Shown: positions 1-64,000 of the stretch, one piece after another | How the letters are laid out: each line of letters starts with the position of its first letter | Numbering within the stretch: position 1 is the first letter of the stretch | Origin: Selenomonadaceae bacterium | GTDB taxonomy: Bacteria > Bacillota > Negativicutes > Selenomonadales > Selenomonadaceae | DNA length: 64,000 bases | Reading direction: 5' to 3' | NCBI GenBank assembly: GCA_022773425.1 | Contig: JALFBM010000014.1 | Coordinates: 1 to 64,000 of the forward strand | Notes under the pieces: model-generated | Told to the model about the DNA's origin: nothing | Databases searched by the model: none | Seen by the model: only the letters and a program-made list of their open reading frames with translations | Position numbers and translations under genes: made by a program

Positions 1-1
1 A

Positions 2-175
2 TCGCCTGAGTCACGTTCGCATATCTTGATCAATGTACCGATGGCTAGTCGGGAACAGGCCGTTGCCTTGCCCAGCAAGGAGCACGGTCAACGCCTTTGG
101 AGTGTACAAGAACTTGTGAGTAGTCTCAGGCTTGCCTGGACAAAAGCATACACGATGAAAAAGGAATTTTTCTAG
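2..175 (+). CDS. C-terminal fragment of an unidentified CDS (possibly transposase-like)
   Basis: Open frame from the window start reading SPESRSHILINVPMASREQAVALPSKEHGQRLWSVQELVSSLRLAWTKAYTMKKEFF* with stop TAG at 173-175; family not identifiable from this piece. Confidence 0.4.
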   Translation, partial: SPESRSHILINVPMASREQAVALPSKEHGQRLWSVQELVSSLRLAWTKAYTMKKEFF

Positions 176-225
176 ACATAGATAATTTCTATGTTATTCT
201 ATGTTTTTAGTAGCAGGCTTTTTAT

Positions 226-1740
226 ATGAATACTTCGGAAAAAGATATGATGAAACTCGCGAATGGCAGTGATGTCCGCGGTGTTGCCGTCGAGGGCGTG
301 GCGGATGAGCCGGTGACGCTGACGGAGGAGGCGGCGAACCGCATCGCGGCCGGTTTCGTGGAATTCCTCGCCGAGCGCGTCGGCTGCAGCAAGCGCGATC
401 TGCGCATCGCGGTCGGCCACGATACGCGCATTTCGGCGCATCCGCTCAAGAAGGCCGTGCTCTCGGCGCTGACGGCTGAGGGCTGTGTGACGGTGGACTG
501 CGGGCTCGCGTCGACGCCGGCGATGTTCATGTCGACGGTGTTCAAGTCGACGCAGATGGACGGCGCGATCATGATTACGGCCAGCCATCTGCCCTATAAC
601 CGCAACGGGCTGAAATTCTTTACGGTTGACGGCGGCGTCGAGCACGAGGACGTCCTGCAGATCCTGCGCAATGCCTGCCGCCTGCCGGAGCAGCAGGGGG
701 AGCTCGCGCATGTGCAGCGCTATGACCTCATGGAGCGCTACTGCCATTTCCTGCGCAAGAAGATCCGTCAGGCGCTCGATGGCGAGGCGGTCAACCAGCC
801 GCTCAAGGGCATGCACATCGTCGTGGACGCCGGCAACGGCGCGGGCGGCTTCTTCGCGACGCAGATCCTCGGCCGGCTTGGCGCGGATACGACGGGCTCG
901 GTATACCTCGAGCCGGACGGGCATTTCCCCAACCATATCCCGAATCCGGAGAACAAGCAGGCCATGGCGTCGATTCAGAAGGCCGTGCTCAGCAGCCGCG
1001 CGGATCTCGGCTTGATTTTCGATACGGATGTGGACCGCATGAGCGCCGTGCTCGGCAATGGCCGCGAGATTTCTCGCAACGCGCTGATCGCCATGATCGC
1101 GGCGATCCTTGCGCCGGATTATCCGGGCTCGACGATTGTCACGGATTCGGTCACGAGCGACGAGCTCACGGCGTTTTTGACGAAGAAGCTCGGACTCAAG
1201 CATCACCGCTACATGCGCGGCTACAAGAACGTCATTGACGAATGCGCGCGGCTGAACCGCGCCGGCATCGTCTCGCCGCTCGCGATTGAGACGAGCGGAC
1301 ACGGCGCGCTCTCGGAAAACTACTATCTCGATGACGGGGCGTATCTCGCGGTGAAGCTGCTCGTCGCGGCGACGAAGATGAAGCGCCAGGGCAAGAAGCT
1401 GTCCACGCTGATCAAGGATCTCGGTGAACCGCTCGAGGCGCGCGAGTACCGCATGTGCATCAAGGGCGTGGAGGATTTCCGCGGCTACGGCGAGGGTGTT
1501 TTGAAGACGTTTGCGCAGCGCGCGCAGGAAAAGGGCCTGAAGCTCGCGGATCCGAACTACGAGGGCGTGCGCCTTGTGTTCCCCGACGGTTGGGCGCTGC
1601 TGCGCCTGTCGCTGCATGACCCGAATATGCCGCTGAACGTCGAGTCCCGCAAAGAGGGCGGCGTAAAGGCCATCGCCGCGCAGGTCAAGGATCTGCTCGA
1701 GGGCTTTGCCTCGCTCGACACCTCTGTTCTCGACAGCTGA
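226..1740 (+). CDS. phosphomannomutase/phosphoglucomutase family protein
   Basis: 504 aa; alpha-D-phosphohexomutase motifs TASHLPYNRNGLKFF (active-site Ser) and DTDVDRMS (metal loop). Confidence 0.9.
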   Translation: MNTSEKDMMKLANGSDVRGVAVEGVADEPVTLTEEAANRIAAGFVEFLAERVGCSKRDLRIAVGHDTRISAHPLKKAVLSALTAEGCVTVDCGLASTPAMFMSTVFKSTQMDGAIMITASHLPYNRNGLKFFTVDGGVEHEDVLQILRNACRLPEQQGELAHVQRYDLMERYCHFLRKKIRQALDGEAVNQPLKGMHIVVDAGNGAGGFFATQILGRLGADTTGSVYLEPDGHFPNHIPNPENKQAMASIQKAVLSSRADLGLIFDTDVDRMSAVLGNGREISRNALIAMIAAILAPDYPGSTIVTDSVTSDELTAFLTKKLGLKHHRYMRGYKNVIDECARLNRAGIVSPLAIETSGHGALSENYYLDDGAYLAVKLLVAATKMKRQGKKLSTLIKDLGEPLEAREYRMCIKGVEDFRGYGEGVLKTFAQRAQEKGLKLADPNYEGVRLVFPDGWALLRLSLHDPNMPLNVESRKEGGVKAIAAQVKDLLEGFASLDTSVLDS

Positions 1741-1842
1741 GGGTTCTCAAATCTTGTGCTCTGTGCTATAATAAAATATAGAAAAGACCACCGATAGACG
1801 GATCTCATTCCCGCTCGTTGGTTGACATTACATTTTTGCAAG

Positions 1843-1888
1843 GTAACCGCTAAGCTGGCGAGCTTTTGATGGCGGTTACTTTTCTTTT
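1843..1888. terminator. hairpin terminator, possibly shared by two convergent small transcripts
   Basis: GTAACCGC (1843-1850) / GCGGTTAC (1872-1879) stem followed on + by TTTTCTTTT. Confidence 0.6.
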
Positions 1889-1941
1889 ATGACGATTAAT
1901 ATGAGCAACAGCAGAAGCAGTTGCATCGAACCATCATTCAA
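1876..1941 (-). CDS. candidate small hydrophobic type I toxin (putative holin-like/Fst-like), 21 aa
   Basis: Minus-strand TTG start: (M)NDGSMQLLLLLLILIVIKEK*; GGGGTGGG upstream as RBS; stop codon lies in the terminator stem; TATACT -10-like hexamer further upstream. Confidence 0.4.
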   Translation of the reverse strand: MNDGSMQLLLLLLILIVIKEK

Positions 1942-2156
1942 TTTCCCACCCCGCTTCCGAGGTTTATTTCGACCCTTTCTGCGAGAAGGAGAACCGCCTA
2001 CCGTTTCTGGTGGCCAACTACAGTATAACATATATTTCTGTGCAGCAGCATTGCCAATGAAAAAATATTGGCGATGCTTTTTTGTATGTTTTGCGAAAAA
2101 GGGGCAATGAAGGTAAAATAGAGAATAAGAGATTTTTGAAGAGAGCAGGGATTACG

Positions 2157-5100
2157 ATGAGGAATACCTCTACGGCTGCGGCGGAGTTTGCGAAGAAGTG
2201 GGCTGGAGCCGGTGATGAGAAACAGGATAGCCAGCGGTTCTGGATTGAGCTTTTACAGAAGGTTTATGGCGTAGAGGATCCGGCGAATTTCGTTCAGTTC
2301 GAAACGCGGGTTAAGCTGAAACATACGTCGTTCATCGACGTGATGATTCCGGCAACGCATACGATGATTGAGCAGAAGTCGCTCGGCAAGAATCTCCGTG
2401 AGCCAATCAAGCAGGCAGACGGCTCGCTGCTGACGCCTTTTGAGCAGGCGAAGCGTTATGCGGATGCCTTGCCGTATTCGGAGCGCCCTCGGTGGATTGT
2501 GAGCTGCAATTTCTCGGACTTTCTGGTCTATGACATGGAGCGCCCGAATGACGATCCGGAGCATATTGAACTGAAGAATCTTGGCAAGGACTATTACCGG
2601 CTGCAGTTCATGGTGGATGTGGCAGACAGCCATGTCGTGAAGGAAATGGAAATTTCCCGCGATGCAGGCACGTTGGTGGGGAAAATCTACGATGCTCTGC
2701 TGCCGGAATACGGGGAACATCCTACGGCGAAGGATCTGCAGGACCTCAACAAGTTCATTGTACGGCTGGTATTCTGCTTCTACGAAGAGGACGCTGAACT
2801 TTTCGGTCGGCGCGGTATGTTCCATGATTATATGGAGACGTTCAGCAAACAGCATTTTCGCGACGGGCTGATGCAGCTCTTTCGTGTACTGGATCAGAAG
2901 GAGGACGAGCGCGACCGCTTCATGGATCCGCAGCTTGCCGCGTTCCCGTACGTTAATGGCTCACTCTTTGCCGAGGAAGTTCCGATTCCACCAATCAGTG
3001 AAAGTACGCGTGAGCTGATTTTGGGCGAGGGTTGCGCCTTTGACTGGGAAGGCATCTCTCCGACGATTTTCGGTGCTATCTTCGAGAGTACGCTGAACCC
3101 TGAGACACGACGGCAGGGCGGCATGCACTATACGAGTGTCCAGAACATCCACAAGGTCATCGACCCGCTATTCTTGGATGCATACAAGGAGAAGTTCAGT
3201 GAGGCGATGGAGGAGCGCGTTGATACGAAGCGCGTGGCGAAGCTGAAAGCACTGCAGAATGAGCTGGCGAGCGGAAAGTATTTCGATCCAGCCTGCGGCT
3301 CGGGCAATTTCCTAACGGAAAGCTATCTCTCGTTGCGGCGGCTCGAGAACGATATCGTGCGCGAAATCCTCAAGGCAAAAGGCGCTGGTTCGCAGGTGCT
3401 TGGTTTTGGGTTCGATGAGGGCGATGAGAACGCCTTCATAAAGGTATCCATCCAGCAGTTCTACGGTATCGAGATCAACGATTTCGCCGTTTCGGTCGCA
3501 AAGACCGCCATGTGGATTGCCGAGGCGCAGATGTTCCAGCAGACGCAGGACATCGTCTATCGCGAGATGGACTTCCTGCCTCTGCACAGCTATACCAACA
3601 TCCACGAAGGCAACGCCCTGCGCATGGACTGGAAAGAAATCCTGCCACCAGCTGACAACGTGAAAATCCTAGGCAATCCGCCGTTCGTGGGCTACTCTAA
3701 TCAGTCGAAAGAGCAGAAGGTAGATATTGCCTCTATATATGTTGATAAAGCAGGGAAAACATATAAAAGAGCAGGGAAAATTGATTATGTTTCCTGTTGG
3801 TATTTTAAGGCAGCTTCATATATTTCGGGCACAAAAGCAGAATGTGCCTATGTATCCACAAATTCTATTACGCAGGGAGAGCAGGTGGCTGCTGTATGGA
3901 AGCCACTATATGAACGTTTTGGCATTCATATTGATTTTGCGTATAGAACCTTTAACTGGACCAGCGAAAGTAAGGATAAAGCGCATGTACATTGTGTGAT
4001 TATCGGCTTCAGTATTGCCAATAATTCCCGGGAAAAAGTCATTTATACTGATAATGCTGCGCATAAGGCAGATGTTGGTATTACGCCCTATCTTACTGAT
4101 GGAAAACCGATATTTATTGAGAATCGGACGAAGCCATTGTGTGCTGTCCCGAAAATGAAAGGCGGAAACAGACCTGCGGATGGTGGTCATTTGATTTTGA
4201 GCAGGGAGGAAATGGAAAATCTTGTTGCAAAAGAACCCGCTGCAAAAAAATATGTCCGTAAATTTTCAATGGGAGCGGATTACCTCCACAATAAGTATCG
4301 CTATTGTTTATGGCTGGTAGGCGTGTCACCGGCAGAACTTCGTAATATGCCTTTGGTTATGAGGCGTGTGGAAGCTTGTAGACAAGACCGGCTTAATGGT
4401 GCCCCAGATCGACAAAAACTTGCAGATACACCGACGCTTTTCCGCGAGCAGATGAACCCGGCGCACTATCTTGCAATTCCTGTGGTTTCATCGCAGAGAC
4501 GACGATACATTCCGATAGGATTCTTAGATGATTCGGTTATACCTGGTAATAAATTGATGATGGTAGAAGCTGGACTATATGAGTTTGGTATCCTTATATC
4601 GAATGTGCATATGTCATGGATGAGAGCTTTGGCGGGAAGATTGAAAAGCGACTATAGTTACTCAGCAGGCATCGTTTACAATAATTTTCCTTGGCCGGAG
4701 CCGACGCCAGAACAGAAGGCGAGAATCGAGCAGACGGCACAGGGAATCTTGGATGCGCGTGCGCTTTATCCGGACAGTTCCCTTGCCGACCTCTATGATC
4801 CGGTAAATATGCCGCCGGAACTTCGTAACGCCCATCGCGCGAACGACAAGGCAGTCATGCAGGCGTATGGCTTCTGGGGCAGGCTCAACAGCGAATCCGA
4901 CTGCGTGGCCGAGCTCATGAAGCTCTATCAGAAGCTTGTCGAGGATGAATCTGCGGCGACGAAACCGAAGAAGCGTCAGAAGGCCGCAAAGAAACCGGCA
5001 GAGCCGACCGATGCAGACATCATCGCGTCTCTGCTGCAGCATCCGCAGGATGACGGTGCGGCAGCTCTTCCGGATTTCCTATCCTATCTCAAGACCTTCA

Positions 5101-5312
5101 CCGATACGGCCAATTTCGCCAACGAACTGAACGGAACAACCCTTCCCGCCATTTTCGAGCAGAAACGCTATGAGAACGCAGACCGGCATCAATGCCATAT
5201 CATCCTCGCCATGATCGGCATGGAGAACCAGCTTTTCGGTAATAGCTTCGCTGCCCGTTGGCAGCAAGGTCAGATTCAGTCGGTCCTTCACCGCCTTGCT
5301 GCTCTGCTATGA
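2157..5312 (+). CDS. MmeI-like class I SAM-dependent DNA methyltransferase/restriction enzyme (type IIL single-chain RM)
   Basis: N-terminal FIDVMIPATHTMIEQKS (nuclease-like D...EQK), motif I FDPACGSGNFLTESY, motif IV NPPFVGYS, C-terminal YSAGIVYNNFPWPEPT; the ORF track starts at 2082 but ATG 2157 (MRNTSTAAAEF) fits better. Confidence 0.85.
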   Translation: MRNTSTAAAEFAKKWAGAGDEKQDSQRFWIELLQKVYGVEDPANFVQFETRVKLKHTSFIDVMIPATHTMIEQKSLGKNLREPIKQADGSLLTPFEQAKRYADALPYSERPRWIVSCNFSDFLVYDMERPNDDPEHIELKNLGKDYYRLQFMVDVADSHVVKEMEISRDAGTLVGKIYDALLPEYGEHPTAKDLQDLNKFIVRLVFCFYEEDAELFGRRGMFHDYMETFSKQHFRDGLMQLFRVLDQKEDERDRFMDPQLAAFPYVNGSLFAEEVPIPPISESTRELILGEGCAFDWEGISPTIFGAIFESTLNPETRRQGGMHYTSVQNIHKVIDPLFLDAYKEKFSEAMEERVDTKRVAKLKALQNELASGKYFDPACGSGNFLTESYLSLRRLENDIVREILKAKGAGSQVLGFGFDEGDENAFIKVSIQQFYGIEINDFAVSVAKTAMWIAEAQMFQQTQDIVYREMDFLPLHSYTNIHEGNALRMDWKEILPPADNVKILGNPPFVGYSNQSKEQKVDIASIYVDKAGKTYKRAGKIDYVSCWYFKAASYISGTKAECAYVSTNSITQGEQVAAVWKPLYERFGIHIDFAYRTFNWTSESKDKAHVHCVIIGFSIANNSREKVIYTDNAAHKADVGITPYLTDGKPIFIENRTKPLCAVPKMKGGNRPADGGHLILSREEMENLVAKEPAAKKYVRKFSMGADYLHNKYRYCLWLVGVSPAELRNMPLVMRRVEACRQDRLNGAPDRQKLADTPTLFREQMNPAHYLAIPVVSSQRRRYIPIGFLDDSVIPGNKLMMVEAGLYEFGILISNVHMSWMRALAGRLKSDYSYSAGIVYNNFPWPEPTPEQKARIEQTAQGILDARALYPDSSLADLYDPVNMPPELRNAHRANDKAVMQAYGFWGRLNSESDCVAELMKLYQKLVEDESAATKPKKRQKAAKKPAEPTDADIIASLLQHPQDDGAAALPDFLSYLKTFTDTANFANELNGTTLPAIFEQKRYENADRHQCHIILAMIGMENQLFGNSFAARWQQGQIQSVLHRLAALL

Positions 5313-5414
5313 TGGAGCTGAAGCAGAATAAAGGTTCTTTAGCACCTGCTCGCAAGACACGGCTATATTTTCATGTTATAATGTCAAATGGTATATAAGC
5401 TTTTGGGAAACAGA

Positions 5415-6401
5415 ATGCCCGGAGAAGAGGGGAGAACACAGTTGTATCAGCAGAAACTCACGCCGCTTACGGAGAGCGGCCTGCTCGCGGCGCTGTCCGT
5501 GGTGCTCGCTTTCGCGGCCGTCTATCTGCCGGTCATCGGGATCGTGGCGACGCTCATCTGGCCGCTGCCGGTCCTCGTGCTCGTCGTGCGGCATGGCCTG
5601 CGCTGGGGCGTGATGGGCGTACTGACGGCGGGCGTGCTCATGGCGCTGGTCCTCGAGCCGATGCTCGCCGTGCGCATGGTGCTGTCCTTTGGCTTTACGG
5701 GGCTCGCCCTTGGCTGGGGGTTCCGCAAACGATGGTCCGGCGCAAGAATTTTCGGCATCGGACTGCTGTTTTCCGTCCTCGGCAAGCTCGGGACCATCGC
5801 GCTGCTGTTTTTCGTGACCGGTATTGACCCGCTGCACGCGCAGCTCGACGCGCTGCACGCGACGTTCGACCAGACGTTTGCTCTCTACGAGGCGGTCGGG
5901 ATACCGGCGGGCGAGCTCGAGCAGAGCCGCGAGCAGATCCGGCAGGGCATGAAGTTCGTGACACTGCTGATCCCGCTCGTCGTGTTGTTCATGGGACTCT
6001 TCGATACGACGGTGTCCTATCTGCTCGGCGGGAAAGTGCTCCGGCGGCTCGGCCACGATGTGCACACGATGCCGCCGTTTCACGCGTGGCATCTCCCGCG
6101 GTTTTTCGCGTATCTGTTCGGGTTCGCGCTCGTCGGTATCTACTGGGGCGGATCGCGGCAGATCGACTGGCTCTACAAGCTGTCGATGAATCTGGAGATC
6201 CTCGCGATCTGCGCGGGCTTCGTGCAGGGCCTTTCGCTGCTGTCTTATTTGATGAAGCAGTATAGGCTCGCGGGTATCTGGCGCTTTCTGATTTACATGC
6301 TCGTGCTGTTTAGCGGCTTTCTTCTGCAGCTCGTCGCTTTTTCCGGGCTCGTGGATATGGTTTTCGATTACCGGCGCCGGTTTGAGCGGAGACTCCGATA
6401 A
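5415..6401 (+). CDS. DUF2232 family multi-pass membrane protein
   Basis: Hydrophobic protein (LYQQKLTPLTESGLLAALSVVLAFAAVYLPVIG...) directly upstream of gdpP and rplI; ORF 5388..6401, start approximate. Confidence 0.75.
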   Translation: MPGEEGRTQLYQQKLTPLTESGLLAALSVVLAFAAVYLPVIGIVATLIWPLPVLVLVVRHGLRWGVMGVLTAGVLMALVLEPMLAVRMVLSFGFTGLALGWGFRKRWSGARIFGIGLLFSVLGKLGTIALLFFVTGIDPLHAQLDALHATFDQTFALYEAVGIPAGELEQSREQIRQGMKFVTLLIPLVVLFMGLFDTTVSYLLGGKVLRRLGHDVHTMPPFHAWHLPRFFAYLFGFALVGIYWGGSRQIDWLYKLSMNLEILAICAGFVQGLSLLSYLMKQYRLAGIWRFLIYMLVLFSGFLLQLVAFSGLVDMVFDYRRRFERRLR

Positions 6402-6433
6402 GGGGGCCGCACCGGCTTAGGAGATGATAGATT

Positions 6434-8443
6434 ATGCCTCGGAATATGTCCGCGTGGATGGATCTTACCCTGCAGCTCGTCATTATGCTGACGCTGATCG
6501 GGATTCTCGCCTGTTACAATGTCTACGCGGCGGCCGCCGCGCTCGTCCTGTGGTTTTGCCTCGTGCTGTTCGCGCACGAACGCTGCAGGGACCGCTCGAG
6601 GCGGTTCACCCGCTACTGCAAGAACATCGTGCAGAACATCGGCGAGATGACGACCTACGCCGTCGAGGAGTTGCCGCAGGCCATTCTCGTGGTCACGGCA
6701 GACGGGCGGCTGCAATGGTTTAACACGAATCTAGAAAAATGTCTGGGCTTCCGCCCGGATGAAAATACCGATGTCAAGGATTTCTGGCCAGGCTTCATCA
6801 TTTCCCCGGTCTGGGGAACGGAAGGCGAGTACGTCTTCGCGCACGAGAATACCTACTATCAGGTGAAGTACCGGCCGGTCCCGCTGCCGCCGCATCAGGA
6901 CCCGCTCATGGCGTTCTACGTGCAGGATATCACGCAGTTCGAGACGATGCGGAAGGAATTCATCGAGAGCCGGACGGTGCTCGCCTATATCCAGATCGAC
7001 AACTATGACGAGGTTATGCAGGGACAGTCCGATGCGGAATGCGCGGCGCTGCTGCTCTCGGTCAATCAGCTGCTCGACGGCTGGCTCAAGGAGCTCGGCG
7101 GTTTTATGCGCCGCGTGTCGGAGGATCAGTACATCGCCGTACTCGACCGCAAGGCGCTCGAGCAGGCCATGCATGAAAAATTCGATATTCTCGACAAGGT
7201 CCGTCAGCTCCAGAACACGAACCGGCTGCCGGTCACGCTTTCGATGGGTATGGCCGTTGCCGATAAGCAGAGCCTCAAGGCGCTCGGCAGCCAGGCACAG
7301 GCGGGCCTCGACCTTGCGCTCGGGCGCGGTGGTGACCAGGTCGCCGTGAATATCGGCGGCAAGACGCAGTTCTTCGGCGGCCGCGCGAAGGCGGTCGAGA
7401 AGCATACGCGCGTTAAAGCGCGCGTCGTCGCGCATGCCATCCGGGAGATCATGGAGGGTGCGGATGCCGTCTACATCATGGGACACCATAACGAGGATTT
7501 CGACTGCTTCGGCGCGTCCATCGGCATCGCGCGCATGGCAAGGCATCTGAAGAAACCCGTCCGCATTGTGCTTTCGAATACGAACGAGGGGATCGAGAAG
7601 TTCCAGGGACTCCTGCGCGGGCATGAGAATTTCGAGGATCTCTTTGTCCACGAGGAAGATGTGATGAATCTGACGGCGCTGAATCCCGTGCTCTTTGTCG
7701 TCGACACGCATATCCCACATCTCGTGGCTGCGCCGTCCCTGCTCGAGCGGATCCCGCAGGTCGTCGTCATCGACCATCACCGGCGCAGCGAGGACTTTAT
7801 CCGCAATCCGCTGCTCGTCTACATCGAGCCGGCTTCGAGCTCCGTCAGCGAGCTCGTGACGGAGCTGCTGATGTATTTTAGCGACAACATGCGGCTTTCC
7901 CGGCTCGACGCGACCGCGCTCTACTCGGGCATTGTCGTCGATACGAAGAATTTCGCCGTGCAGACCGGCGTCCGCACGTTCGATGCGGCGGCGTATCTGC
8001 GGCGCAGCGGCGCGGATCCGGTGCTCGTCCGCCATCTGTTCCGCACGGATTATGAGACGACCGTCATTCTGTCGCGCGCCAAGGCGAATTCGAAATTCTA
8101 CCCGGGCGGGCTCATCGTCACCTCCATTCAGGAGCCGCGGCCCGATATCACGATCATCGCGGCGCAGGCCGCGGACGCGCTGCTCAGCATCGAGGGCGCA
8201 CAGATGACGATCGTCGTGTTCCAGCTCGACAAGGATACCGTCGGCATCAGCGCGCGCTCGACCGGCGAGGCGAACGTGCAGGTCATCATGGAGGCGTTCG
8301 GCGGCGGCGGCCACCAGAACGTCGCCGGCGCCCAGATTAAGGGCGCGGATCTCGAGGAAATCAAGGCGAAGGCCATTGCGCTCAGCCAAAAGTATATAGA
8401 GGAGAATGATCAAGATGAAAGTGATCTTACAGCAGGACGTTAA
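6434..8443 (+). CDS. gdpP: DHH/DHHA1 phosphoesterase, cyclic-di-AMP phosphodiesterase GdpP
   Basis: N-terminal TM segments, degenerate GGDEF-like region, DHH motif VVVIDHHRRSEDF, DHHA1 motif GGGGHQNVAGAQ; adjacent to rplI. Confidence 0.9.
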   Translation: MPRNMSAWMDLTLQLVIMLTLIGILACYNVYAAAAALVLWFCLVLFAHERCRDRSRRFTRYCKNIVQNIGEMTTYAVEELPQAILVVTADGRLQWFNTNLEKCLGFRPDENTDVKDFWPGFIISPVWGTEGEYVFAHENTYYQVKYRPVPLPPHQDPLMAFYVQDITQFETMRKEFIESRTVLAYIQIDNYDEVMQGQSDAECAALLLSVNQLLDGWLKELGGFMRRVSEDQYIAVLDRKALEQAMHEKFDILDKVRQLQNTNRLPVTLSMGMAVADKQSLKALGSQAQAGLDLALGRGGDQVAVNIGGKTQFFGGRAKAVEKHTRVKARVVAHAIREIMEGADAVYIMGHHNEDFDCFGASIGIARMARHLKKPVRIVLSNTNEGIEKFQGLLRGHENFEDLFVHEEDVMNLTALNPVLFVVDTHIPHLVAAPSLLERIPQVVVIDHHRRSEDFIRNPLLVYIEPASSSVSELVTELLMYFSDNMRLSRLDATALYSGIVVDTKNFAVQTGVRTFDAAAYLRRSGADPVLVRHLFRTDYETTVILSRAKANSKFYPGGLIVTSIQEPRPDITIIAAQAADALLSIEGAQMTIVVFQLDKDTVGISARSTGEANVQVIMEAFGGGGHQNVAGAQIKGADLEEIKAKAIALSQKYIEENDQDESDLTAGR

Positions 8444-8858
8444 AAAGCTCGGCAAGAAGGGCGATATCGTAGAGGTTTCGGAAGGCTACGGCCGCAATTT
8501 CCTGTTGCCGCGCAAGGCGGCGGTCCCGGCCACGGCATCGAACCTGAACGTCGCCGAGGCAAAGGCGGGGTCCAAGGCGCGCAAGGCGGCGATGGAGACC
8601 GACGAGGCACGCCTCATGGCGAAGCAGCTCGAGAAGGTCGAGGTCACGATTCCCGTGCGCATCGGTGAGGGCGGCAAGCTTTTCGGCAGCGTGACGGGCA
8701 AAGACGTCGCGAACGCGCTGAAGAAGCTCAATATCGATATCGACAAGCGCAAGATCAGCCTGAAGGGCGAGGTCACCGGAGAGGGCACCTATGACGCCGT
8801 CATCAAGGTACACCCGTCGATTACGAGCACCATCAAGGTGCACGTCGTTGCCGCGTAA
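8415..8858 (+). CDS. rplI: 50S ribosomal protein L9
   Basis: MKVILQQDVKKLGKKGDIVEVSEGYGRNFLLPRKAAVPAT is a canonical L9 N-terminus. Confidence 0.97.
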   Translation: MKVILQQDVKKLGKKGDIVEVSEGYGRNFLLPRKAAVPATASNLNVAEAKAGSKARKAAMETDEARLMAKQLEKVEVTIPVRIGEGGKLFGSVTGKDVANALKKLNIDIDKRKISLKGEVTGEGTYDAVIKVHPSITSTIKVHVVAA

Positions 8859-8942
8859 GTTTTCCACGGAATCGAGAAAGAAAGCCATCCGGCAGGAAGG
8901 CTTTCTTTTTGTCCATACAGAGGAAGGAAATCAATCGATACT

Positions 8943-10979
8943 ATGAAGTTTATCCAACGCTTCTTCCATCGCGGAGAAGAGAAGACGGAGCAGGCATCGC
9001 CGGAGGCGGAGCAGCAGGCGCAAGCAGAGGCGCCGGAGGATAAGGTCGTCGATACCGTCGACAAGGAAATTGATCTGCTCTACATGCTCCTGACCAATGT
9101 CTGGGGGACGGAAAAGGTCGTCCTGCAGGCGGGGCGCATGAACGCGCTGCAGCTCATGCGCTCGGACAAACGCGAGGAGCGCGTGCTCGCGCTCGAGCGG
9201 CTGATCGAGGAGGATCCGCTCCTGCAGCCGGCGCCGAAACAGATGGATATCCCGGGGATCCTCGAGACGTTGTTCGACCGCGTGGCGGAATTGCAGGCGA
9301 AAAAGGTCGTGCAGGACCGCATCGAGAAGAAGGTCAACGAGAAGCTCGAGGAGGATCACGCCAACTACGTGCAGGATATCCGCCGCGAGGTATTCGAGGA
9401 CGAACAGGCCGGTACGGAGAGCCCGCAGGACGCGATCAAGCGGGAGAAGCTCGAGAAGCTCGAGAAGGTGCATTTGACGCAGTCCGTCATGGAGCTCCTG
9501 CGTCCGAAATCCCTCGATGAGATTGTCGGGCAGGATCGTGCGGTGCACGCCCTGCTCGCGAAGCTCAGTTCGCCGTATCCGCAGCATCTGCTGCTCTACG
9601 GGCCGCCGGGCGTCGGCAAGACGACCGCCGCGCGTCTCGTGCTCGAGGCCGCGCGCAAGAAGCCGGCCTCTCCGTTCGCGGAGGACGCGCCGTTTGTTGA
9701 GACGGACGGAACGACGCTTCGCTGGGATCCGCGCGATATCACGAACCCGCTGCTCGGCTCAGTGCATGATCCGATCTATCAGGGCGCGCAGCGCAACCTC
9801 GCCGATCTCGGGATCCCGGAGCCGAAACCCGGTCTCGTCACGGACGCGCACGGCGGCATCCTGTTCATCGACGAGATCGGCGAGATGGACGAAATGCTGC
9901 AGAACAAGCTGCTCAAGGTGCTTGAGGACAAGCGCGCGACGTTTGAGTCCGCGTATTATGATCCGACGAATCCGAAGGTCCCGCCGTATATCAAGCACCT
10001 GTTCGAGCAGGGCGCACCAGCGGATTTTGTGCTGATCGGCGCGACGACGCGCGATCCGGGGCACATCAATCCGGCCCTGCGCTCGCGCTGCGCGGAGATC
10101 TATTTCGATCCGCTCGAGCCGTCGCAGATCGTGACGATTCTCGAGCACGCGGCGAAGAAGCTGCAGGTCGAGCTCGAGGACGGTGTGGCCGAGCAGATTG
10201 CGGCGTACACGATCGAGGGCCGCAAGGCGGTCGGCATCCTCGCGGACGCGTATAGCCAGGCGCTCGAACGCATCATGGAAGCGGAGGAAAAACCGGCGGA
10301 GGTCAAGGAAGGCAGCTTGCCGCAGGGCATTGTCGTCGAGAAGGCGGATGTCTACGAAGTCGCCCGCGTCTCGCGTCTCTATCCGTACGTGACGAAAAAG
10401 GCTTCGCATACGGCGCAGGTCGGCCATATCTTCGGCCTTGGCGTCGCGGGCTTTGTCGGTTCGGTCATCGAGATCGAGGCTGCGGCGTTCCCCGCGGAAA
10501 AGGGCAAGGGACAGATCCGCTTCAACGAGACGGCCGGCAGCATGGCGAAGGATTCCGTGTTCAACGCGGCCTCGGTCATGCGCGAGCTCACCGGCAAGGA
10601 CATCCACAACTACGACGTGCACGTCAACGTGATCGGCGGCGGCAACATCGATGGGCCGAGCGCCGGTACCGCCATTCTCGCGTGCATCGTGAGCGCTGTG
10701 ACGGAACGGAAGATCTGGCAGGATGTCGCGGTGACCGGTGAGATTTCCCTCGCAGGCCGCGTGCGCCCGGTCGGCGGCGTACCGGAGAAGGCCTACGGCG
10801 CGAGCCAGGCCGGCATTGCCGCGATGGTCATCCCGAAGGAAAACGAAAAGGATATTCCACACGAATACCTCGGCATGCAGGTGCATCCGGTCGAGACGGC
10901 GGAAGAGGCGTTTTCCTGGATTTTCGCACCGGATGACGAGGAAGCGCCGGCAAGCGGACCGGCAGAGGAAAGGCAATAA
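8943..10979 (+). CDS. Lon-family ATP-dependent protease (LonB/LonC type)
   Basis: Walker A GPPGVGKTT, Walker B GGILFIDEIGEMD, Lon catalytic motif NIDGPSAGTAIL; located rplI-lon-dnaB. Confidence 0.88.
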   Translation: MKFIQRFFHRGEEKTEQASPEAEQQAQAEAPEDKVVDTVDKEIDLLYMLLTNVWGTEKVVLQAGRMNALQLMRSDKREERVLALERLIEEDPLLQPAPKQMDIPGILETLFDRVAELQAKKVVQDRIEKKVNEKLEEDHANYVQDIRREVFEDEQAGTESPQDAIKREKLEKLEKVHLTQSVMELLRPKSLDEIVGQDRAVHALLAKLSSPYPQHLLLYGPPGVGKTTAARLVLEAARKKPASPFAEDAPFVETDGTTLRWDPRDITNPLLGSVHDPIYQGAQRNLADLGIPEPKPGLVTDAHGGILFIDEIGEMDEMLQNKLLKVLEDKRATFESAYYDPTNPKVPPYIKHLFEQGAPADFVLIGATTRDPGHINPALRSRCAEIYFDPLEPSQIVTILEHAAKKLQVELEDGVAEQIAAYTIEGRKAVGILADAYSQALERIMEAEEKPAEVKEGSLPQGIVVEKADVYEVARVSRLYPYVTKKASHTAQVGHIFGLGVAGFVGSVIEIEAAAFPAEKGKGQIRFNETAGSMAKDSVFNAASVMRELTGKDIHNYDVHVNVIGGGNIDGPSAGTAILACIVSAVTERKIWQDVAVTGEISLAGRVRPVGGVPEKAYGASQAGIAAMVIPKENEKDIPHEYLGMQVHPVETAEEAFSWIFAPDDEEAPASGPAEERQ

Positions 10980-10997
10980 GACAGGGGAGAGGAAACG

Positions 10998-12335
10998 ATG
11001 CCATTACAGGAACGCGTACCGCCGCAGAATGTGGAAGCCGAGCGCTCGGTTCTCGGCGCCATCATGATCAAGCCGGAGGCGCTGACGGAGGTACAGGAGC
11101 AGCTCCAGCCGGACGATTTTTACCGCGAGGCATATCGCGTTGTCTACGAGGATATGCTCGAGCTTTCGGAGAAGGGTGAGGCCGTCGATGTCATCACGTT
11201 GACGGAAATGCTCAAAAAGAAAGATCAGCTCGAGAAGGTCGGCGGCGTTCCGATGATCATGGACCTCGCCAATGCCGTACCGACGGCAGCGAACGTTTCT
11301 TTCCACGCGAAAATCGTCAAGGAGAAAGCGGAGCTGCGCCGGCTCATCGACGCGGCGACGGAAATCGCGGCGTCCGCCTATGAAGGCAATGAGGACGTCG
11401 AGAACATCATGGACGACGCAGAGAAGAAAATTCTCGCCGTCGCCGGCACGCAGACCGGCAATGGGTTCGAGCCGATCAAGAGCATCCTCCTGCGCACGTT
11501 TGACGACATCAGCACGATTTACGCGAACAAGGGCGGTCTTACCGGGCTTGCGTCCGGTTTTCGCGACCTCGATAAGCTGACCAACGGCTTCCAGAAGTCC
11601 GACCTTATTTTGATCGCCGCGCGCCCGTCGATGGGCAAGACGGCGTTCGTGTTGAACATCGCGTCGTATATCGGCACGCATGGAGGAAAGGTCGCCTTCT
11701 TCTCGCTCGAGATGTCGAAGGAGCAGCTCATGCAGCGTATGCTCGCGTCGGAGGGGCAGATCGATTCGCAGAAACTCCGTACGGGACAGATGGACAGCAC
11801 GGAATGGAGCCGGCTCATGGGGGCTGCGGATACGATGAACCGGGCGTCCATCTACATCGATGACACGCCGGGTATCACCATCATGGAACTGCGCTCGAAA
11901 GCGCGCCGACTCAAGGCAGAGCATGGGCTCGACATCGTCATCATCGACTATCTGCAGCTCATGCAGGGGCGGCAGACGCGCGGCGGAGAGAATAGCCGCC
12001 AGCAGGAGATTTCGGAGATTTCGCGCTCGCTGAAGGCGCTCGCGCGCGAGCTCGATGTGCCGGTCATCGCCCTTTCGCAGCTCTCGCGTTCGGTGGAGTC
12101 GCGGCAGGTCAAGCGTCCGATGCTCTCCGACCTGCGCGAGTCCGGCTCGCTCGAGCAGGACGCGGACATCGTCATGTTCCTGTATCGCGAGGATTACTAC
12201 GACCAGGAGACCGATCGCAAGAATATCACCGAGGTCATCGTCGCGAAGCACCGCAATGGGCCGATTGATACGGTCGAGATGTATTTTGCGAAGGAGTTCA
12301 CGAAGTTCCGTGACCTCTCGCATGCAGAAGGGTAA
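10998..12335 (+). CDS. dnaB: replicative DNA helicase DnaB
   Basis: MPLQERVPPQNVEAERSVLGAIM; RPSMGKTAFVLNIA; DLRESGSLEQDADIVMFLYR. Confidence 0.97.
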   Translation: MPLQERVPPQNVEAERSVLGAIMIKPEALTEVQEQLQPDDFYREAYRVVYEDMLELSEKGEAVDVITLTEMLKKKDQLEKVGGVPMIMDLANAVPTAANVSFHAKIVKEKAELRRLIDAATEIAASAYEGNEDVENIMDDAEKKILAVAGTQTGNGFEPIKSILLRTFDDISTIYANKGGLTGLASGFRDLDKLTNGFQKSDLILIAARPSMGKTAFVLNIASYIGTHGGKVAFFSLEMSKEQLMQRMLASEGQIDSQKLRTGQMDSTEWSRLMGAADTMNRASIYIDDTPGITIMELRSKARRLKAEHGLDIVIIDYLQLMQGRQTRGGENSRQQEISEISRSLKALARELDVPVIALSQLSRSVESRQVKRPMLSDLRESGSLEQDADIVMFLYREDYYDQETDRKNITEVIVAKHRNGPIDTVEMYFAKEFTKFRDLSHAEG

Positions 12336-12374
12336 AGCAGGTGCTGCCAAGCGCACTGCCGGACCCGCCGGCTG

Positions 12375-12428
12375 AAGCGTATAAAAAAGGACGAAAAAGC
12401 ATGCTTTTTCGTCCTTTTTTATACGCTT
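12375..12428. terminator. perfect 54-bp palindrome, presumed bidirectional terminator between convergent genes
   Basis: AAGCGTATAAAAAAGGACGAAAAAGCA|TGCTTTTTCGTCCTTTTTTATACGCTT; two exact 27-nt arms with no spacer. Confidence 0.75.
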
Positions 12429-12466
12429 TTTGCGAAAAATTCTTTTTGCAGATTTTTGGCAACCGC

Positions 12467-12709
12467 TTATCGCGAGGCTGCCTTTTTCGATACTTCGGGC
12501 GCGAGATCCACGCGTCGGATGCGTTCAAACGGATTTTCCTCGAAGGAATAGCGGATATCCAGATACGTATCGCCTCTTCGGAAGGCAACTTTTTTCAGGT
12601 TCATTTTGGTGGAATGACGGATCCGGTCAATGTAGTATTGCGCATCCTCTGCAGATAAGGGCCCTTTTTCGACGATGACACGAACATCATCTATAAACAT
12701 AAGGAACAC
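12467..12709 (-). CDS. hypothetical protein (80 aa)
   Basis: MFLMFIDDVRVIVEKGPLSAEDAQYYIDRIRHSTKMNLKKVAFRRGDTYLDIRYSFEENPFERIRRVDL; convergent to dnaB, no competing gene. Confidence 0.55.
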   Translation of the reverse strand: MFLMFIDDVRVIVEKGPLSAEDAQYYIDRIRHSTKMNLKKVAFRRGDTYLDIRYSFEENPFERIRRVDLAPEVSKKAASR

Positions 12710-12898
12710 CTCCCAGCGTCAATGTGTCAGCCAGTCCATTCGGTTAACCGGTTCAGACAAGGGAGAAACGCGCGGGAAATCAAAAACCTGCGCATCTCAT
12801 GGTTCCACTATACTACAAAAGTAAACGTTTGTTAAGGGACAGGTGGCCCGACAGGGCCGTTACTTTGGTAAAAGATGTGGATATCGATACATCGGGGG

Positions 12899-13345
12899 TC
12901 AGATGAAGTACATCAGGCTTTCGGTGTTCTTCTCCGCCTCGATGCCCATCAGGATATCGTCGAGGGTTACGGAGGAAAGAGATGCCTGGATGGCCTTGTC
13001 GAGCGGGTCGTAGACTTTGGCGTCCATGGCGTGGTCGAGCTCCGGCGCTTTTTCCGGCGAGGCCGGCGCCGCCTTTTCCATGAGCGTGAGCTCGATGGAG
13101 GACAGGATATCGTAGGCCGATATCTCACGCGGCGGGCGCGCGAGCTGATAGCCGCCCTGGCTGCCCTTGATCGAGTGGACGAGCTGTGCGCGCTTGAGCA
13201 GCGAGAACACCTGCTCGAGGTAGATCTTGGAGATGCCGAGCGCCTTGGAAATGGAGAGGATCGTGATCGGGGCACCGGCGCTGTAGCGTCTGGCAAGATA
13301 GGTCATTGCGGCCATGCCGTAGCGGCCCTTTGCAGAAATCTTCAT
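12899..13345 (-). CDS. Rrf2 family transcriptional regulator (CymR-like)
   Basis: MKISAKGRYGMAAMTYLARRYSAGAPITILSISKALGISKIYLEQVFSLLKRAQLVHSIKGSQGGYQLARPPREISAYDIL; no Cys cluster; divergent from cysK. Confidence 0.88.
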   Translation of the reverse strand: MKISAKGRYGMAAMTYLARRYSAGAPITILSISKALGISKIYLEQVFSLLKRAQLVHSIKGSQGGYQLARPPREISAYDILSSIELTLMEKAAPASPEKAPELDHAMDAKVYDPLDKAIQASLSSVTLDDILMGIEAEKNTESLMYFI

Positions 13346-13453
13346 GGAGAGTTCCCTCATTTCTTTCTATTTTATTCGCTGGTTTTTCTTTTCTCTGTGC
13401 GTTCTTTTTTCTGTACGACAAAACATAGAGAACCTATATGCTTTTATGTATAT

Positions 13454-13482
13454 AATATATAGGATAGAACGCATTTTGTCAA
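13454..13482 (-). promoter_or_regulatory. sigma-A promoter of the Rrf2 gene
   Basis: Minus strand TTGACA (13482-13477) - 17 bp - TATATT (13459-13454). Confidence 0.7.
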
Positions 13483-13484
13483 AC

Positions 13485-13518
13485 ACATACTACACGAGTA
13501 TGTAAAAATATTTTTACA
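13485..13518. promoter_or_regulatory. two overlapping palindromes, candidate operators in the rrf2/cysK divergent region
   Basis: ACATACT-ACACG-AGTATGT (13485-13503) and TGTAAAAATATTTTTACA (13501-13518). Confidence 0.55.
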
Positions 13519-13536
13519 CAATTCATAGGGCAGCTA

Positions 13537-13565
13537 TTGACAATCCGTGTATCAGGTCGTAGAAT
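13537..13565 (+). promoter_or_regulatory. sigma-A promoter of cysK
   Basis: TTGACA - 17 bp - TAGAAT. Confidence 0.7.
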
Positions 13566-13620
13566 AAAAGCATAGAAAGTAAACATATAAATTAAGTAGG
13601 TAATAAATGGAGGGCTTGAC

Positions 13621-14553
13621 ATGGGAAAGATTTATCAGAGCGTAACGGAACTGATCGGGCATACGCCGCTTTTGCAGGCGAACAACTTCCAGAAGGCGAA
13701 TGAGCTGGAGGCAAATGTCCTCGTGAAGCTCGAGTATTTCAATCCGGCGGGATCCGTCAAAGACCGCATCGCGCTGGCGATGATTGACCAGGCGGAGAAG
13801 GAAGGCAAACTGCACAAGGGTTCTGTCATCATCGAGCCGACCTCCGGCAACACGGGTATCGGCCTCGCGTCGGTTGCGGCGGCACGCGGATACAAAGCGA
13901 TCCTGACGATGCCGGAGACGATGAGTGTCGAGCGCCGCAATCTGCTCAAGGCCTATGGCGCGCAGATCGTGCTGACGGACGGCTCGAAGGGCATGAAGGG
14001 CGCCATCGCGAAGGCCGATGAACTCGCCAAAGAGACGCCGGATTCGTTCATCCCGTCCCAGTTCACGAATCCGGCGAATCCGGCGGCGCATGAGGCGACG
14101 ACGGGTCCGGAGATCTGGCAGGATACGGACGGCAAGGTCGACGCGTTCATCGCTGGCGTCGGTACGGGCGGTACGCTGACGGGCGTCGGCCGCTATCTCA
14201 AGAAGCAGAATCCGAACGTCAAGGTTTTTGCTGTAGAGCCGGCGACCTCGCCGGTCCTCTCGAAGGGACAGGCCGGCCCGCATAAGATTCAGGGTATCGG
14301 CGCCGGTTTCGTGCCGGAGACGCTCGACACGAAGGTCTATGATGAAGTCCTGCCGATCAGCAATGAGGATTCCTTTACCTACGGCCGCCAGTTCTCGCAT
14401 GTCGAGGGCGTGCTCGTCGGTATCTCGTCCGGTGCGGCTCTCGCGGCGGCGGTGCAGCTCGCGAAGCGCCCGGAATTCAAGGGTAAGAACATTGTCGCAC
14501 TGCTGCCGGATACCGGCGACCGCTACCTCTCGAGGGAGCTGTTCTCCGACTGA
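13621..14553 (+). CDS. cysK: cysteine synthase A
   Basis: [51 protein letters not shown]. Confidence 0.95.
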
Positions 14554-14573
14554 TTTCCCAGACTAGAGAAAGT

Positions 14574-14616
14574 AAAAATTCCCGCGATGCGCGGAAACGC
14601 ATCGCGGGAATTTTTT
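14574..14616. terminator. intrinsic bidirectional terminator
   Basis: AAAAATTCCCGCGATGCG ... CGCATCGCGGGAATTTTT. Confidence 0.85.
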
Positions 14617-14626
14617 GGTTATGTTT

Positions 14627-16288
14627 TTATTTCATGACGGCGCCGGTGTTTGCGGAGGTCACGAGACGCGCGTAGCGGGAGAGGTAGCCGGTCTTGACCT
14701 TCGGTTCCGGCTGTTTCCAGGCTACCTTGCGCTTTGCGAGCTCCTCGTCGCTGACCTCGAGCTCGAGCTTGCGGTTCGGGATGTCAACCTTGATTTTATC
14801 CCCGTCATGCACGAGGGCAATCGGGCCGCCCTCCATGGCCTCCGGGGAGATATGGCCGACGCAGGCACCGCGGCTTGCACCGCTGAAGCGGCCGTCGGTC
14901 AGCAGGGCGACTTTGAGCCCCATGCCGGTGATGACCGCCGTCGGATTCAGCATTTCGCGCATGCCTGGACCGCCCTTCGGGCCCTCGTAGCGGATGACGA
15001 CGACATGGCCTTCTTTGATCTCGCCGCCGAGGATCGCCTCAATCGCGTCCTCCTCCGAATCGTAGCATTTCGCTGTGCCCTCGTAGACGAGCAGATCCTT
15101 GTCTACGGCGCTTTCCTTGATGACCGAGCCGAGCGGCGCAAGGTTGCCTTTGAGCACGGCGATGCCGCCTTTGTGCATATAGGCATTGTCGACCGAGTGG
15201 ATGACGTCGCGGTTGCGTACCTTCGCGTTCTTGATGCGGTCGCCGATCGTGCCCGTGACGGTCATGGCATCGGTGTGGATCAGGCCGAGCTTGGCCACCT
15301 CTTTCATGACCGCGCTGATGCCGCCGGCTTCGTTGAGGTCCTGCATGTGATAGCTGCCGCCCGGGCTCATCTTGCAGATATAGGCGGCCTTGCGGCTGAT
15401 CTGGTCGAACGTGTCGAGCGAGAGGTCGACACCGGCCTCGTGCGCGATGGCCGGCAGGTGCAGGGCCGTGTTCGTCGACCCGCCGATGGCCATATCGACG
15501 GCAATCGCGTTTTCAAAGGCGTCGGGCGTCATGATGTCGCGCGGCTTGATGTCTTTGCGGACGAGGTCCATGACGACCTCACCAGCCGTTTTCGCGAGCA
15601 TACGGCGCATGCCGGTATAGGCGGCTGGCACCGTGCCGTTGCCCGGCAGGCCCATGCCGAGAACCTCGGTCAGACAGTTCATGGTGTTGGCCGTGAAAAG
15701 TCCTGCGCAGGATCCGCAGCCCGGGCACGCCTGCAGTTCCATTTCGTGCAGCTCATCTTGGGACATCTGCCCGGAGCCGACCTTGCCGGCGGCCTCAAAC
15801 ATCGTGCTGACGCTGATGTTTTTGCCGTTGTGGCGCCCTGCGAGCATCGGGCCGCCGCTGACGACGACCGTCGGGATGTTGAGGCGGCCGGCCGCCATGA
15901 GCATGCCCGGGACGATCTTATCGCAGTTCGGGATCAGTACGAGGCCGTCGAACGCGTGTGCTGTCGCGACGGCTTCGATGGAATCGCAGATGAGCTCGCG
16001 GCTCGAAAGCGAAAAACTCATGCCGCGATGGCCCATCGCAATGCCGTCGCAGACCCCGATGGCCGGGAACTCGATCGGCGTGCCGCCGGCAGCGGCTACG
16101 CCGAGCTTGACGGCTTCGGCGATATCCCGCAGATGGATATGCCCCGGAATAATTTCATTAAATGCGTTGCATACGCCGATCAGCGGCTTTTTCAGATCCT
16201 CGTCGCGGTAGCCCATTGCATGAAACAGGCTGCGGTGCGCGATACGGGTAACCCCTTTTTTGACAACATCACTGCGCATAACTTTCAT
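14627..16288 (-). CDS. ilvD: dihydroxy-acid dehydratase
   Basis: [65 protein letters not shown]. Confidence 0.96.
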
Positions 16289-16307
16289 CCTCTCCTCTGT
16301 TGGGTAC

Positions 16308-18029
16308 TTACTTTTTCGCTGTCTGGGTATCCGGCCCGAGCAGCATATCGTTCAGGCTCTTTCCACCGGGAACCATCGGGTAGACGTCCTCGTCCTTTGG
16401 GATCCAAACGTTCAGCAGCGCCGGGCCTTTCGTTTCAAAGAGCCGTTTGACTGCGGCGGGTAGATCCTCAGGCCTCTGCACGGCGAACCCCGGAACTCCC
16501 ATCGAGGACGAGATCGCCGCGAGATCCGGGCCGTCCTCCAGGACGGATTCCGCGTAATGCCCGTGGTAGAACAGGCGCTGCCACTGATTGACCATGCCGA
16601 GAACGCGGTTGCAGAGCACGATGGTCTTGACCCCGACACCGTATTTGTGCAGGGTCGCGAATTCCTGGCAGTTCATCAGGACGCTGCCATCTCCCGTAAA
16701 CAGCACGACCTTCGATTGCGGGACGCCGATTTTCGCGCCCATCGCGGCCGGCAGGCCATAGCCCATGGTGCCGAGTCCGCCGGACGTCACGAAATGGCGG
16801 GGCTTTGCCGTATCGAAGAACTGCGCGGCCCACATCTGGTGCTGGCCGACATCGGTCGCGACAATCGTGTCCTCGTCCGTCCATTTCTGGACCTCTTCGA
16901 ACAGGCGCTGCGGGGAAATGGCCCCCGGGATGCTGCGGGATCGGAAGGGATACGCGGCTTTCCAGGCTGCGGTCGTCTCCCGCCATTTGCCATAGCGGTC
17001 CTTTTGGAACAGGCCACGGGCCGCAAGCTCTTTTTCAAAGAGCGGCAGGGAGCAGCGAAGATCTCCCTGGACGCCGATGTCCGCATGAATGATCTTGTTG
17101 ATTTCCTTCTTATCAATATCGAAGTGGACTATCCTGGCGTGCGGGGCAAAGCTGCTGACCTCGCCGGTCACGCGGTCATCAAAGCGCGCGCCGATGCAGA
17201 GCAGCAGATCGCAGTTCATGACCGCCTTGTTGGCGGCATAGGATCCGTGCATGCCGACCATGCCGAGATGCAGGGCTGACCGATCCGGCACCGCTCCTTT
17301 GCCCATCAGCGTCGTCACGACCGGGATATGCAGGGCCTGCACCAACCGGTTCAGGCATTCCGAGCGATCCGAAAGGATGACACCGCCGCCGGCGAGCACC
17401 ACCGGGCGCTCCGCCTGTGCTACCGCCTGCGCGGCGCGCGCGATACCGGCATCCACACCGGTATCGTGGCTTTCGCGGCAGGCGGCCGGACTCTCTGCGT
17501 CGGGATAGGAAAAGTCCAGGGATGCGTCAAAGACATCCTTGGCAATGTCGATCAGGACCGGTCCCGGCCGGCCATCCCGTGCAAGGGAAAAGGCTTTTTT
17601 CATGATCCGGGGCAAGTCCTCGACCTGCGTGACGAGGATATTCCGTTTGGTAATCGGCTTGGTGACGGCACAGGTATCCGCCTCCTGAAAGGAATCGCGC
17701 CCGATCAGGTGCGAGGCAACCTGGCCGCTGATGACGACGAGGGGAATGGAATCCATATTGGCCGTAGCGAGACCGGTGACCATATTGCATACGCCGGGGC
17801 CGGACGTCGCAAAGCAAACGCCAGGTTTTCCCGTCACGCGGGCGTATCCGTCCGCGGCATGCACGGCACCTTGTTCATGTCCTGTCAGGATATGTGGAAA
17901 TTTCTGCTTGTAGACTTCGTCGTATAGGGACAGGACGGCTCCGCCGGGGTATCCGAAGACTACTTCTACGCCTTCGCGCCTCAAACATTCCAATACGGCC
18001 TGTGCTCCGGTCATTTTCATAGCATTCAC
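16308..18029 (-). CDS. ilvB: acetolactate synthase large subunit
   Basis: [34 protein letters not shown]; ThDP-binding [19 protein letters not shown]. Confidence 0.95.
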
Positions 18030-18086
18030 CTCGTATGTCGTAAAAGCTCTGACCGTCCCAGCGGACCGGTCAGAGCCGTAATCGAT

Positions 18087-19097
18087 TTAGTCGTTCTTGG
18101 CGTTATCCTGGAGCCATGGCATCATAGCGCGAAGTTCCTTGCCGACCTTCTCGATCGGGTGCTCTGCGTGGAGCTGACGCTGCATCAGGAAGTTCACGCG
18201 GCCGGCCGAGCGGTTCTCGAGCAGCCAGTTGCGGGCGAAGGTGCCATCCTGGATTTCCTTGAGGATTTTCTTCATCTCTTTCTTCGTATCCTCGGTGATG
18301 ATGCGTGGGCCGGCCATATAGTCGCCGTATTCCGCCGTATCGGAAATCGACTTGCGCATCTTCGTGAAGCCGCCTTCGTAGCAGAGGTCGACGATGAGCT
18401 TCATCTCATGGAAGCATTCGAAGTATGCCATCTCCGGCGGGTAACCAGCTTCGACGAGGACTTCAAAGCCCGTCTGCATGAGCTGACAGACACCGCCGCA
18501 GAGGACGGCCTGCTCACCGAAGAGGTCTTCCTCCGTCTCATCGCGGAACGTCGTCTGCAGAACGCCGGAACGCGTTGCGCCGAGGCCTCTGGAATACGCG
18601 AGGGCGAGGTCGAAGCATTTGCCGGAAGCGTCCTGATAGACGGCGAAGACGGCAGGAACGCCGGATCCCTCCGTGAACGTGCGGCGGACGAGGTGGCCCG
18701 GGCCTTTCGGAGCGACCATGAACACATCGACGTCCTTCGGCGGTACGATCTGCTTGAAATGGATGTTGAAGCCATGTGCAAAGGCGAGCGCGCTGCCCGG
18801 TTTCAGGTTCGGGCCGATTTCCGTCTTGTAGACATCCGCCTGCTTTTCGTCCGGGATCAGGACCATCGTGATGTCCGCCTGCTTGACGGCTTCCGCCGTC
18901 GGCAGAACGGTCAGGCCATGTTCTTCCGCGACTTTCTTGGACTTGGAGCCCTCGTAGAGGCCGACAACGACATCCACGCCGCTGTCCTTGAGGCATAACG
19001 CATGTGCATGTCCCTGGCTGCCATAGCCGATAACCGCAACTTTTTTCCCTTTCATAACATCCCAGTTTGCGTCCTGATCGTAATACACCTTTGCCAT
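18087..19097 (-). CDS. ilvC: ketol-acid reductoisomerase
   Basis: [47 protein letters not shown]; start MAKV with RBS AAAGGAGAG. Confidence 0.97.
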
Positions 19098-19184
19098 AAA
19101 ACATCTCTCCTTTTCCATGACTCCATTGCGGATCGTGTTTCTCTAAGCCGCTCTCATCGGCTTTTGGTTGAAAAACTTGGATAC

Positions 19185-19213
19185 ATTATACTTAATGCAC
19201 GGATACATGTCAA
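19185..19213 (-). promoter_or_regulatory. perfect-consensus sigma-A promoter of ilvCBD
   Basis: Minus strand TTGACA (19213-19208) - 17 bp - TATAAT (19190-19185). Confidence 0.8.
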
Positions 19214-19296
19214 CACTTTTCTGCATTATTTTTGATAAAAATAGATAAAGTTTACATATTGCGTGCACGTATAAACAACAAACATACAAGGCTGCG

Positions 19297-20637
19297 TTAT
19301 TCGCCGCCGAGTACAGGTTCTGCGTCCTCCTCTGCAGTCTCCCTGGATTTTTTCGTGGAGAAGCCGAAGCCGTACTGGATGCTGAGCACGAGAAGCCCTG
19401 CCGCGAACATCGCGGCGCCCATGATATAGTAGCCGAGATCGAAGGAACCGGTGTTCGTCTTGATCCAGCCCATCATATACGGGCCGACGAGGCCGCCGAG
19501 GTTGCCGCAGCAGTTGATCAGTGCAGTGGAGGCCGCGGCTGCGGAACCCGTCAGAAAGGTCGTCGGGATCGTCCACCATACGCCCATCGAGGCGTGGATG
19601 CCGATCGCGGACAGGCAGATCAATACGAGCGCGATGGTCACATTCGGCGCGTGCGGCGAAAGGGCGAGACCGACTGCACCGACAAAGAGCGCGCCGGCGA
19701 CATGCCAGACTTTATCTCCCGTGCGGGAGGACGAGCGGCCGATGAAGATCTGCACGAGCAGGGCGGCCATCATCGGGATCGCGATAGCACCGCCGAGCAG
19801 CTGCGTCGAAAGGCCGGAAAGCTGCTTGAGGACAGTCGGCATCCAGAAATAAAAGCCCCAGAACCCGACGACCCAAAGGAAATAAATCACGCAGAGGCGC
19901 AGGACCTTCGGGTCGCGGAACGCCTTGAGCACCGAGTACTGCTTTTTCTGGAGCATCGCGGCGCGCTCTTTTTCGTATTCTTCCGTTAGATACTGTTTTT
20001 CTGCGTCCGTCAGCCAGGATGCCTCTGCCGGGCTGTCCTTTACACCAAAGAAGAACAGGACGGCGAACAGCAGCGCCGGCGCGGCCTCGAGGATGAAGAG
20101 TTCCTGCCAGCCGGCAAGCCCGAAGAGCGAGGTCGAGAGCAGGAAGCCCGAGAGCGGTGCGCCGATGATGTTTGCGAGCAGCAGGCTCGTGAGCATGTAG
20201 CTCGTCGCGCGCGCCCGTTCTTTGCCCATGAACCAGCGCGGGAAGAGCACCGAGTAGATGACCGGGTAGAGGCTGGCCTCCGCGGCACCGAGCAGGAACC
20301 GGCAGAGATAGAACTCAACCTGCGTGTGCATGAACGCCATGCAGCAGCTGACGAGCCCCCAGGTGAACATGATGCGCGCAATCCACTTCGACGCGGAGAA
20401 CCGCGCCGCAATCAGCGAGCCCGGAATCTCGAGCAGCAGATAGCCGAAGAAGAAAATGCTCGCGCCGGCACCGTAGATTTCCGGCGTCAGCCAGCCGAGA
20501 TCCTGCTTCATCGTCAATGCCGCGTACGAAATGTTCACGCGGTCGAGGCAGGCGATGATCGAGACGAGAAATACCGGAAGGACAATCCGGAGATCTCGCT
20601 TTCGCGTCAGTAGCTTCATGTCAACGGATGAGTTCAT
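19297..20637 (-). CDS. MFS transporter, ACS-like family
   Basis: 12-TM MFS; SIIACLDRVNISYAALTMKQDLGW, FFFGYLLLEIPGSLIAARF, RFLLGAAEASLYPVI. Confidence 0.88.
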   Translation of the reverse strand: MNSSVDMKLLTRKRDLRIVLPVFLVSIIACLDRVNISYAALTMKQDLGWLTPEIYGAGASIFFFGYLLLEIPGSLIAARFSASKWIARIMFTWGLVSCCMAFMHTQVEFYLCRFLLGAAEASLYPVIYSVLFPRWFMGKERARATSYMLTSLLLANIIGAPLSGFLLSTSLFGLAGWQELFILEAAPALLFAVLFFFGVKDSPAEASWLTDAEKQYLTEEYEKERAAMLQKKQYSVLKAFRDPKVLRLCVIYFLWVVGFWGFYFWMPTVLKQLSGLSTQLLGGAIAIPMMAALLVQIFIGRSSSRTGDKVWHVAGALFVGAVGLALSPHAPNVTIALVLICLSAIGIHASMGVWWTIPTTFLTGSAAAASTALINCCGNLGGLVGPYMMGWIKTNTGSFDLGYYIMGAAMFAAGLLVLSIQYGFGFSTKKSRETAEEDAEPVLGGE

Positions 20638-20678
20638 GCTGATTCCTCCTAAATAGAATACTGGTGTTCTTTATGGAA

Positions 20679-20926
20679 TAAAAAAACCCCGTCCCTCGAA
20701 GGGACGGAGGTTTATTTCCGCGTTACCACCCAATTTCCCGGCAAGGCCGGGCACTCACAACGTACCAACATACGTGTCTCCGATAACGTGGAGAATCCGT
20801 CTTGGCTTACCTCTTTCGTTCAGCCTCGCTCCTCAAGGAGGATTTTCGTCTCTGCCTCCGTCACCGCTTCTCAGCAAACCGCGGCTCTCTGTGTACTTCG
20901 TACAGAAATTACTCGTTCCTATCATC
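20679..20926 (-). ncRNA. T-box leader upstream of the MFS gene
   Basis: Minus strand AAATTGGGTGGTAACGCGG (T-box core at 20731-20718), Stem I-like AGAGAGCCGCGG...GCTGAGAAGCGG, GTAAGCC...CGTTAtcgg region, terminator ACCTCCGTCCCTTCGAGGGACGGGGTTTTTT at 20710-20679. Confidence 0.9.
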
Positions 20927-20979
20927 GGATGTTTACAATCTTGTTGAATTTTTTGTGTTTTTGAAATCTGTTTGTAAAT

Positions 20980-21008
20980 AATATATCCTTATCCCTAACA
21001 GATGTCAA
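20980..21008 (-). promoter_or_regulatory. sigma-A promoter of the T-box/MFS transcript
   Basis: Minus strand TTGACA (21008-21003) - 17 bp - TATATT (20985-20980). Confidence 0.75.
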
Positions 21009-21225
21009 GGGATTTTTGCTAATTTTTTATTTTTTTTTGCGCCCATCCATCAGGCCTTTTTTGCGCTTCGTTTTGAGCGGGCAGGAAAGAGGCCGGCGCG
21101 TAACATCCGTTACCGCGGCCCCGCCGCTTACCTGCTATACTAAGGGCAACGAAAGCAAAGAAACCTCCCGTTGAGGATAAGGCGTCTGTGTGGGGCCCTG
21201 AGCCCCCGGAAAAGGAGAGAGCTTT

Positions 21226-22866
21226 ATGGAAAACGCTATGTTTTGTTATCAGTGTCAGGAAACGGCCGGCTGCAAGGGCTGCACGCGCGTCGGCGTCTGC
21301 GGCAAGAAACCGGACGTCGCAGCCATGCAGGACCTGCTGGTCTATGTGACGAAGGGACTGTCTGCCATCACGACGCGTCTGCGCGCCGAGGGCAAGGCGG
21401 TTTCGCGCGAGGTCAACCATCTCGTCACGCTGAACCTGTTCGTGACGATCACGAACGCGAACTTCGATAAGGAAGCGATTGCGGACCGCGTGGAGCAGAC
21501 CCTTGCGACGAGTCAGAAACTCCTGTCCACGCTCTCCGATGCGGACGGCCTGCCGGAAGCTGCGCGCTGGTCTGATGACCGGAGCCGCTACGAGGCAAAG
21601 GCCGCGTCGCATGCGGTCGGTGTCCTCGCGACGCAGAACGAGGATATCCGCAGCCTGCGCGAGCTCATCACCTACGGGCTCAAAGGCCTTGCCGCCTATA
21701 TGAAGCATGCGAATGCGCTCGGCTATGAAAACGAGGCCATCGATGCGGCGATGCAGTCGACGCTCGCCAAGCTCCTCGACGATAGCCTTTCCGGTGAGGA
21801 ACTGACGGCGCTGACGCTCGAGACGGGCAAGTGGGGCGTCGAGGGCATGGCGCTGCTCGATAAGGCGAACACGGAGAGCTACGGCAATCCGGAGGTTACG
21901 GAGGTCGACCTCGGTGTGCGCAAGAACCCGGGTATCCTGATTTCCGGACATGACCTCAAGGATCTTGAGATGCTGCTCGAGCAGACGCAGGGCACGGGCA
22001 TTGACGTCTACACGCACGGCGAGATGCTGCCGGCGCATTACTATCCGAAGTTCAAGAAGTACGAGAACTTCGCCGGCAACTACGGCAACGCGTGGTGGAA
22101 GCAGAAAGAGGAATTCGAGGCGTTCCACGGCCCGATCCTCATGACGACGAACTGCGTCGTTCCACCGGCGGCATCCTATCAGAGCCGTCTCTTTACAACG
22201 GGCGCGGTCGGTGTGCCGGGCTGCCCGCATATCGCGCAGAAGGCCGATGGCACGAAGGACTTCACGCCGATCATCGAGATGGCGAAGAAGTGCCAGGCTC
22301 CGGCCGAGCTCGAGACGGGCAAGATCGTCGGCGGCTTCGCGCATGCACAGGTCCTCGCCCTTGCGGACAAAGTTGTCGATGCGGTCAAGACCGGTGCCAT
22401 CAAGAAGTTCGTCGTCATGGCTGGCTGCGATGGCCGCATGAAGTCCCGTTCCTACTATACGGAGTTTGCCAAGGCGCTGCCAAAAGACGTCGTGATCCTG
22501 ACGGCTGGCTGCGCGAAGTACAAGTACAACAAGCTGAATCTCGGCGATATCGGCGGGATCCCGCGTGTGCTCGACGCGGGCCAGTGCAACGACTCCTACA
22601 GCCTCGCGCTTATCGCGATGGCGCTGCAGAAGGCGTTCGGCCTCGCGGACATCAACGAGCTGCCGCTCGTGTTCAACATCGCGTGGTACGAGCAGAAGGC
22701 CGTCATCGTCCTGCTTGCCCTGCTGCACCTCGGGGTAAAGAACATTCACCTTGGCCCGACGCTCCCGGCCTTCCTTTCCCCGAATGTCGCGGAGGTCCTC
22801 GTGAAGAACTTCGGCATCGGCGGCATCACGAACGTCGAGGACGATATTAAAACGATGATTGGCTAA
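21226..22866 (+). CDS. hcp: hydroxylamine reductase / hybrid cluster protein
   Basis: [80 protein letters not shown]. Confidence 0.96.
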
Positions 22867-22898
22867 AGACTTCTCATTCGTCCAACCCATCCCTAAAA

Positions 22899-22940
22899 AA
22901 AGCCCGGGACCGCACGGCTGTGCGGCCCCGGGCTTTGCTG
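22899..22940. terminator. intrinsic terminator between hcp and the APC permease
   Basis: AAAGCCCGGGaCCGCAC-GGCT-GTGCGGcCCCGGGCTTT. Confidence 0.75.
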
Positions 22941-22943
22941 TCT

Positions 22944-24293
22944 TCAGGCCTGGTGTTTTCTCTTTTGGAACTGATAGCCGATCCAAAGCACGATCAGCCA
23001 GATCGGCAGGAAAAGGACGGCGAGCTGCATATCGGGAATCTGCGCCATCATCGCGATGACGCCCGCGAGGAACGCAAGGCACAGGTAGTTCGTCCACGGG
23101 TAGAGGATCGAAGGGAATTTCGTCTCTTTGCCCTGCTGGCGGGCCTGTGCCCGGAACTTCAGATGGGTGACGCAGATGACGACCCAGCTGATGACCGCGG
23201 CGCAGGTCGCAATCGTCATGAGGTACAGGAATACGTGGCCCTCGAGGAAGTAGTTCAGGATGACGACGATCAGCGTGAAGCCCGAGGACACGAGGATGCC
23301 GGGGACCGGCACGCCCCGGCTGGAGAGCTTCGCGAGGAAGGAGGGCGCCTCGTCCTTCCCCGCGAGACCGTAGAGCATGCGGCTATTGCTGTAGATGGCC
23401 GAATTGTAAACGGAAATCGCGGCGATCAGCACGACGAAGTTCAAGATATGCGCGGCGGCGGGGATGCCGACATTCTGGAAGATCTGCACGAACGGGCTCG
23501 CCTGCGTGCCGACCTCATTCCACGGCCAGAGCGCCATCAGTACGGCCATCGTGCCGACGTAGAAAATCAGGATGCGCCAGATGACCTGGTTGATCGCGCG
23601 CGGGATCGTATGGTCCGGATCCTCGGCTTCGCCGGCTGTGATACCGATGAGTTCGATGCCGCCGAACGAGAACATGACGACGGCGGTCGCCGCGGCCAGT
23701 CCATAGACACCGTTTGGCAGGAAGCCGCCGTTTTTCCAAAGGTTGCTGAAATTCTCCGGGAACGGCTGCGGGCTGCCGAGCAGCAGGTAGAGGCCGAGCA
23801 GGATCATCGCACAGATGGCCGCGATCTTGATGAGGGCCATCCAGAATTCCGTCTCGCCATAGGCCCGGACATTGACGAGGTTCAGCAGCGTGATCAACAC
23901 GAGGCAGATGAGTGCCGAAACCCATTGCGGCAAGGCGGGAAACCAGAAATTCATATAGATGCCGACCGCCGTGAGCTCAGCCATGGACACGAGCACGTAG
24001 TTGAACCAATAGTTCCAGCCGGACAGAAAACCCGGGAACCGACCCCAGTACTTCGTCGCGTAGTAGCTGAACGAACCGGATACCGGTTCGTCGACGGCCA
24101 TCTCCCCGAGCATGCGCATGATGAAGAAAATCACGATGCCGCCGAGCAGGTAGGCGAGCATGACCGCGGGCCCCGCGAGCGCAATCGTCGAGGTCGACCC
24201 GTAGAACAGGCCGGTGCCGATGGCTCCGCCGAGCGCGATCATCTGCAGATGACGGTTTTTCAAACCGCGTGTCAGTTGTTTCTTTTCTGCCAT
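22944..24293 (-). CDS. amino acid permease (APC superfamily, AAT family)
   Basis: LTRGLKNRHLQMIALGGAIGTGLFYGSTSTIALAGPAVMLAYLLGGIVIFFIMRMLGEMAVDEPVSGSFSYYATKYWG. Confidence 0.93.
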   Translation of the reverse strand: MAEKKQLTRGLKNRHLQMIALGGAIGTGLFYGSTSTIALAGPAVMLAYLLGGIVIFFIMRMLGEMAVDEPVSGSFSYYATKYWGRFPGFLSGWNYWFNYVLVSMAELTAVGIYMNFWFPALPQWVSALICLVLITLLNLVNVRAYGETEFWMALIKIAAICAMILLGLYLLLGSPQPFPENFSNLWKNGGFLPNGVYGLAAATAVVMFSFGGIELIGITAGEAEDPDHTIPRAINQVIWRILIFYVGTMAVLMALWPWNEVGTQASPFVQIFQNVGIPAAAHILNFVVLIAAISVYNSAIYSNSRMLYGLAGKDEAPSFLAKLSSRGVPVPGILVSSGFTLIVVILNYFLEGHVFLYLMTIATCAAVISWVVICVTHLKFRAQARQQGKETKFPSILYPWTNYLCLAFLAGVIAMMAQIPDMQLAVLFLPIWLIVLWIGYQFQKRKHQA

Positions 24294-24459
24294 AGAATCA
24301 CCAAAATCTTTCGCAAAGCATATATAAAACGCCCCTATTATAGCATGAATCCTCTGTCTTTTACAACGTTACAGGGAGTGAGGACGCGCTCATCGCGCTT
24401 GCGCAGGCGGTGCTCGCCCAGGTCGCCTGCTGCGTTTTGCAAATCCCGTAGATCTATGC

Positions 24460-24465
24460 TATGAT
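24460..24465 (+). promoter_or_regulatory. -10 element of the pan operon promoter
   Basis: TTGCAA (24437-24442) - 17 bp - TATGAT (24460-24465). Confidence 0.6.
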
Positions 24466-24473
24466 GAAGCCGA

Positions 24474-24674
24474 TGGTAAAAGATGACACCGCTTCGCGGG
24501 TTGTACTTTTGCCGCAGGGAGGATAGATCGATGCCCCGCCCGTATCCGGCAGCCGGAACGGGACGCGTGGATAGGACCGTCTGTCCGGCGCTGCGGACGT
24601 TCCGGCCTTTTGCCGGAAAAGACAAAAGAACATGGACGGCGGGAGAGACCGCCGTTTCTTCGCCTCTTTTACCA
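24474..24674 (+). ncRNA. structured 5' leader of the panS-panC-panD transcript (unidentified class)
   Basis: Closing helix TGGTAAAAGA (24474-24483) / TCTTTTACCA (24665-24674); internal perfect hairpins TCCGG-CAG-CCGGA, GTCCG-GCGCTG-CGGAC, TTCCGGC-CTTTT-GCCGGAA, ACGGCGG-GAGAGA-CCGCCGT. Confidence 0.55.
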
Positions 24675-24706
24675 GCAACGATGGTTTGGCAAAGGAGGTT
24701 TTTTGC

Positions 24707-25654
24707 TTGCAAAAATTGGGAAAGGGCATCGTCGACGATATGGCGGTGCTCGTTGCGGCGGCGGGCGTCATCGGCGCTCTGTATCCGCCGGCGTTTGCCT
24801 GGGCCGGCCACTATGTGAGCTGGCTGCTCGGCCTGGTGATGTTCGGCATGGGCATGACGCTTTCGGTTGAGGATTTTCGGCGCGTGTTCGCGCGCCCGCG
24901 GTATGTGGCCATCGGCGTTTTCGCACAGTTCTTGATCATGCCGCTTGTTGCGTACGCGCTCGTCCGGGTGTTCCACCTGCCGCCGGAACTCGCCATCGGC
25001 GTGATCCTGCTCGGCACATGTCCGGGCGGCACGGCGTCGAATGTCATCTCGTATCTCGCGCGCGGTGATGTGGCGTTGTCGGTCTCGATGACGATGACGA
25101 CGACGCTGCTCGCTCCGGTCGTGACGCCGGCACTGACGTATCTGCTCGCCGGCGCCTATATCGAGGTATCGTTTTCCTCGATGATGCTTTCCATTGCGGA
25201 AATGGTTCTGCTGCCGGTCCTGCTCGGGCTGCTGGTCCACCACTATTTCGAGCCGGTGTCGCGGCGCATCATGCCGGTGATGCCGGTGTTCTCGGTGCTC
25301 TGCATCGTGACACTCGTCGGCTGCGTGGTCGCACTCTCCTCGACGAAGCTGCTCACGGTTGGGCCGCTGATGGCGGTACTCGTCGTACTGCACAACGCGT
25401 TTGGTCTCGCACTGGGCTACGGACTCGCGAAATGTTTCGGTATGGAGAGCCGCGGGGCGCGGACGGTCTCGATTGAGGTCGGCATGCAGAATTCTGGTCT
25501 CGCGGTGAGCCTTGCGCTCTTGTACTTCAACCCGGCTGCGGCGATCCCCGGCGCGATTTTCTCCGTGTGGCACAATATCTCAGGTTCGCTGTTCGCCAAT
25601 TTCTGGGTGCGGCGGGATGAGAAAAAAGAAAAGAAAGAGGTCGTTTACGAATGA
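24707..25654 (+). CDS. bile acid:sodium symporter (BASS) family transporter, PanS-like
   Basis: TTG start with AAAGGAGG at 24691-24698; GLVMFGMGMTLSVEDFRRV, GTCPGGTASNVISYLARGDVALSVSMT; followed by panC and panD. Confidence 0.85.
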   Translation: MQKLGKGIVDDMAVLVAAAGVIGALYPPAFAWAGHYVSWLLGLVMFGMGMTLSVEDFRRVFARPRYVAIGVFAQFLIMPLVAYALVRVFHLPPELAIGVILLGTCPGGTASNVISYLARGDVALSVSMTMTTTLLAPVVTPALTYLLAGAYIEVSFSSMMLSIAEMVLLPVLLGLLVHHYFEPVSRRIMPVMPVFSVLCIVTLVGCVVALSSTKLLTVGPLMAVLVVLHNAFGLALGYGLAKCFGMESRGARTVSIEVGMQNSGLAVSLALLYFNPAAAIPGAIFSVWHNISGSLFANFWVRRDEKKEKKEVVYE

Positions 25655-26511
25655 AGATGAAGGTTTTTACGACACCGGATGCGATGCAGGCGTGGGCCGC
25701 AGAGCAGAAAAAAGCGGGCAGGACCATCGGGCTCTGCCCGACGATGGGCGCCCTGCATGAGGGGCATATGACGCTGATGCGCGCGGCGAGGAAGGCCTGC
25801 GATGTCGTCATCGCGTCGGTATTCGTGAACCCGACGCAGTTCGCGCCGGGCGAGGACTATGAGAAATACCCGCGCCAGTTCGAGCAGGATTGTGAAAAGC
25901 TCGAGAAGGAGGGCGTCGACGCGGTGTTCCACCCGGAGCCAGCGGCGATGTATCCGAAGGGGTTCGGCACGTACGTGACGCCGGACTGCAACGAGACGAA
26001 GGTACTCGAGGGCGCGCGACGTCCAATCCATTTCCGCGGCGTCGCAACGGTCGTGACGAAGCTCATGAACATCACGCGCGCGGACCGCGCGTTCTTCGGG
26101 CAGAAAGACGCGCAGCAGGTCGCGGTCGTGCGCCGCTTTACGGCGGATCTCAACCTGCCGGTCGAAATCACGATGGTGCCGATATGCCGCGAGGAGAGCG
26201 GGCTCGCGCGGAGCTCGCGCAACGCGTACATGAAGGCGGAGGAGAAGCAGGCCGCGACGGTGCTTTCCCGCAGCCTCCGCCGGGCAAAAGCCGCGTTTGA
26301 CGCGGGGGAGCGCTCGGCGAAGAAGCTCGTCGAGATCGCGCAGGAAGAGCTCAGGAAAGAGCCGATGGCGCGGGTGGACTACGTGGCGCTCCGGACGTTC
26401 CCCGCGCTGCAGGAGGCAGACGAAGTCCTGGAACCGAGCCTGCTCGCGCTCGCCGTATACATCGGCAAGACGCGCCTGATCGACAATGTCATTCTGGGAG
26501 GCAAAGCATGA
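25651..26511 (+). CDS. panC: pantoate--beta-alanine ligase
   Basis: [56 protein letters not shown]; overlaps upstream and downstream genes by 4 bp. Confidence 0.97.
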
Positions 26512-26891
26512 TCCTGAATCTTTTGAAGAGCAAAATCCACTGCGCGACGGTGACCGAAGCGAACCTCGCGTACATGGGGAGTATCACGATTGACGAAGAC
26601 CTCATGGACGCGGCGGGCATCCTGCGCAATGAGCGCGTACAGGTCGTCGACAACAACAACGGCGAACGGCTTGAGACCTACGTGATCCCCGGCGAACGCG
26701 GTTCCGGTGTCATCTGCCTGAACGGCGCGGCCGCGCGCCTCGCGCAGCCCGGCGATATCGTGATCATCATGGCGTATGCGTTCTTTACCGAGGACGAGGC
26801 GAAGGGCTACGCGCCGACTGTCGTGATGGTGGACGCAAAGAACAAGATCCGCGAAATCCGTCATCTCGAAAGGGCCGGGGAAACGGCGTAA
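26508..26891 (+). CDS. panD: aspartate 1-decarboxylase
   Basis: [32 protein letters not shown], self-cleavage [18 protein letters not shown]. Confidence 0.97.
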
Positions 26892-26985
26892 GTCTGGCAT
26901 ACGGACTTTGACAGGCGGCGGCCCCTGCGCAGAGGCAGCGTATGGAAACCTAGAAATACCAATCGAAGGATGCGGCGGAAAACGG

Positions 26986-27014
26986 TTGACAATTTGCGCG
27001 GATTGCCCTATAAT
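26986..27014 (+). promoter_or_regulatory. perfect-consensus sigma-A promoter of the sulfur-carrier cluster
   Basis: TTGACA (26986-26991) - 17 bp - TATAAT (27009-27014). Confidence 0.85.
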
Positions 27015-27088
27015 GACGTTAATTACTTAGAAAACATATTGATATTATATGATTAGCCGTCCGGCCGTAGGTCATTCGACAAACGAAA

Positions 27089-27157
27089 GCCTGCGGAAAG
27101 CGTCGGAGAACAGGACAGGTATGCCTCGGTTCCCCCTTGCTTTCCGCAGGCCTTTTT
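27089..27157 (+). terminator. leader terminator/attenuator upstream of the thiS-like gene
   Basis: GCCTGCGGAAAGC (27089-27101) / GCTTTCCGCAGGC (27139-27151) followed by CTTTTT; 37-nt loop can fold internally. Confidence 0.7.
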
Positions 27158-27184
27158 GCAGGGGCGCGCGGAGGAGGAAGCGCA

Positions 27185-27394
27185 ATGAAACTGACGGTAA
27201 ATGGGGATCCCTTGGAAATTGAGAAGCCGATCACGGTGAAGGAATTGCTCGTCGTCGCGAAGGCCGAGCAGCCGGAATACGTGACGGTGGAACTCAATGG
27301 CGAGTTTGTCGACCATTCCGGTTTTGAGACGACGACGGTAAAGGACGGCGACGTCGTGGAGTTCCTGTACTTCATGGGAGGCGGTGCGAGATGA
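27185..27394 (+). CDS. ThiS/HcyS-like ubiquitin-fold sulfur carrier protein with C-terminal extension
   Basis: MKLTVNGDPLEIEKPITVKELLVVAKAEQPEYVTVELNGEFVDHSGFETTTVKDGDVVEFLYFMGGGAR*. Confidence 0.88.
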   Translation: MKLTVNGDPLEIEKPITVKELLVVAKAEQPEYVTVELNGEFVDHSGFETTTVKDGDVVEFLYFMGGGAR

Positions 27395-28209
27395 GCAGCC
27401 TGACGAATGAGCAGCTGGAACGGTATTCCCGCCACATCATCCTCCAGCAGGTCGGCGGTAAGGGCCAGGAGAAGATTCTCGGCAGCAAGGTGCTCGTCAT
27501 CGGCACGGGCGGGCTCGGCGCCCCGGCGGCGATGTACCTTGCCGCGGCGGGCGTCGGCACCATCGGACTCGTGGATTTCGACGTCGTGGATCTGTCGAAC
27601 CTCCAGCGCCAGATCATCCACCAGACGGCGGATGTCGGCAAGCCAAAGGTCGACTCGGGCCGCGAGACCATCGAGGCGATGAACCCGGACGTCGACGTGC
27701 ACACCTATCATGAGATGGTGACGTCGGCGAATATCCGCGACATCATCCGCGATCAGGACTACGATTTCATCATCGACGGCACGGACAATTTCCCGGCGAA
27801 ATTCCTGATCAACGATGCCTGTGTTTTTGAAAAGAAGCCGTTCGTGCATGCGGGCATCCTTCGCTTCTCCGGGCAGCTCATGACGTATGTGCCGGGCAAG
27901 GGGCCGTGCTACCGCTGCGTGTTCAAGACGATGCCGCCAAAGGACGCTGTGCCAACCTGCCGGCAGGCGGGCGTCCTCGGCGTGATGGGCGGTGTCATCG
28001 GCACGCTGCAGGCAACGGAGGCGCTCAAATACATCCTCGGCGTCGGGGAGCTGCTCACGGGGTATCTCCTGACCTATGACGCGCTGACGATGAAATTCCG
28101 CAAGGTCAAGATACCGCGGGATCCGCACTGCGCCATCTGCGGCGAGCATCCGACCATCACGGAACTCATCGACTACGAGCAGCCGGCCTGTGACCTGCGG
28201 AAGGCCTGA
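27391..28209 (+). CDS. HesA/MoeB/ThiF family E1-like adenylyltransferase
   Basis: YSRHIILQQVGGKGQEKILGSKVLVIGTGGLGAPAAMYLAAAGVGTIGLVDFDVVDLSNLQRQIIH; Zn Cys pairs CYRC/CAIC. Confidence 0.93.
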   Translation: MSSLTNEQLERYSRHIILQQVGGKGQEKILGSKVLVIGTGGLGAPAAMYLAAAGVGTIGLVDFDVVDLSNLQRQIIHQTADVGKPKVDSGRETIEAMNPDVDVHTYHEMVTSANIRDIIRDQDYDFIIDGTDNFPAKFLINDACVFEKKPFVHAGILRFSGQLMTYVPGKGPCYRCVFKTMPPKDAVPTCRQAGVLGVMGGVIGTLQATEALKYILGVGELLTGYLLTYDALTMKFRKVKIPRDPHCAICGEHPTITELIDYEQPACDLRKA

Positions 28210-28223
28210 GAGGAGGAACCGGC

Positions 28224-28637
28224 ATGATCGTAAAGCTGAAGCTGCAGGATTACCTTTCGCTGGTCCGTCACGCGCGCGCTCTCTCGCCAGTCGAGGACTG
28301 CGGCCTCCTTGGCGGCACCATCGAGGACGGCGTCAAGACCGTCGAGAAGGTATTTTACCTGACGAACGTGGACCACAGTGCGGAGCATTTTACGCTGGAC
28401 CCGAAGGAACAGTTCGCGGCGGTCAAGGAGCTGCGCGCCAAGGGCTGGCAGCTTCTCGGCAATTGGCACAGCCACCCCGCGAGCCCCTCACGTCCGAGCG
28501 AGGAGGATAAACGCCTGGCATTCGACAGCAAGGCGAGCTATTTTATCCTGTCGCTGAACGGCGGGGAGCCGGTACTGAACAGCTTCCACGTGGACCGGGA
28601 CAAGACCGTCACGAAAGAGGATCTGCGCATCCGGTAA
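28224..28637 (+). CDS. JAMM/MPN+ domain metallopeptidase (M67-like)
   Basis: PVEDCGLLGG and JAMM motif HSHPASPSRPSEED (HxH-x7-S-x2-D). Confidence 0.92.
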   Translation: MIVKLKLQDYLSLVRHARALSPVEDCGLLGGTIEDGVKTVEKVFYLTNVDHSAEHFTLDPKEQFAAVKELRAKGWQLLGNWHSHPASPSRPSEEDKRLAFDSKASYFILSLNGGEPVLNSFHVDRDKTVTKEDLRIR

Positions 28638-28670
28638 TGCCGATACCTGTGGAAAAGGGAGGAGCGCAAC

Positions 28671-29531
28671 ATGGCAGTAGACTACAAGGAACTCAAGAAG
28701 GGCGGACTCATGCGGCAGAAACAGAAGGACTGTTTCTCCATGCGCCTGAAGTCGGTCGGTGGGCATTTTACGGCGAAGCAGCTGGATGTCATTCAGCAGG
28801 TCGCGGAAAAATACGGCAAAGGCTATGTGCATCTGACGAGCCGTCAGGGCATTGAGATCCCCTATATCCGCTTGCAGGATATCGAGGAGGTCAAAGGCGC
28901 TTTGAAGCAGGGCGGCGTCGAGATCGGCGTCTGCGGCCCGCGCGTGCGCACGATCACGGCGTGCCAGGGGGCGGCAACCTGCCCGTCCGGTCTCATCGAT
29001 ACGGTGAAGATGGCCAACGAATTCGACCGCCGCTATGGCGGCAAAGAGCTCCCGCATAAGTTCAAGTTCGGGTTCACGGGCTGTCACAACAACTGCCTGA
29101 AGGCGGAGGAGAACGACTTCGGCGTAAAGGGCGGCGTCATGCCGAAATGGGATGCGGCGTCCTGTACGTATTGCGGCGTCTGCGAAGCCGTTTGTCCGGA
29201 AAAGGCCATCAAGGTCGATCGGGACGGACAGAGCCTCGATTTTGACGCGGATGCCTGCGTGTACTGCGGCAAATGCATCAAGAGCTGCCCGACGGATTCG
29301 TGGACGGGCGAGAATGGCTTCGTGATTTCGTTTGGCGGACTCTATGGCAACCGCATTGCGGTCGGCCGTCATTTCCTGCCGATCGTCTTTGATGAGGAGA
29401 AGGTCTATGAGATCGTCGATGTCACGCTCCAATTCTTTGAGGACAACGCGAAGCCGAGCGAGCGTTTCGCGAACTGCCTCGATCGCGTGGGCTGGGATAA
29501 ATTTCAGAAGAAAGTGGAGGAAGTCTTATGA
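28671..29531 (+). CDS. sulfite/nitrite reductase-like siroheme [4Fe-4S] protein with two ferredoxin-type clusters
   Basis: ACQGAATCPSG and GCHNNCLKAEEND (C-x5-C...C-x3-C), CTYCGVCEAVCP, CVYCGKCIKSCP. Confidence 0.88.
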   Translation: MAVDYKELKKGGLMRQKQKDCFSMRLKSVGGHFTAKQLDVIQQVAEKYGKGYVHLTSRQGIEIPYIRLQDIEEVKGALKQGGVEIGVCGPRVRTITACQGAATCPSGLIDTVKMANEFDRRYGGKELPHKFKFGFTGCHNNCLKAEENDFGVKGGVMPKWDAASCTYCGVCEAVCPEKAIKVDRDGQSLDFDADACVYCGKCIKSCPTDSWTGENGFVISFGGLYGNRIAVGRHFLPIVFDEEKVYEIVDVTLQFFEDNAKPSERFANCLDRVGWDKFQKKVEEVL

Positions 29532-29776
29532 GCCGGAAGCAAGCAGATGCGGCGATTGACATCACGGATGTCGTCTGTCCGATTACCTTTGTCAAGGTAA
29601 AGGTCGCACTCGAGGAGCTCGAGGACGGGCAGACGCTCGCCGTGCACCTGAACGACGGCGAGCCGATCCAGAATGTGCCGCGCAGCCTGAAAGACGAGGG
29701 GCACAAGGTGCTGTCCGTGGACAAGAACGAGGATGGCACGTTTTCCCTGCTCGTAGAAAAAGGCGGCCTGGCGTGA
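29528..29776 (+). CDS. TusA/SirA-family sulfurtransferase
   Basis: DITDVVCPITFVKVKVALEELEDGQTLAVHLNDGEPIQNVPRSLKDEGHKVLSV. Confidence 0.85.
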   Translation: MSRKQADAAIDITDVVCPITFVKVKVALEELEDGQTLAVHLNDGEPIQNVPRSLKDEGHKVLSVDKNEDGTFSLLVEKGGLA

Positions 29777-29841
29777 AGTTCACGACGCGGCTCCTGCACG
29801 AGGCGTTTGCGCCAGACCCGTCGACCGGCGCGACGACACTG

Positions 29842-29869
29842 CCTTCCCGATAGGAAGGCTTTTTTCTTG
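29842..29869 (+). terminator. intrinsic terminator of the sulfur-carrier cluster
   Basis: GCCTTCC-CGAT-AGGAAGGC-TTTTTT. Confidence 0.8.
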
Positions 29870-29931
29870 ACTTTCTGCTGTTTTTGCTTTAGGCTATACA
29901 AGGTGATAGAATAGGAAAGGGTGGTGATTCC

Positions 29932-30378
29932 GTGACGTTCCGGACGGAGTATCATGTCAATTACTATGAAACCGACGCGATGGCCGTGGTGCATCATTCG
30001 AATTATGTGCGCTGGTTTGAGAACGGACGCGTCGATTTTCTGCATCAACTTGGGATATCGCTCAACGATATGACGGCCGATGGGTTTTCCTACCCGATTA
30101 CGGAGGTCAGCGTGAAGTATCTTGAGCCGGCTCATTTTGACGATATCGTGATCATTGAGACCATTCCGACCGCGCTGACGCGCGCGAAGATGGAGTTCGA
30201 CTACCGCGTCATCAAGAAGGGGACGCAGGAGCTGCTCGTGACCGGACATACCCAGAATGTGTTTACGAGCCTGGAAACCGGCCACATCACCCGTCTGCCA
30301 GAGAAGTATTACGGCAAGCTCCGCGAGATCATGAAGAAGGTCAAGGCAGAAAAGGCACAGAAAGCCGCAAAAGCGTGA
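29932..30378 (+). CDS. acyl-CoA thioesterase (YbgC/4-hydroxybenzoyl-CoA thioesterase family)
   Basis: EYHVNYYETDAMAVVHHSNYVRWFENGRVDFL hot-dog motif. Confidence 0.9.
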   Translation: MTFRTEYHVNYYETDAMAVVHHSNYVRWFENGRVDFLHQLGISLNDMTADGFSYPITEVSVKYLEPAHFDDIVIIETIPTALTRAKMEFDYRVIKKGTQELLVTGHTQNVFTSLETGHITRLPEKYYGKLREIMKKVKAEKAQKAAKA

Positions 30379-30403
30379 GATTGTCGAAAGAGGAGGAATC
30401 ATC

Positions 30404-30964
30404 GTGACTGTCGTAGATTGGATTGTCGGCCTGCTCGCCGCAATCGTCGTCATCGTGTTGCTCGCAAAGCTCATCCTTTGCGCGCTGGGAAAAGAGGATA
30501 TCCGCGTCAAGACGGACGCACCGTTTGAGTTGGTTTCAAAGGATGCAGACAGCATGATCATCCAAAAGAAGCTGACCTACTACAACGAGGGCAAACAGTG
30601 CGCAACGCTCATGGACGCCTTTGTCCGCCCCCTGCTGCCGTACGAGCAGTACGATGGCATCGAGGCGCGCGGCAAGGCGGAACGCGAGGGATATCCGCGC
30701 GAGGACGACTACTTTGAGGCCGTGCTGATCCAGAAAAAGGGCGACCGGAACCACGAGGATGTGCTGAACGTCTATGCAAAGGTCAAGCTCACGGCCCGCA
30801 AGGGCATGAGCCTCGATGAGGCGCTCTCGCACATGGTGGACCTGCCGCTCGATATCCTTTGGCAGGAGACCGGCCGCACGCCGTGGCATTACCGCAAAGT
30901 GCAGCTGATCCTCCCGGCGGAGGAGATCGCGAAGCTTGCGGGCGTTGCGTTGAAGCGGGATTAA
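30404..30964 (+). CDS. hypothetical protein with N-terminal TM helix
   Basis: TVVDWIVGLLAAIVVIVLLAKLILCALG followed by a 150-aa soluble domain; start may be GTG/ATG near 30404. Confidence 0.6.
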   Translation: MTVVDWIVGLLAAIVVIVLLAKLILCALGKEDIRVKTDAPFELVSKDADSMIIQKKLTYYNEGKQCATLMDAFVRPLLPYEQYDGIEARGKAEREGYPREDDYFEAVLIQKKGDRNHEDVLNVYAKVKLTARKGMSLDEALSHMVDLPLDILWQETGRTPWHYRKVQLILPAEEIAKLAGVALKRD

Positions 30965-30977
30965 AGGAGGCAGAGGC

Positions 30978-31646
30978 ATGGCTGAAGAGAAATTGACATT
31001 GATTCCGGTGCCGACGCGCATCTTTACGGAAAAAGACGATATCGTCGACTGCATCGACCATTACACCAAGGGAAAGGTTGGACCTGATGATCTGATCTGC
31101 TCGGCGGAAAGCGTCATTGCGATCACGCAGGGGCGCTATGTGCGCCCGGAGGACCTGAAGATCTCCCGCGTCGCGCAGTTCTGCTGCCGTTTTATCCCGG
31201 ATTACGGCTCTCTCGCGTCGCCGCACGGCATGCAGTCGCTGATGAACGTCGAGGGCAAATGGCGCGTGGCGTTCGCGCTGTTCGCGGGCTTCTTCGCGAA
31301 GCTCGTCGGCAAATCCGGTATGTTCTACAAATGGGGCGGCAAGGAGACCGCGATGATCGACGATGTCACGGGCACGATGCCGCCGTTTGACAAATGCATC
31401 GTCTACGGGCCGGCGGACGCAGATGACGTCGCGAAGGCCATCCAGGAGCGCACGGGCGCGTTCGGTGCGATGGTCGCCGATGTCAACGACCTCAAGCGCT
31501 CGCGCGTCGTCGGCATCACGCCGGAAGTCGACGGGGAGATCGCGCGGATGCTGTTGATCGACAACCCGTTCGGCAACGCGAGCCAGAAGACGCCGATCTG
31601 CATCATCAAGAACTATCGGCAGTATCAGGAAAGCAAAAAACAGTAA
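30978..31646 (+). CDS. CofE-like (F420-0:gamma-glutamyl ligase family) protein
   Basis: MAEEKLTLIPVPTRIFTEKDDIVDCIDHYT...DDLICSAESVIAITQGRYV; resembles CofE family N-terminal architecture. Confidence 0.65.
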   Translation: MAEEKLTLIPVPTRIFTEKDDIVDCIDHYTKGKVGPDDLICSAESVIAITQGRYVRPEDLKISRVAQFCCRFIPDYGSLASPHGMQSLMNVEGKWRVAFALFAGFFAKLVGKSGMFYKWGGKETAMIDDVTGTMPPFDKCIVYGPADADDVAKAIQERTGAFGAMVADVNDLKRSRVVGITPEVDGEIARMLLIDNPFGNASQKTPICIIKNYRQYQESKKQ

Positions 31647-31818
31647 ATGGTTCCGCCGGCCAAAAAACGGCAGGACGTCAAAAAACCTTCCTTGCGGAAG
31701 GCTTTTTTCTTCCTAAATAAGATAGGAAAATCGATCATGCAAATTTTGCATACACCATATGAGCAGACAACATGTGTGACGCGGTTACCGCGTGTTAGAA
31801 TAGGGGAGGTCCTTTTCC

Positions 31819-32412
31819 GTGAAACGAATCGTGTTGGCAACGAAAAACGAGGGTAAGATCCGGGAGATCCGGGGCGCTTTTGCGCACCTGCCGGTGGAGG
31901 TCCTATCGCTCGCGGAGCTCGGGACGTTCCCGGACGCCGTCGAGGATGGAGAAACCTTTGAGCAGAATGCACGCATCAAGGCGGAATTTTATCAGCAGCA
32001 GACGCATGAGGCGGTGCTCGCCGATGATTCCGGCCTGGAGATCGCGGTGCTCGGCGGCGCTCCCGGCGTGCATTCCGCACGCTTTGCAGGAGGCGTGCAT
32101 GCGAGCGATGCGGCGAACAACCAAAAAATGCTCGCAGAGCTCGAAAAGAGGGGCGTCTCGGAATCCCCCGCCGACTACCGCTGCGTCTTGCATTTCTGCG
32201 ACACGGATGGGACGGTGCTCTCGGCGGAAGGGCGCGTTGACGGCTTGATCCGCACGCAGGCGCACGGCTCAGGCGGCTTCGGCTACGATCCGTATTTTTA
32301 CATCGGAACGCGCACGATGGCCGATATGACGCCGGAAGAGAAGGGGGCCATCAGTCACCGAGGCAAGGCGCTGCGCGCGCTCGTGAAGAAGCTGGAGGAT
32401 TATCTGAAATGA
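31819..32412 (+). CDS. rdgB: XTP/dITP diphosphatase (RdgB/HAM1)
   Basis: MKRIVLATKNEGKIREIRGAF; VLADDSGLEIAVLGGAPGVHSARFAG; GFGYDPYF. Confidence 0.95.
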   Translation: MKRIVLATKNEGKIREIRGAFAHLPVEVLSLAELGTFPDAVEDGETFEQNARIKAEFYQQQTHEAVLADDSGLEIAVLGGAPGVHSARFAGGVHASDAANNQKMLAELEKRGVSESPADYRCVLHFCDTDGTVLSAEGRVDGLIRTQAHGSGGFGYDPYFYIGTRTMADMTPEEKGAISHRGKALRALVKKLEDYLK

Positions 32413-32897
32413 TCATCGGAGTGGTAAGCGACAGCCATGGGAATACGTGCGCCATCGACCAGACGCTGGCATTCCTTGCCGAGCAGGGCGTCGAACCCGA
32501 CGCGTGGATCCATGCCGGCGATGTGACGCCCGATGCCGATTATCTCGCGATGCTCACGCAGAAAGAGGTTTACAAGGTCGCCGGGAACTGCGACTGGCCG
32601 GATTCGCGCGTGCCTTACGTGCGCGTCGTGCAGCTCGTGGGGCACCGCATTTTGCTGACACACGGACATACCTATGGCGCGCAGTATACGCTCGATCTCA
32701 TGGTGCGCGCGGCGTCGTCGAAGGACTGCGACGGCATCGTTTTCGGACACACGCACGCCGTGACGTATTTCCCCGGGGCAATTACGATCTTGAATCCGGG
32801 CAGCGTTGCGCGTCCGCGCGACGACGGACAGGGCTCATTCGCCTTGCTGACGCTCGAAAAAAATCAGGCGATTTCCGCGAAAATTTTCCGGATTTAG
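32409..32897 (+). CDS. YfcE/MJ0936 family metallophosphoesterase
   Basis: MIIGVVSDSHGN, VAGNCDW, LLTHGHTYG, DGIVFGHTHAVTYF. Confidence 0.93.
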   Translation: MIIGVVSDSHGNTCAIDQTLAFLAEQGVEPDAWIHAGDVTPDADYLAMLTQKEVYKVAGNCDWPDSRVPYVRVVQLVGHRILLTHGHTYGAQYTLDLMVRAASSKDCDGIVFGHTHAVTYFPGAITILNPGSVARPRDDGQGSFALLTLEKNQAISAKIFRI

Positions 32898-32957
32898 AAG
32901 GAGAATTTTTGCGAATATCCAATATAGAACAATAGTGTGGTATGCATTTTTCAGCTC

Positions 32958-32990
32958 TGTGAGAGGATCACAAAAAGTGAACTCGGTTCA
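32958..32990. promoter_or_regulatory. two short inverted repeats upstream of the fumarase promoter
   Basis: TGTGA-GAGGA-TCACA (32958-32972) and TGAAC-TCG-GTTCA (32978-32990); promoter TTGTAA-17-TACTAT at 33025-33053. Confidence 0.45.
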
Positions 32991-33083
32991 TATTTTATGC
33001 GGCTTCACGGCACATTCTTCCTGCTTGTAAGACAAGATGAAATGTGCTACTATAGAGCTAAAGGTGTATGATAAGTTGTATTT

Positions 33084-33941
33084 ATGGGAGGGATTACTTT
33101 GCGAGAACTCGACGTAAAGACAATCACGGAAAACGTGGCCGAGATGTGCAAGGAAGCAGCTTACTATCTGCCGGACGATGTTGTGGCGGCGCTCAAGAAG
33201 GGCCGCGAGACGGAGAAGTCGCCAGTAGGGCAGAACGTGCTCGACCAGATCATCAAGAATGCGGAGATCGCAAAGAACGAAGATCGTCCGTACTGCCAGG
33301 ATACGGGTATCACGATTGTCTTCCTCGAAGTCGGTCAGGACCTTCATATCGTCGGCGGCGATCTGGAAGAAGCGGTCAACAAGGGCATCGGCAAAGGCTA
33401 CACGGACGGCTACCTGCGTAAATCCGTCGTCGGCGAGCCGCTGTTCAACCGCGTCAACACGGGCGACAACACGCCGGGCGTCATCTACACGAAGATCGTT
33501 CCGGGCGACAAGCTCAAGATCACGGTCGAGCCGAAGGGCTTTGGTTCGGAGAACAAGGGCGGCGTCAAGATGCTCGTTCCGGCCGATGGCGTCGAGGGCG
33601 TGAAGAAAGCCGTCATGGATATTATCCTGCACGCGAGCATGAACCCGTGCCCGCCGGAGGTCGTCGGTATCGGTATCGGCGGCACGATGGACAAGGCCGC
33701 GCTCATGAGTAAGCTCGCGCTGACGCGTTCCATCGACTCGCATAACCCGATGCCGGAATACGCGAAACTCGAGGACGAACTCCTCGATCTCATCAACCAG
33801 ACGGGTATCGGACCGCAGCTCGGCGGCTCGACGACTTGCCTTGGCGTCAACATCGAATGGGGCCCGACGCACATCGCCGGTCTGCCGGTCGCAGTGACGA
33901 TCTGCTGCCACGCTTGCCGTCATAAGACCCGCACGCTTTGA
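33084..33941 (+). CDS. fumarate hydratase, alpha subunit (class I, TtdA-like)
   Basis: LRELDVKTITENVAEMCKEAAYYLPDDV; YCQDTGITIVFLEVGQD; MNPCPPEVVGIGIGGTMDKAALMSK. Confidence 0.93.
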   Translation: MGGITLRELDVKTITENVAEMCKEAAYYLPDDVVAALKKGRETEKSPVGQNVLDQIIKNAEIAKNEDRPYCQDTGITIVFLEVGQDLHIVGGDLEEAVNKGIGKGYTDGYLRKSVVGEPLFNRVNTGDNTPGVIYTKIVPGDKLKITVEPKGFGSENKGGVKMLVPADGVEGVKKAVMDIILHASMNPCPPEVVGIGIGGTMDKAALMSKLALTRSIDSHNPMPEYAKLEDELLDLINQTGIGPQLGGSTTCLGVNIEWGPTHIAGLPVAVTICCHACRHKTRTL

Positions 33942-33984
33942 TGCGCGGACGTTTCGATGATCTGTGAGATAGGAGGATATAAAA

Positions 33985-34551
33985 ATGGCAGAACCAATTA
34001 AAATCCGTACGCCGTTTACGGAAGAGATGTCGCACAAGCTTCATATCGGTGATGCGGTACTCATCACGGGTGAGATCTACGCAGCGCGCGATGCGGCGCA
34101 TAAGAAGATGACGGAGGCTCTCGCACGCGGCGAGGAGCTCCCGATTGACTGGCACAACAAGATGGTCTATTACCTCGGCCCGACGCCGGCAAAGCCGGGC
34201 GATCCGATCGGCTCCTGCGGCCCGACGACCTCCGGCCGTATGGATGCGTATACGCCGACGATGCTCGATCAGGGCATCAAGGGCATGATCGGCAAGGGTT
34301 CCCGTACGAAGGAAGTCGTCGAGTCCATGAAGAAGAATGGCGTCACGTATTTCGCGGCAGTCGGCGGCGCAGCAGCTCTGATTGCAAAATCCGTCAAGAA
34401 ATACGAAGTGCTCGCGTATCCGGAGCTCGGCCCGGAAGCGCTCGCACGGCTCACGGTTGAGGATTTCCCGGCAATCGTCGTTATCGACTGCGAGGGCAAC
34501 AACCTCTACGACGTAAATCAGAAGAAATTCCGCACGCTGAAAGGCTATTGA
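33985..34551 (+). CDS. fumarate hydratase, beta subunit (class I, TtdB-like)
   Basis: DAVLITGEIYAARDAAHKKMTEAL; YLGPTPAKPGDPIGSCGPTTSGRMDAYTPTML. Confidence 0.93.
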   Translation: MAEPIKIRTPFTEEMSHKLHIGDAVLITGEIYAARDAAHKKMTEALARGEELPIDWHNKMVYYLGPTPAKPGDPIGSCGPTTSGRMDAYTPTMLDQGIKGMIGKGSRTKEVVESMKKNGVTYFAAVGGAAALIAKSVKKYEVLAYPELGPEALARLTVEDFPAIVVIDCEGNNLYDVNQKKFRTLKGY

Positions 34552-34646
34552 TACAGGATTAAGATGGGATGATTCCAGGGCTCCCCGCGGTTTTTGCCGC
34601 CCGTGGGCCTTGCTCTATTCCCGAGAGAGTTTTTAGGAGGTACAGA

Positions 34647-35273
34647 ATGTATCATACAAGTTTCTATTTACGCCGCCTGCATTCCCTGGTCGGTCTGCTC
34701 GTGCTCGGCGTAGTCATCTTCGAGCATATCTTCACGAACTCGATGGCTATGGGCGGCGCGGCAGCGCTGAACGGCGCACTCGCTATGATGGAACTCATTC
34801 CGCGTCCGGTATTCCTCGCGATTGAGGTATGCGGCATCGCCGTTCCGCTGTTGTTCCACGGGATTTATGGCATTTACATCGCTCTGCAGGCCAACACGAA
34901 CGCGCGCCACTATGGGTATTCCCGCAACTGGCAGTTCACGCTGCAGCGCGCGACGGCCTGGTATCTGGTTGCCTTCCTGATCTGGCATGTCGGTTATCTC
35001 CGCGTCTTCACGAAGGGCGTCACGGGCACGCCGATTTCCTATGAGCTGCTTCAGAATCTCTTCACGAGCAGCCCGATCACGACGGTGCTCTACATCATCG
35101 GTATGTTTGCTGCCATCTTCCACTTCACGAACGGTATCACGACGTTCTGCATGACCTGGGGTATTGCCAAGGGGCCGCGCTGCCAGAAAGTCATCAACTT
35201 CCTCTCAATGTGCCTCTGCGTCGTCCTCTGCCTCATCACGCTCGCTTTCATGGCAAGCTATTTCGTGATGTAA
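34647..35273 (+). CDS. succinate dehydrogenase/fumarate reductase cytochrome b subunit
   Basis: MYHTSFYLRRLHSLVGLLVLGVVIFEHIFTNSMAMGG; YGYSRNWQFTLQRATAWYLVAFLIWHVGYL. Confidence 0.92.
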   Translation: MYHTSFYLRRLHSLVGLLVLGVVIFEHIFTNSMAMGGAAALNGALAMMELIPRPVFLAIEVCGIAVPLLFHGIYGIYIALQANTNARHYGYSRNWQFTLQRATAWYLVAFLIWHVGYLRVFTKGVTGTPISYELLQNLFTSSPITTVLYIIGMFAAIFHFTNGITTFCMTWGIAKGPRCQKVINFLSMCLCVVLCLITLAFMASYFVM

Positions 35274-35304
35274 GACACGCTGTGTAAGAAAAGGAGACAA
35301 ATCC

Positions 35305-37212
35305 ATGGCTAAAAAACCAGAAAAGAAGATTATCGTCGTAGGCGGCGGCCTTTCGGGCCTCATGGCTACGCTGAAGATTTGCGAGGACGGCGGCAAAGTC
35401 GACCTGTTCTCCTATTGCCCGGTCAAGCGCTCCCATTCCCTCTGCGCACAGGGCGGCATCAACGCCTGCATGGATACGAAGGGCGAGCATGATTCCATCT
35501 ATGAGCATTTCGATGATACGGTTTACGGCGGCGACTTCCTCGCCGATCAGCTCGCCGTAAAGGGCATGGTTGAGGCTGCGCCGAAGCTCATCAAGATGTT
35601 CGACCGCATGGGCGTTCCGTTCACGCGTACGGCCGAGGGCGTGCTCGACCTCCGCAATTTCGGCGGCCAGAAGAACAAGCGCACGGTATTCGCGGGCTCC
35701 ACGACGGGCCAGCAGCTTCTGTACGCGCTCGACGAGCAGGTACGCCGCTGGGAAGTCAAGGGCGGCGTCAAGAAGTATGAGTTCTGGGAATTCATCAAGG
35801 TCATCAAGAATAAGGACGGTATCTGTCGCGGCATCGTCGCGCAGAACATGAACTCGAACGAGATCGTCGCGTTCCGCGCGGACGCGGTCATCCTCGCGAC
35901 GGGCGGCCCGGGCCAGGTCTACGGCCGCTGCACGGCTTCGACCATCTGCAACGGCTCCGCGGTCTCTGCGGTCTATCAGCAGGGTGCGGATCTCGGCAAC
36001 CCGGAGTTCCTGCAGATCCATCCGACGGCGATCCCGGGCTCGGACAAGAACCGCCTGATGAGCGAGGCTTGCCGCGGCGAGGGCGGCCGCGTCTGGGTCT
36101 ATCGCGAGAACCCGACGACGCACGAGAAAGAGCGCTGGTACTTCCTCGAGGATATGTACCCGGCATACGGCAACCTCGTGCCGCGTGATGTCGCATCCCG
36201 CGCCATCTACAAGGTCGTCGTGCACATGGGCCTCGGCATGCACAACCCGAACCGCGTTTACCTCGACCTTTCGCATATCCCGGCGGCTTACCTCGAGCGC
36301 AAGCTCGGCGGCATCCTCGAGATGTACAGCGACTTCATGGGTCAGGATCCGCGCAAGGTCCCGATGGAAATCTTCCCGTCGATCCATTACTCGATGGGCG
36401 GCATCTGGGTAGACCGCATGCATCATACGAATATCCCGGGTCTGCTCGCATCCGGCGAGTGCGATTATCAGTACCATGGCGCAAACCGCCTCGGTGCGAA
36501 CTCGCTGCTCTCCGCGACGTATTCCGGCACGATTTCCGGTCCGGAGGCCCTGCGCGTTGCACGCAGCGGCGAACTCGGCGACGAGCTCACGGATGAGGAA
36601 CTCGAAAAGGCACGTCAGGACTGCGTCGACGAGTTCGACAAGATCCGCAACATGAACGGTTCGGTCAACGCACATCAGCTCCACCACAAGCTCGGCGACA
36701 TCATGTACAAGTATGTATCCGTTGAGCGCGATAACAACGGCCTCGAGCAGTGCGTCACGGAGCTCAAGGAGCTCCTGAAAGAGTGGAACGACATCGGCGT
36801 CACGGATCACGGCACCTGGGCGAACCAGGAAGCCATGTTCGTCCGCCAGCTCCGCAACATGATCATCTACGCGATGGCCATCACGAAGTCCGCGCTGCTG
36901 CGCGACGAGAGCCGCGGTGCGCATGCGAAGATCGTTCTGAAGTCCGACTGGGATCAGCTCGACGACGCGCGCAAGGAAGGCCTCAAGAAGAAGTATGGCA
37001 AGTTCCACTTCGATGAGAAGACGGGCCGTGCCATGACGGACGACGGCAAGGATGACCTCGTATTCTTCGAGCGCGACGACAAGCGTTTCATGCGCACGAC
37101 AATCGTCGACTTTGATGCGGACAAGGAAGAGCCGGAAGTCACCTATCGTGAGTTCGAGCACTCTCTCATCAAGCCGCGTCTGCGTAACTACGCCGTAGCT
37201 AAGAAAGAGTAA
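35305..37212 (+). CDS. succinate dehydrogenase/fumarate reductase flavoprotein subunit
   Basis: KIIVVGGGLSGLMATLKICEDGGKVDLFSYCPVKRSHSLCAQGGINA; FPSIHYSMGGIWVD. Confidence 0.96.
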   Translation: MAKKPEKKIIVVGGGLSGLMATLKICEDGGKVDLFSYCPVKRSHSLCAQGGINACMDTKGEHDSIYEHFDDTVYGGDFLADQLAVKGMVEAAPKLIKMFDRMGVPFTRTAEGVLDLRNFGGQKNKRTVFAGSTTGQQLLYALDEQVRRWEVKGGVKKYEFWEFIKVIKNKDGICRGIVAQNMNSNEIVAFRADAVILATGGPGQVYGRCTASTICNGSAVSAVYQQGADLGNPEFLQIHPTAIPGSDKNRLMSEACRGEGGRVWVYRENPTTHEKERWYFLEDMYPAYGNLVPRDVASRAIYKVVVHMGLGMHNPNRVYLDLSHIPAAYLERKLGGILEMYSDFMGQDPRKVPMEIFPSIHYSMGGIWVDRMHHTNIPGLLASGECDYQYHGANRLGANSLLSATYSGTISGPEALRVARSGELGDELTDEELEKARQDCVDEFDKIRNMNGSVNAHQLHHKLGDIMYKYVSVERDNNGLEQCVTELKELLKEWNDIGVTDHGTWANQEAMFVRQLRNMIIYAMAITKSALLRDESRGAHAKIVLKSDWDQLDDARKEGLKKKYGKFHFDEKTGRAMTDDGKDDLVFFERDDKRFMRTTIVDFDADKEEPEVTYREFEHSLIKPRLRNYAVAKKE

Positions 37213-37229
37213 GAGGGAGGATACATAGA

Positions 37230-37982
37230 ATGGCAGAACAGAAAATGGTTAGATTCATCATCGAACGCCAGGACGGCCCGAAGGACAAGCCGTATGAGCA
37301 GCAGTTCGATGTTCCGTACCGCCCCGGACTCAACGTCGTTGCGGCACTCATGGAAATCCAGAAGAACCCGGTGACCGTCGATGGCAAGCGCGTTCCTCCT
37401 GTCGTTTGGGAGTGCAACTGCCTCGAGAAGGTCTGCGGTGCCTGCATGATGGTCATCAACGGCAAGGCCCGTCAGGCTTGCTGCTCGCTGGTTGACAAAC
37501 TCGACCAGCCGATCCATCTGGCTCCGGCACGCACGTTCCCGGTCATCCGCGATCTGCTGATCGATCGCTCCGTGATGTTCGAGTCCCTGAAGCGCATCCA
37601 CGGCTGGGTTGAGGTCGATGGCACCTGGGAAGTCAAGGACGCGCCGATTCAGAACCCGTATACGGCGCAGACGGCCTACGAGATCTCGCACTGCATGACC
37701 TGCGGCTGCTGCCTCGAGGCATGCCCGAACGTCGGTCCGCAGTCCGATTTCATCGGCCCGGCTCCGACGGTACAGGCGTATCTCTTCAACCTGCATCCGC
37801 TCGGAAAGTTCGACGCGCCGACGCGCCTGAACGCACTGATGGAAAAAGGCGGTATCACGAGCTGCGGCAACAGCCAGAACTGCGTCGAGGTCTGCCCGAA
37901 GAACATCAAGCTGACGACCTATCTCGCACAGCTCAACCGCGATGTCAACAAACAGGCGCTGCGCAACATCTTCGATCATTGA
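37230..37982 (+). CDS. succinate dehydrogenase/fumarate reductase iron-sulfur subunit
   Basis: WECNCLEKVCGACMMVINGKARQAC; CMTCGCCLEACPN; CGNSQNCVEVCPKNI. Confidence 0.96.
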   Translation: MAEQKMVRFIIERQDGPKDKPYEQQFDVPYRPGLNVVAALMEIQKNPVTVDGKRVPPVVWECNCLEKVCGACMMVINGKARQACCSLVDKLDQPIHLAPARTFPVIRDLLIDRSVMFESLKRIHGWVEVDGTWEVKDAPIQNPYTAQTAYEISHCMTCGCCLEACPNVGPQSDFIGPAPTVQAYLFNLHPLGKFDAPTRLNALMEKGGITSCGNSQNCVEVCPKNIKLTTYLAQLNRDVNKQALRNIFDH

Positions 37983-38020
37983 TCGGGATCGCCGCGGCCT
38001 GAAAACAGAAAGCCAACAGA

Positions 38021-38074
38021 AAAGCCCCATAGGGCGTCCGCCATCCGCGGCGCAGCCCTATGGGGCTCTTTTCT
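38021..38074 (+). terminator. intrinsic terminator after the SDH/FRD operon
   Basis: AAAAGCCCCATAGGGC ... GCCCTATGGGGCTCTTTT. Confidence 0.8.
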
Positions 38075-38177
38075 GTAGACAAAAGGAGGAACCAGATTAC
38101 ACCACTTCCCGGTTGCGGCTTTTTTTTGTATAATGAAACTATCCATTTGAGAAAAGAAAGGTGGAGGCTTGCAAGCG

Positions 38178-39176
38178 ATGGAAAAAATCTTTTATGTTGT
38201 ATTGGCGTGTCTCTTTGTCGGTTTGCTATTCTATGTCCGCCGCCTGCGGCTGGAGGCGCGACGGCTCGGCCGACTCAAACAGGTCTTCTATGCAGCCAGC
38301 TCGACGTTTGGCCTGTTGATGGTCGGCTACGATGCGCGCCGCGATGTGGCGACACTCTCTCCGGACTGTGCGCGCCTGTTCCATCTGCCGAAGAAGGTGC
38401 CGCATTTTTCTCGTACGCGGCAGGCGGCGGAGCAGGATCCCGCCCATCCGCTCTATCCGCTTTATCACTGCCTCGGCGCCTTTGACGCTGATACGCCGTA
38501 TTCCTATCTGCGGCGCGGCGAGGCGCCGCGCCGGTTCCTCCTGCGGAGCTTCGTGCTCAAGGACGAGACGGCGCGTCCCTATTACGTGCTCGGCGTCTTT
38601 CGCGACATTACGCAGCAGGCGAACGAGGAGGCGCGGCTCGTCGCGCGTGCGCAGTTCGACGGGCTCACGCGCATCCACAACTCCGGCGCAACGCGCAGCT
38701 GGATGCGCGATCACATCGGGCGGCCGCGCGCAGACGGGACGCGCGGCGGCATGCTCTTTCTCCTCGACGTCGATCATTTCAAGGGTGTCAACGATACGAT
38801 CGGTCACCAGGGCGGCGACCGCGCGCTCATTTGCGTGGCAAACGCCCTGCGGCGGACATTCGCAGGGCGCGGGTTTCTCGGGCGGCTCGGCGGCGACGAG
38901 TTCATCGCCTACCTCGATACGAATGACGCCGCAGAGGCGGAAAAGCTTGCGTGCGCCATTCACGAGCACGCGCTGCGTCTCGGCCGCGAGGCGGGCCTTC
39001 CCCTCGACCTCACCGTCAGCATCGGCTGCGCCCTGCTCGAGGATGAGGACTACGAGGCGGCCTACCAAAAGGCTGACCGCGCGCTCTATGCCGCGAAAGA
39101 ACAAGGGCGCAATACCCATGTGATCCTCCGTGCAGACGGCGCGGCTCCGAAAACGGAAAGGCGGGAAGCCCTATGA
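38178..39176 (+). CDS. membrane-anchored PAS/GGDEF diguanylate cyclase
   Basis: N-terminal TM; DGLTRIHNSGATRSWMRD; RLGGDEFIAYLD. Confidence 0.9.
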   Translation: MEKIFYVVLACLFVGLLFYVRRLRLEARRLGRLKQVFYAASSTFGLLMVGYDARRDVATLSPDCARLFHLPKKVPHFSRTRQAAEQDPAHPLYPLYHCLGAFDADTPYSYLRRGEAPRRFLLRSFVLKDETARPYYVLGVFRDITQQANEEARLVARAQFDGLTRIHNSGATRSWMRDHIGRPRADGTRGGMLFLLDVDHFKGVNDTIGHQGGDRALICVANALRRTFAGRGFLGRLGGDEFIAYLDTNDAAEAEKLACAIHEHALRLGREAGLPLDLTVSIGCALLEDEDYEAAYQKADRALYAAKEQGRNTHVILRADGAAPKTERREAL

Positions 39177-41644
39177 TCCAGCATTTGATCTCACGTGCCC
39201 TGTGCCTCGCGCTCGTGCTGTTTGTCGGCCTGTCCCTCGCGGCGGGCGCCGTGGAGGCCGAGAACACCGCAGATCCGGCGCCTGCCAAGTTACGCGTCGG
39301 CTACTCCTCCTCCGGCAGCATGCTCTACCAGGATGCGGAAGGGAAATATCGAGGTTACGACGCCATCTACCTCTACGAAATCGCTCGCTATACGGGTTGG
39401 GAATACGAGTTCGTTCCCTACACCAACTGGTCACAGGCCATCGCCGACGTCGCTGCTGGCCGCATCGACATCCTGCCTACCGTGCTCAAAACGCCGGAGA
39501 GGGAGAAGAAGATGTTCTTTTCCCTCTATCCGATGGCCTCGACGAGCATCGCGGTTATCGCGCGCCCTGAAGATAATCGCTACATCTATGGCGATATCGG
39601 CAGCACGGATGGCGCGCGCGTTGGCGTGCGCGAACAGACCGCAGACACGAAGGCTTTTTTCCGCTGGGCAGCAAAGAACGGCCTGCACTTCGACATCGCG
39701 AACTACCACGATCGCGGCGATCTGCTCGCCGCACTGCGCGCCGGCGACATCGACCTCGCCGCGACCTCTTACGCGGGCGATGTGCAGAAGTTCCCCGCCA
39801 TCGCGGAATTCGCTCCGCAGCCCATGTATTTTATCGTGAACCCGCAGAAGCCACAGATCGCCGCACGCCTCGACCAGGCTATGAGCAATATTCTACTCTA
39901 CAATGCCTCCTTTGCAAGCCTGCTCGAGCGCGTTTCTCAGCCGGATAAGAACCGTTACCGCGTGCTTATTAGCGAAAAAGAGAAAGACTTCATCGCTGCG
40001 CTGCCGCCGCAGCGCGTCGCGCTTATCGCGAATAACGCCCCTTACTCCTATCAGCGCGATGGCAAGATGGAGGGCATCACTGTCCGCGTGCTCGAGCATA
40101 TCGCGGCACTCACGGGAATCTCGTTCACCTACGTGCCGGTTAAGGACGAGGCGGAGGCGTTTGCGCTCAGCGAAAAAGGGGAGATCGACCTCATCGGCAG
40201 CATGAACGTCGATTATTTCAGGGCGCAGGAAAACAAGCTGCGCATGACGACACCCTATGAGCAGGACAGCATCGCGCTCCTCGTCCGCAAGGGTCACGAG
40301 CCTGAGCGTCTGGCGGTGACAGGCGGGCAAGTCCAGTTTTTGCGCGAGCACATGCCGGATAAGGACTTTGTGACGACTGCGACCGCGGCGGATGCGCTCT
40401 CGCTTCTCGAGCAGGGCCGCGTCGACGCCATCGCCTGTGACATGATGACCGCGACCTACTACGCGAGCCTCCTGCACCGCGGCGACTACGAGCTGCGGAC
40501 CTTGCCGGATCTCCCGTCATGTATAGCCCTCGCGTTGCCGGAGGACGCCGACCCGCAGCTCGGTTTTTTGCTCGACCGCACCATCCAGTACCTTGTGGAC
40601 ACCAAGATGGACGAGATCGAGCAAAAGGAGCTCAACGCGGCGCCGATTTCCTTTACGAATCTTTTCGACCGGCTCACAAGTGCACAGGCCAATGCGTTCG
40701 TGTTCCTTCTCGTCCTTGCCATCTGCCTCCTCGCCTATTTTCTTTGGATGCTTTGGCATAGGAACAGGCTTGAGCGGCGCGTCGCTGTCATCGAGCGCGA
40801 GCACGACAGCATGACCGCTTCGCTCGCCTGGGAGAAAAAGATCGGCCACGCGCAGCAGGACTTTTTCGCCTACATGGACGACAACATCATAAGGCCGGTG
40901 CTCATCTCGCTGAAGCATCTCCTCGCGATGGGTGCCGCCGAGCCGGAGAGCCCGCTTCACGAGGACTACCTGCGGTGCGGACAGGTTCAGGACTTCCTGA
41001 TCGAGGTGCGTCTGCTCAACCAGCTGACACAGGACAATCTCGCACGCGCGGACTGGCAGGATCTCCCGCTCTCTGCCACGCTCACCGAGCAGGGGAATAC
41101 ACTTTCCATGGCCGCGGCACGTAAGAACATCCGTTTTACGATGGACTTCAGCGGCATCGGCGAGGAGCACGTTCTCGTCGAGAAACGCCTCTTTCTCATG
41201 ACCCTTACGCGCGTCATGAGCTACCTCATCAAATACACGCCCGCAGGCGGCAGTCTGCTGTTTTCTGCTTTTCTTTCGCATATGGGCGATGACCCAAAGC
41301 GCTGTGTGCTTTGGATCTTCTTTCACGCGCCGGATCTCTTCGTCACACCTGCACTGCTGCAGGCTGTCCGCGCTATGCGCGAGTGCGCACAGAAGAACCC
41401 GCGCACGATCTACGAATGCATGTCCCAGGAGAAATGCCAAACCCTCGACGAGCAATCCATGCTCGTCCGCCTCGCCATCCTCGAGCTCCTCATCCCCAAG
41501 ATCGGCGGTGAGTGGGAACTCTCCTATACCAAGGATAAGGGCACGGAAGTCACCGTCGACCTCGTGCTCGATTTGGCGGACACGGATTTTCCAACAATAG
41601 AAAACACAGATTCGTCCGCCGAAGGAACGTTGCAATCCTCATAA
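39173..41644 (+). CDS. tandem solute-binding (SBP_bac_3) sensor with degenerate histidine-kinase-like C-terminus
   Basis: Two periplasmic-binding domains (LRVGYSSSGSMLYQDAEGKYRGYDAIYLYEIA; VALIANNAPYSYQRDGKMEGITVRVLEHIA), TM FVFLLVLAICLLAYFLWML, then HK-like region with RVMSYLIKYTPAGGSLLFSAF but no canonical H-box or G-boxes. Confidence 0.75.
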   Translation: MIQHLISRALCLALVLFVGLSLAAGAVEAENTADPAPAKLRVGYSSSGSMLYQDAEGKYRGYDAIYLYEIARYTGWEYEFVPYTNWSQAIADVAAGRIDILPTVLKTPEREKKMFFSLYPMASTSIAVIARPEDNRYIYGDIGSTDGARVGVREQTADTKAFFRWAAKNGLHFDIANYHDRGDLLAALRAGDIDLAATSYAGDVQKFPAIAEFAPQPMYFIVNPQKPQIAARLDQAMSNILLYNASFASLLERVSQPDKNRYRVLISEKEKDFIAALPPQRVALIANNAPYSYQRDGKMEGITVRVLEHIAALTGISFTYVPVKDEAEAFALSEKGEIDLIGSMNVDYFRAQENKLRMTTPYEQDSIALLVRKGHEPERLAVTGGQVQFLREHMPDKDFVTTATAADALSLLEQGRVDAIACDMMTATYYASLLHRGDYELRTLPDLPSCIALALPEDADPQLGFLLDRTIQYLVDTKMDEIEQKELNAAPISFTNLFDRLTSAQANAFVFLLVLAICLLAYFLWMLWHRNRLERRVAVIEREHDSMTASLAWEKKIGHAQQDFFAYMDDNIIRPVLISLKHLLAMGAAEPESPLHEDYLRCGQVQDFLIEVRLLNQLTQDNLARADWQDLPLSATLTEQGNTLSMAAARKNIRFTMDFSGIGEEHVLVEKRLFLMTLTRVMSYLIKYTPAGGSLLFSAFLSHMGDDPKRCVLWIFFHAPDLFVTPALLQAVRAMRECAQKNPRTIYECMSQEKCQTLDEQSMLVRLAILELLIPKIGGEWELSYTKDKGTEVTVDLVLDLADTDFPTIENTDSSAEGTLQSS

Positions 41645-41677
41645 AAAAGAGCTATAATGAAAAGCAAAAGTATATTG

Positions 41678-41780
41678 TGTGGGGAGCTCGTCGGAGTCGT
41701 TTGTTTTCCAAACGGGCTGAGAGGGCAGTGGGACTGCCGACCCAGAACCTGATTTGGATAATGCCAACGTAGGGAGTACA
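41678..41780 (+). ncRNA. TPP riboswitch (THI element)
   Basis: GGGGAGCTC...CGGGCTGAGAGGGCAG...GACCCAGAACCTGATTTGGATAATGCCAACGTAGGGA. Confidence 0.97.
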
Positions 41781-41796
41781 GAGATTCTGTAAAGCG

Positions 41797-41828
41797 GAGA
41801 CCGTCCAGATTTGGGCGGTCTTTTTTGG
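41797..41828 (+). terminator. TPP riboswitch expression-platform terminator
   Basis: GACCGTCCAGATTTGGGCGGTCTTTTTT. Confidence 0.9.
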
Positions 41829-41870
41829 TAAGGAAAGTCTGGCGTTGCGTTTCGAAAGGGAGAAGACGAT

Positions 41871-42068
41871 ATGGTAAAGATCAATGGGGAGATGCAGCAG
41901 GCAGCGGGAAAGACCGTCGCGGCGTATCTGGAAGAGGCTGGCTATGACAGCCGCGCCGTTGCGGTCGAGCACAACGAGGTCATCCTGCCCAAAGAGCGGT
42001 ATGCCTCGACCAGGCTCGCAGACGGCGATACCGTGGAGATTGTCTGCTTTATGGGCGGTGGCTGTTAA
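41871..42068 (+). CDS. thiS: sulfur carrier protein ThiS (C-terminus GGGC)
   Basis: [65 protein letters not shown]. Confidence 0.93.
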
Positions 42069-42117
42069 ATGGCCCGCTGCGAGCATCGGAAGGACGAAAC
42101 GAGAAAGGAACATCGAC

Positions 42118-42897
42118 ATGGAGAAAAATGAGGAAGATGTGCTGGAACTTGGCGGACGGAAATTCCATTCGCGCTTTATTCTCGGCTCGGGAAAGTATTC
42201 GCTGAAGCTCATCGAGGCGGCGGTAAAGGACGCGGGCGCGGAACTCGTGACTGTGGCCGTGCGCCGCGCGAACACGAAGGAACATGAGAATATCCTGGAT
42301 TACGTGCCGGAGGGCGTGACCCTGCTGCCGAATACGTCCGGCGCGCGCACGGCGGATGAAGCCGTGCGCATTGCCCATCTCGCGCGGGAACTCGGCTGCG
42401 GCGATTTTGTGAAGATTGAGATCATGCGCGATACGAAGTATCTGCTGCCGGATAACGAGGCGACGATCCGGGCGACGGAAACGCTGGCGAAAGAGGGCTT
42501 TGTGGTGCTGCCCTATATGTACCCGGATCTTAATGTGGCACGCGACCTCGTGGATGCGGGCGCGGCTGCGGTCATGCCGCTCGCGGCACCCATCGGCTCG
42601 AACAAGGGCCTTGTGACCCGGGAATTCATCCAGATCCTGATCGACGAAATCGACCTGCCGATCATCGTAGACGCTGGCATCGGCAGCCCGGCACAGGCCT
42701 GCGAGGCTATGCAGATGGGCGCGGCCGCGGTCATGGCGAACACCGCGCTTGCGACGGCGGGCAATCTGCCGCTGATGGCCTCCGCGTTCCGCGAGGCGAT
42801 TTCCGCGGGGCGCAAGGCGTACCGCGCCGGGCTCGGCCGCGTGCTTTCGCGCGGTGCATCCGCTTCGGATCCTCTGACGGGATTCCTGCGGGACTAA
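42118..42897 (+). CDS. thiG: thiazole synthase
   Basis: [75 protein letters not shown]. Confidence 0.96.
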
Positions 42898-42909
42898 GGG
42901 GGCGGGAGC

Positions 42910-44157
42910 ATGAGCGAGCAGAAAAACCATTTTTTCATTGATTCCCAGAAACTCAGCCCGAAGGCGCTCGAGAAGAAACATCGCTTGGAACAGGATCCGT
43001 CCTGCCGCAAAGACCCGATGGAATATTTCCCCGACATGGAACAGATCCATTCGGATGTGCGCGAGAAAGTGATCGCGCAGATGAAGGCGTATGATCCGTC
43101 GCGCTATACGTCCATCGACGTACAGCGCGCGCTCGCGCATCCGCGCTGCAGCATCGAGGATTTTAAGGCGCTGCTTTCCGATGCGGCGGCCCCCTTCCTC
43201 GAGGAGATGGCGCAGCGCGCACGGCGTGAGACAAGCCGCCATTTCGGCAATACGGTCTACCTGTTCACCCCGCTCTACATCGCGAACTACTGCGTCTATT
43301 GCGGGTTCAACTGCTACAACGACATCGAGCGCCTGCAGCTGACGCCGGAGCAGGTCGCGCATGAGATGAAGGTTATCGCGGACAGCGGCATGGAGGAAAT
43401 CCTGATCCTGACCGGTGAGAGCAAGGCAAGGAGCGACGTTCATTATATCGGGGAAGCCTGCAAGCTCGCGCGGAAATACTTCAAGAACGTCGGCCTTGAG
43501 GTCTATCCGATGAATACGGAGGATTACCGCTATCTGCATGCATGCGGCGCGGACTATGTAACGGTATTCCAGGAGACGTACGACCTGAAAAAGTACGAGA
43601 CGCTGCATCTGCTCGGGCATAAGCGGGTTTGGCCGTATCGCTTCGAGGCGCAGGAGCGCGCGCTGATGGGCGGCATGCGCGGTGTCGGGTTCTCGGCGCT
43701 GCTCGGTCTGTCCGACTACCATAAGGATGCGCTCGCGACGGCGCTGCATGTCTACTATCTGCAGCGCAAATACCCGCAGGCGGAGTTTTCCCTTTCGTGC
43801 CCGCGGCTGCGCCCGATCATCAACAACGAGAAGATTAACCCGCAGGATGTCAGCGAGAAGGTGCTCTGCCGGATTCTCTGCGCTTACCGCATTTTCCTGC
43901 CGTATGTCGGCATCACGGTTTCTTCACGGGAGAACGCGCGGTTCCGCAATGGCATCGCAAAAATCTGCGCGACGAAGATCTCGGCCGGCGTTTCGACGGG
44001 CATCGGGGACCACGAGGAGAAATACACCGGCCATGAGACGGGGAAGACCGGTGACGAGCAGTTCGAGATCTCCGATACGCGCAGCATCCGCAGCATGTAC
44101 GGCGATATGGAGAGCGAGGGCCTGCAGCCAGTCCTGAACGATTATCTCTATGTTTGA
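42910..44157 (+). CDS. thiH: 2-iminoacetate synthase
   Basis: Radical SAM CVYCGFNC motif (NYCVYCGFNCYN); VGFSALLGLSDYHKDALATALH; QFEISDTRS. Confidence 0.96.
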   Translation: MSEQKNHFFIDSQKLSPKALEKKHRLEQDPSCRKDPMEYFPDMEQIHSDVREKVIAQMKAYDPSRYTSIDVQRALAHPRCSIEDFKALLSDAAAPFLEEMAQRARRETSRHFGNTVYLFTPLYIANYCVYCGFNCYNDIERLQLTPEQVAHEMKVIADSGMEEILILTGESKARSDVHYIGEACKLARKYFKNVGLEVYPMNTEDYRYLHACGADYVTVFQETYDLKKYETLHLLGHKRVWPYRFEAQERALMGGMRGVGFSALLGLSDYHKDALATALHVYYLQRKYPQAEFSLSCPRLRPIINNEKINPQDVSEKVLCRILCAYRIFLPYVGITVSSRENARFRNGIAKICATKISAGVSTGIGDHEEKYTGHETGKTGDEQFEISDTRSIRSMYGDMESEGLQPVLNDYLYV

Positions 44158-44794
44158 GCGTAGGAAGGAAACGCCCGCGCTCTCCTCGGTGGTCTGTGTG
44201 ACCAACCGGCGCCTTGTGCCGGGCGTGCTGCAGGCGGCCGGCGGCGAGAACTGGGCACCGTTCCTGCGGCGGCTGGAGGCTGTCGTGGCCGCGCGGCCGC
44301 GTGCCGTGATTCTGCGCGAAAAGGACCTCCCGGAGGCCACCTATGCACAGCTCGCGCAGCAGGTGCTCGCCATCTGCCGCCGCGCAGCGGTGCCCTGTAT
44401 CCTGCACAGCTGGGCGGAACTCGCGCGGCAGCTCGGTGCGGACGGCCTGCATCTGCCGCTGGATCGACTGCGCGGGCTGCCACGCGAGCGGCGGTCCGCG
44501 TTCCCCGTGCTCGGTGCCTCCTGTCATTCTCTGGCGGACATCGCCGAGGCGCAGCAGCTCGGCTGTCATTACGTATCGCTTGGGCACATTTACGCGACCG
44601 CATGCAAACCGGGCCTGCCGCCGCGCGGGAGAGAGCTGCTGCGGCGTGGCTGCGCTGCGGCACGGATCCCGGTTTATGCCATCGGTGGCATCACGCCCGC
44701 GCGTCTGCCGGAGGTCCTGCGCGATGGCGCGGCGGGCGCCTGCGTCATGAGCGGTTTTATGCGCGGGGATACATGGATAGCGGGAAAAGAATAA
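44150..44794 (+). CDS. thiamine phosphate synthase-like (ThiE/TenI family)
   Basis: AVILREKDLPEATYAQLAQQ, LGASCHSLADIAEAQQLGCHYVSLGHIYAT, PVYAIGGITPARLPEVL. Confidence 0.88.
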   Translation: MFERRKETPALSSVVCVTNRRLVPGVLQAAGGENWAPFLRRLEAVVAARPRAVILREKDLPEATYAQLAQQVLAICRRAAVPCILHSWAELARQLGADGLHLPLDRLRGLPRERRSAFPVLGASCHSLADIAEAQQLGCHYVSLGHIYATACKPGLPPRGRELLRRGCAAARIPVYAIGGITPARLPEVLRDGAAGACVMSGFMRGDTWIAGKE

Positions 44795-44937
44795 ATGTTT
44801 TGGCAAGCGGCTCTGCCTTTCGGGAAAAGGCGGGGTACGCTTGCTATTTTTTGCGGAAATGAGTAAGATAGAGATAATAGATACGTGTATGTAAGGATAG
44901 ACGCAGACGAGAAAGGGAAGTTAACGGAAGAAGTAGC

Positions 44938-46683
44938 ATGATGAAGAGGAAACGTAGCAATCGCATCCCCTTGAGCCCCATTTTGAAACGGGTGAAGCTT
45001 TATTTCGATTTGCTGAAGCGAAGCACGGATGCTTACCTTTATGTCGAGGATATTCCATCGAAGATTGCGATGCTTTCACCGAACCTTGTGCAGGATTTTG
45101 ACCTGCCGAACGAGGTCATGGAGAATCTGCACGAACGCTGGGCGCAATTGATTCATCCGGAGGAACGGGTGGCTTATGAAACGTCTTTTCGGGAGTCTGT
45201 GGAAAAGGAAAACGTCTTCGACTGGTCGGATGAGTATCGAGTAAAAACGCGGAAGGGCGAGTACATCTGGGTGCGGGCCCGCGGGCGCGTCGGCATGGAC
45301 GAGCAGGGAAAGCCGCAGCTGTTCGTCGGCGTCATGACGCGGATGGCGCGGCGCAATCAGGCGGACGAGGTCACGGGCCTGCTCAACAAGTATCAGTTCG
45401 AACGCGGCGTGAAGGCCGCGCTCGCGAACTGGCGCGCGACGCAGGAGGGCGGCGCCATTTTGCTCTTCGGCCTCGATAACTTCAAGATCGTCAACGAGAC
45501 GAACAACCGGAGCTTTGGCGACCAGGCGCTGAAGCATGTCGCCCGCGCGGTCGAGAAGATCCTGCCGGAAGGCATGACGCTCTACAAGCTGGACGGCGAC
45601 GAGTACGCGACCATATACCCGGGGGCGGGCAAGCAAGAGATCGCGGAGCTGTTCGCGAGCCTGCAGAGTACCCTTTCTCACCCGCATACGATCGACGGGC
45701 GGCCATTCTTCTGCACGGCATCGGCGGGGACGGCCTTTTATCCGGCGGCGGGCAAGGACTATCTCGTCCTGCACAAGCACGCGGAGGCCGCCATGGATTT
45801 CGCGAAGCAGGAGGGCAAGAACCGGAACTGCCTGTTCACGAAAGAGCAGTACAATCGCTGGGTGCGCTCGATTTCCATCCGGGACGCGATGTTCTCGAGC
45901 GTCGAGAACGGCTGCGAGGGGTTCAGCCTGTTCTATCAGCCGCAGGTTGACGCGCGGACGCAGAAGCTCATCGGCGCGGAGGCGCTGCTCCGCTGGAAGA
46001 ACCCGAAGGGCCGCATGGTCGCTCCTATGGAGTTTATTCCCGTCCTCGAGGAGACCAAGCTGATCATCCTCGTCGGCAAATGGATTTTTGAGGAGGCCGT
46101 CAAGACCTGCAAGAAATGGCGAAAGATCCAGCCCAATTTCCGCATGAGCATCAATCTGAGCTATGAGCAGGTCCGCGATCTGTCATTCCAGGATTTCGTG
46201 CTGACCTGTCTCGAGGCCTATCACATGCCTCCGGATTCCGTGACGCTGGAGCTCACGGAGAGCAAGATCGTCGCGGACTGGAGCTTTGTCAACAAGCAAT
46301 TTGACCAGTTCCGGCAGTCCGGCGTCCACATCGCGATGGATGATTTCGGGACGGGCTATTCCTCGCTTTCCTCCCTGAAGAATCTTTCCTGTGACATCGT
46401 GAAGATTGACCGGGAATTCGTCAAGGAGATATTGGCGAATGAATTCGACCGCGAGCTCGTGAAATACACGGTCGCGCTCTGCCACAGCATCGGGATTTGC
46501 TGCTGCATCGAGGGCGTGGAGGATGACGATGTGTTCCGGCTGCTGCGCGATACTTGCATGGCCGACTCGATTCAGGGGTATCTGTTCGGCCACCCGGAGA
46601 GCGAAGAGAACTTCGAAAAGGAATTTTTTCACAGCGGAGGCGTAATGCCGGAACTGCCGCCGGAAGAGCGCGCGAAATGGTAA
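44938..46683 (+). CDS. PAS-GGDEF-EAL domain cyclic-di-GMP signalling protein
   Basis: LDGDEYATIYP (degenerate GGDEF), GAEALLRWKNPKGRMVAPMEFIPVLEE (EAL), AMDDFGTGYSSLSSLKNL. Confidence 0.92.
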   Translation: MMKRKRSNRIPLSPILKRVKLYFDLLKRSTDAYLYVEDIPSKIAMLSPNLVQDFDLPNEVMENLHERWAQLIHPEERVAYETSFRESVEKENVFDWSDEYRVKTRKGEYIWVRARGRVGMDEQGKPQLFVGVMTRMARRNQADEVTGLLNKYQFERGVKAALANWRATQEGGAILLFGLDNFKIVNETNNRSFGDQALKHVARAVEKILPEGMTLYKLDGDEYATIYPGAGKQEIAELFASLQSTLSHPHTIDGRPFFCTASAGTAFYPAAGKDYLVLHKHAEAAMDFAKQEGKNRNCLFTKEQYNRWVRSISIRDAMFSSVENGCEGFSLFYQPQVDARTQKLIGAEALLRWKNPKGRMVAPMEFIPVLEETKLIILVGKWIFEEAVKTCKKWRKIQPNFRMSINLSYEQVRDLSFQDFVLTCLEAYHMPPDSVTLELTESKIVADWSFVNKQFDQFRQSGVHIAMDDFGTGYSSLSSLKNLSCDIVKIDREFVKEILANEFDRELVKYTVALCHSIGICCCIEGVEDDDVFRLLRDTCMADSIQGYLFGHPESEENFEKEFFHSGGVMPELPPEERAKW

Positions 46684-46695
46684 AGGAGACAGACG

Positions 46696-47187
46696 ATGCC
46701 AAGAGAGAAAGAAAAGGAGAACATCACCCTTCTCGGAGAAAAGCATGTTCCCTATGATTACGATTACCATCCGGAGGTGCTCGAGACCTTCGAAAACAAG
46801 CATCCGGATCATGATTATTGGGTCAAGTTCAACTGTCCGGAGTTCACGGCATTGTGCCCGATTACGGGGCAGCCGGACTACGCGACCCTCTATATTTCCT
46901 ATGTGCCGGCGGTCCGCATGGTCGAGAGCAAGTCGCTGAAGCTCTATCTCGTGAGCTTCCGCAACCACGGGGATTTCCACGAGGACGTCGTCAACGTCAT
47001 TCTGAAGGATCTCGTCCGACTCATGGAGCCGAAGTACATCGAGGTCTGGGGGAAGTTCCTGCCGCGCGGCGGCATTTCCATCGATCCGTACACGAACTAT
47101 GGGAAGCCGGGCACGAAATACGAGAAGCTCGCGGAGCACCGCTTCATGGAACACGATCTCTATCCGGAAAAGGTGGACAATCGATGA
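46696..47187 (+). CDS. queF: preQ1 synthase (NADPH-dependent 7-cyano-7-deazaguanine reductase)
   Basis: [54 protein letters not shown]. Confidence 0.95.
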
Positions 47188-48008
47188 AAAGACAGAAACG
47201 CATCGCGCTCGTCAACGATATCACGGGCTTCGGCCGTTGCTCGGTGGCGGTAGAGCTCCCGTTGATCTCGGCGATGAAGGTGCAGGCGTGTCCGCTGCCG
47301 ACGGCCATTCTGTCGGTGCACACCGGTTTTCCCCATCATTTTCTCGATGATTATACGGATCGCATGAAGCCGTACATCGACAGCTGGGAGCAGAATCATC
47401 TCGCGTTCGACGGCATTGCGACGGGGTTCCTCGGCTCGGCGGAACAGATCGATATCGTCATCGACTTCATTCGCCGCTTTAAGCAGCCGTCGACGCGCGT
47501 GATGGTCGATCCCGTGATGGGGGACTACGGAAAGCTCTATTCGTCGTATACGGAGGAGATGTGTGTCCGCATGCGGAAGCTTCTCGCCTATGCGGATATC
47601 GTGACGCCGAATCTGACGGAGGCCTGTCAGCTACTCGGTCGGCCCTATCCGGCGGGGGGCCGCGTCAATGAGCGGGAGCTCGCCGGTATGGCGAAACAGC
47701 TCGCGGACCGCGGGCCGTCGCAGGTCGTGATCACGGGGCTCAGCGAGGGCGATGAAATCGAGAACTACATCTATGAGGCGCATCGAGGCAAGATGCTCCG
47801 CCAGAAGAAAATCGGCGGGGACCGGTCTGGGAGCGGCGATGCGTTCGCGGCCATCGTCAGCGCGAGCCTGATCAACGGCGACAGCCTCGAGCACGCGGTG
47901 CGGCGGGCGGCGGACTTCATCAGCAAATGTCTCGCCTACGCCGTGGAGCTCGACCTCCCGTGGAACTACGGCCTGCCGTTTGAGGAGTATTTGACCGAGC
48001 TTCGGTGA
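47184..48008 (+). CDS. pyridoxal/pyridoxamine kinase (PfkB-like/ThiD superfamily)
   Basis: [74 protein letters not shown]. Confidence 0.9.
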
Positions 48009-48034
48009 CACCTGGCTTGTTAGGAGGAACGAAT

Positions 48035-48697
48035 ATGCTTGTCTATGCCACGCATGCGGGCGGACGCTATCTGCCGCTCGAGGAATCCCTGAAGGAGCAG
48101 CCGGAGGGGAAGCGCAATCTCTATGTGAACATTACGAACCAGTGCAACTGCAGCTGCACGTTTTGCCTGCGCAATATGAAGAAAATGGGCGCGTCGTCGT
48201 CGCTCTGGCTCAAGAACGGTGAGCCGACCGTGGACGAAGTGAAAAAAGCGCTCGACGCCGTGCCCTGGACCTGTATCAAGGAAGTCGTGTTCTGCGGATT
48301 CGGCGAGCCAACCATGCGCCTGCCGGAGCTGCTGGAGCTCCTGGCCTATGTCAAAAAGACGCACCCGGGCATGCCGACGCGCCTGAACACGAATGGCCTC
48401 GCGGAGCTCCAATACGGAGAAGATGTCGCAAGCCGGTTCCAGGGCCTCCTCGATACCGTCTCCATCAGCCTCAACGCCTCGAACGCGGAACGCTATTATG
48501 AACTGACGCGCGCGCGGTTCGGCCTGGCGTCTTACGAGGGGATGTTGACGTTTGCCGAGCACTGCAAGCCCTATGTGCCGAACGTCGTCATGACGATCGT
48601 CGACAAGGTAGAGAGCCCCGATGAAATCGAGAAATGCAAGAAGATCTGCGCGGCGCGCCATCTTAAACTCCGCATCCGCCCGTACGAGGATTCTTGA
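48035..48697 (+). CDS. TatD-associated radical SAM family protein
   Basis: NLYVNITNQCNCSCTFCLRN (Cx3Cx2C), EVVFCGFGEPTMRLPELLELLAYVKKTHPGMPTRLNTNG. Confidence 0.85.
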   Translation: MLVYATHAGGRYLPLEESLKEQPEGKRNLYVNITNQCNCSCTFCLRNMKKMGASSSLWLKNGEPTVDEVKKALDAVPWTCIKEVVFCGFGEPTMRLPELLELLAYVKKTHPGMPTRLNTNGLAELQYGEDVASRFQGLLDTVSISLNASNAERYYELTRARFGLASYEGMLTFAEHCKPYVPNVVMTIVDKVESPDEIEKCKKICAARHLKLRIRPYEDS

Positions 48698-48727
48698 TTT
48701 TCGGATTGTCCCCTCAAACACGAATTA

Positions 48728-48776
48728 GACCGGTCCACAACGTGTCCTCACGCATGTGAACCGGTCTATTTTTGGT
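48728..48776 (+). terminator. intrinsic terminator of the queF-pdxK-rSAM transcript
   Basis: TAGACCGGTCCACAACGTG ... CACGCATGTGAACCGGTCTATTTTT. Confidence 0.75.
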
Positions 48777-49035
48777 TTGCCATAGATACCTGTTTTCCTT
48801 TTCTATTCAATTGTCGCGAGGAACCTTCTCGAGCAAGTCCTTCGCTTTCCTCGGATATGAATCGTCGCTCTATTTTCATGTTCAGCTGAAACACTATCCG
48901 GGACACCATTTCATCTTTCCCTTGCTCTGACGTTGTGCGCCTGACTTCCGCCGGCCTCGGGGCTTTTGCGGCAGCTCCCTGAGCTATCGTCATCGGCCCT
49001 AACCACGCCTGATGCTGGATATTCTTTTTCTTCAA
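48766..49035 (-). pseudogene. possible decayed serine recombinase remnant
   Basis: Minus ORF contains VFQLNMKIERRFISEESEGLARE, resembling the serine recombinase segment KIERRFIS.RTKEGLA; rest not recognisable. Confidence 0.35.
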
Positions 49036-49114
49036 CGATGCACTTGCTAGTCAGTCCGGAAAGAAGACTGGTGATGCAGAATGATCAAATAACCTTCACA
49101 TCCTTTCTATGTTA

Positions 49115-49195
49115 CTAGAAAGCGGTTATCCGTAAGAGAAAAGCCAATTGGTTCGAGCTCCCGCCGGCCGCTCGCCCTACAAGACTCCTGACCAT
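49115..49195 (-). CDS. candidate 26-aa leader peptide
   Basis: MVRSLVGRAAGGSSNQLAFLLRITAF* preceded by AAAAGGAG 9 nt before ATG; 5' UTR stem AAGAGAAAAG/CTTTTCTCTT overlaps the SD. Confidence 0.35.
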   Translation of the reverse strand: MVRSLVGRAAGGSSNQLAFLLRITAF

Positions 49196-49225
49196 CTGGC
49201 GTGCTCCTTTTCTCTTTTCACTTAT

Positions 49226-49254
49226 AGTATAGCATTCCATGCCGACGATGGCAA
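49226..49254 (-). promoter_or_regulatory. sigma-A promoter reading leftward into the 48.8-49.2 kb region
   Basis: Minus strand TTGCCA (49254-49249) - 17 bp - TATACT (49231-49226). Confidence 0.65.
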
Positions 49255-49387
49255 GACCTTTTGACAGAAAATTTGATAAAAATCGACAAATTCCGACAAA
49301 ATGAGCATACAAATGCGAAAAAACTTTTCCTCAATGGCGAGTGGAATATAGTATAATAAAGAAGAATCGAGTAGAGGAGAGATTGCT

Positions 49388-50230
49388 ATGAAACATCTGA
49401 TTATCGTCCGCGGCGGCGGAGAGCTCGCGACGGGTGTGATTCACTGCCTGCACCGCGCGGGTTTTCGCGTGCTGGCGCTGGAAAAGGCGTTGCCGACAGC
49501 GACGCGGCGCCGCGTCGCGTTTTCGGACGCCATGTATCGCGGGGAAATGACCGTGGAGCGCGTGACTTGCTACAAGGCGGAAAATCTCGACGAGGCGAGA
49601 AAATACCTGAAAAACGGCGAGGTCACGATGCTGGATGATCCGGAGGGCAGATGCATCGCCAAGCTTTCGCCGGCCGTCGTCGTCGACGCGATTACGGGCA
49701 AGCACAATTATGGGACAAACCGGAAGATGGCGCCGCATACCATCGCCCTGGGGGCAGGGTTCTGCGCGGGGCGCGATGTCGACACGGTCGTTGAAATCGC
49801 GCGCGGGCACAATCTCGGCCGCCTGATCTACGACGGCTACAGTGCGAAGGATGACCGCAGCAACGGCTATGTCGGCGTAGACCGCAACATCGAACATCTC
49901 GTCTTTGCACCGGTCGGCGGGACGGTCGACGTGCTGCGCACGATTTCCCAGTTCGTCAAGAAGGACGAATCCATCGCGCATATCCATGGCGAGGACGGCA
50001 GCATCCTTGAGATTCGGGCGACGATCGACGGCATCCTGCGCGGTGCGGTGCACAGCGGCAGCGAGGTCGCGAAGGGTCAGCGCATTGCGGATATTCACCC
50101 GACGATGGGACAGGAGGAGTGCTTCACGATTTCGGATAAGGCGCGCTGCATCGGCGGCAGCGTGCTCGAGGATGTCATGGCGTGGTGGCACGCAAGCCAT
50201 CATCGCCGCGGCTTCCTCTCGCGTCTGTGA
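49388..50230 (+). CDS. yqeB: YqeB-like selenium-dependent molybdenum cofactor biosynthesis/hydroxylase accessory protein
   Basis: MKHLIIVRGGGELATGVIHCLHRAGFRVLALEKALPTATRRRVAFSDAMYRGE; IALGAGFCAGRDVDTVVEIARGHNLGRLIYDGYSAKD. Confidence 0.9.
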   Translation: MKHLIIVRGGGELATGVIHCLHRAGFRVLALEKALPTATRRRVAFSDAMYRGEMTVERVTCYKAENLDEARKYLKNGEVTMLDDPEGRCIAKLSPAVVVDAITGKHNYGTNRKMAPHTIALGAGFCAGRDVDTVVEIARGHNLGRLIYDGYSAKDDRSNGYVGVDRNIEHLVFAPVGGTVDVLRTISQFVKKDESIAHIHGEDGSILEIRATIDGILRGAVHSGSEVAKGQRIADIHPTMGQEECFTISDKARCIGGSVLEDVMAWWHASHHRRGFLSRL

Positions 50231-50916
50231 GCGCGGGGAAGGGCAGCATTCGCGAGGCGTTGCTGTCCTTTTTGTTTCCGCCGCACTGCCCGCATTGCCA
50301 TGCCTATGTGGAAGCGCGCGGAGACTGGTGCCCGGCGTGTCTTGCAGAGATCGCGCATTTCACGGTTTACCCGGGATTCGGCAGCGTTGCGCGTGCCTGC
50401 TCGTTCGGCGCATACCGGGGCGGTCTGCGCGACTTGATCCGCGGACTGAAATATCAGCGAAGGGAGAGTGCGCTGCCGTATATCGAAACGGTGCTGCAGT
50501 TCGTCGCGGAGGGGGAACAACGGGCCATGGCCGCGGACTTCCTGCGGCCTGGGATCCTCGCCGTGCCCGTCCCGCTGGCGAGGGCTCGGCAGAAAGAGCG
50601 CGGCTTTAACCAGGCGGAGCGCATTTTCTCGGGCTGGCTGGCAGAACACGGCATCGAGATGCAGGCCGTGCTCGCGCGGACGCGGGAAACGCGGCCGATG
50701 TACGGGCTCGGGCGCCATGCGCGCCGCGAGAATCTGCGGGGCGCCTTTGCCCTTGCAGACGGTGTGGCGCCGGAGCAGATCCGCGGCCGCCGCATTTTGC
50801 TGCTCGACGATATTCTGACGACGGGAGCGACGCTGGAGGCCTGTGCGGCCGTACTGCATCGGGCGGGGGCCGGCGAGATTCTCGGCATGGTTCTCGCGAG
50901 CGACCATGCCGTATAG
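50227..50916 (+). CDS. ComF family amidophosphoribosyltransferase-like protein
   Basis: LFPPHCPHCHAYVEARGDWCPACLAEI; ARQKERGFNQAERI; RRILLLDDILTTGATLEACAAVLHRAGA; GTG start at 50227. Confidence 0.92.
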   Translation: MSAGKGSIREALLSFLFPPHCPHCHAYVEARGDWCPACLAEIAHFTVYPGFGSVARACSFGAYRGGLRDLIRGLKYQRRESALPYIETVLQFVAEGEQRAMAADFLRPGILAVPVPLARARQKERGFNQAERIFSGWLAEHGIEMQAVLARTRETRPMYGLGRHARRENLRGAFALADGVAPEQIRGRRILLLDDILTTGATLEACAAVLHRAGAGEILGMVLASDHAV

Positions 50917-51054
50917 CTGGCAGATTTCCTCATAGGAAAGTTTAATCCCGTGTGCTATGGCAAAAAAGAGGAAAAAGCCGTGTGCTTGTAGAATGTTCTA
51001 GTCAAGAGAAAACATGGGGCGCCATCTGCGGCGCCTGCGATGGGGATGAGTGTG

Positions 51055-51474
51055 ATGGCTGGAAAATTGAAGAACTGCCCGATCTGCGGCAGACTGTATA
51101 TGGACACGGGACTGCATGTGTGCAGAGACTGCTACGACAAGCGCGAAAAGATGGAATCGGAGATCATCAATTTCGTGCGCGATAACCCGAATTCGACGGT
51201 GCCGGAAATCATTGAGGCGACCGGTGCCAGCGAGAAGCTTATCAAAGAGATGATCCGGCAGGGCCGCTTCATCCAGGTCGGCGTGAAGATGAGCTACCCG
51301 TGCAAGATGTGCGGGGCACCGATCATCTCGGGCGAGATCTGCCCGTCCTGCATGGCAAAGATGCAGAAGGACCTGCAGGCGCAGGCCGCAAAGATCACGG
51401 CGGCCAGGCAGGCGGAGAAAGACCGCCGCAACCAGCGCGGCATGTACTCGATGCATGAGAAAAAGAAAAAATGA
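51055..51474 (+). CDS. YvyF-like flagellar operon protein
   Basis: MAGKLKNCPICGRLYMDTGLHVCRDCYDKREKMESEIINFVRDNPNSTVPEIIEATG; followed by flgM. Confidence 0.88.
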   Translation: MAGKLKNCPICGRLYMDTGLHVCRDCYDKREKMESEIINFVRDNPNSTVPEIIEATGASEKLIKEMIRQGRFIQVGVKMSYPCKMCGAPIISGEICPSCMAKMQKDLQAQAAKITAARQAEKDRRNQRGMYSMHEKKKK

Positions 51475-51502
51475 GGCACGAAGCGAGAAACGAAGAGAAA
51501 AA

Positions 51503-51538
51503 GGGCGCGAGACTTAAGTCTCGCGCCTTTTTTTTCGA
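51503..51538. terminator. intrinsic terminator with a perfect palindromic stem
   Basis: GGCGCGAGACTTAAGTCTCGCGCC followed by TTTTTTTT; no spacer between arms. Confidence 0.85.
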
Positions 51539-51585
51539 TACTGTTACTAGGAAAATAATTTCTTTCTTTTAAGGTGGTGAGGGTT

Positions 51586-51867
51586 ATGACCATCAATCAT
51601 GGCATTCAGGCAGTGTCGAGCGTTTACGCGAATGCACCGGTTGCGCAGGCTGCACGCAAGATGCCAACGGCAAAAGCACGGGAAAATGGCGACGAATTCG
51701 TCGTGTCGAATGAGGCGAAGAGCTTCAGCAGCATGCTCGAGGAGCTTCGCAGTATGGATGAGGTCCGCGAGGACAAGGTCGCGGCGGTCACGCAGCAGAT
51801 TGCGTCGGGGAGCTATTCTGTTTCCTCTGAAAATGTTGCGGCAAGCCTCTTGAACGCGAGATTCTAA
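51586..51867 (+). CDS. flgM: anti-sigma factor FlgM
   Basis: MTINHGIQAVSSVYANAPVAQAARK...RSMDEVREDKVAAVTQQIASGSYSVSSENVAASLL. Confidence 0.9.
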   Translation: MTINHGIQAVSSVYANAPVAQAARKMPTAKARENGDEFVVSNEAKSFSSMLEELRSMDEVREDKVAAVTQQIASGSYSVSSENVAASLLNARF

Positions 51868-51885
51868 GGCAGGGGAGAGACAGCT

Positions 51886-52371
51886 ATGTGGCGTGAACTC
51901 ATCGCATTGCTCCGGCAGATCCGCAATGCCTACGCGAAGAGCATCGACATTGGGAAAAAGAAGCACCATGCCCTCGTCGGGCTGGATTTCCAGACACTGG
52001 ACGCGCTGAACAAGCAGGAAGAGACGCTCACCGGTGAAATCCGCCAGCTGGAGGAGAAACGCCTGCAGCTCATGGCGAAGCTCTCCAAGGAGCAGGCCGG
52101 CATCGAGCAGGACATCAAGCTCAGCAAGCTGCTCGCGAAGCTTCCGACGAGTCCGGTCCGTGAAACGCTCTATGCGCTTTACGCGGAGCTCTCGGAAAAC
52201 GTCAAGGCGGCCAGACAGCTTTCAGACGACAACCGCGTGCTGATTCGCGCGGCAATGACGGCGGTTTCCTACCATCTGAACCGCTTCGGCGGTGCCCGGG
52301 CGGATTCTACGTACGGACGCAGCGGAGCCGAGGGCGGCACGCAGCAGCAGAATCTCGATTTTCGAGCTTGA
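51886..52371 (+). CDS. FlgN family flagellar chaperone
   Basis: Coiled-coil LLRQIRNAYAKSIDIGKKKHHALVGLDFQTLDALNKQEETLTGEIRQLEEKR between flgM and flgK. Confidence 0.8.
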   Translation: MWRELIALLRQIRNAYAKSIDIGKKKHHALVGLDFQTLDALNKQEETLTGEIRQLEEKRLQLMAKLSKEQAGIEQDIKLSKLLAKLPTSPVRETLYALYAELSENVKAARQLSDDNRVLIRAAMTAVSYHLNRFGGARADSTYGRSGAEGGTQQQNLDFRA

Positions 52372-52418
52372 GAACCGGGATCGGAGCGGTAGAGTTTTTG
52401 AGAAAAGGAGGCAAAGGG

Positions 52419-52940
52419 ATGGAGCAGACTGGAGAACGAGGGGGCAAAGCATCGGTTTGCGGTGTGGATGCCAATACGGATGCCGTTTCCCTGCTTTATC
52501 AGCAGCTCGGACTCCTGAACGATGCCTCGGCGCGCGTCAAGGCTCTGCAGGAAACGCTGAAACACAGCACGTCCGGCAAAGGCGTGCGCGAGACCGTCAA
52601 GGAACTCGAAACGATCCTGACGGGGCTGTTTTCGTTTGAAAAGGTGCAGGAGGCATTCCTGCGGCAGCGTGGCTTTTCCGCGATGCGTGACAGCCTTGTG
52701 GCGCTGCCTGTAGCGAAACGGGCGGCCGGGCAGAAGCTCCTGCGCGCGAATGCCGCGCTGGAGCACCGGCTGCGCGGCCAGATCGTCAGCGCGCAGACCC
52801 TTCTGCAGAACAGCAAGGCGTTCGTCGATTTTCATGTCAACGTCATGAACCAGGCACAGGCGAGCGAGACCTACGCGCCGCCGGGCGCCTCAACCGTGGA
52901 AAATCCCCGCGGCGTCAAGATGTTTGACGCCAATATTTAA
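52419..52940 (+). CDS. second FlgN-like/coiled-coil flagellar protein
   Basis: SLLYQQLGLLNDASARVKALQETLKHST...NSKAFVDFHVNVMNQAQASETYAPPG; immediately upstream of flgK. Confidence 0.55.
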   Translation: MEQTGERGGKASVCGVDANTDAVSLLYQQLGLLNDASARVKALQETLKHSTSGKGVRETVKELETILTGLFSFEKVQEAFLRQRGFSAMRDSLVALPVAKRAAGQKLLRANAALEHRLRGQIVSAQTLLQNSKAFVDFHVNVMNQAQASETYAPPGASTVENPRGVKMFDANI

Positions 52941-52963
52941 CAAAGAAAGTACAGGTGACCGAA

Positions 52964-54712
52964 ATGCGTTCAACCTTTGCCGGCCTCAATACGATGGTGC
53001 GCGGCATAACGGCGAATCAGGTTTCTCTCGATACGGTCGGGCATAATATCACAAATGCGTCGACGGACGGTTACTCTCGTCAGAGCGTGAACCTCGTGGC
53101 AGCGCGCTCGCAGGCCTATCCGACCGTCAACGGCGATGCGCGCGTCGGATCGGGCGTGGAAACCCTGTCCATCACGCGTGCGCGCAACGTCTACGCGGAC
53201 AAACAGTTCTGGGCAGAGACAGCGACGCAGAGCTATTATTCGACGAAGCAGACCAATTACGATAAGGTCGAGGCCATCTTTGACGACTCGGATAATACCG
53301 GCATCCAGAATGCCTTGTCTGAGTTCTACAACGCGCTGCAGGACCTCTCGACCGGTGCGAGCACGGCGAGCAACCGCACGGCGGTCGTCGAGAAAGCGAC
53401 GAACTTCGTCGATAAAGTGCAGACCGCGGCCGAACAGATGCAGTCGCAGATCGGTTCGCAGTACGACGACCTGTCCAGTGCGGTAACGCAGGTCAATGCC
53501 ATCACGGGGCAGATTGTCGAGTTGAACAAGAATATCATGACCACGGAGGCAAACGGCGCGTCGGCAAACGACCTGCGCGATCAGCGCGACCTGCTCGTCG
53601 ACAAGCTGTCGGCGTACACGAGCGTCAATGTCTACGAGAGTTCCGATGGCATGTACTCGATCGTATCGAACGGCATCACGCTCGTCGGCGGCGTCAACCG
53701 TTTGACGCTGCAGATGTCGGATCCTATTCACAATGCGGACTACGGCATCAACGATTACAACATTCAGATCAAGGAGTCCGGCATCAACTTCATGCCGACG
53801 AATGGCACGATGAAGTCGCTGCAGGACACGATCGCGGAGGACAAGGGATACATCGACGATCTGTCGGCGATCTCCGGCACATTCCTGACGACGTTCAACA
53901 ACGTCCATCAGCAGGGTGCCGGCATCGACGGCTCGGATTCCAAGCTCGGCACCAGCGATGGCCCGTCGTTTGGTCTGAACTTCTTCGGCGATAACGATAC
54001 GGTCTACCAGTGGGACGATGCCAAGCAGGCCGTCAAGGCGACGAAGCTGAACAACATCCAGCGCAAGCTCGAGCCAAAGAGCGGCACGGATCCCAAAGCG
54101 TCGGTCACGGTGAACATTACGGGCGGTGTCGCGAGCACGCAGGAGCTCAAGGGCATCAATATCATCAAGGAGCTCGGTGTCAACCTGGCGATAAAGAATG
54201 ACCACAATAAAATCGCGGCGCGTATTTTTAAGGTCACGGAGGATACGACGTCGACGGGTGCGAATGCCGGCACGTATTCCGCTGCGCTGAACGGCACCGG
54301 TGATGGTACGAACGCCGTCAATATTGCGAGCGTCATCAATATGGAGCAGAAGAACGTCTCGAATACGGCGACGGTCAAGCTGAACGGCACAGCGGTCAAC
54401 ACGGTGACGGGCGGCGCGGATACGACGACGGAGCGCATGATCGGCACGAATTCCATCAACGCTTACTACAACGCGATGATGAGCCAGCTCGGCAGCGATT
54501 CCGAGTCGATGGACGATAAGGCGGATGCGCAGGACGACCTGATCGAGCAAATCACGGACTGGCGTTCGTCGACTTCCGGCGTCGACTGGAATGAGGAGCT
54601 CTCGAACATGATCATGTTCCAGCAGGGCTACAGCGCGTGCTCGCGCTGCCTGACAACGATGGACGAGATGCTGGACCGGCTTGTCAACAACACCGGCGAG
54701 GTCGGCAGATAA
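52964..54712 (+). CDS. flgK: flagellar hook-associated protein FlgK
   Basis: MRSTFAGLNTMVRGITANQVSLDTVGHNITNASTDGYSRQSVNL; C-terminal SNMIMFQQGYSACSRCLTTMDEMLDRLVNNTGEVGR. Confidence 0.95.
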   Translation: MRSTFAGLNTMVRGITANQVSLDTVGHNITNASTDGYSRQSVNLVAARSQAYPTVNGDARVGSGVETLSITRARNVYADKQFWAETATQSYYSTKQTNYDKVEAIFDDSDNTGIQNALSEFYNALQDLSTGASTASNRTAVVEKATNFVDKVQTAAEQMQSQIGSQYDDLSSAVTQVNAITGQIVELNKNIMTTEANGASANDLRDQRDLLVDKLSAYTSVNVYESSDGMYSIVSNGITLVGGVNRLTLQMSDPIHNADYGINDYNIQIKESGINFMPTNGTMKSLQDTIAEDKGYIDDLSAISGTFLTTFNNVHQQGAGIDGSDSKLGTSDGPSFGLNFFGDNDTVYQWDDAKQAVKATKLNNIQRKLEPKSGTDPKASVTVNITGGVASTQELKGINIIKELGVNLAIKNDHNKIAARIFKVTEDTTSTGANAGTYSAALNGTGDGTNAVNIASVINMEQKNVSNTATVKLNGTAVNTVTGGADTTTERMIGTNSINAYYNAMMSQLGSDSESMDDKADAQDDLIEQITDWRSSTSGVDWNEELSNMIMFQQGYSACSRCLTTMDEMLDRLVNNTGEVGR

Positions 54713-54738
54713 CAGATAGACAGCAGAGGTGAAAGAAT

Positions 54739-56088
54739 ATGGCAATCCGGGTAGCAAGCACCCAGAACGTTTATAACTACCAAAAAGCGCTGAACGAGGC
54801 GAGCAAGCGGCAGTCGGATCTCCTGGAACAGGGCGATGGCAGCAAGCTGCACCGCCCGTCAGACGACAGCGTGGCCTATGCGAAGTACCTGCGTTATCAG
54901 ATTTCCGGCAATGAGAATACGCAGTATCAGGAGAACGTCGATACGGCCATTTCCTGGATGAAGACGTCGGACTCCGCACTGGTCAACATGACAGATATCC
55001 AGACGACGTTCAAGGAAAAGACGGTTTCTGCGGCGAATGATACGAACAACACGAACGATATGCAGGCCATCGCCAAGGAAATGATGGCGGAGATCCAGCA
55101 GCTCGTCTCTCTTGGAAACACGCAGCAGGGCGACCGCTATATCTTCGCGGGACAACGCGATACGACGATGCCGTTTGCAATGTCCGAGACCGAGGTGACA
55201 CGAGGCCTGGCTAAGACTCTTTCGGATAAGCAGTCTGCGTATTTCACGAACGCGGACGACGCGGGGACGGTCCAGCAGATGCTGACGCTAAGCGGCAGTG
55301 ATGGCAATACCTACTATCTGAACACGAAAGACGGCTACATCTACACGAAGGATTTCGTCGAGAGCGGCTATCAGGATAAAGTGACGAAGGATGCCAACGC
55401 GACGGTCAACCCGGCTGTGGATGCGGTTGGTCAGCTCCAAGACTGGGATACGGGGAACGGCGGCACAGAGACCGTGTCGAAGTATTTCCGCAATACCGGT
55501 GAAATCATCGACAGCAAGGCGGTGCTTTCCGGCGCGAAGGACGTCGGTTCCGGCAAGGTCAGCGGTCTGACGTTCAACTTCTCGACCGTCCAGCAGAAGA
55601 TCGTCACCTATAACGGCGACGAGAACGGCATTTCGATGGTCAAGAAGAACGGCACGACCGAGCCGACGTCCGATATCATTAATGTGACCGGTTCGGATAT
55701 TTGGGGGAAAGACATCTTTGACGATGCGAATTCCGGCAATTCGGCCTCCGGCACGGCGATGCTCAATGAAATGCTGACGGTCTACGCGAAGGTCAAGGGA
55801 GACGACCACGCGTGGCTTACCGGCGACGGGCAGACGATCTCTGACCAGGCGCACGCGACGACCGTCAACACGGAGACGAAGCTCGGCGCGCGCCAGCAGC
55901 TCTACACGTCCGTGAAGACGATGCTCGGCAATCAGAACGAAAACATTACGAACGATATCACGAATGTCAGCTCGACCGATGTCGCGAAGCTCTCCGTGAA
56001 GCTCATGGAGGAGACGACCATCTACAACATGAGCCTCGCACTCGGTGCCCGCCTGCTCCCGTCGAGCCTCGCGGATTACCTCTCCTGA
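54739..56088 (+). CDS. flgL: flagellar hook-associated protein FlgL
   Basis: MAIRVASTQNVYNYQKALNEASKRQSDLLEQGDGSKLHRPSDDSVAYAKYLRYQ. Confidence 0.93.
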   Translation: MAIRVASTQNVYNYQKALNEASKRQSDLLEQGDGSKLHRPSDDSVAYAKYLRYQISGNENTQYQENVDTAISWMKTSDSALVNMTDIQTTFKEKTVSAANDTNNTNDMQAIAKEMMAEIQQLVSLGNTQQGDRYIFAGQRDTTMPFAMSETEVTRGLAKTLSDKQSAYFTNADDAGTVQQMLTLSGSDGNTYYLNTKDGYIYTKDFVESGYQDKVTKDANATVNPAVDAVGQLQDWDTGNGGTETVSKYFRNTGEIIDSKAVLSGAKDVGSGKVSGLTFNFSTVQQKIVTYNGDENGISMVKKNGTTEPTSDIINVTGSDIWGKDIFDDANSGNSASGTAMLNEMLTVYAKVKGDDHAWLTGDGQTISDQAHATTVNTETKLGARQQLYTSVKTMLGNQNENITNDITNVSSTDVAKLSVKLMEETTIYNMSLALGARLLPSSLADYLS

Positions 56089-56157
56089 AACGCGTGACGC
56101 GGTACAAGTTTCATGCTAAAATGAAGGGAGAATATCCCAAGGAAGGGAGAAGAAGCC

Positions 56158-56736
56158 ATGGAGTATCTGAACATCCGCCTGACGCAGCCGATGATCGGCA
56201 TGCACACGCGGCTCGGCCAGCTTGAAGCGCATGCGACGCCGGCCCGCCTGCATTCCGAGAACCGTCAGGCCCGCTCGAACGTCGGTATTGAGCAGTCATC
56301 GATTTCCATCAATACCTATCCGAGCCGCCATTCCTACGGCTTCACGAACCACGCCGATTTTGCGAAGGAGCACGGAGAGCAGGGATTCTCCGATCTCGCG
56401 AAAGCGACGTCCGGCCACACGCAGGAAGCGTGGCAATACATCGACAATGCGGCGCGTCCCGGCAGCAATGAGCCGGCCGCGACGTATACGCGCGAGGTAT
56501 GGTCGCAGCTCAGGAAGCAGCGCCAGCTCGTCGCGGAGCTTATCCCGGATCCCGAGATACACGGGACGCCGGCGCGGATCGTCGGCGATGTGGACCCCGG
56601 CGATGTCACGGTCCACATCGATACCGATGCGTTCGCCAAGACGCACTTCACACCAGGGCAGGTGGAAGTCTATATGAAACAAAAAGGCGAAGTTCGCCAA
56701 TGGGTCACGGAAGGCCATTATGATAGGTATGCCTGA
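56158..56736 (+). CDS. DUF6470 family protein
   Basis: MEYLNIRLTQPMIGMHTRLGQLEAHATPARLHSENRQARSNVGIEQSSISINTYPSRHSYG; located between flgL and fliW. Confidence 0.75.
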   Translation: MEYLNIRLTQPMIGMHTRLGQLEAHATPARLHSENRQARSNVGIEQSSISINTYPSRHSYGFTNHADFAKEHGEQGFSDLAKATSGHTQEAWQYIDNAARPGSNEPAATYTREVWSQLRKQRQLVAELIPDPEIHGTPARIVGDVDPGDVTVHIDTDAFAKTHFTPGQVEVYMKQKGEVRQWVTEGHYDRYA

Positions 56737-56775
56737 CGCAGAGCGCCGGGCAGATAATGGAGGCGTAACAAAACA

Positions 56776-57225
56776 ATGAGTAAAAAGGTGCATACGCTCC
56801 GCTTCGGTGACATTACCATCGACGAGGACAAGGTCATTCATTTCGAGGACGGCATTCCGGCTTTCGAGGACGAGCACGAGTTCGCAATCATCCCTTACGA
56901 TGAGCAGAGCCCGTATGTCTTTCTGCAGTCGCTTTCTACGCCGGATCTCGCGTTTTTGATGACCGTGCCGTTCGTCTTTTTCCCGGATTACGAGTTCGAA
57001 CTCGATGATGCCAATCAGCAGAAACTCGGTCTCGAGCACGAGGAGGATCTGCTGATCTACACCCTGCTGACGATCCCCGGCGGCAAAGTGGCGGATATGA
57101 CCGCGAATCTCATGGCTCCGATCGTCATCAATGCGCGGACAAAGCAGGCAAGGCAGGTCGTTCTCGAGAACAGTCCGTATACGACAAAGCACAGGCTTTT
57201 CCAGAACAAAAAAGAGGAGGCCTGA
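56776..57225 (+). CDS. fliW: flagellar assembly factor FliW
   Basis: LRFGDITIDEDKVIHFEDGIPAFEDEHEFAIIPYDEQSPYVFLQSLSTPDLAFLMTVPF. Confidence 0.95.
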   Translation: MSKKVHTLRFGDITIDEDKVIHFEDGIPAFEDEHEFAIIPYDEQSPYVFLQSLSTPDLAFLMTVPFVFFPDYEFELDDANQQKLGLEHEEDLLIYTLLTIPGGKVADMTANLMAPIVINARTKQARQVVLENSPYTTKHRLFQNKKEEA

Positions 57226-57228
57226 ATC

Positions 57229-57456
57229 ATGCTCGTATTGACTCGTAAACCCAAACAACAGATCATGATTGGCGAGAATATCGTCATCAACATCGTCGAG
57301 GTGCAGGGTGACAATGTCCGCATCGCCATCGATGCCCCGCGGGAAATCAAGATTTATCGCGGGGAAATATACCGTGCCATTCAGGACGAAAATAAGCAGG
57401 CGGCTGTACAGGTGCCAAAGGACCTGGACCTGAGCAGTGCGCTGCCGAAGAAGTAA
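57229..57456 (+). CDS. csrA: carbon storage regulator CsrA
   Basis: MLVLTRKPKQQIMIGENIVINIVEVQGDNVRIAIDAPREIKIYRGEIYRAIQDEN. Confidence 0.97.
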   Translation: MLVLTRKPKQQIMIGENIVINIVEVQGDNVRIAIDAPREIKIYRGEIYRAIQDENKQAAVQVPKDLDLSSALPKK

Positions 57457-57501
57457 CCTGCGGGCATTTAAGGACAGCGTTTTTTCTATGGAGGGATAAA
57501 C

Positions 57502-57984
57502 ATGATTGGGGCAGTTTCAGCTACGCAAACGATGACAGCCGCACAGAGCGCTGCCGGGAGCGTCGCGCAGAGCGCGGACTACGCTGCGCACGATACGTTG
57601 GATGCGCAGGAGACGCAGAGCGAGCAGTCCGGCGGGGCGCTGCAGAGCTTGAACGAGCAGGCAGTCGCCAGCGCGGTCAAGCAGGCGCAGAAAACTGAGG
57701 ACGCGAAGGCGGACAAAGAGCAGAAGGACGACAAGAACAAGCAGGATGACCAGCCGCTCAATGAGAATCAGGTGGACTACCTCACCCAAGAGTTGAACAA
57801 GCTCATGAGCAAGATCAACTGTAACCTGGAGTTCACCTACCACAAGGAGCTCAATACCATGTCCGTCAAGATGCTGGACAAGAAGACCCATGAAGTGCTG
57901 AAAGAGGTTCCGCCGGAGAAGCTGATCCAACATATGATCAAGGCGAAGGACTGGCTTGGAGCCTTCCTCGATAAGAAGATTTGA
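57502..57984 (+). CDS. FlaG family flagellar protein
   Basis: LNKLMSKINCNLEFTYHKELNTMSVKMLDKKTHEVLKEVPPEKLIQHMIKAKDWLG. Confidence 0.92.
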   Translation: MIGAVSATQTMTAAQSAAGSVAQSADYAAHDTLDAQETQSEQSGGALQSLNEQAVASAVKQAQKTEDAKADKEQKDDKNKQDDQPLNENQVDYLTQELNKLMSKINCNLEFTYHKELNTMSVKMLDKKTHEVLKEVPPEKLIQHMIKAKDWLGAFLDKKI

Positions 57985-58034
57985 GCGCTGGTTTCGGATT
58001 TTGCAGCTGCACAGTCGCAGAGGAGGAATAAAAA

Positions 58035-59744
58035 ATGTCCGTCACAAGAGGTATATACGGCCTTTCGGGATCTGGCATCGACGTTGACTCCATGGTCAAG
58101 GTCGGCATGATGACCTATCAGAACCGTTACGACAAGATGTACAAGCAGGAGGTCAAGAACGAGTGGATGAAGGAAGCCTACACCGACGTCTACAACAACC
58201 TCAACACGTTTAATACATCCACGCTGTCAAGCTATAAGATGACGTCGAAGACGAGCCCGATGCTCGCGTCGAGCTCGAACACGACGGCCGTGACGGCGGT
58301 CGCAAACGCGGACGCCGCGACGATGTCCCACACGGTGACGGTTTCGAAGCTCGCGTCCAACGCCTATATGCTGACCGGCAGCGAGAAGCTCAAGCGAGAG
58401 AATACCGACAGCAGTGCGTCGAAGAGCGTAAAGCTCAAGGATATCCTGTTTTCAGCGGCTCAGCAGAAGGACCTGGCGGATCGCCTGGCAGCCGGGACGC
58501 TCAAGGACACCGATACGATTGCCAGCTTCAAGATTGCGGACGGTACCCAACCGGATTCGAATTCGGCGGAGATTTCGTTCACCTATGCGGACCTGTTCAG
58601 CAGTGATCAGACGATGAATGATTTTGCGTCGAAGATCAACGCGTCCGGCGTCAATATCCGCGCGTCCTACGACGCGACCAACGACGCCTTCTCCCTCTAC
58701 CAGAAGGACGGCGGAAGCAAGAATCAGATCATTCTTTCCGCATCCTCGGATACCACGAATAACGCGCAGCAAAATGGGCTGACCTTGCTCAACAATCTGA
58801 ATCTTCATCAGGTTGTGCAGACACAGGATGCACAGACCGGCGCGATGACGAGTTCCCTTTCCACCGATGCGTTTACCGTAAGCGCGGATAAGCAGGCTGA
58901 TGCGGCCGGTGAAACCGGCCAGGTCGTCATCGACGGCAAGCCATACGAGTCGGACACTGGCCGCGTGACGGCCGGCGGCGTGACGTACACGCTGAACGCG
59001 ATCGGCTCGACGACGGTGTCCGTCTCGCAGGATACGGATACCCTCGTCAAGAACGTACAGGCTTTCGTCGACGACTACAACAAGATGTTCGACAAGCTCA
59101 CGGAGAAATACTACGAGACGCAGTACAGTGACTACGATGTCCTGACGAAATCGCAGGAGAACGCGATGACGTCCGATCAGGTCACGAAATGGAACGAGAA
59201 GGCGAAATCCGGCCTGCTCTACCACGACCAGACGCTCAGCAAGATCATCTCGGCGATGCGCGAGGCCATCGCGACGCCGGTCGACTCGTCGACGAGCTCG
59301 TACAATTCGATGATGTCCATCGGCATCACGTCGTCGACGGATCAGGGCCATCTGACGCTCGACACGGACAAGCTGAAGAAAGCGCTCGCTGCGGATCCGG
59401 ACTGCGTGCGCAACATCTTCGCGGCGTCCGGCGATGTCACGACGACGAAGAATGGCGTGACCAAGACCACGACGGACTATGACAGCGAGGGCGTGCTGAA
59501 CCGCATCAGCGATTCACTCTACACGAACCTCAAGACATTGAAGTCCTACGCGGGCAACTCGACGGAGACATCCGACGGCTCCACACTTGGCACGCTGATC
59601 GAGACGCTCAAGACGAAGATGTCGGACTTCCAGGTGCAGATGGATGCGTACGAGGAGCAGCTCTACGACAAATATGACGCGATGGAGACCGCCATCCAGC
59701 AGCTCTCTGTACAGCTTGGCTACATCAGCGGCAGTTCGTCGTAA
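58035..59744 (+). CDS. fliD: flagellar filament capping protein FliD
   Basis: RGIYGLSGSGIDVDSMVKVGMMTYQNRYDKMYKQEVKNEWMKEAYTDVYNNLNTF. Confidence 0.95.
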   Translation: MSVTRGIYGLSGSGIDVDSMVKVGMMTYQNRYDKMYKQEVKNEWMKEAYTDVYNNLNTFNTSTLSSYKMTSKTSPMLASSSNTTAVTAVANADAATMSHTVTVSKLASNAYMLTGSEKLKRENTDSSASKSVKLKDILFSAAQQKDLADRLAAGTLKDTDTIASFKIADGTQPDSNSAEISFTYADLFSSDQTMNDFASKINASGVNIRASYDATNDAFSLYQKDGGSKNQIILSASSDTTNNAQQNGLTLLNNLNLHQVVQTQDAQTGAMTSSLSTDAFTVSADKQADAAGETGQVVIDGKPYESDTGRVTAGGVTYTLNAIGSTTVSVSQDTDTLVKNVQAFVDDYNKMFDKLTEKYYETQYSDYDVLTKSQENAMTSDQVTKWNEKAKSGLLYHDQTLSKIISAMREAIATPVDSSTSSYNSMMSIGITSSTDQGHLTLDTDKLKKALAADPDCVRNIFAASGDVTTTKNGVTKTTTDYDSEGVLNRISDSLYTNLKTLKSYAGNSTETSDGSTLGTLIETLKTKMSDFQVQMDAYEEQLYDKYDAMETAIQQLSVQLGYISGSSS

Positions 59745-59806
59745 TGGCTGCGCCCCTAAGATTTGCACCGTGAACACGAAGCAGGGAACACAATAGGAGG
59801 AATATC

Positions 59807-60220
59807 ATGGTCAATCCAGCAGCGGAAGCCTACAAGCGTCAGCAGGTCATGACAGCAACGCCGGAGGCGCTCACGCTGATGCTCTACAACGGCTGCCTGA
59901 AGTTTATCGATGAAGGGATGCAGCATGTCCAAGCCAAGGAATGGGAGAAGGCGAACAACGCACTGCAGAAGGCGCAGAACATCATCAGCGAGTTCCGCAT
60001 CACGCTGAACATGGATTATGATATCTCCCACCAGCTCATGCCGCTCTACAACTACGCCTACGACCGCCTCGTCGAGGGCAATATGAAGAGCGACACCAAT
60101 CAGATTCAGGAGGCGCGTGACATCATCAAAGAGCTGCGCGACGCCTGGGCGCAGGCCATGAAGAAGGCGCGCGCCGAAAAGGGCACGCAGGGTGCGCGGG
60201 GAGGCAGCTATGTCGGATGA
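59807..60220 (+). CDS. fliS: flagellar export chaperone FliS
   Basis: MVNPAAEAYKRQQVMTATPEALTLMLYNGCLKFIDEGMQHVQAKEWEKANNALQKAQNIISEFRITL. Confidence 0.96.
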   Translation: MVNPAAEAYKRQQVMTATPEALTLMLYNGCLKFIDEGMQHVQAKEWEKANNALQKAQNIISEFRITLNMDYDISHQLMPLYNYAYDRLVEGNMKSDTNQIQEARDIIKELRDAWAQAMKKARAEKGTQGARGGSYVG

Positions 60221-60584
60221 GAAAAATCCGGACGCGGAAGCGCAGAAAGCGCGGGATCTCTGGCAGATGTACCGCATGCTCTCGCAGGAACTCCTGAAGT
60301 TCATCGACAAGGAGGACATCGACGAGTTCCTCGACCTCGTGCGGCAGCGCGGCATCGTCGTCGACCGCATGAAGGCCGTCGATCTGGATGTGATGCAGGC
60401 GTTTCGGGAAACGCCGGAATGCCAGGGCTACATCCAGGAAATTCGCCCGCTTGATATGCAGATTGTCTACAAGGCGCGGGCCTGGCTCAACAAGAGCCGC
60501 CGCAAGAACGCGATGGTTCGCAGCTACGATCTCAACGCACTGTCTGTCCATCCCGCAGGCAATCTCGTCAACCAGAAATATTAA
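60210..60584 (+). CDS. hypothetical FliT-like flagellar protein
   Basis: MSDEKNPDAEAQKARDLWQMYRMLSQELLKFIDKEDIDEFLDLVRQRGIVVDRMKAV; overlaps the fliS 3' end. Confidence 0.65.
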   Translation: MSDEKNPDAEAQKARDLWQMYRMLSQELLKFIDKEDIDEFLDLVRQRGIVVDRMKAVDLDVMQAFRETPECQGYIQEIRPLDMQIVYKARAWLNKSRRKNAMVRSYDLNALSVHPAGNLVNQKY

Positions 60585-60589
60585 AGGCA

Positions 60590-60623
60590 GAAAAGCTGTG
60601 AGCCGGCGTGCTCACAGCTTTTT
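60590..60623 (+). terminator. intrinsic terminator of the flagellar operon
   Basis: AAAAGCTGTGAGC-CGGCGT-GCTCACAGCTTTTT. Confidence 0.85.
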
Positions 60624-60682
60624 AACGAATCAGGGAATCCCCGGCTTTCGCCAGGGGATGTGTCAAGAAGGAGGAGACCAGC

Positions 60683-61750
60683 GTGAAGATTTCTGTCTGT
60701 TATATGGTGAAAAATGAAGAAGAGAATCTCGCGCGGTCGCTGGCTTCGCTGCCTGGCAGGCTCGAGGATCTCGTCGTTGTGGATACGGGATCGACCGATG
60801 GGACGCGGGAGGTGGCGCGCCGCAGCGGCGCGCGCCTCTTCGACGCGCCGTGGACGGGGGATTTCTCCGCACCGCGCAACGCAGCCATCGAGCTGGCCAA
60901 GGGCGACTGGATCCTCTTTCTCGATGCCGACGAATCCTTTGAGCCTGGCTTACGGGATTTTTCTGGCATTCTCCGTGAAATCGAGGAAAAGGGCGGCGAC
61001 GCCCTGCTTTTCCGCCTTCGGAACATCGAGTCGCTGGCTCGTCCGCTCGATGCGAGTGTGGCCTGGAGTGTCCGCGCGTTCCGCCGGTCGGATAATCTGC
61101 GCTATATCGGCGCGGTGCACGAGCAGATCACGCGGCTCGATGGCGGGACACTCGACGTACATTACGCGGATCCGCGCTATACGCTGCTGCATACGGGCTA
61201 TGCTGGCAGTTTGGGCGAGGCAAAGGCGCGGCGCAACCTCGGGATCCTGTTAGCCGACATCGCGCGCCGCGGGCCGCGGCCATCGGACGACGTGTATCTG
61301 ACCGACTGCTATTATGGCGTACAGGACTATGAGCGGGCCATGCACTGCGCGGAAAAGGTTGTGAAAAAGGACAGCCTGGTCGTCTATGGCGGCAAAGGGC
61401 ATATCTACCATACCATTATCGAGTGCATGCGGCATTTGCACCGCCCTGACGCGGATATGCTGCCGTGGGCGGACGCGGCCATCCGGGCGTACCCGGATCT
61501 TCCAGAGTTTTATGCGGAACGGGGCATGGTGCTCTGCGGTATGGGGCGGCTGCCGGAGGCACGCGCCTCGCTGCTCGACGCCCTGATTCATTATGAGTCG
61601 CATACGGCGAAGCCGGAGCACGAGAGCTATTTCCAGCCGCGGATCGCTGCGCAGATAGCCCGTCGGCTCGCGGAAATCGCCGCGCTTTACCATGACGAGC
61701 GGGAGGCCGCGTATTTCCGCTCGAAGGCAGCCCAGTACGAGAAAGTGTGA
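60683..61750 (+). CDS. GT2 family glycosyltransferase with TPR-like C-terminus
   Basis: MKISVCYMVKNEEENLARSLASLPGRLEDLVVVDTGSTDGTREVARRSGARLFDAPWTGDFSAPRNAAIELAKGDWILFLDADESF. Confidence 0.92.
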   Translation: MKISVCYMVKNEEENLARSLASLPGRLEDLVVVDTGSTDGTREVARRSGARLFDAPWTGDFSAPRNAAIELAKGDWILFLDADESFEPGLRDFSGILREIEEKGGDALLFRLRNIESLARPLDASVAWSVRAFRRSDNLRYIGAVHEQITRLDGGTLDVHYADPRYTLLHTGYAGSLGEAKARRNLGILLADIARRGPRPSDDVYLTDCYYGVQDYERAMHCAEKVVKKDSLVVYGGKGHIYHTIIECMRHLHRPDADMLPWADAAIRAYPDLPEFYAERGMVLCGMGRLPEARASLLDALIHYESHTAKPEHESYFQPRIAAQIARRLAEIAALYHDEREAAYFRSKAAQYEKV

Positions 61751-61890
61751 GCCGAGACTTTCCCCAAAATACAACGGAATAAGCGAAGGGAAAATGCCCT
61801 CTTCTTCGGGAGAGGGTTTTTCTCATCCGCTGGCGAATACTTACTATAACGAGGCCTTGAGGCAGAGGCTGTTTGGAAAGCAGGTGGAGG

Positions 61891-64000
61891 ATGTTGCGCA
61901 TTTCCCTTTGTTATATCGTCCGGAATGAGGCGGAAAAGCTTCGCCGTTCGCTCGAGAGCTGTGCAGGGGCCGTGGACGAAATCGTTGTGGTCGACACCGG
62001 CTCGACGGATGACAGCGCGGCGGTTGCGGCATCGTTTGGCGCGCGGGTGTATTCCTTTGCCTGGTGTGACGATTTTTCCGCGGCGCGGAATTTTGCGCTT
62101 TCAAAGCTGCATGGCGATTGGGCGCTGTTCCTCGATGCGGACGAATGGTTCACCGAGGAGACACGCGGAAACCTGCGGCAGGTCTTTAGCCGGGCTGATG
62201 CCCGAAAGGATATCCAGTTCCTCTTTTTGATGCGCGAGGATCTCGACGCGGACGGAAAGGTCATCCTGCGGCTCCCGATGCCGCGGGCTTTTCGTCTGCA
62301 TGTCGGCATCACCTATCGCGGCCGCATTCACGAAAATCTCTGGAAGGATGGCGCGCCGTGTGAACGCGGCGCAGAAATCGACGAAGCGGATCTTCTGCTG
62401 CGGCACGATGGCTATGCTGGAGCGAGCGGTCCCCAAAAGGCGGCGCGAAACCTGCCGCTGCTCCTTCGCGACCTGCAGGACGCGAGGACGGAGCCGGAAC
62501 GGATGCGACTCTACCGATATCTCGCGGAGGCCTGCGACGGCGTTGGCGATCTAGAGGGTGCGGAGAAATACGCCCGCCTCGACATCGAGACGGGACGCAA
62601 GCCGGTGCTCTACGCAAGTCATAGCTACCGCATCCTGCTCGAACTCGTGCAGAAACGCGGCGACCGTGCGGAGCGGATTCGCCTCGCGCGCCGCGCGGTG
62701 CACGACTATCCGGAACTTCCCGAGTTCCGCGCGGAACTCGCGGAGGCTTTGGCCGACGATCTTTCCTATGAGAACGCGGTGCGGGAGATGCGCGCGGCCC
62801 TTGAGCAGGCAGCGGCGGGCGCTGGCTCGCTGACGGAGCCGAGTGCGTTTGGTGCGGATCTGCAGGAGCAGGCGCGCCACCGCATGGCTCACTGGCAGGG
62901 CATTGCCGCGCGCGCCAAGGCGCTGACCATCAGCGCCTGCCTGATTGTGCGTGATGCCGGCCGCGATTTGGAGCGATGGATCCGCAACGCACGGGAGTCT
63001 GCGGACCAGCTCATCGTCGTCGATACTGGCTCAACGGATGGTACGTTGGCTGCGGCAAGGGCGGCGGGAGCCGAAGTCTATTCGTTCCCGTGGCGGGAGG
63101 ATTTCGCAGCGGCCCGCAATGAGAGCCTTCGCCATGCGCGCGGGGACTGGATCCTCGTGACCGACGCCGACGAAACGATCCAACCGGCGGAGAAGCTCCC
63201 CTTCCTGCTGGCCAAGGTGGAAGGGGAAGCGCCGGACGCGCAGGCGGTCGATACGCTGCTCATCAATATCGACGAGGATACGGGCGAGGAAATACAGCGC
63301 GCGCGGAATCTGCGCTTGTTCCGCCGCAGTCCGGATATGCGCTATGCGGGCAAGGTACACGAAACTGTGTACTATGGCGGTCGTCTTCCGCGCGTCTACG
63401 ACGCGTCGGACCGACTGACCGTCTATCATACGGGGTATTCGAGCCGCCGGATGCTCGGCAAGGCGAGGCGGAATCGCAAGCTGCTCGAGCAGGAACTCGC
63501 GGATGGCGTGGAACCAGACCGGCTCTACCGATACCTGGCAGAAACGGAGCTGACGCTCGGACATCTCGAGAAAGCAGAGGAATACGGCCTGCGTGCCATT
63601 CTCTCGCCATGGCAGGCGGAGGATAAGCGGGCAGACCTCTATCATATCGTCCTACAGGCGATGGCCCTGCGCGACGAGCCGCGCGCGGATCAGCTGGCGA
63701 TGGCGCGCCGCGCGGCCGAGGCGGTGCCCGGCGTGCCGGATTTTTTCGCGCAGGCAGGTTTGCTGCTGGAGCAAGAGGGAAAGGACGAGGCGGCGCGGGC
63801 GTCGCTAGAACGCGCACTCACGCTTGCAAAGCGCTCGTCTGGTGATGCTTCGGCCTTTGCCGCGATGTGGGGCCGGGTCTATGCGGCGCTCGCCCGCATC
63901 GAGGCGCGCGCAGGCCATGGGGCGGCGGCAAAGCGATGGGTGACGCAGGGACTTCATCTCGCGCCGGATGAGCAGGCGCTCTGGAATGCAGCGTGGCAGA
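61891..64000 (+). CDS. tandem GT2-domain glycosyltransferase with TPR-like repeats, truncated by window end
   Basis: ATG TTG CGC ATT TCC CTT TGT...: MLRISLCYIVRNEAEKLRRSLESCAGAVDEIVVVDTGSTDDSAAVAASFGARVYSFAWCDDFSAARNFALSKLHGDWALFLDADEWF; second domain LTISACLIVRDAGRDLERWIRNARESADQLIVVDTGSTDGTLAAARAAGAEVYSFPWREDFAAARNESLRHARGDWILVTDADE; absent from the ORF track because no stop lies in the window. Confidence 0.88.
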   Translation, partial: MLRISLCYIVRNEAEKLRRSLESCAGAVDEIVVVDTGSTDDSAAVAASFGARVYSFAWCDDFSAARNFALSKLHGDWALFLDADEWFTEETRGNLRQVFSRADARKDIQFLFLMREDLDADGKVILRLPMPRAFRLHVGITYRGRIHENLWKDGAPCERGAEIDEADLLLRHDGYAGASGPQKAARNLPLLLRDLQDARTEPERMRLYRYLAEACDGVGDLEGAEKYARLDIETGRKPVLYASHSYRILLELVQKRGDRAERIRLARRAVHDYPELPEFRAELAEALADDLSYENAVREMRAALEQAAAGAGSLTEPSAFGADLQEQARHRMAHWQGIAARAKALTISACLIVRDAGRDLERWIRNARESADQLIVVDTGSTDGTLAAARAAGAEVYSFPWREDFAAARNESLRHARGDWILVTDADETIQPAEKLPFLLAKVEGEAPDAQAVDTLLINIDEDTGEEIQRARNLRLFRRSPDMRYAGKVHETVYYGGRLPRVYDASDRLTVYHTGYSSRRMLGKARRNRKLLEQELADGVEPDRLYRYLAETELTLGHLEKAEEYGLRAILSPWQAEDKRADLYHIVLQAMALRDEPRADQLAMARRAAEAVPGVPDFFAQAGLLLEQEGKDEAARASLERALTLAKRSSGDASAFAAMWGRVYAALARIEARAGHGAAAKRWVTQGLHLAPDEQALWNAAWQ

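Follow-up and report, generated by a model that had tools for sequence, protein, structure and literature searches.

The leader of a sulfur-carrier operon in a member of the Selenomonadaceae is likely a cis-acting terminator/antiterminator switch belonging to a sulfur-limitation regulon; the response to sulfur, its direction and the factor involved are inferred, and there are no expression data. The leader lies in a window of 64,000 nucleotides (contig JALFBM010000014.1, forward strand), the whole stretch of DNA analysed here, taken from a Selenomonadaceae assembly of 84 contigs that is 82% complete. The operon behind it, on the plus strand like the leader itself, begins with a gene for a thiS-like sulfur carrier (27185..27394; PF02597), followed by genes for a ThiF/MoeB-like activating enzyme (27391..28209; PF00899), a JAMM (Prok-JAB) peptidase (28224..28637; PF14464), a sulfite/nitrite-reductase-like Fe-S protein (28671..29531; PF01077, PF03460) and a TusA-like sulfurtransferase (29528..29776; PF01206). 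The encoded MoeB shares 97% identity with its counterpart in Selenomonas bovis DSM 23594.

Direct reading places a sigma-70 promoter, TTGACA-17-TATAAT, at 26986..27014, with TTGACA at 26986-26991, TATAAT at 27009-27014 and a spacer of 17; this 12/12 match is unique within a 9-kb scan, and the transcription start is inferred to lie near 27021. An intrinsic terminator follows (27089..27157; -37.5 kcal/mol), in which GCCTGCGGAAAGC (27089-27101) and GCTTTCCGCAGGC (27139-27151) form a 13-bp stem around a 37-nt loop (27102-27138), and the TTTTT run at 27153-27157 is separated by 27 nt from the ATG at 27185. An initial annotation, made from sequence alone, had described this arrangement as an undescribed attenuator with regulated readthrough. 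Its perfect promoter held, as did its 13-bp GC-rich stem, 37-nt loop and U-run about 27 nt before the start codon, and its statement that T-box, SAM-I and TPP elements are absent, since the leader matches none of these in Rfam. The claim that the 37-nt loop is itself foldable also held for the window sequence; however, the loops of relatives differ in both length and sequence (3-99 nt), and the loop is therefore not the functional core. The core is instead an antiterminator hairpin at 27065-27096, just 5' of the part that had been stressed, which that annotation missed together with an operator-like DNA palindrome at 27032-27051. Regulated readthrough is supported by the finding that this conserved hairpin and the terminator exclude one another, and its regulation by sulfur is inferred. 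The terminator stem-loop dominates the predicted fold of the window leader, and the folding energy of the entire leader is mildly unusual (z -1.95); the main evidence for the leader is conservation among its homologues, not folding energy.

The hairpin consists of two short helices separated by an asymmetric internal loop. The 5' strand of the outer helix P1, CCGUAGGU (27065..27072), pairs with the 3' strand GCCUGCGG (27089..27096), a pairing supported by covariation and by folding. The internal loop presents C and A on its 5' side (27073..27074) and a single A on its 3' side (27088..27088), and both adenines are invariant (46/46). The apical hairpin P2, UUCG-ACAAA-CGAA (27075..27087), has 99.5% of its cells paired and shows compensatory variants among relatives (UUCG/CGAA, UUAG/CUAA, UCUG/CAGA and UUUG/CAAA). 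To assess the structure, we used an alignment of 46 cores that had not been fitted to a model. Paired cells amount to 86.8% in this alignment compared to 80.4 +/- 0.8 in shuffles, the covariation score is 0.368 compared to 0.240, and none of 500 shuffles reaches the observed value for either pairing or covariation; registers slid against one another pair at most 55.5% of cells. As the shuffle control ignores relatedness, we place more weight on the slid control and on the covariation in P2. RNAalifold predicts the same fold unprompted and adds a U.G closing pair, and the invariant or nearly invariant alignment columns are U20.G37, A22, A36 and U23-A35. The outer pairs of P1 are weak in AT-rich members, with 79.5% of P1 cells paired. 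P1 and P2 covary as a structure separate from the terminator. Some thiS leaders also show a small CGG-n-CCG hairpin further upstream, which might act as an anti-antiterminator; it was dropped as it is not general.

Homologous leaders were reached via the upstream regions of ThiS orthologues, as direct BLASTN with the leader returned only matches to operator pieces or to the AT-rich stretch after the promoter. In the thiS leaders of genera g1, g11, g16 and g25, the pattern CCGUAGGUCAUUCG-n-CGAAAGCCUnnGG is followed by a terminator. A covariance model was built from 10 thiS leaders and run on 189 genomes of the window's family. The whole element in the window matches at 27055..27101 (57.7 bits, E 5.7e-16 with model R1, whose seed includes the window sequence; 39.7 bits with model R2, for which it is the sole match in the window). 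Independent sulfur loci other than thiS were matched by the 10-leader model at E values of 1e-14 to 1e-5: the element precedes sulfate-binding protein/cysTWA (sulfate ABC) operons, DUF2292/OscA (yezD) genes, O-acetylhomoserine sulfhydrylase genes, NMT1/SsuA-like sulfonate transporters, cystine-type and methionine (MetN-like) transporter genes, and NifB-like genes or nitrogenase-like clusters. Representative controlled proteins were confirmed with Pfam and NCBIfam, and the others were assigned by eye from near-identical translations. A conserved structure is thus present before thiS in several genera, and many other sulfur genes are preceded by it as well; the proposal of an attenuator, which according to the initial annotation would have been refuted by a lack of conserved structure in homologues, stands. 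That sulfur supply is what the element responds to is inferred from the identity of the controlled genes.

Cultured carriers include S. ruminantium, S. ruminis, S. bovis, S. montiformis, M. multacida and M. jalaludinii. The thiS leaders of genus g6 are diverged representatives of the element, matched at E 5e-5 and 7e-4 when a small set was searched. A second model detected the element in other Negativicutes families too, with matches that include the leader of thiS in G290 (f10), a cystine-type ABC operon in G282 (f6), a sulfonate ABC operon in G277 (f11) and metN in genus g13. In a phylum-wide sample of 398 genomes, five carried matches at E<=1e-3, all of them in the window's own family, and no match at that threshold lay outside it. 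Some candidates were set aside: three loci (L190, L196 and L199) are probably false matches, lying inside reading frames with no overlapping terminator, and a fourth of similar architecture (L016) has no model support and was not counted. In G287, two near-identical copies of element and terminator (L187, L188) have no clear gene behind them.

The placement of the element relative to the terminator is as regular as its structure. An intrinsic terminator overlaps the element in 58/60 cases, with the start of its 5' arm no more than a few bases from the P1 3' strand, and a terminator score of at least 15 is reached at 52/60 elements compared to 1/435 control positions in the same loci. Because the 3' strand of the hairpin is at the same time the 5' arm of the terminator, the two structures are mutually exclusive; the CCGUAGGU/GCCUGCGG pairing with its inner UUCG/CGAA is assigned as the antiterminator because the terminator stem begins with its 3' strand. 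In ViennaRNA, the nascent window RNA ending at 27135 is predicted to adopt the antiterminator, and the complete leader the terminator. The two exceptions are yezD leaders (L134 and L153) that have the element and lack the terminator; folding gave no clear support for a translational version at these loci. An alternative reading is that of an ordinary unregulated intrinsic terminator, belonging to upstream panD or to a small RNA, with the conserved bases being terminator sequence only. The terminator is indeed strong and lies downstream of a promoter, but the conserved hairpin is upstream of it and covaries as a separate structure, the hairpin is found again in front of unrelated sulfur operons across many genera, and the window terminator lies 3' of the operon's own promoter. 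We consider this explanation very improbable.

The switch leaves little room for additional sensing parts. The distance from the -10 box to the start of the conserved GGU is only about 28-31 nt in many leaders, which leaves about 20-24 nt of RNA 5' of the hairpin; this makes it unlikely that a leader peptide is encoded or that a separate aptamer lies upstream, and the sensed factor or signal probably acts on the hairpin itself. Ribosome-mediated attenuation via a short leader peptide, for example one with cysteine codons, has precedent in the cysteine-codon attenuators of the uORFC-8-2 motif (PMC8632094), and the window leader contains an ATG at 27049. However, apart from the limited RNA before the hairpin, the spacing from ATGATT to CCGUAGG is 21, 23 or 24 nt in relatives and does not keep a frame. 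No conserved start codon, ribosome-binding site or Cys/Met codons were seen in the leaders, and we regard this mechanism as highly unlikely.

For the terminator/antiterminator switch that we prefer, the following sequence of events can be envisaged. RNA polymerase would start near 27021 and make the P1-P2 antiterminator hairpin first. Left unstabilised, the hairpin would give way to the longer terminator, for which the P1 3' strand serves as 5' arm, and transcription would stop at 27153-27157. When sulfur is limiting, a factor acting in trans, most likely an RNA-binding protein recognising the UUCG hairpin together with the NA/A internal loop closed by U.G, would hold the antiterminator and permit readthrough into thiS-moeB-JAMM-sulfite reductase-tusA. 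The sulfur signal, the direction of the response and the protein nature of the factor are all inferred.

As the conserved core is short and simple, we favour an unidentified RNA-binding protein about twice as strongly as a metabolite riboswitch. In the latter, which remains possible, the hairpin would be a very small aptamer (~30 nt) binding a metabolite that reports sulfur status, with cysteine, O-acetylserine, O-acetylhomoserine and sulfide as candidate ligands that would block or favour the terminator; metabolite binding is again inferred. The invariant unpaired A22 and A36 together with the U.G closing pair, a regulon of transport and biosynthesis genes, and the absence of any known antiterminator protein family common to all element genomes speak for an aptamer, and small aptamers are known: that of the HMP-PP riboswitch lies mostly within its terminator stem (PMC6478431). 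Against it are the few conserved unpaired positions, the presence of only two short helices, and the lack of conservation in the terminator loop, a possible site of further contacts. If the riboswitch reading were correct, the element would represent a new riboswitch class, at about 30 nt one of the smallest known, which reads the sulfur status of the cell directly and governs much of the sulfur assimilation of Negativicutes.

If the factor is instead the protein that we favour, the known families of antiterminator offer themselves as candidates. In the leaders bound by BglG, SacY and LicT (RAT), the 5' arm of an intrinsic terminator overlaps a short hairpin interrupted by an asymmetric internal loop, and the element works like these without being a member. 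It differs from RAT in sequence, in having a single internal loop and in preceding sulfur rather than sugar genes, and CAT_RBD is found in 5/20 element genomes and absent from 15/20, including that of the window (82% complete). The targets of ANTAR proteins in eut, nas and ami leaders are similar in that the 3' part of a mini-hairpin forms a terminator when unbound, and ANTAR genes occur in 17/20 element genomes. However, ANTAR target RNAs consist of two hairpins whose hexaloops carry A1 and G4 (PMC3369931), whereas the element has one conserved hairpin with a loop of 4-5 nt that starts with A and has no conserved G, and ANTAR is absent from the element carriers G116 (100% complete), G111 and G142. 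Despite the shared logic of a small hairpin overlapping a terminator, action of either known family on the element is thus unlikely.

We also considered DUF2292/OscA as the RNA-binding factor, since it co-occurs with the element (42/45 element genomes compared to 41/144 others), and its gene often carries the element itself. The candidate was rejected, as such co-occurrence is expected of any sulfur gene and the predicted fold is uninformative, with no informative PDB match. The protein (L121 418-762 and relatives) contains two repeats, predicted as alpha-beta-beta twice (pLDDT 85), and ends in a conserved RFTGLDGEGI tail. Several element-terminators are located directly 3' of the DUF2292/OscA gene, inside the operon.

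A second layer of control is suggested on the DNA level by the palindrome AAACATAT-N7-ATATG (27032..27051), a probable site for an Rrf2-family (CymR-like) regulator for which there are no binding data. The palindrome is conserved by the -10 box in most thiS orthologues and genera, and a related pattern was found in 14/41 genomes, with 0 matches for the reversed control. Related sites precede cysK, OAH sulfhydrylase, a Cys/Met-metabolism enzyme, metN, a cystine ABC operon and an Rrf2 gene, much as expected of a CymR (Rrf2) regulon. In the last case (L066; PF02082, E 6e-21), which rests on one genome, the AAACATAT palindrome lies directly upstream of the regulator gene, and its product may be an autoregulated CymR-like sulfur regulator of Negativicutes. 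The palindromes before sulfur genes and before an Rrf2 regulator gene make a CymR-like repressor likely, its identity being inferred. Situated just after the -10 box in the window, the site might serve to block or road-block polymerase, and a bound CymR-like protein would add repression of initiation to the control at the terminator. CymR acts on DNA, however, and leaves the RNA switch unexplained; many genes of genus g13 have the switch and no operator, and some thiS operons conversely have the operator and no RNA element (e.g., L003, L004, L006 and L009). As each occurs without the other, we suggest that operator and RNA serve the same physiological signal. One Mitsuokella multacida locus (G013:C4; L033 1501-1690) combines the operator palindrome with a different terminator leader before a glutathionyl-hydroquinone-reductase-like (GST-like) gene; its model matches are weak and confined to the other strand, and it was not counted as an element.

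While a terminator/antiterminator device is known in kind, the RNA family and its sulfur regulon likely are new. In Rfam 15, no family reached its gathering score for the window leader or the sampled leader loci, and at E<=10 the window, L121 and L189 matched only miRNAs and other chance hairpins, all below the gathering score. We found no description of the element in the open-access literature searched, nor in RNA-motif-discovery papers that mention Negativicutes; prior description in subscription papers or preprints outside the search is not excluded. The HMP-PP riboswitch ('thiS motif') is likewise compact, terminator-coupled and located upstream of thiS genes. However, its aptamer is embedded in a terminator with a conserved loop and it controls thiamin genes (PMC6478431), whereas the conserved part of the element lies 5' of a terminator with a variable loop and its genes serve sulfate, sulfonate, cysteine and methionine rather than the thiamin thiazole. 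T-box, SAM-I and TPP leaders share with the element only the terminator coupling and an association with amino-acid, sulfur or thiamin genes. As the sensing part is small and no known antiterminator family fits, identification of the factor would bring to light a tiny riboswitch or else an RNA-binding antiterminator of a new kind. In Selenomonas, Mitsuokella and their relatives, an abundant group in rumen and gut, the element would define an RNA-based sulfur regulon that brings together the uptake of sulfate and sulfonate, the supply of cysteine and methionine, nitrogenase-like clusters and a sulfite pathway with a carrier protein.

NifB-like, NifH-like and nitrogenase-like proteins are encoded beside sulfonate or cystine transporters and cysK at seven loci (L129, L138, L140, L193, L198, L304 and L305), several of which carry the element or the operator; we take these clusters to be possibly methylthio-alkane reductases. 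The window itself contains three further structured RNAs. A TPP riboswitch (41670-41793, plus strand) precedes thiazole-synthase-like and ThiH-like genes, and as the thiamin genes carry this riboswitch of their own, they form an operon distinct from the thiS operon analysed here. A T-box leader (RF00230, 120 bits; 20697-20934, minus strand) lies before an MFS transporter gene (19297-20637) followed by an ilvC-like gene (18087-19118), and a RAGATH-18 RNA (RF03064, 74 bits; 94-166, plus strand) is found near the left end.
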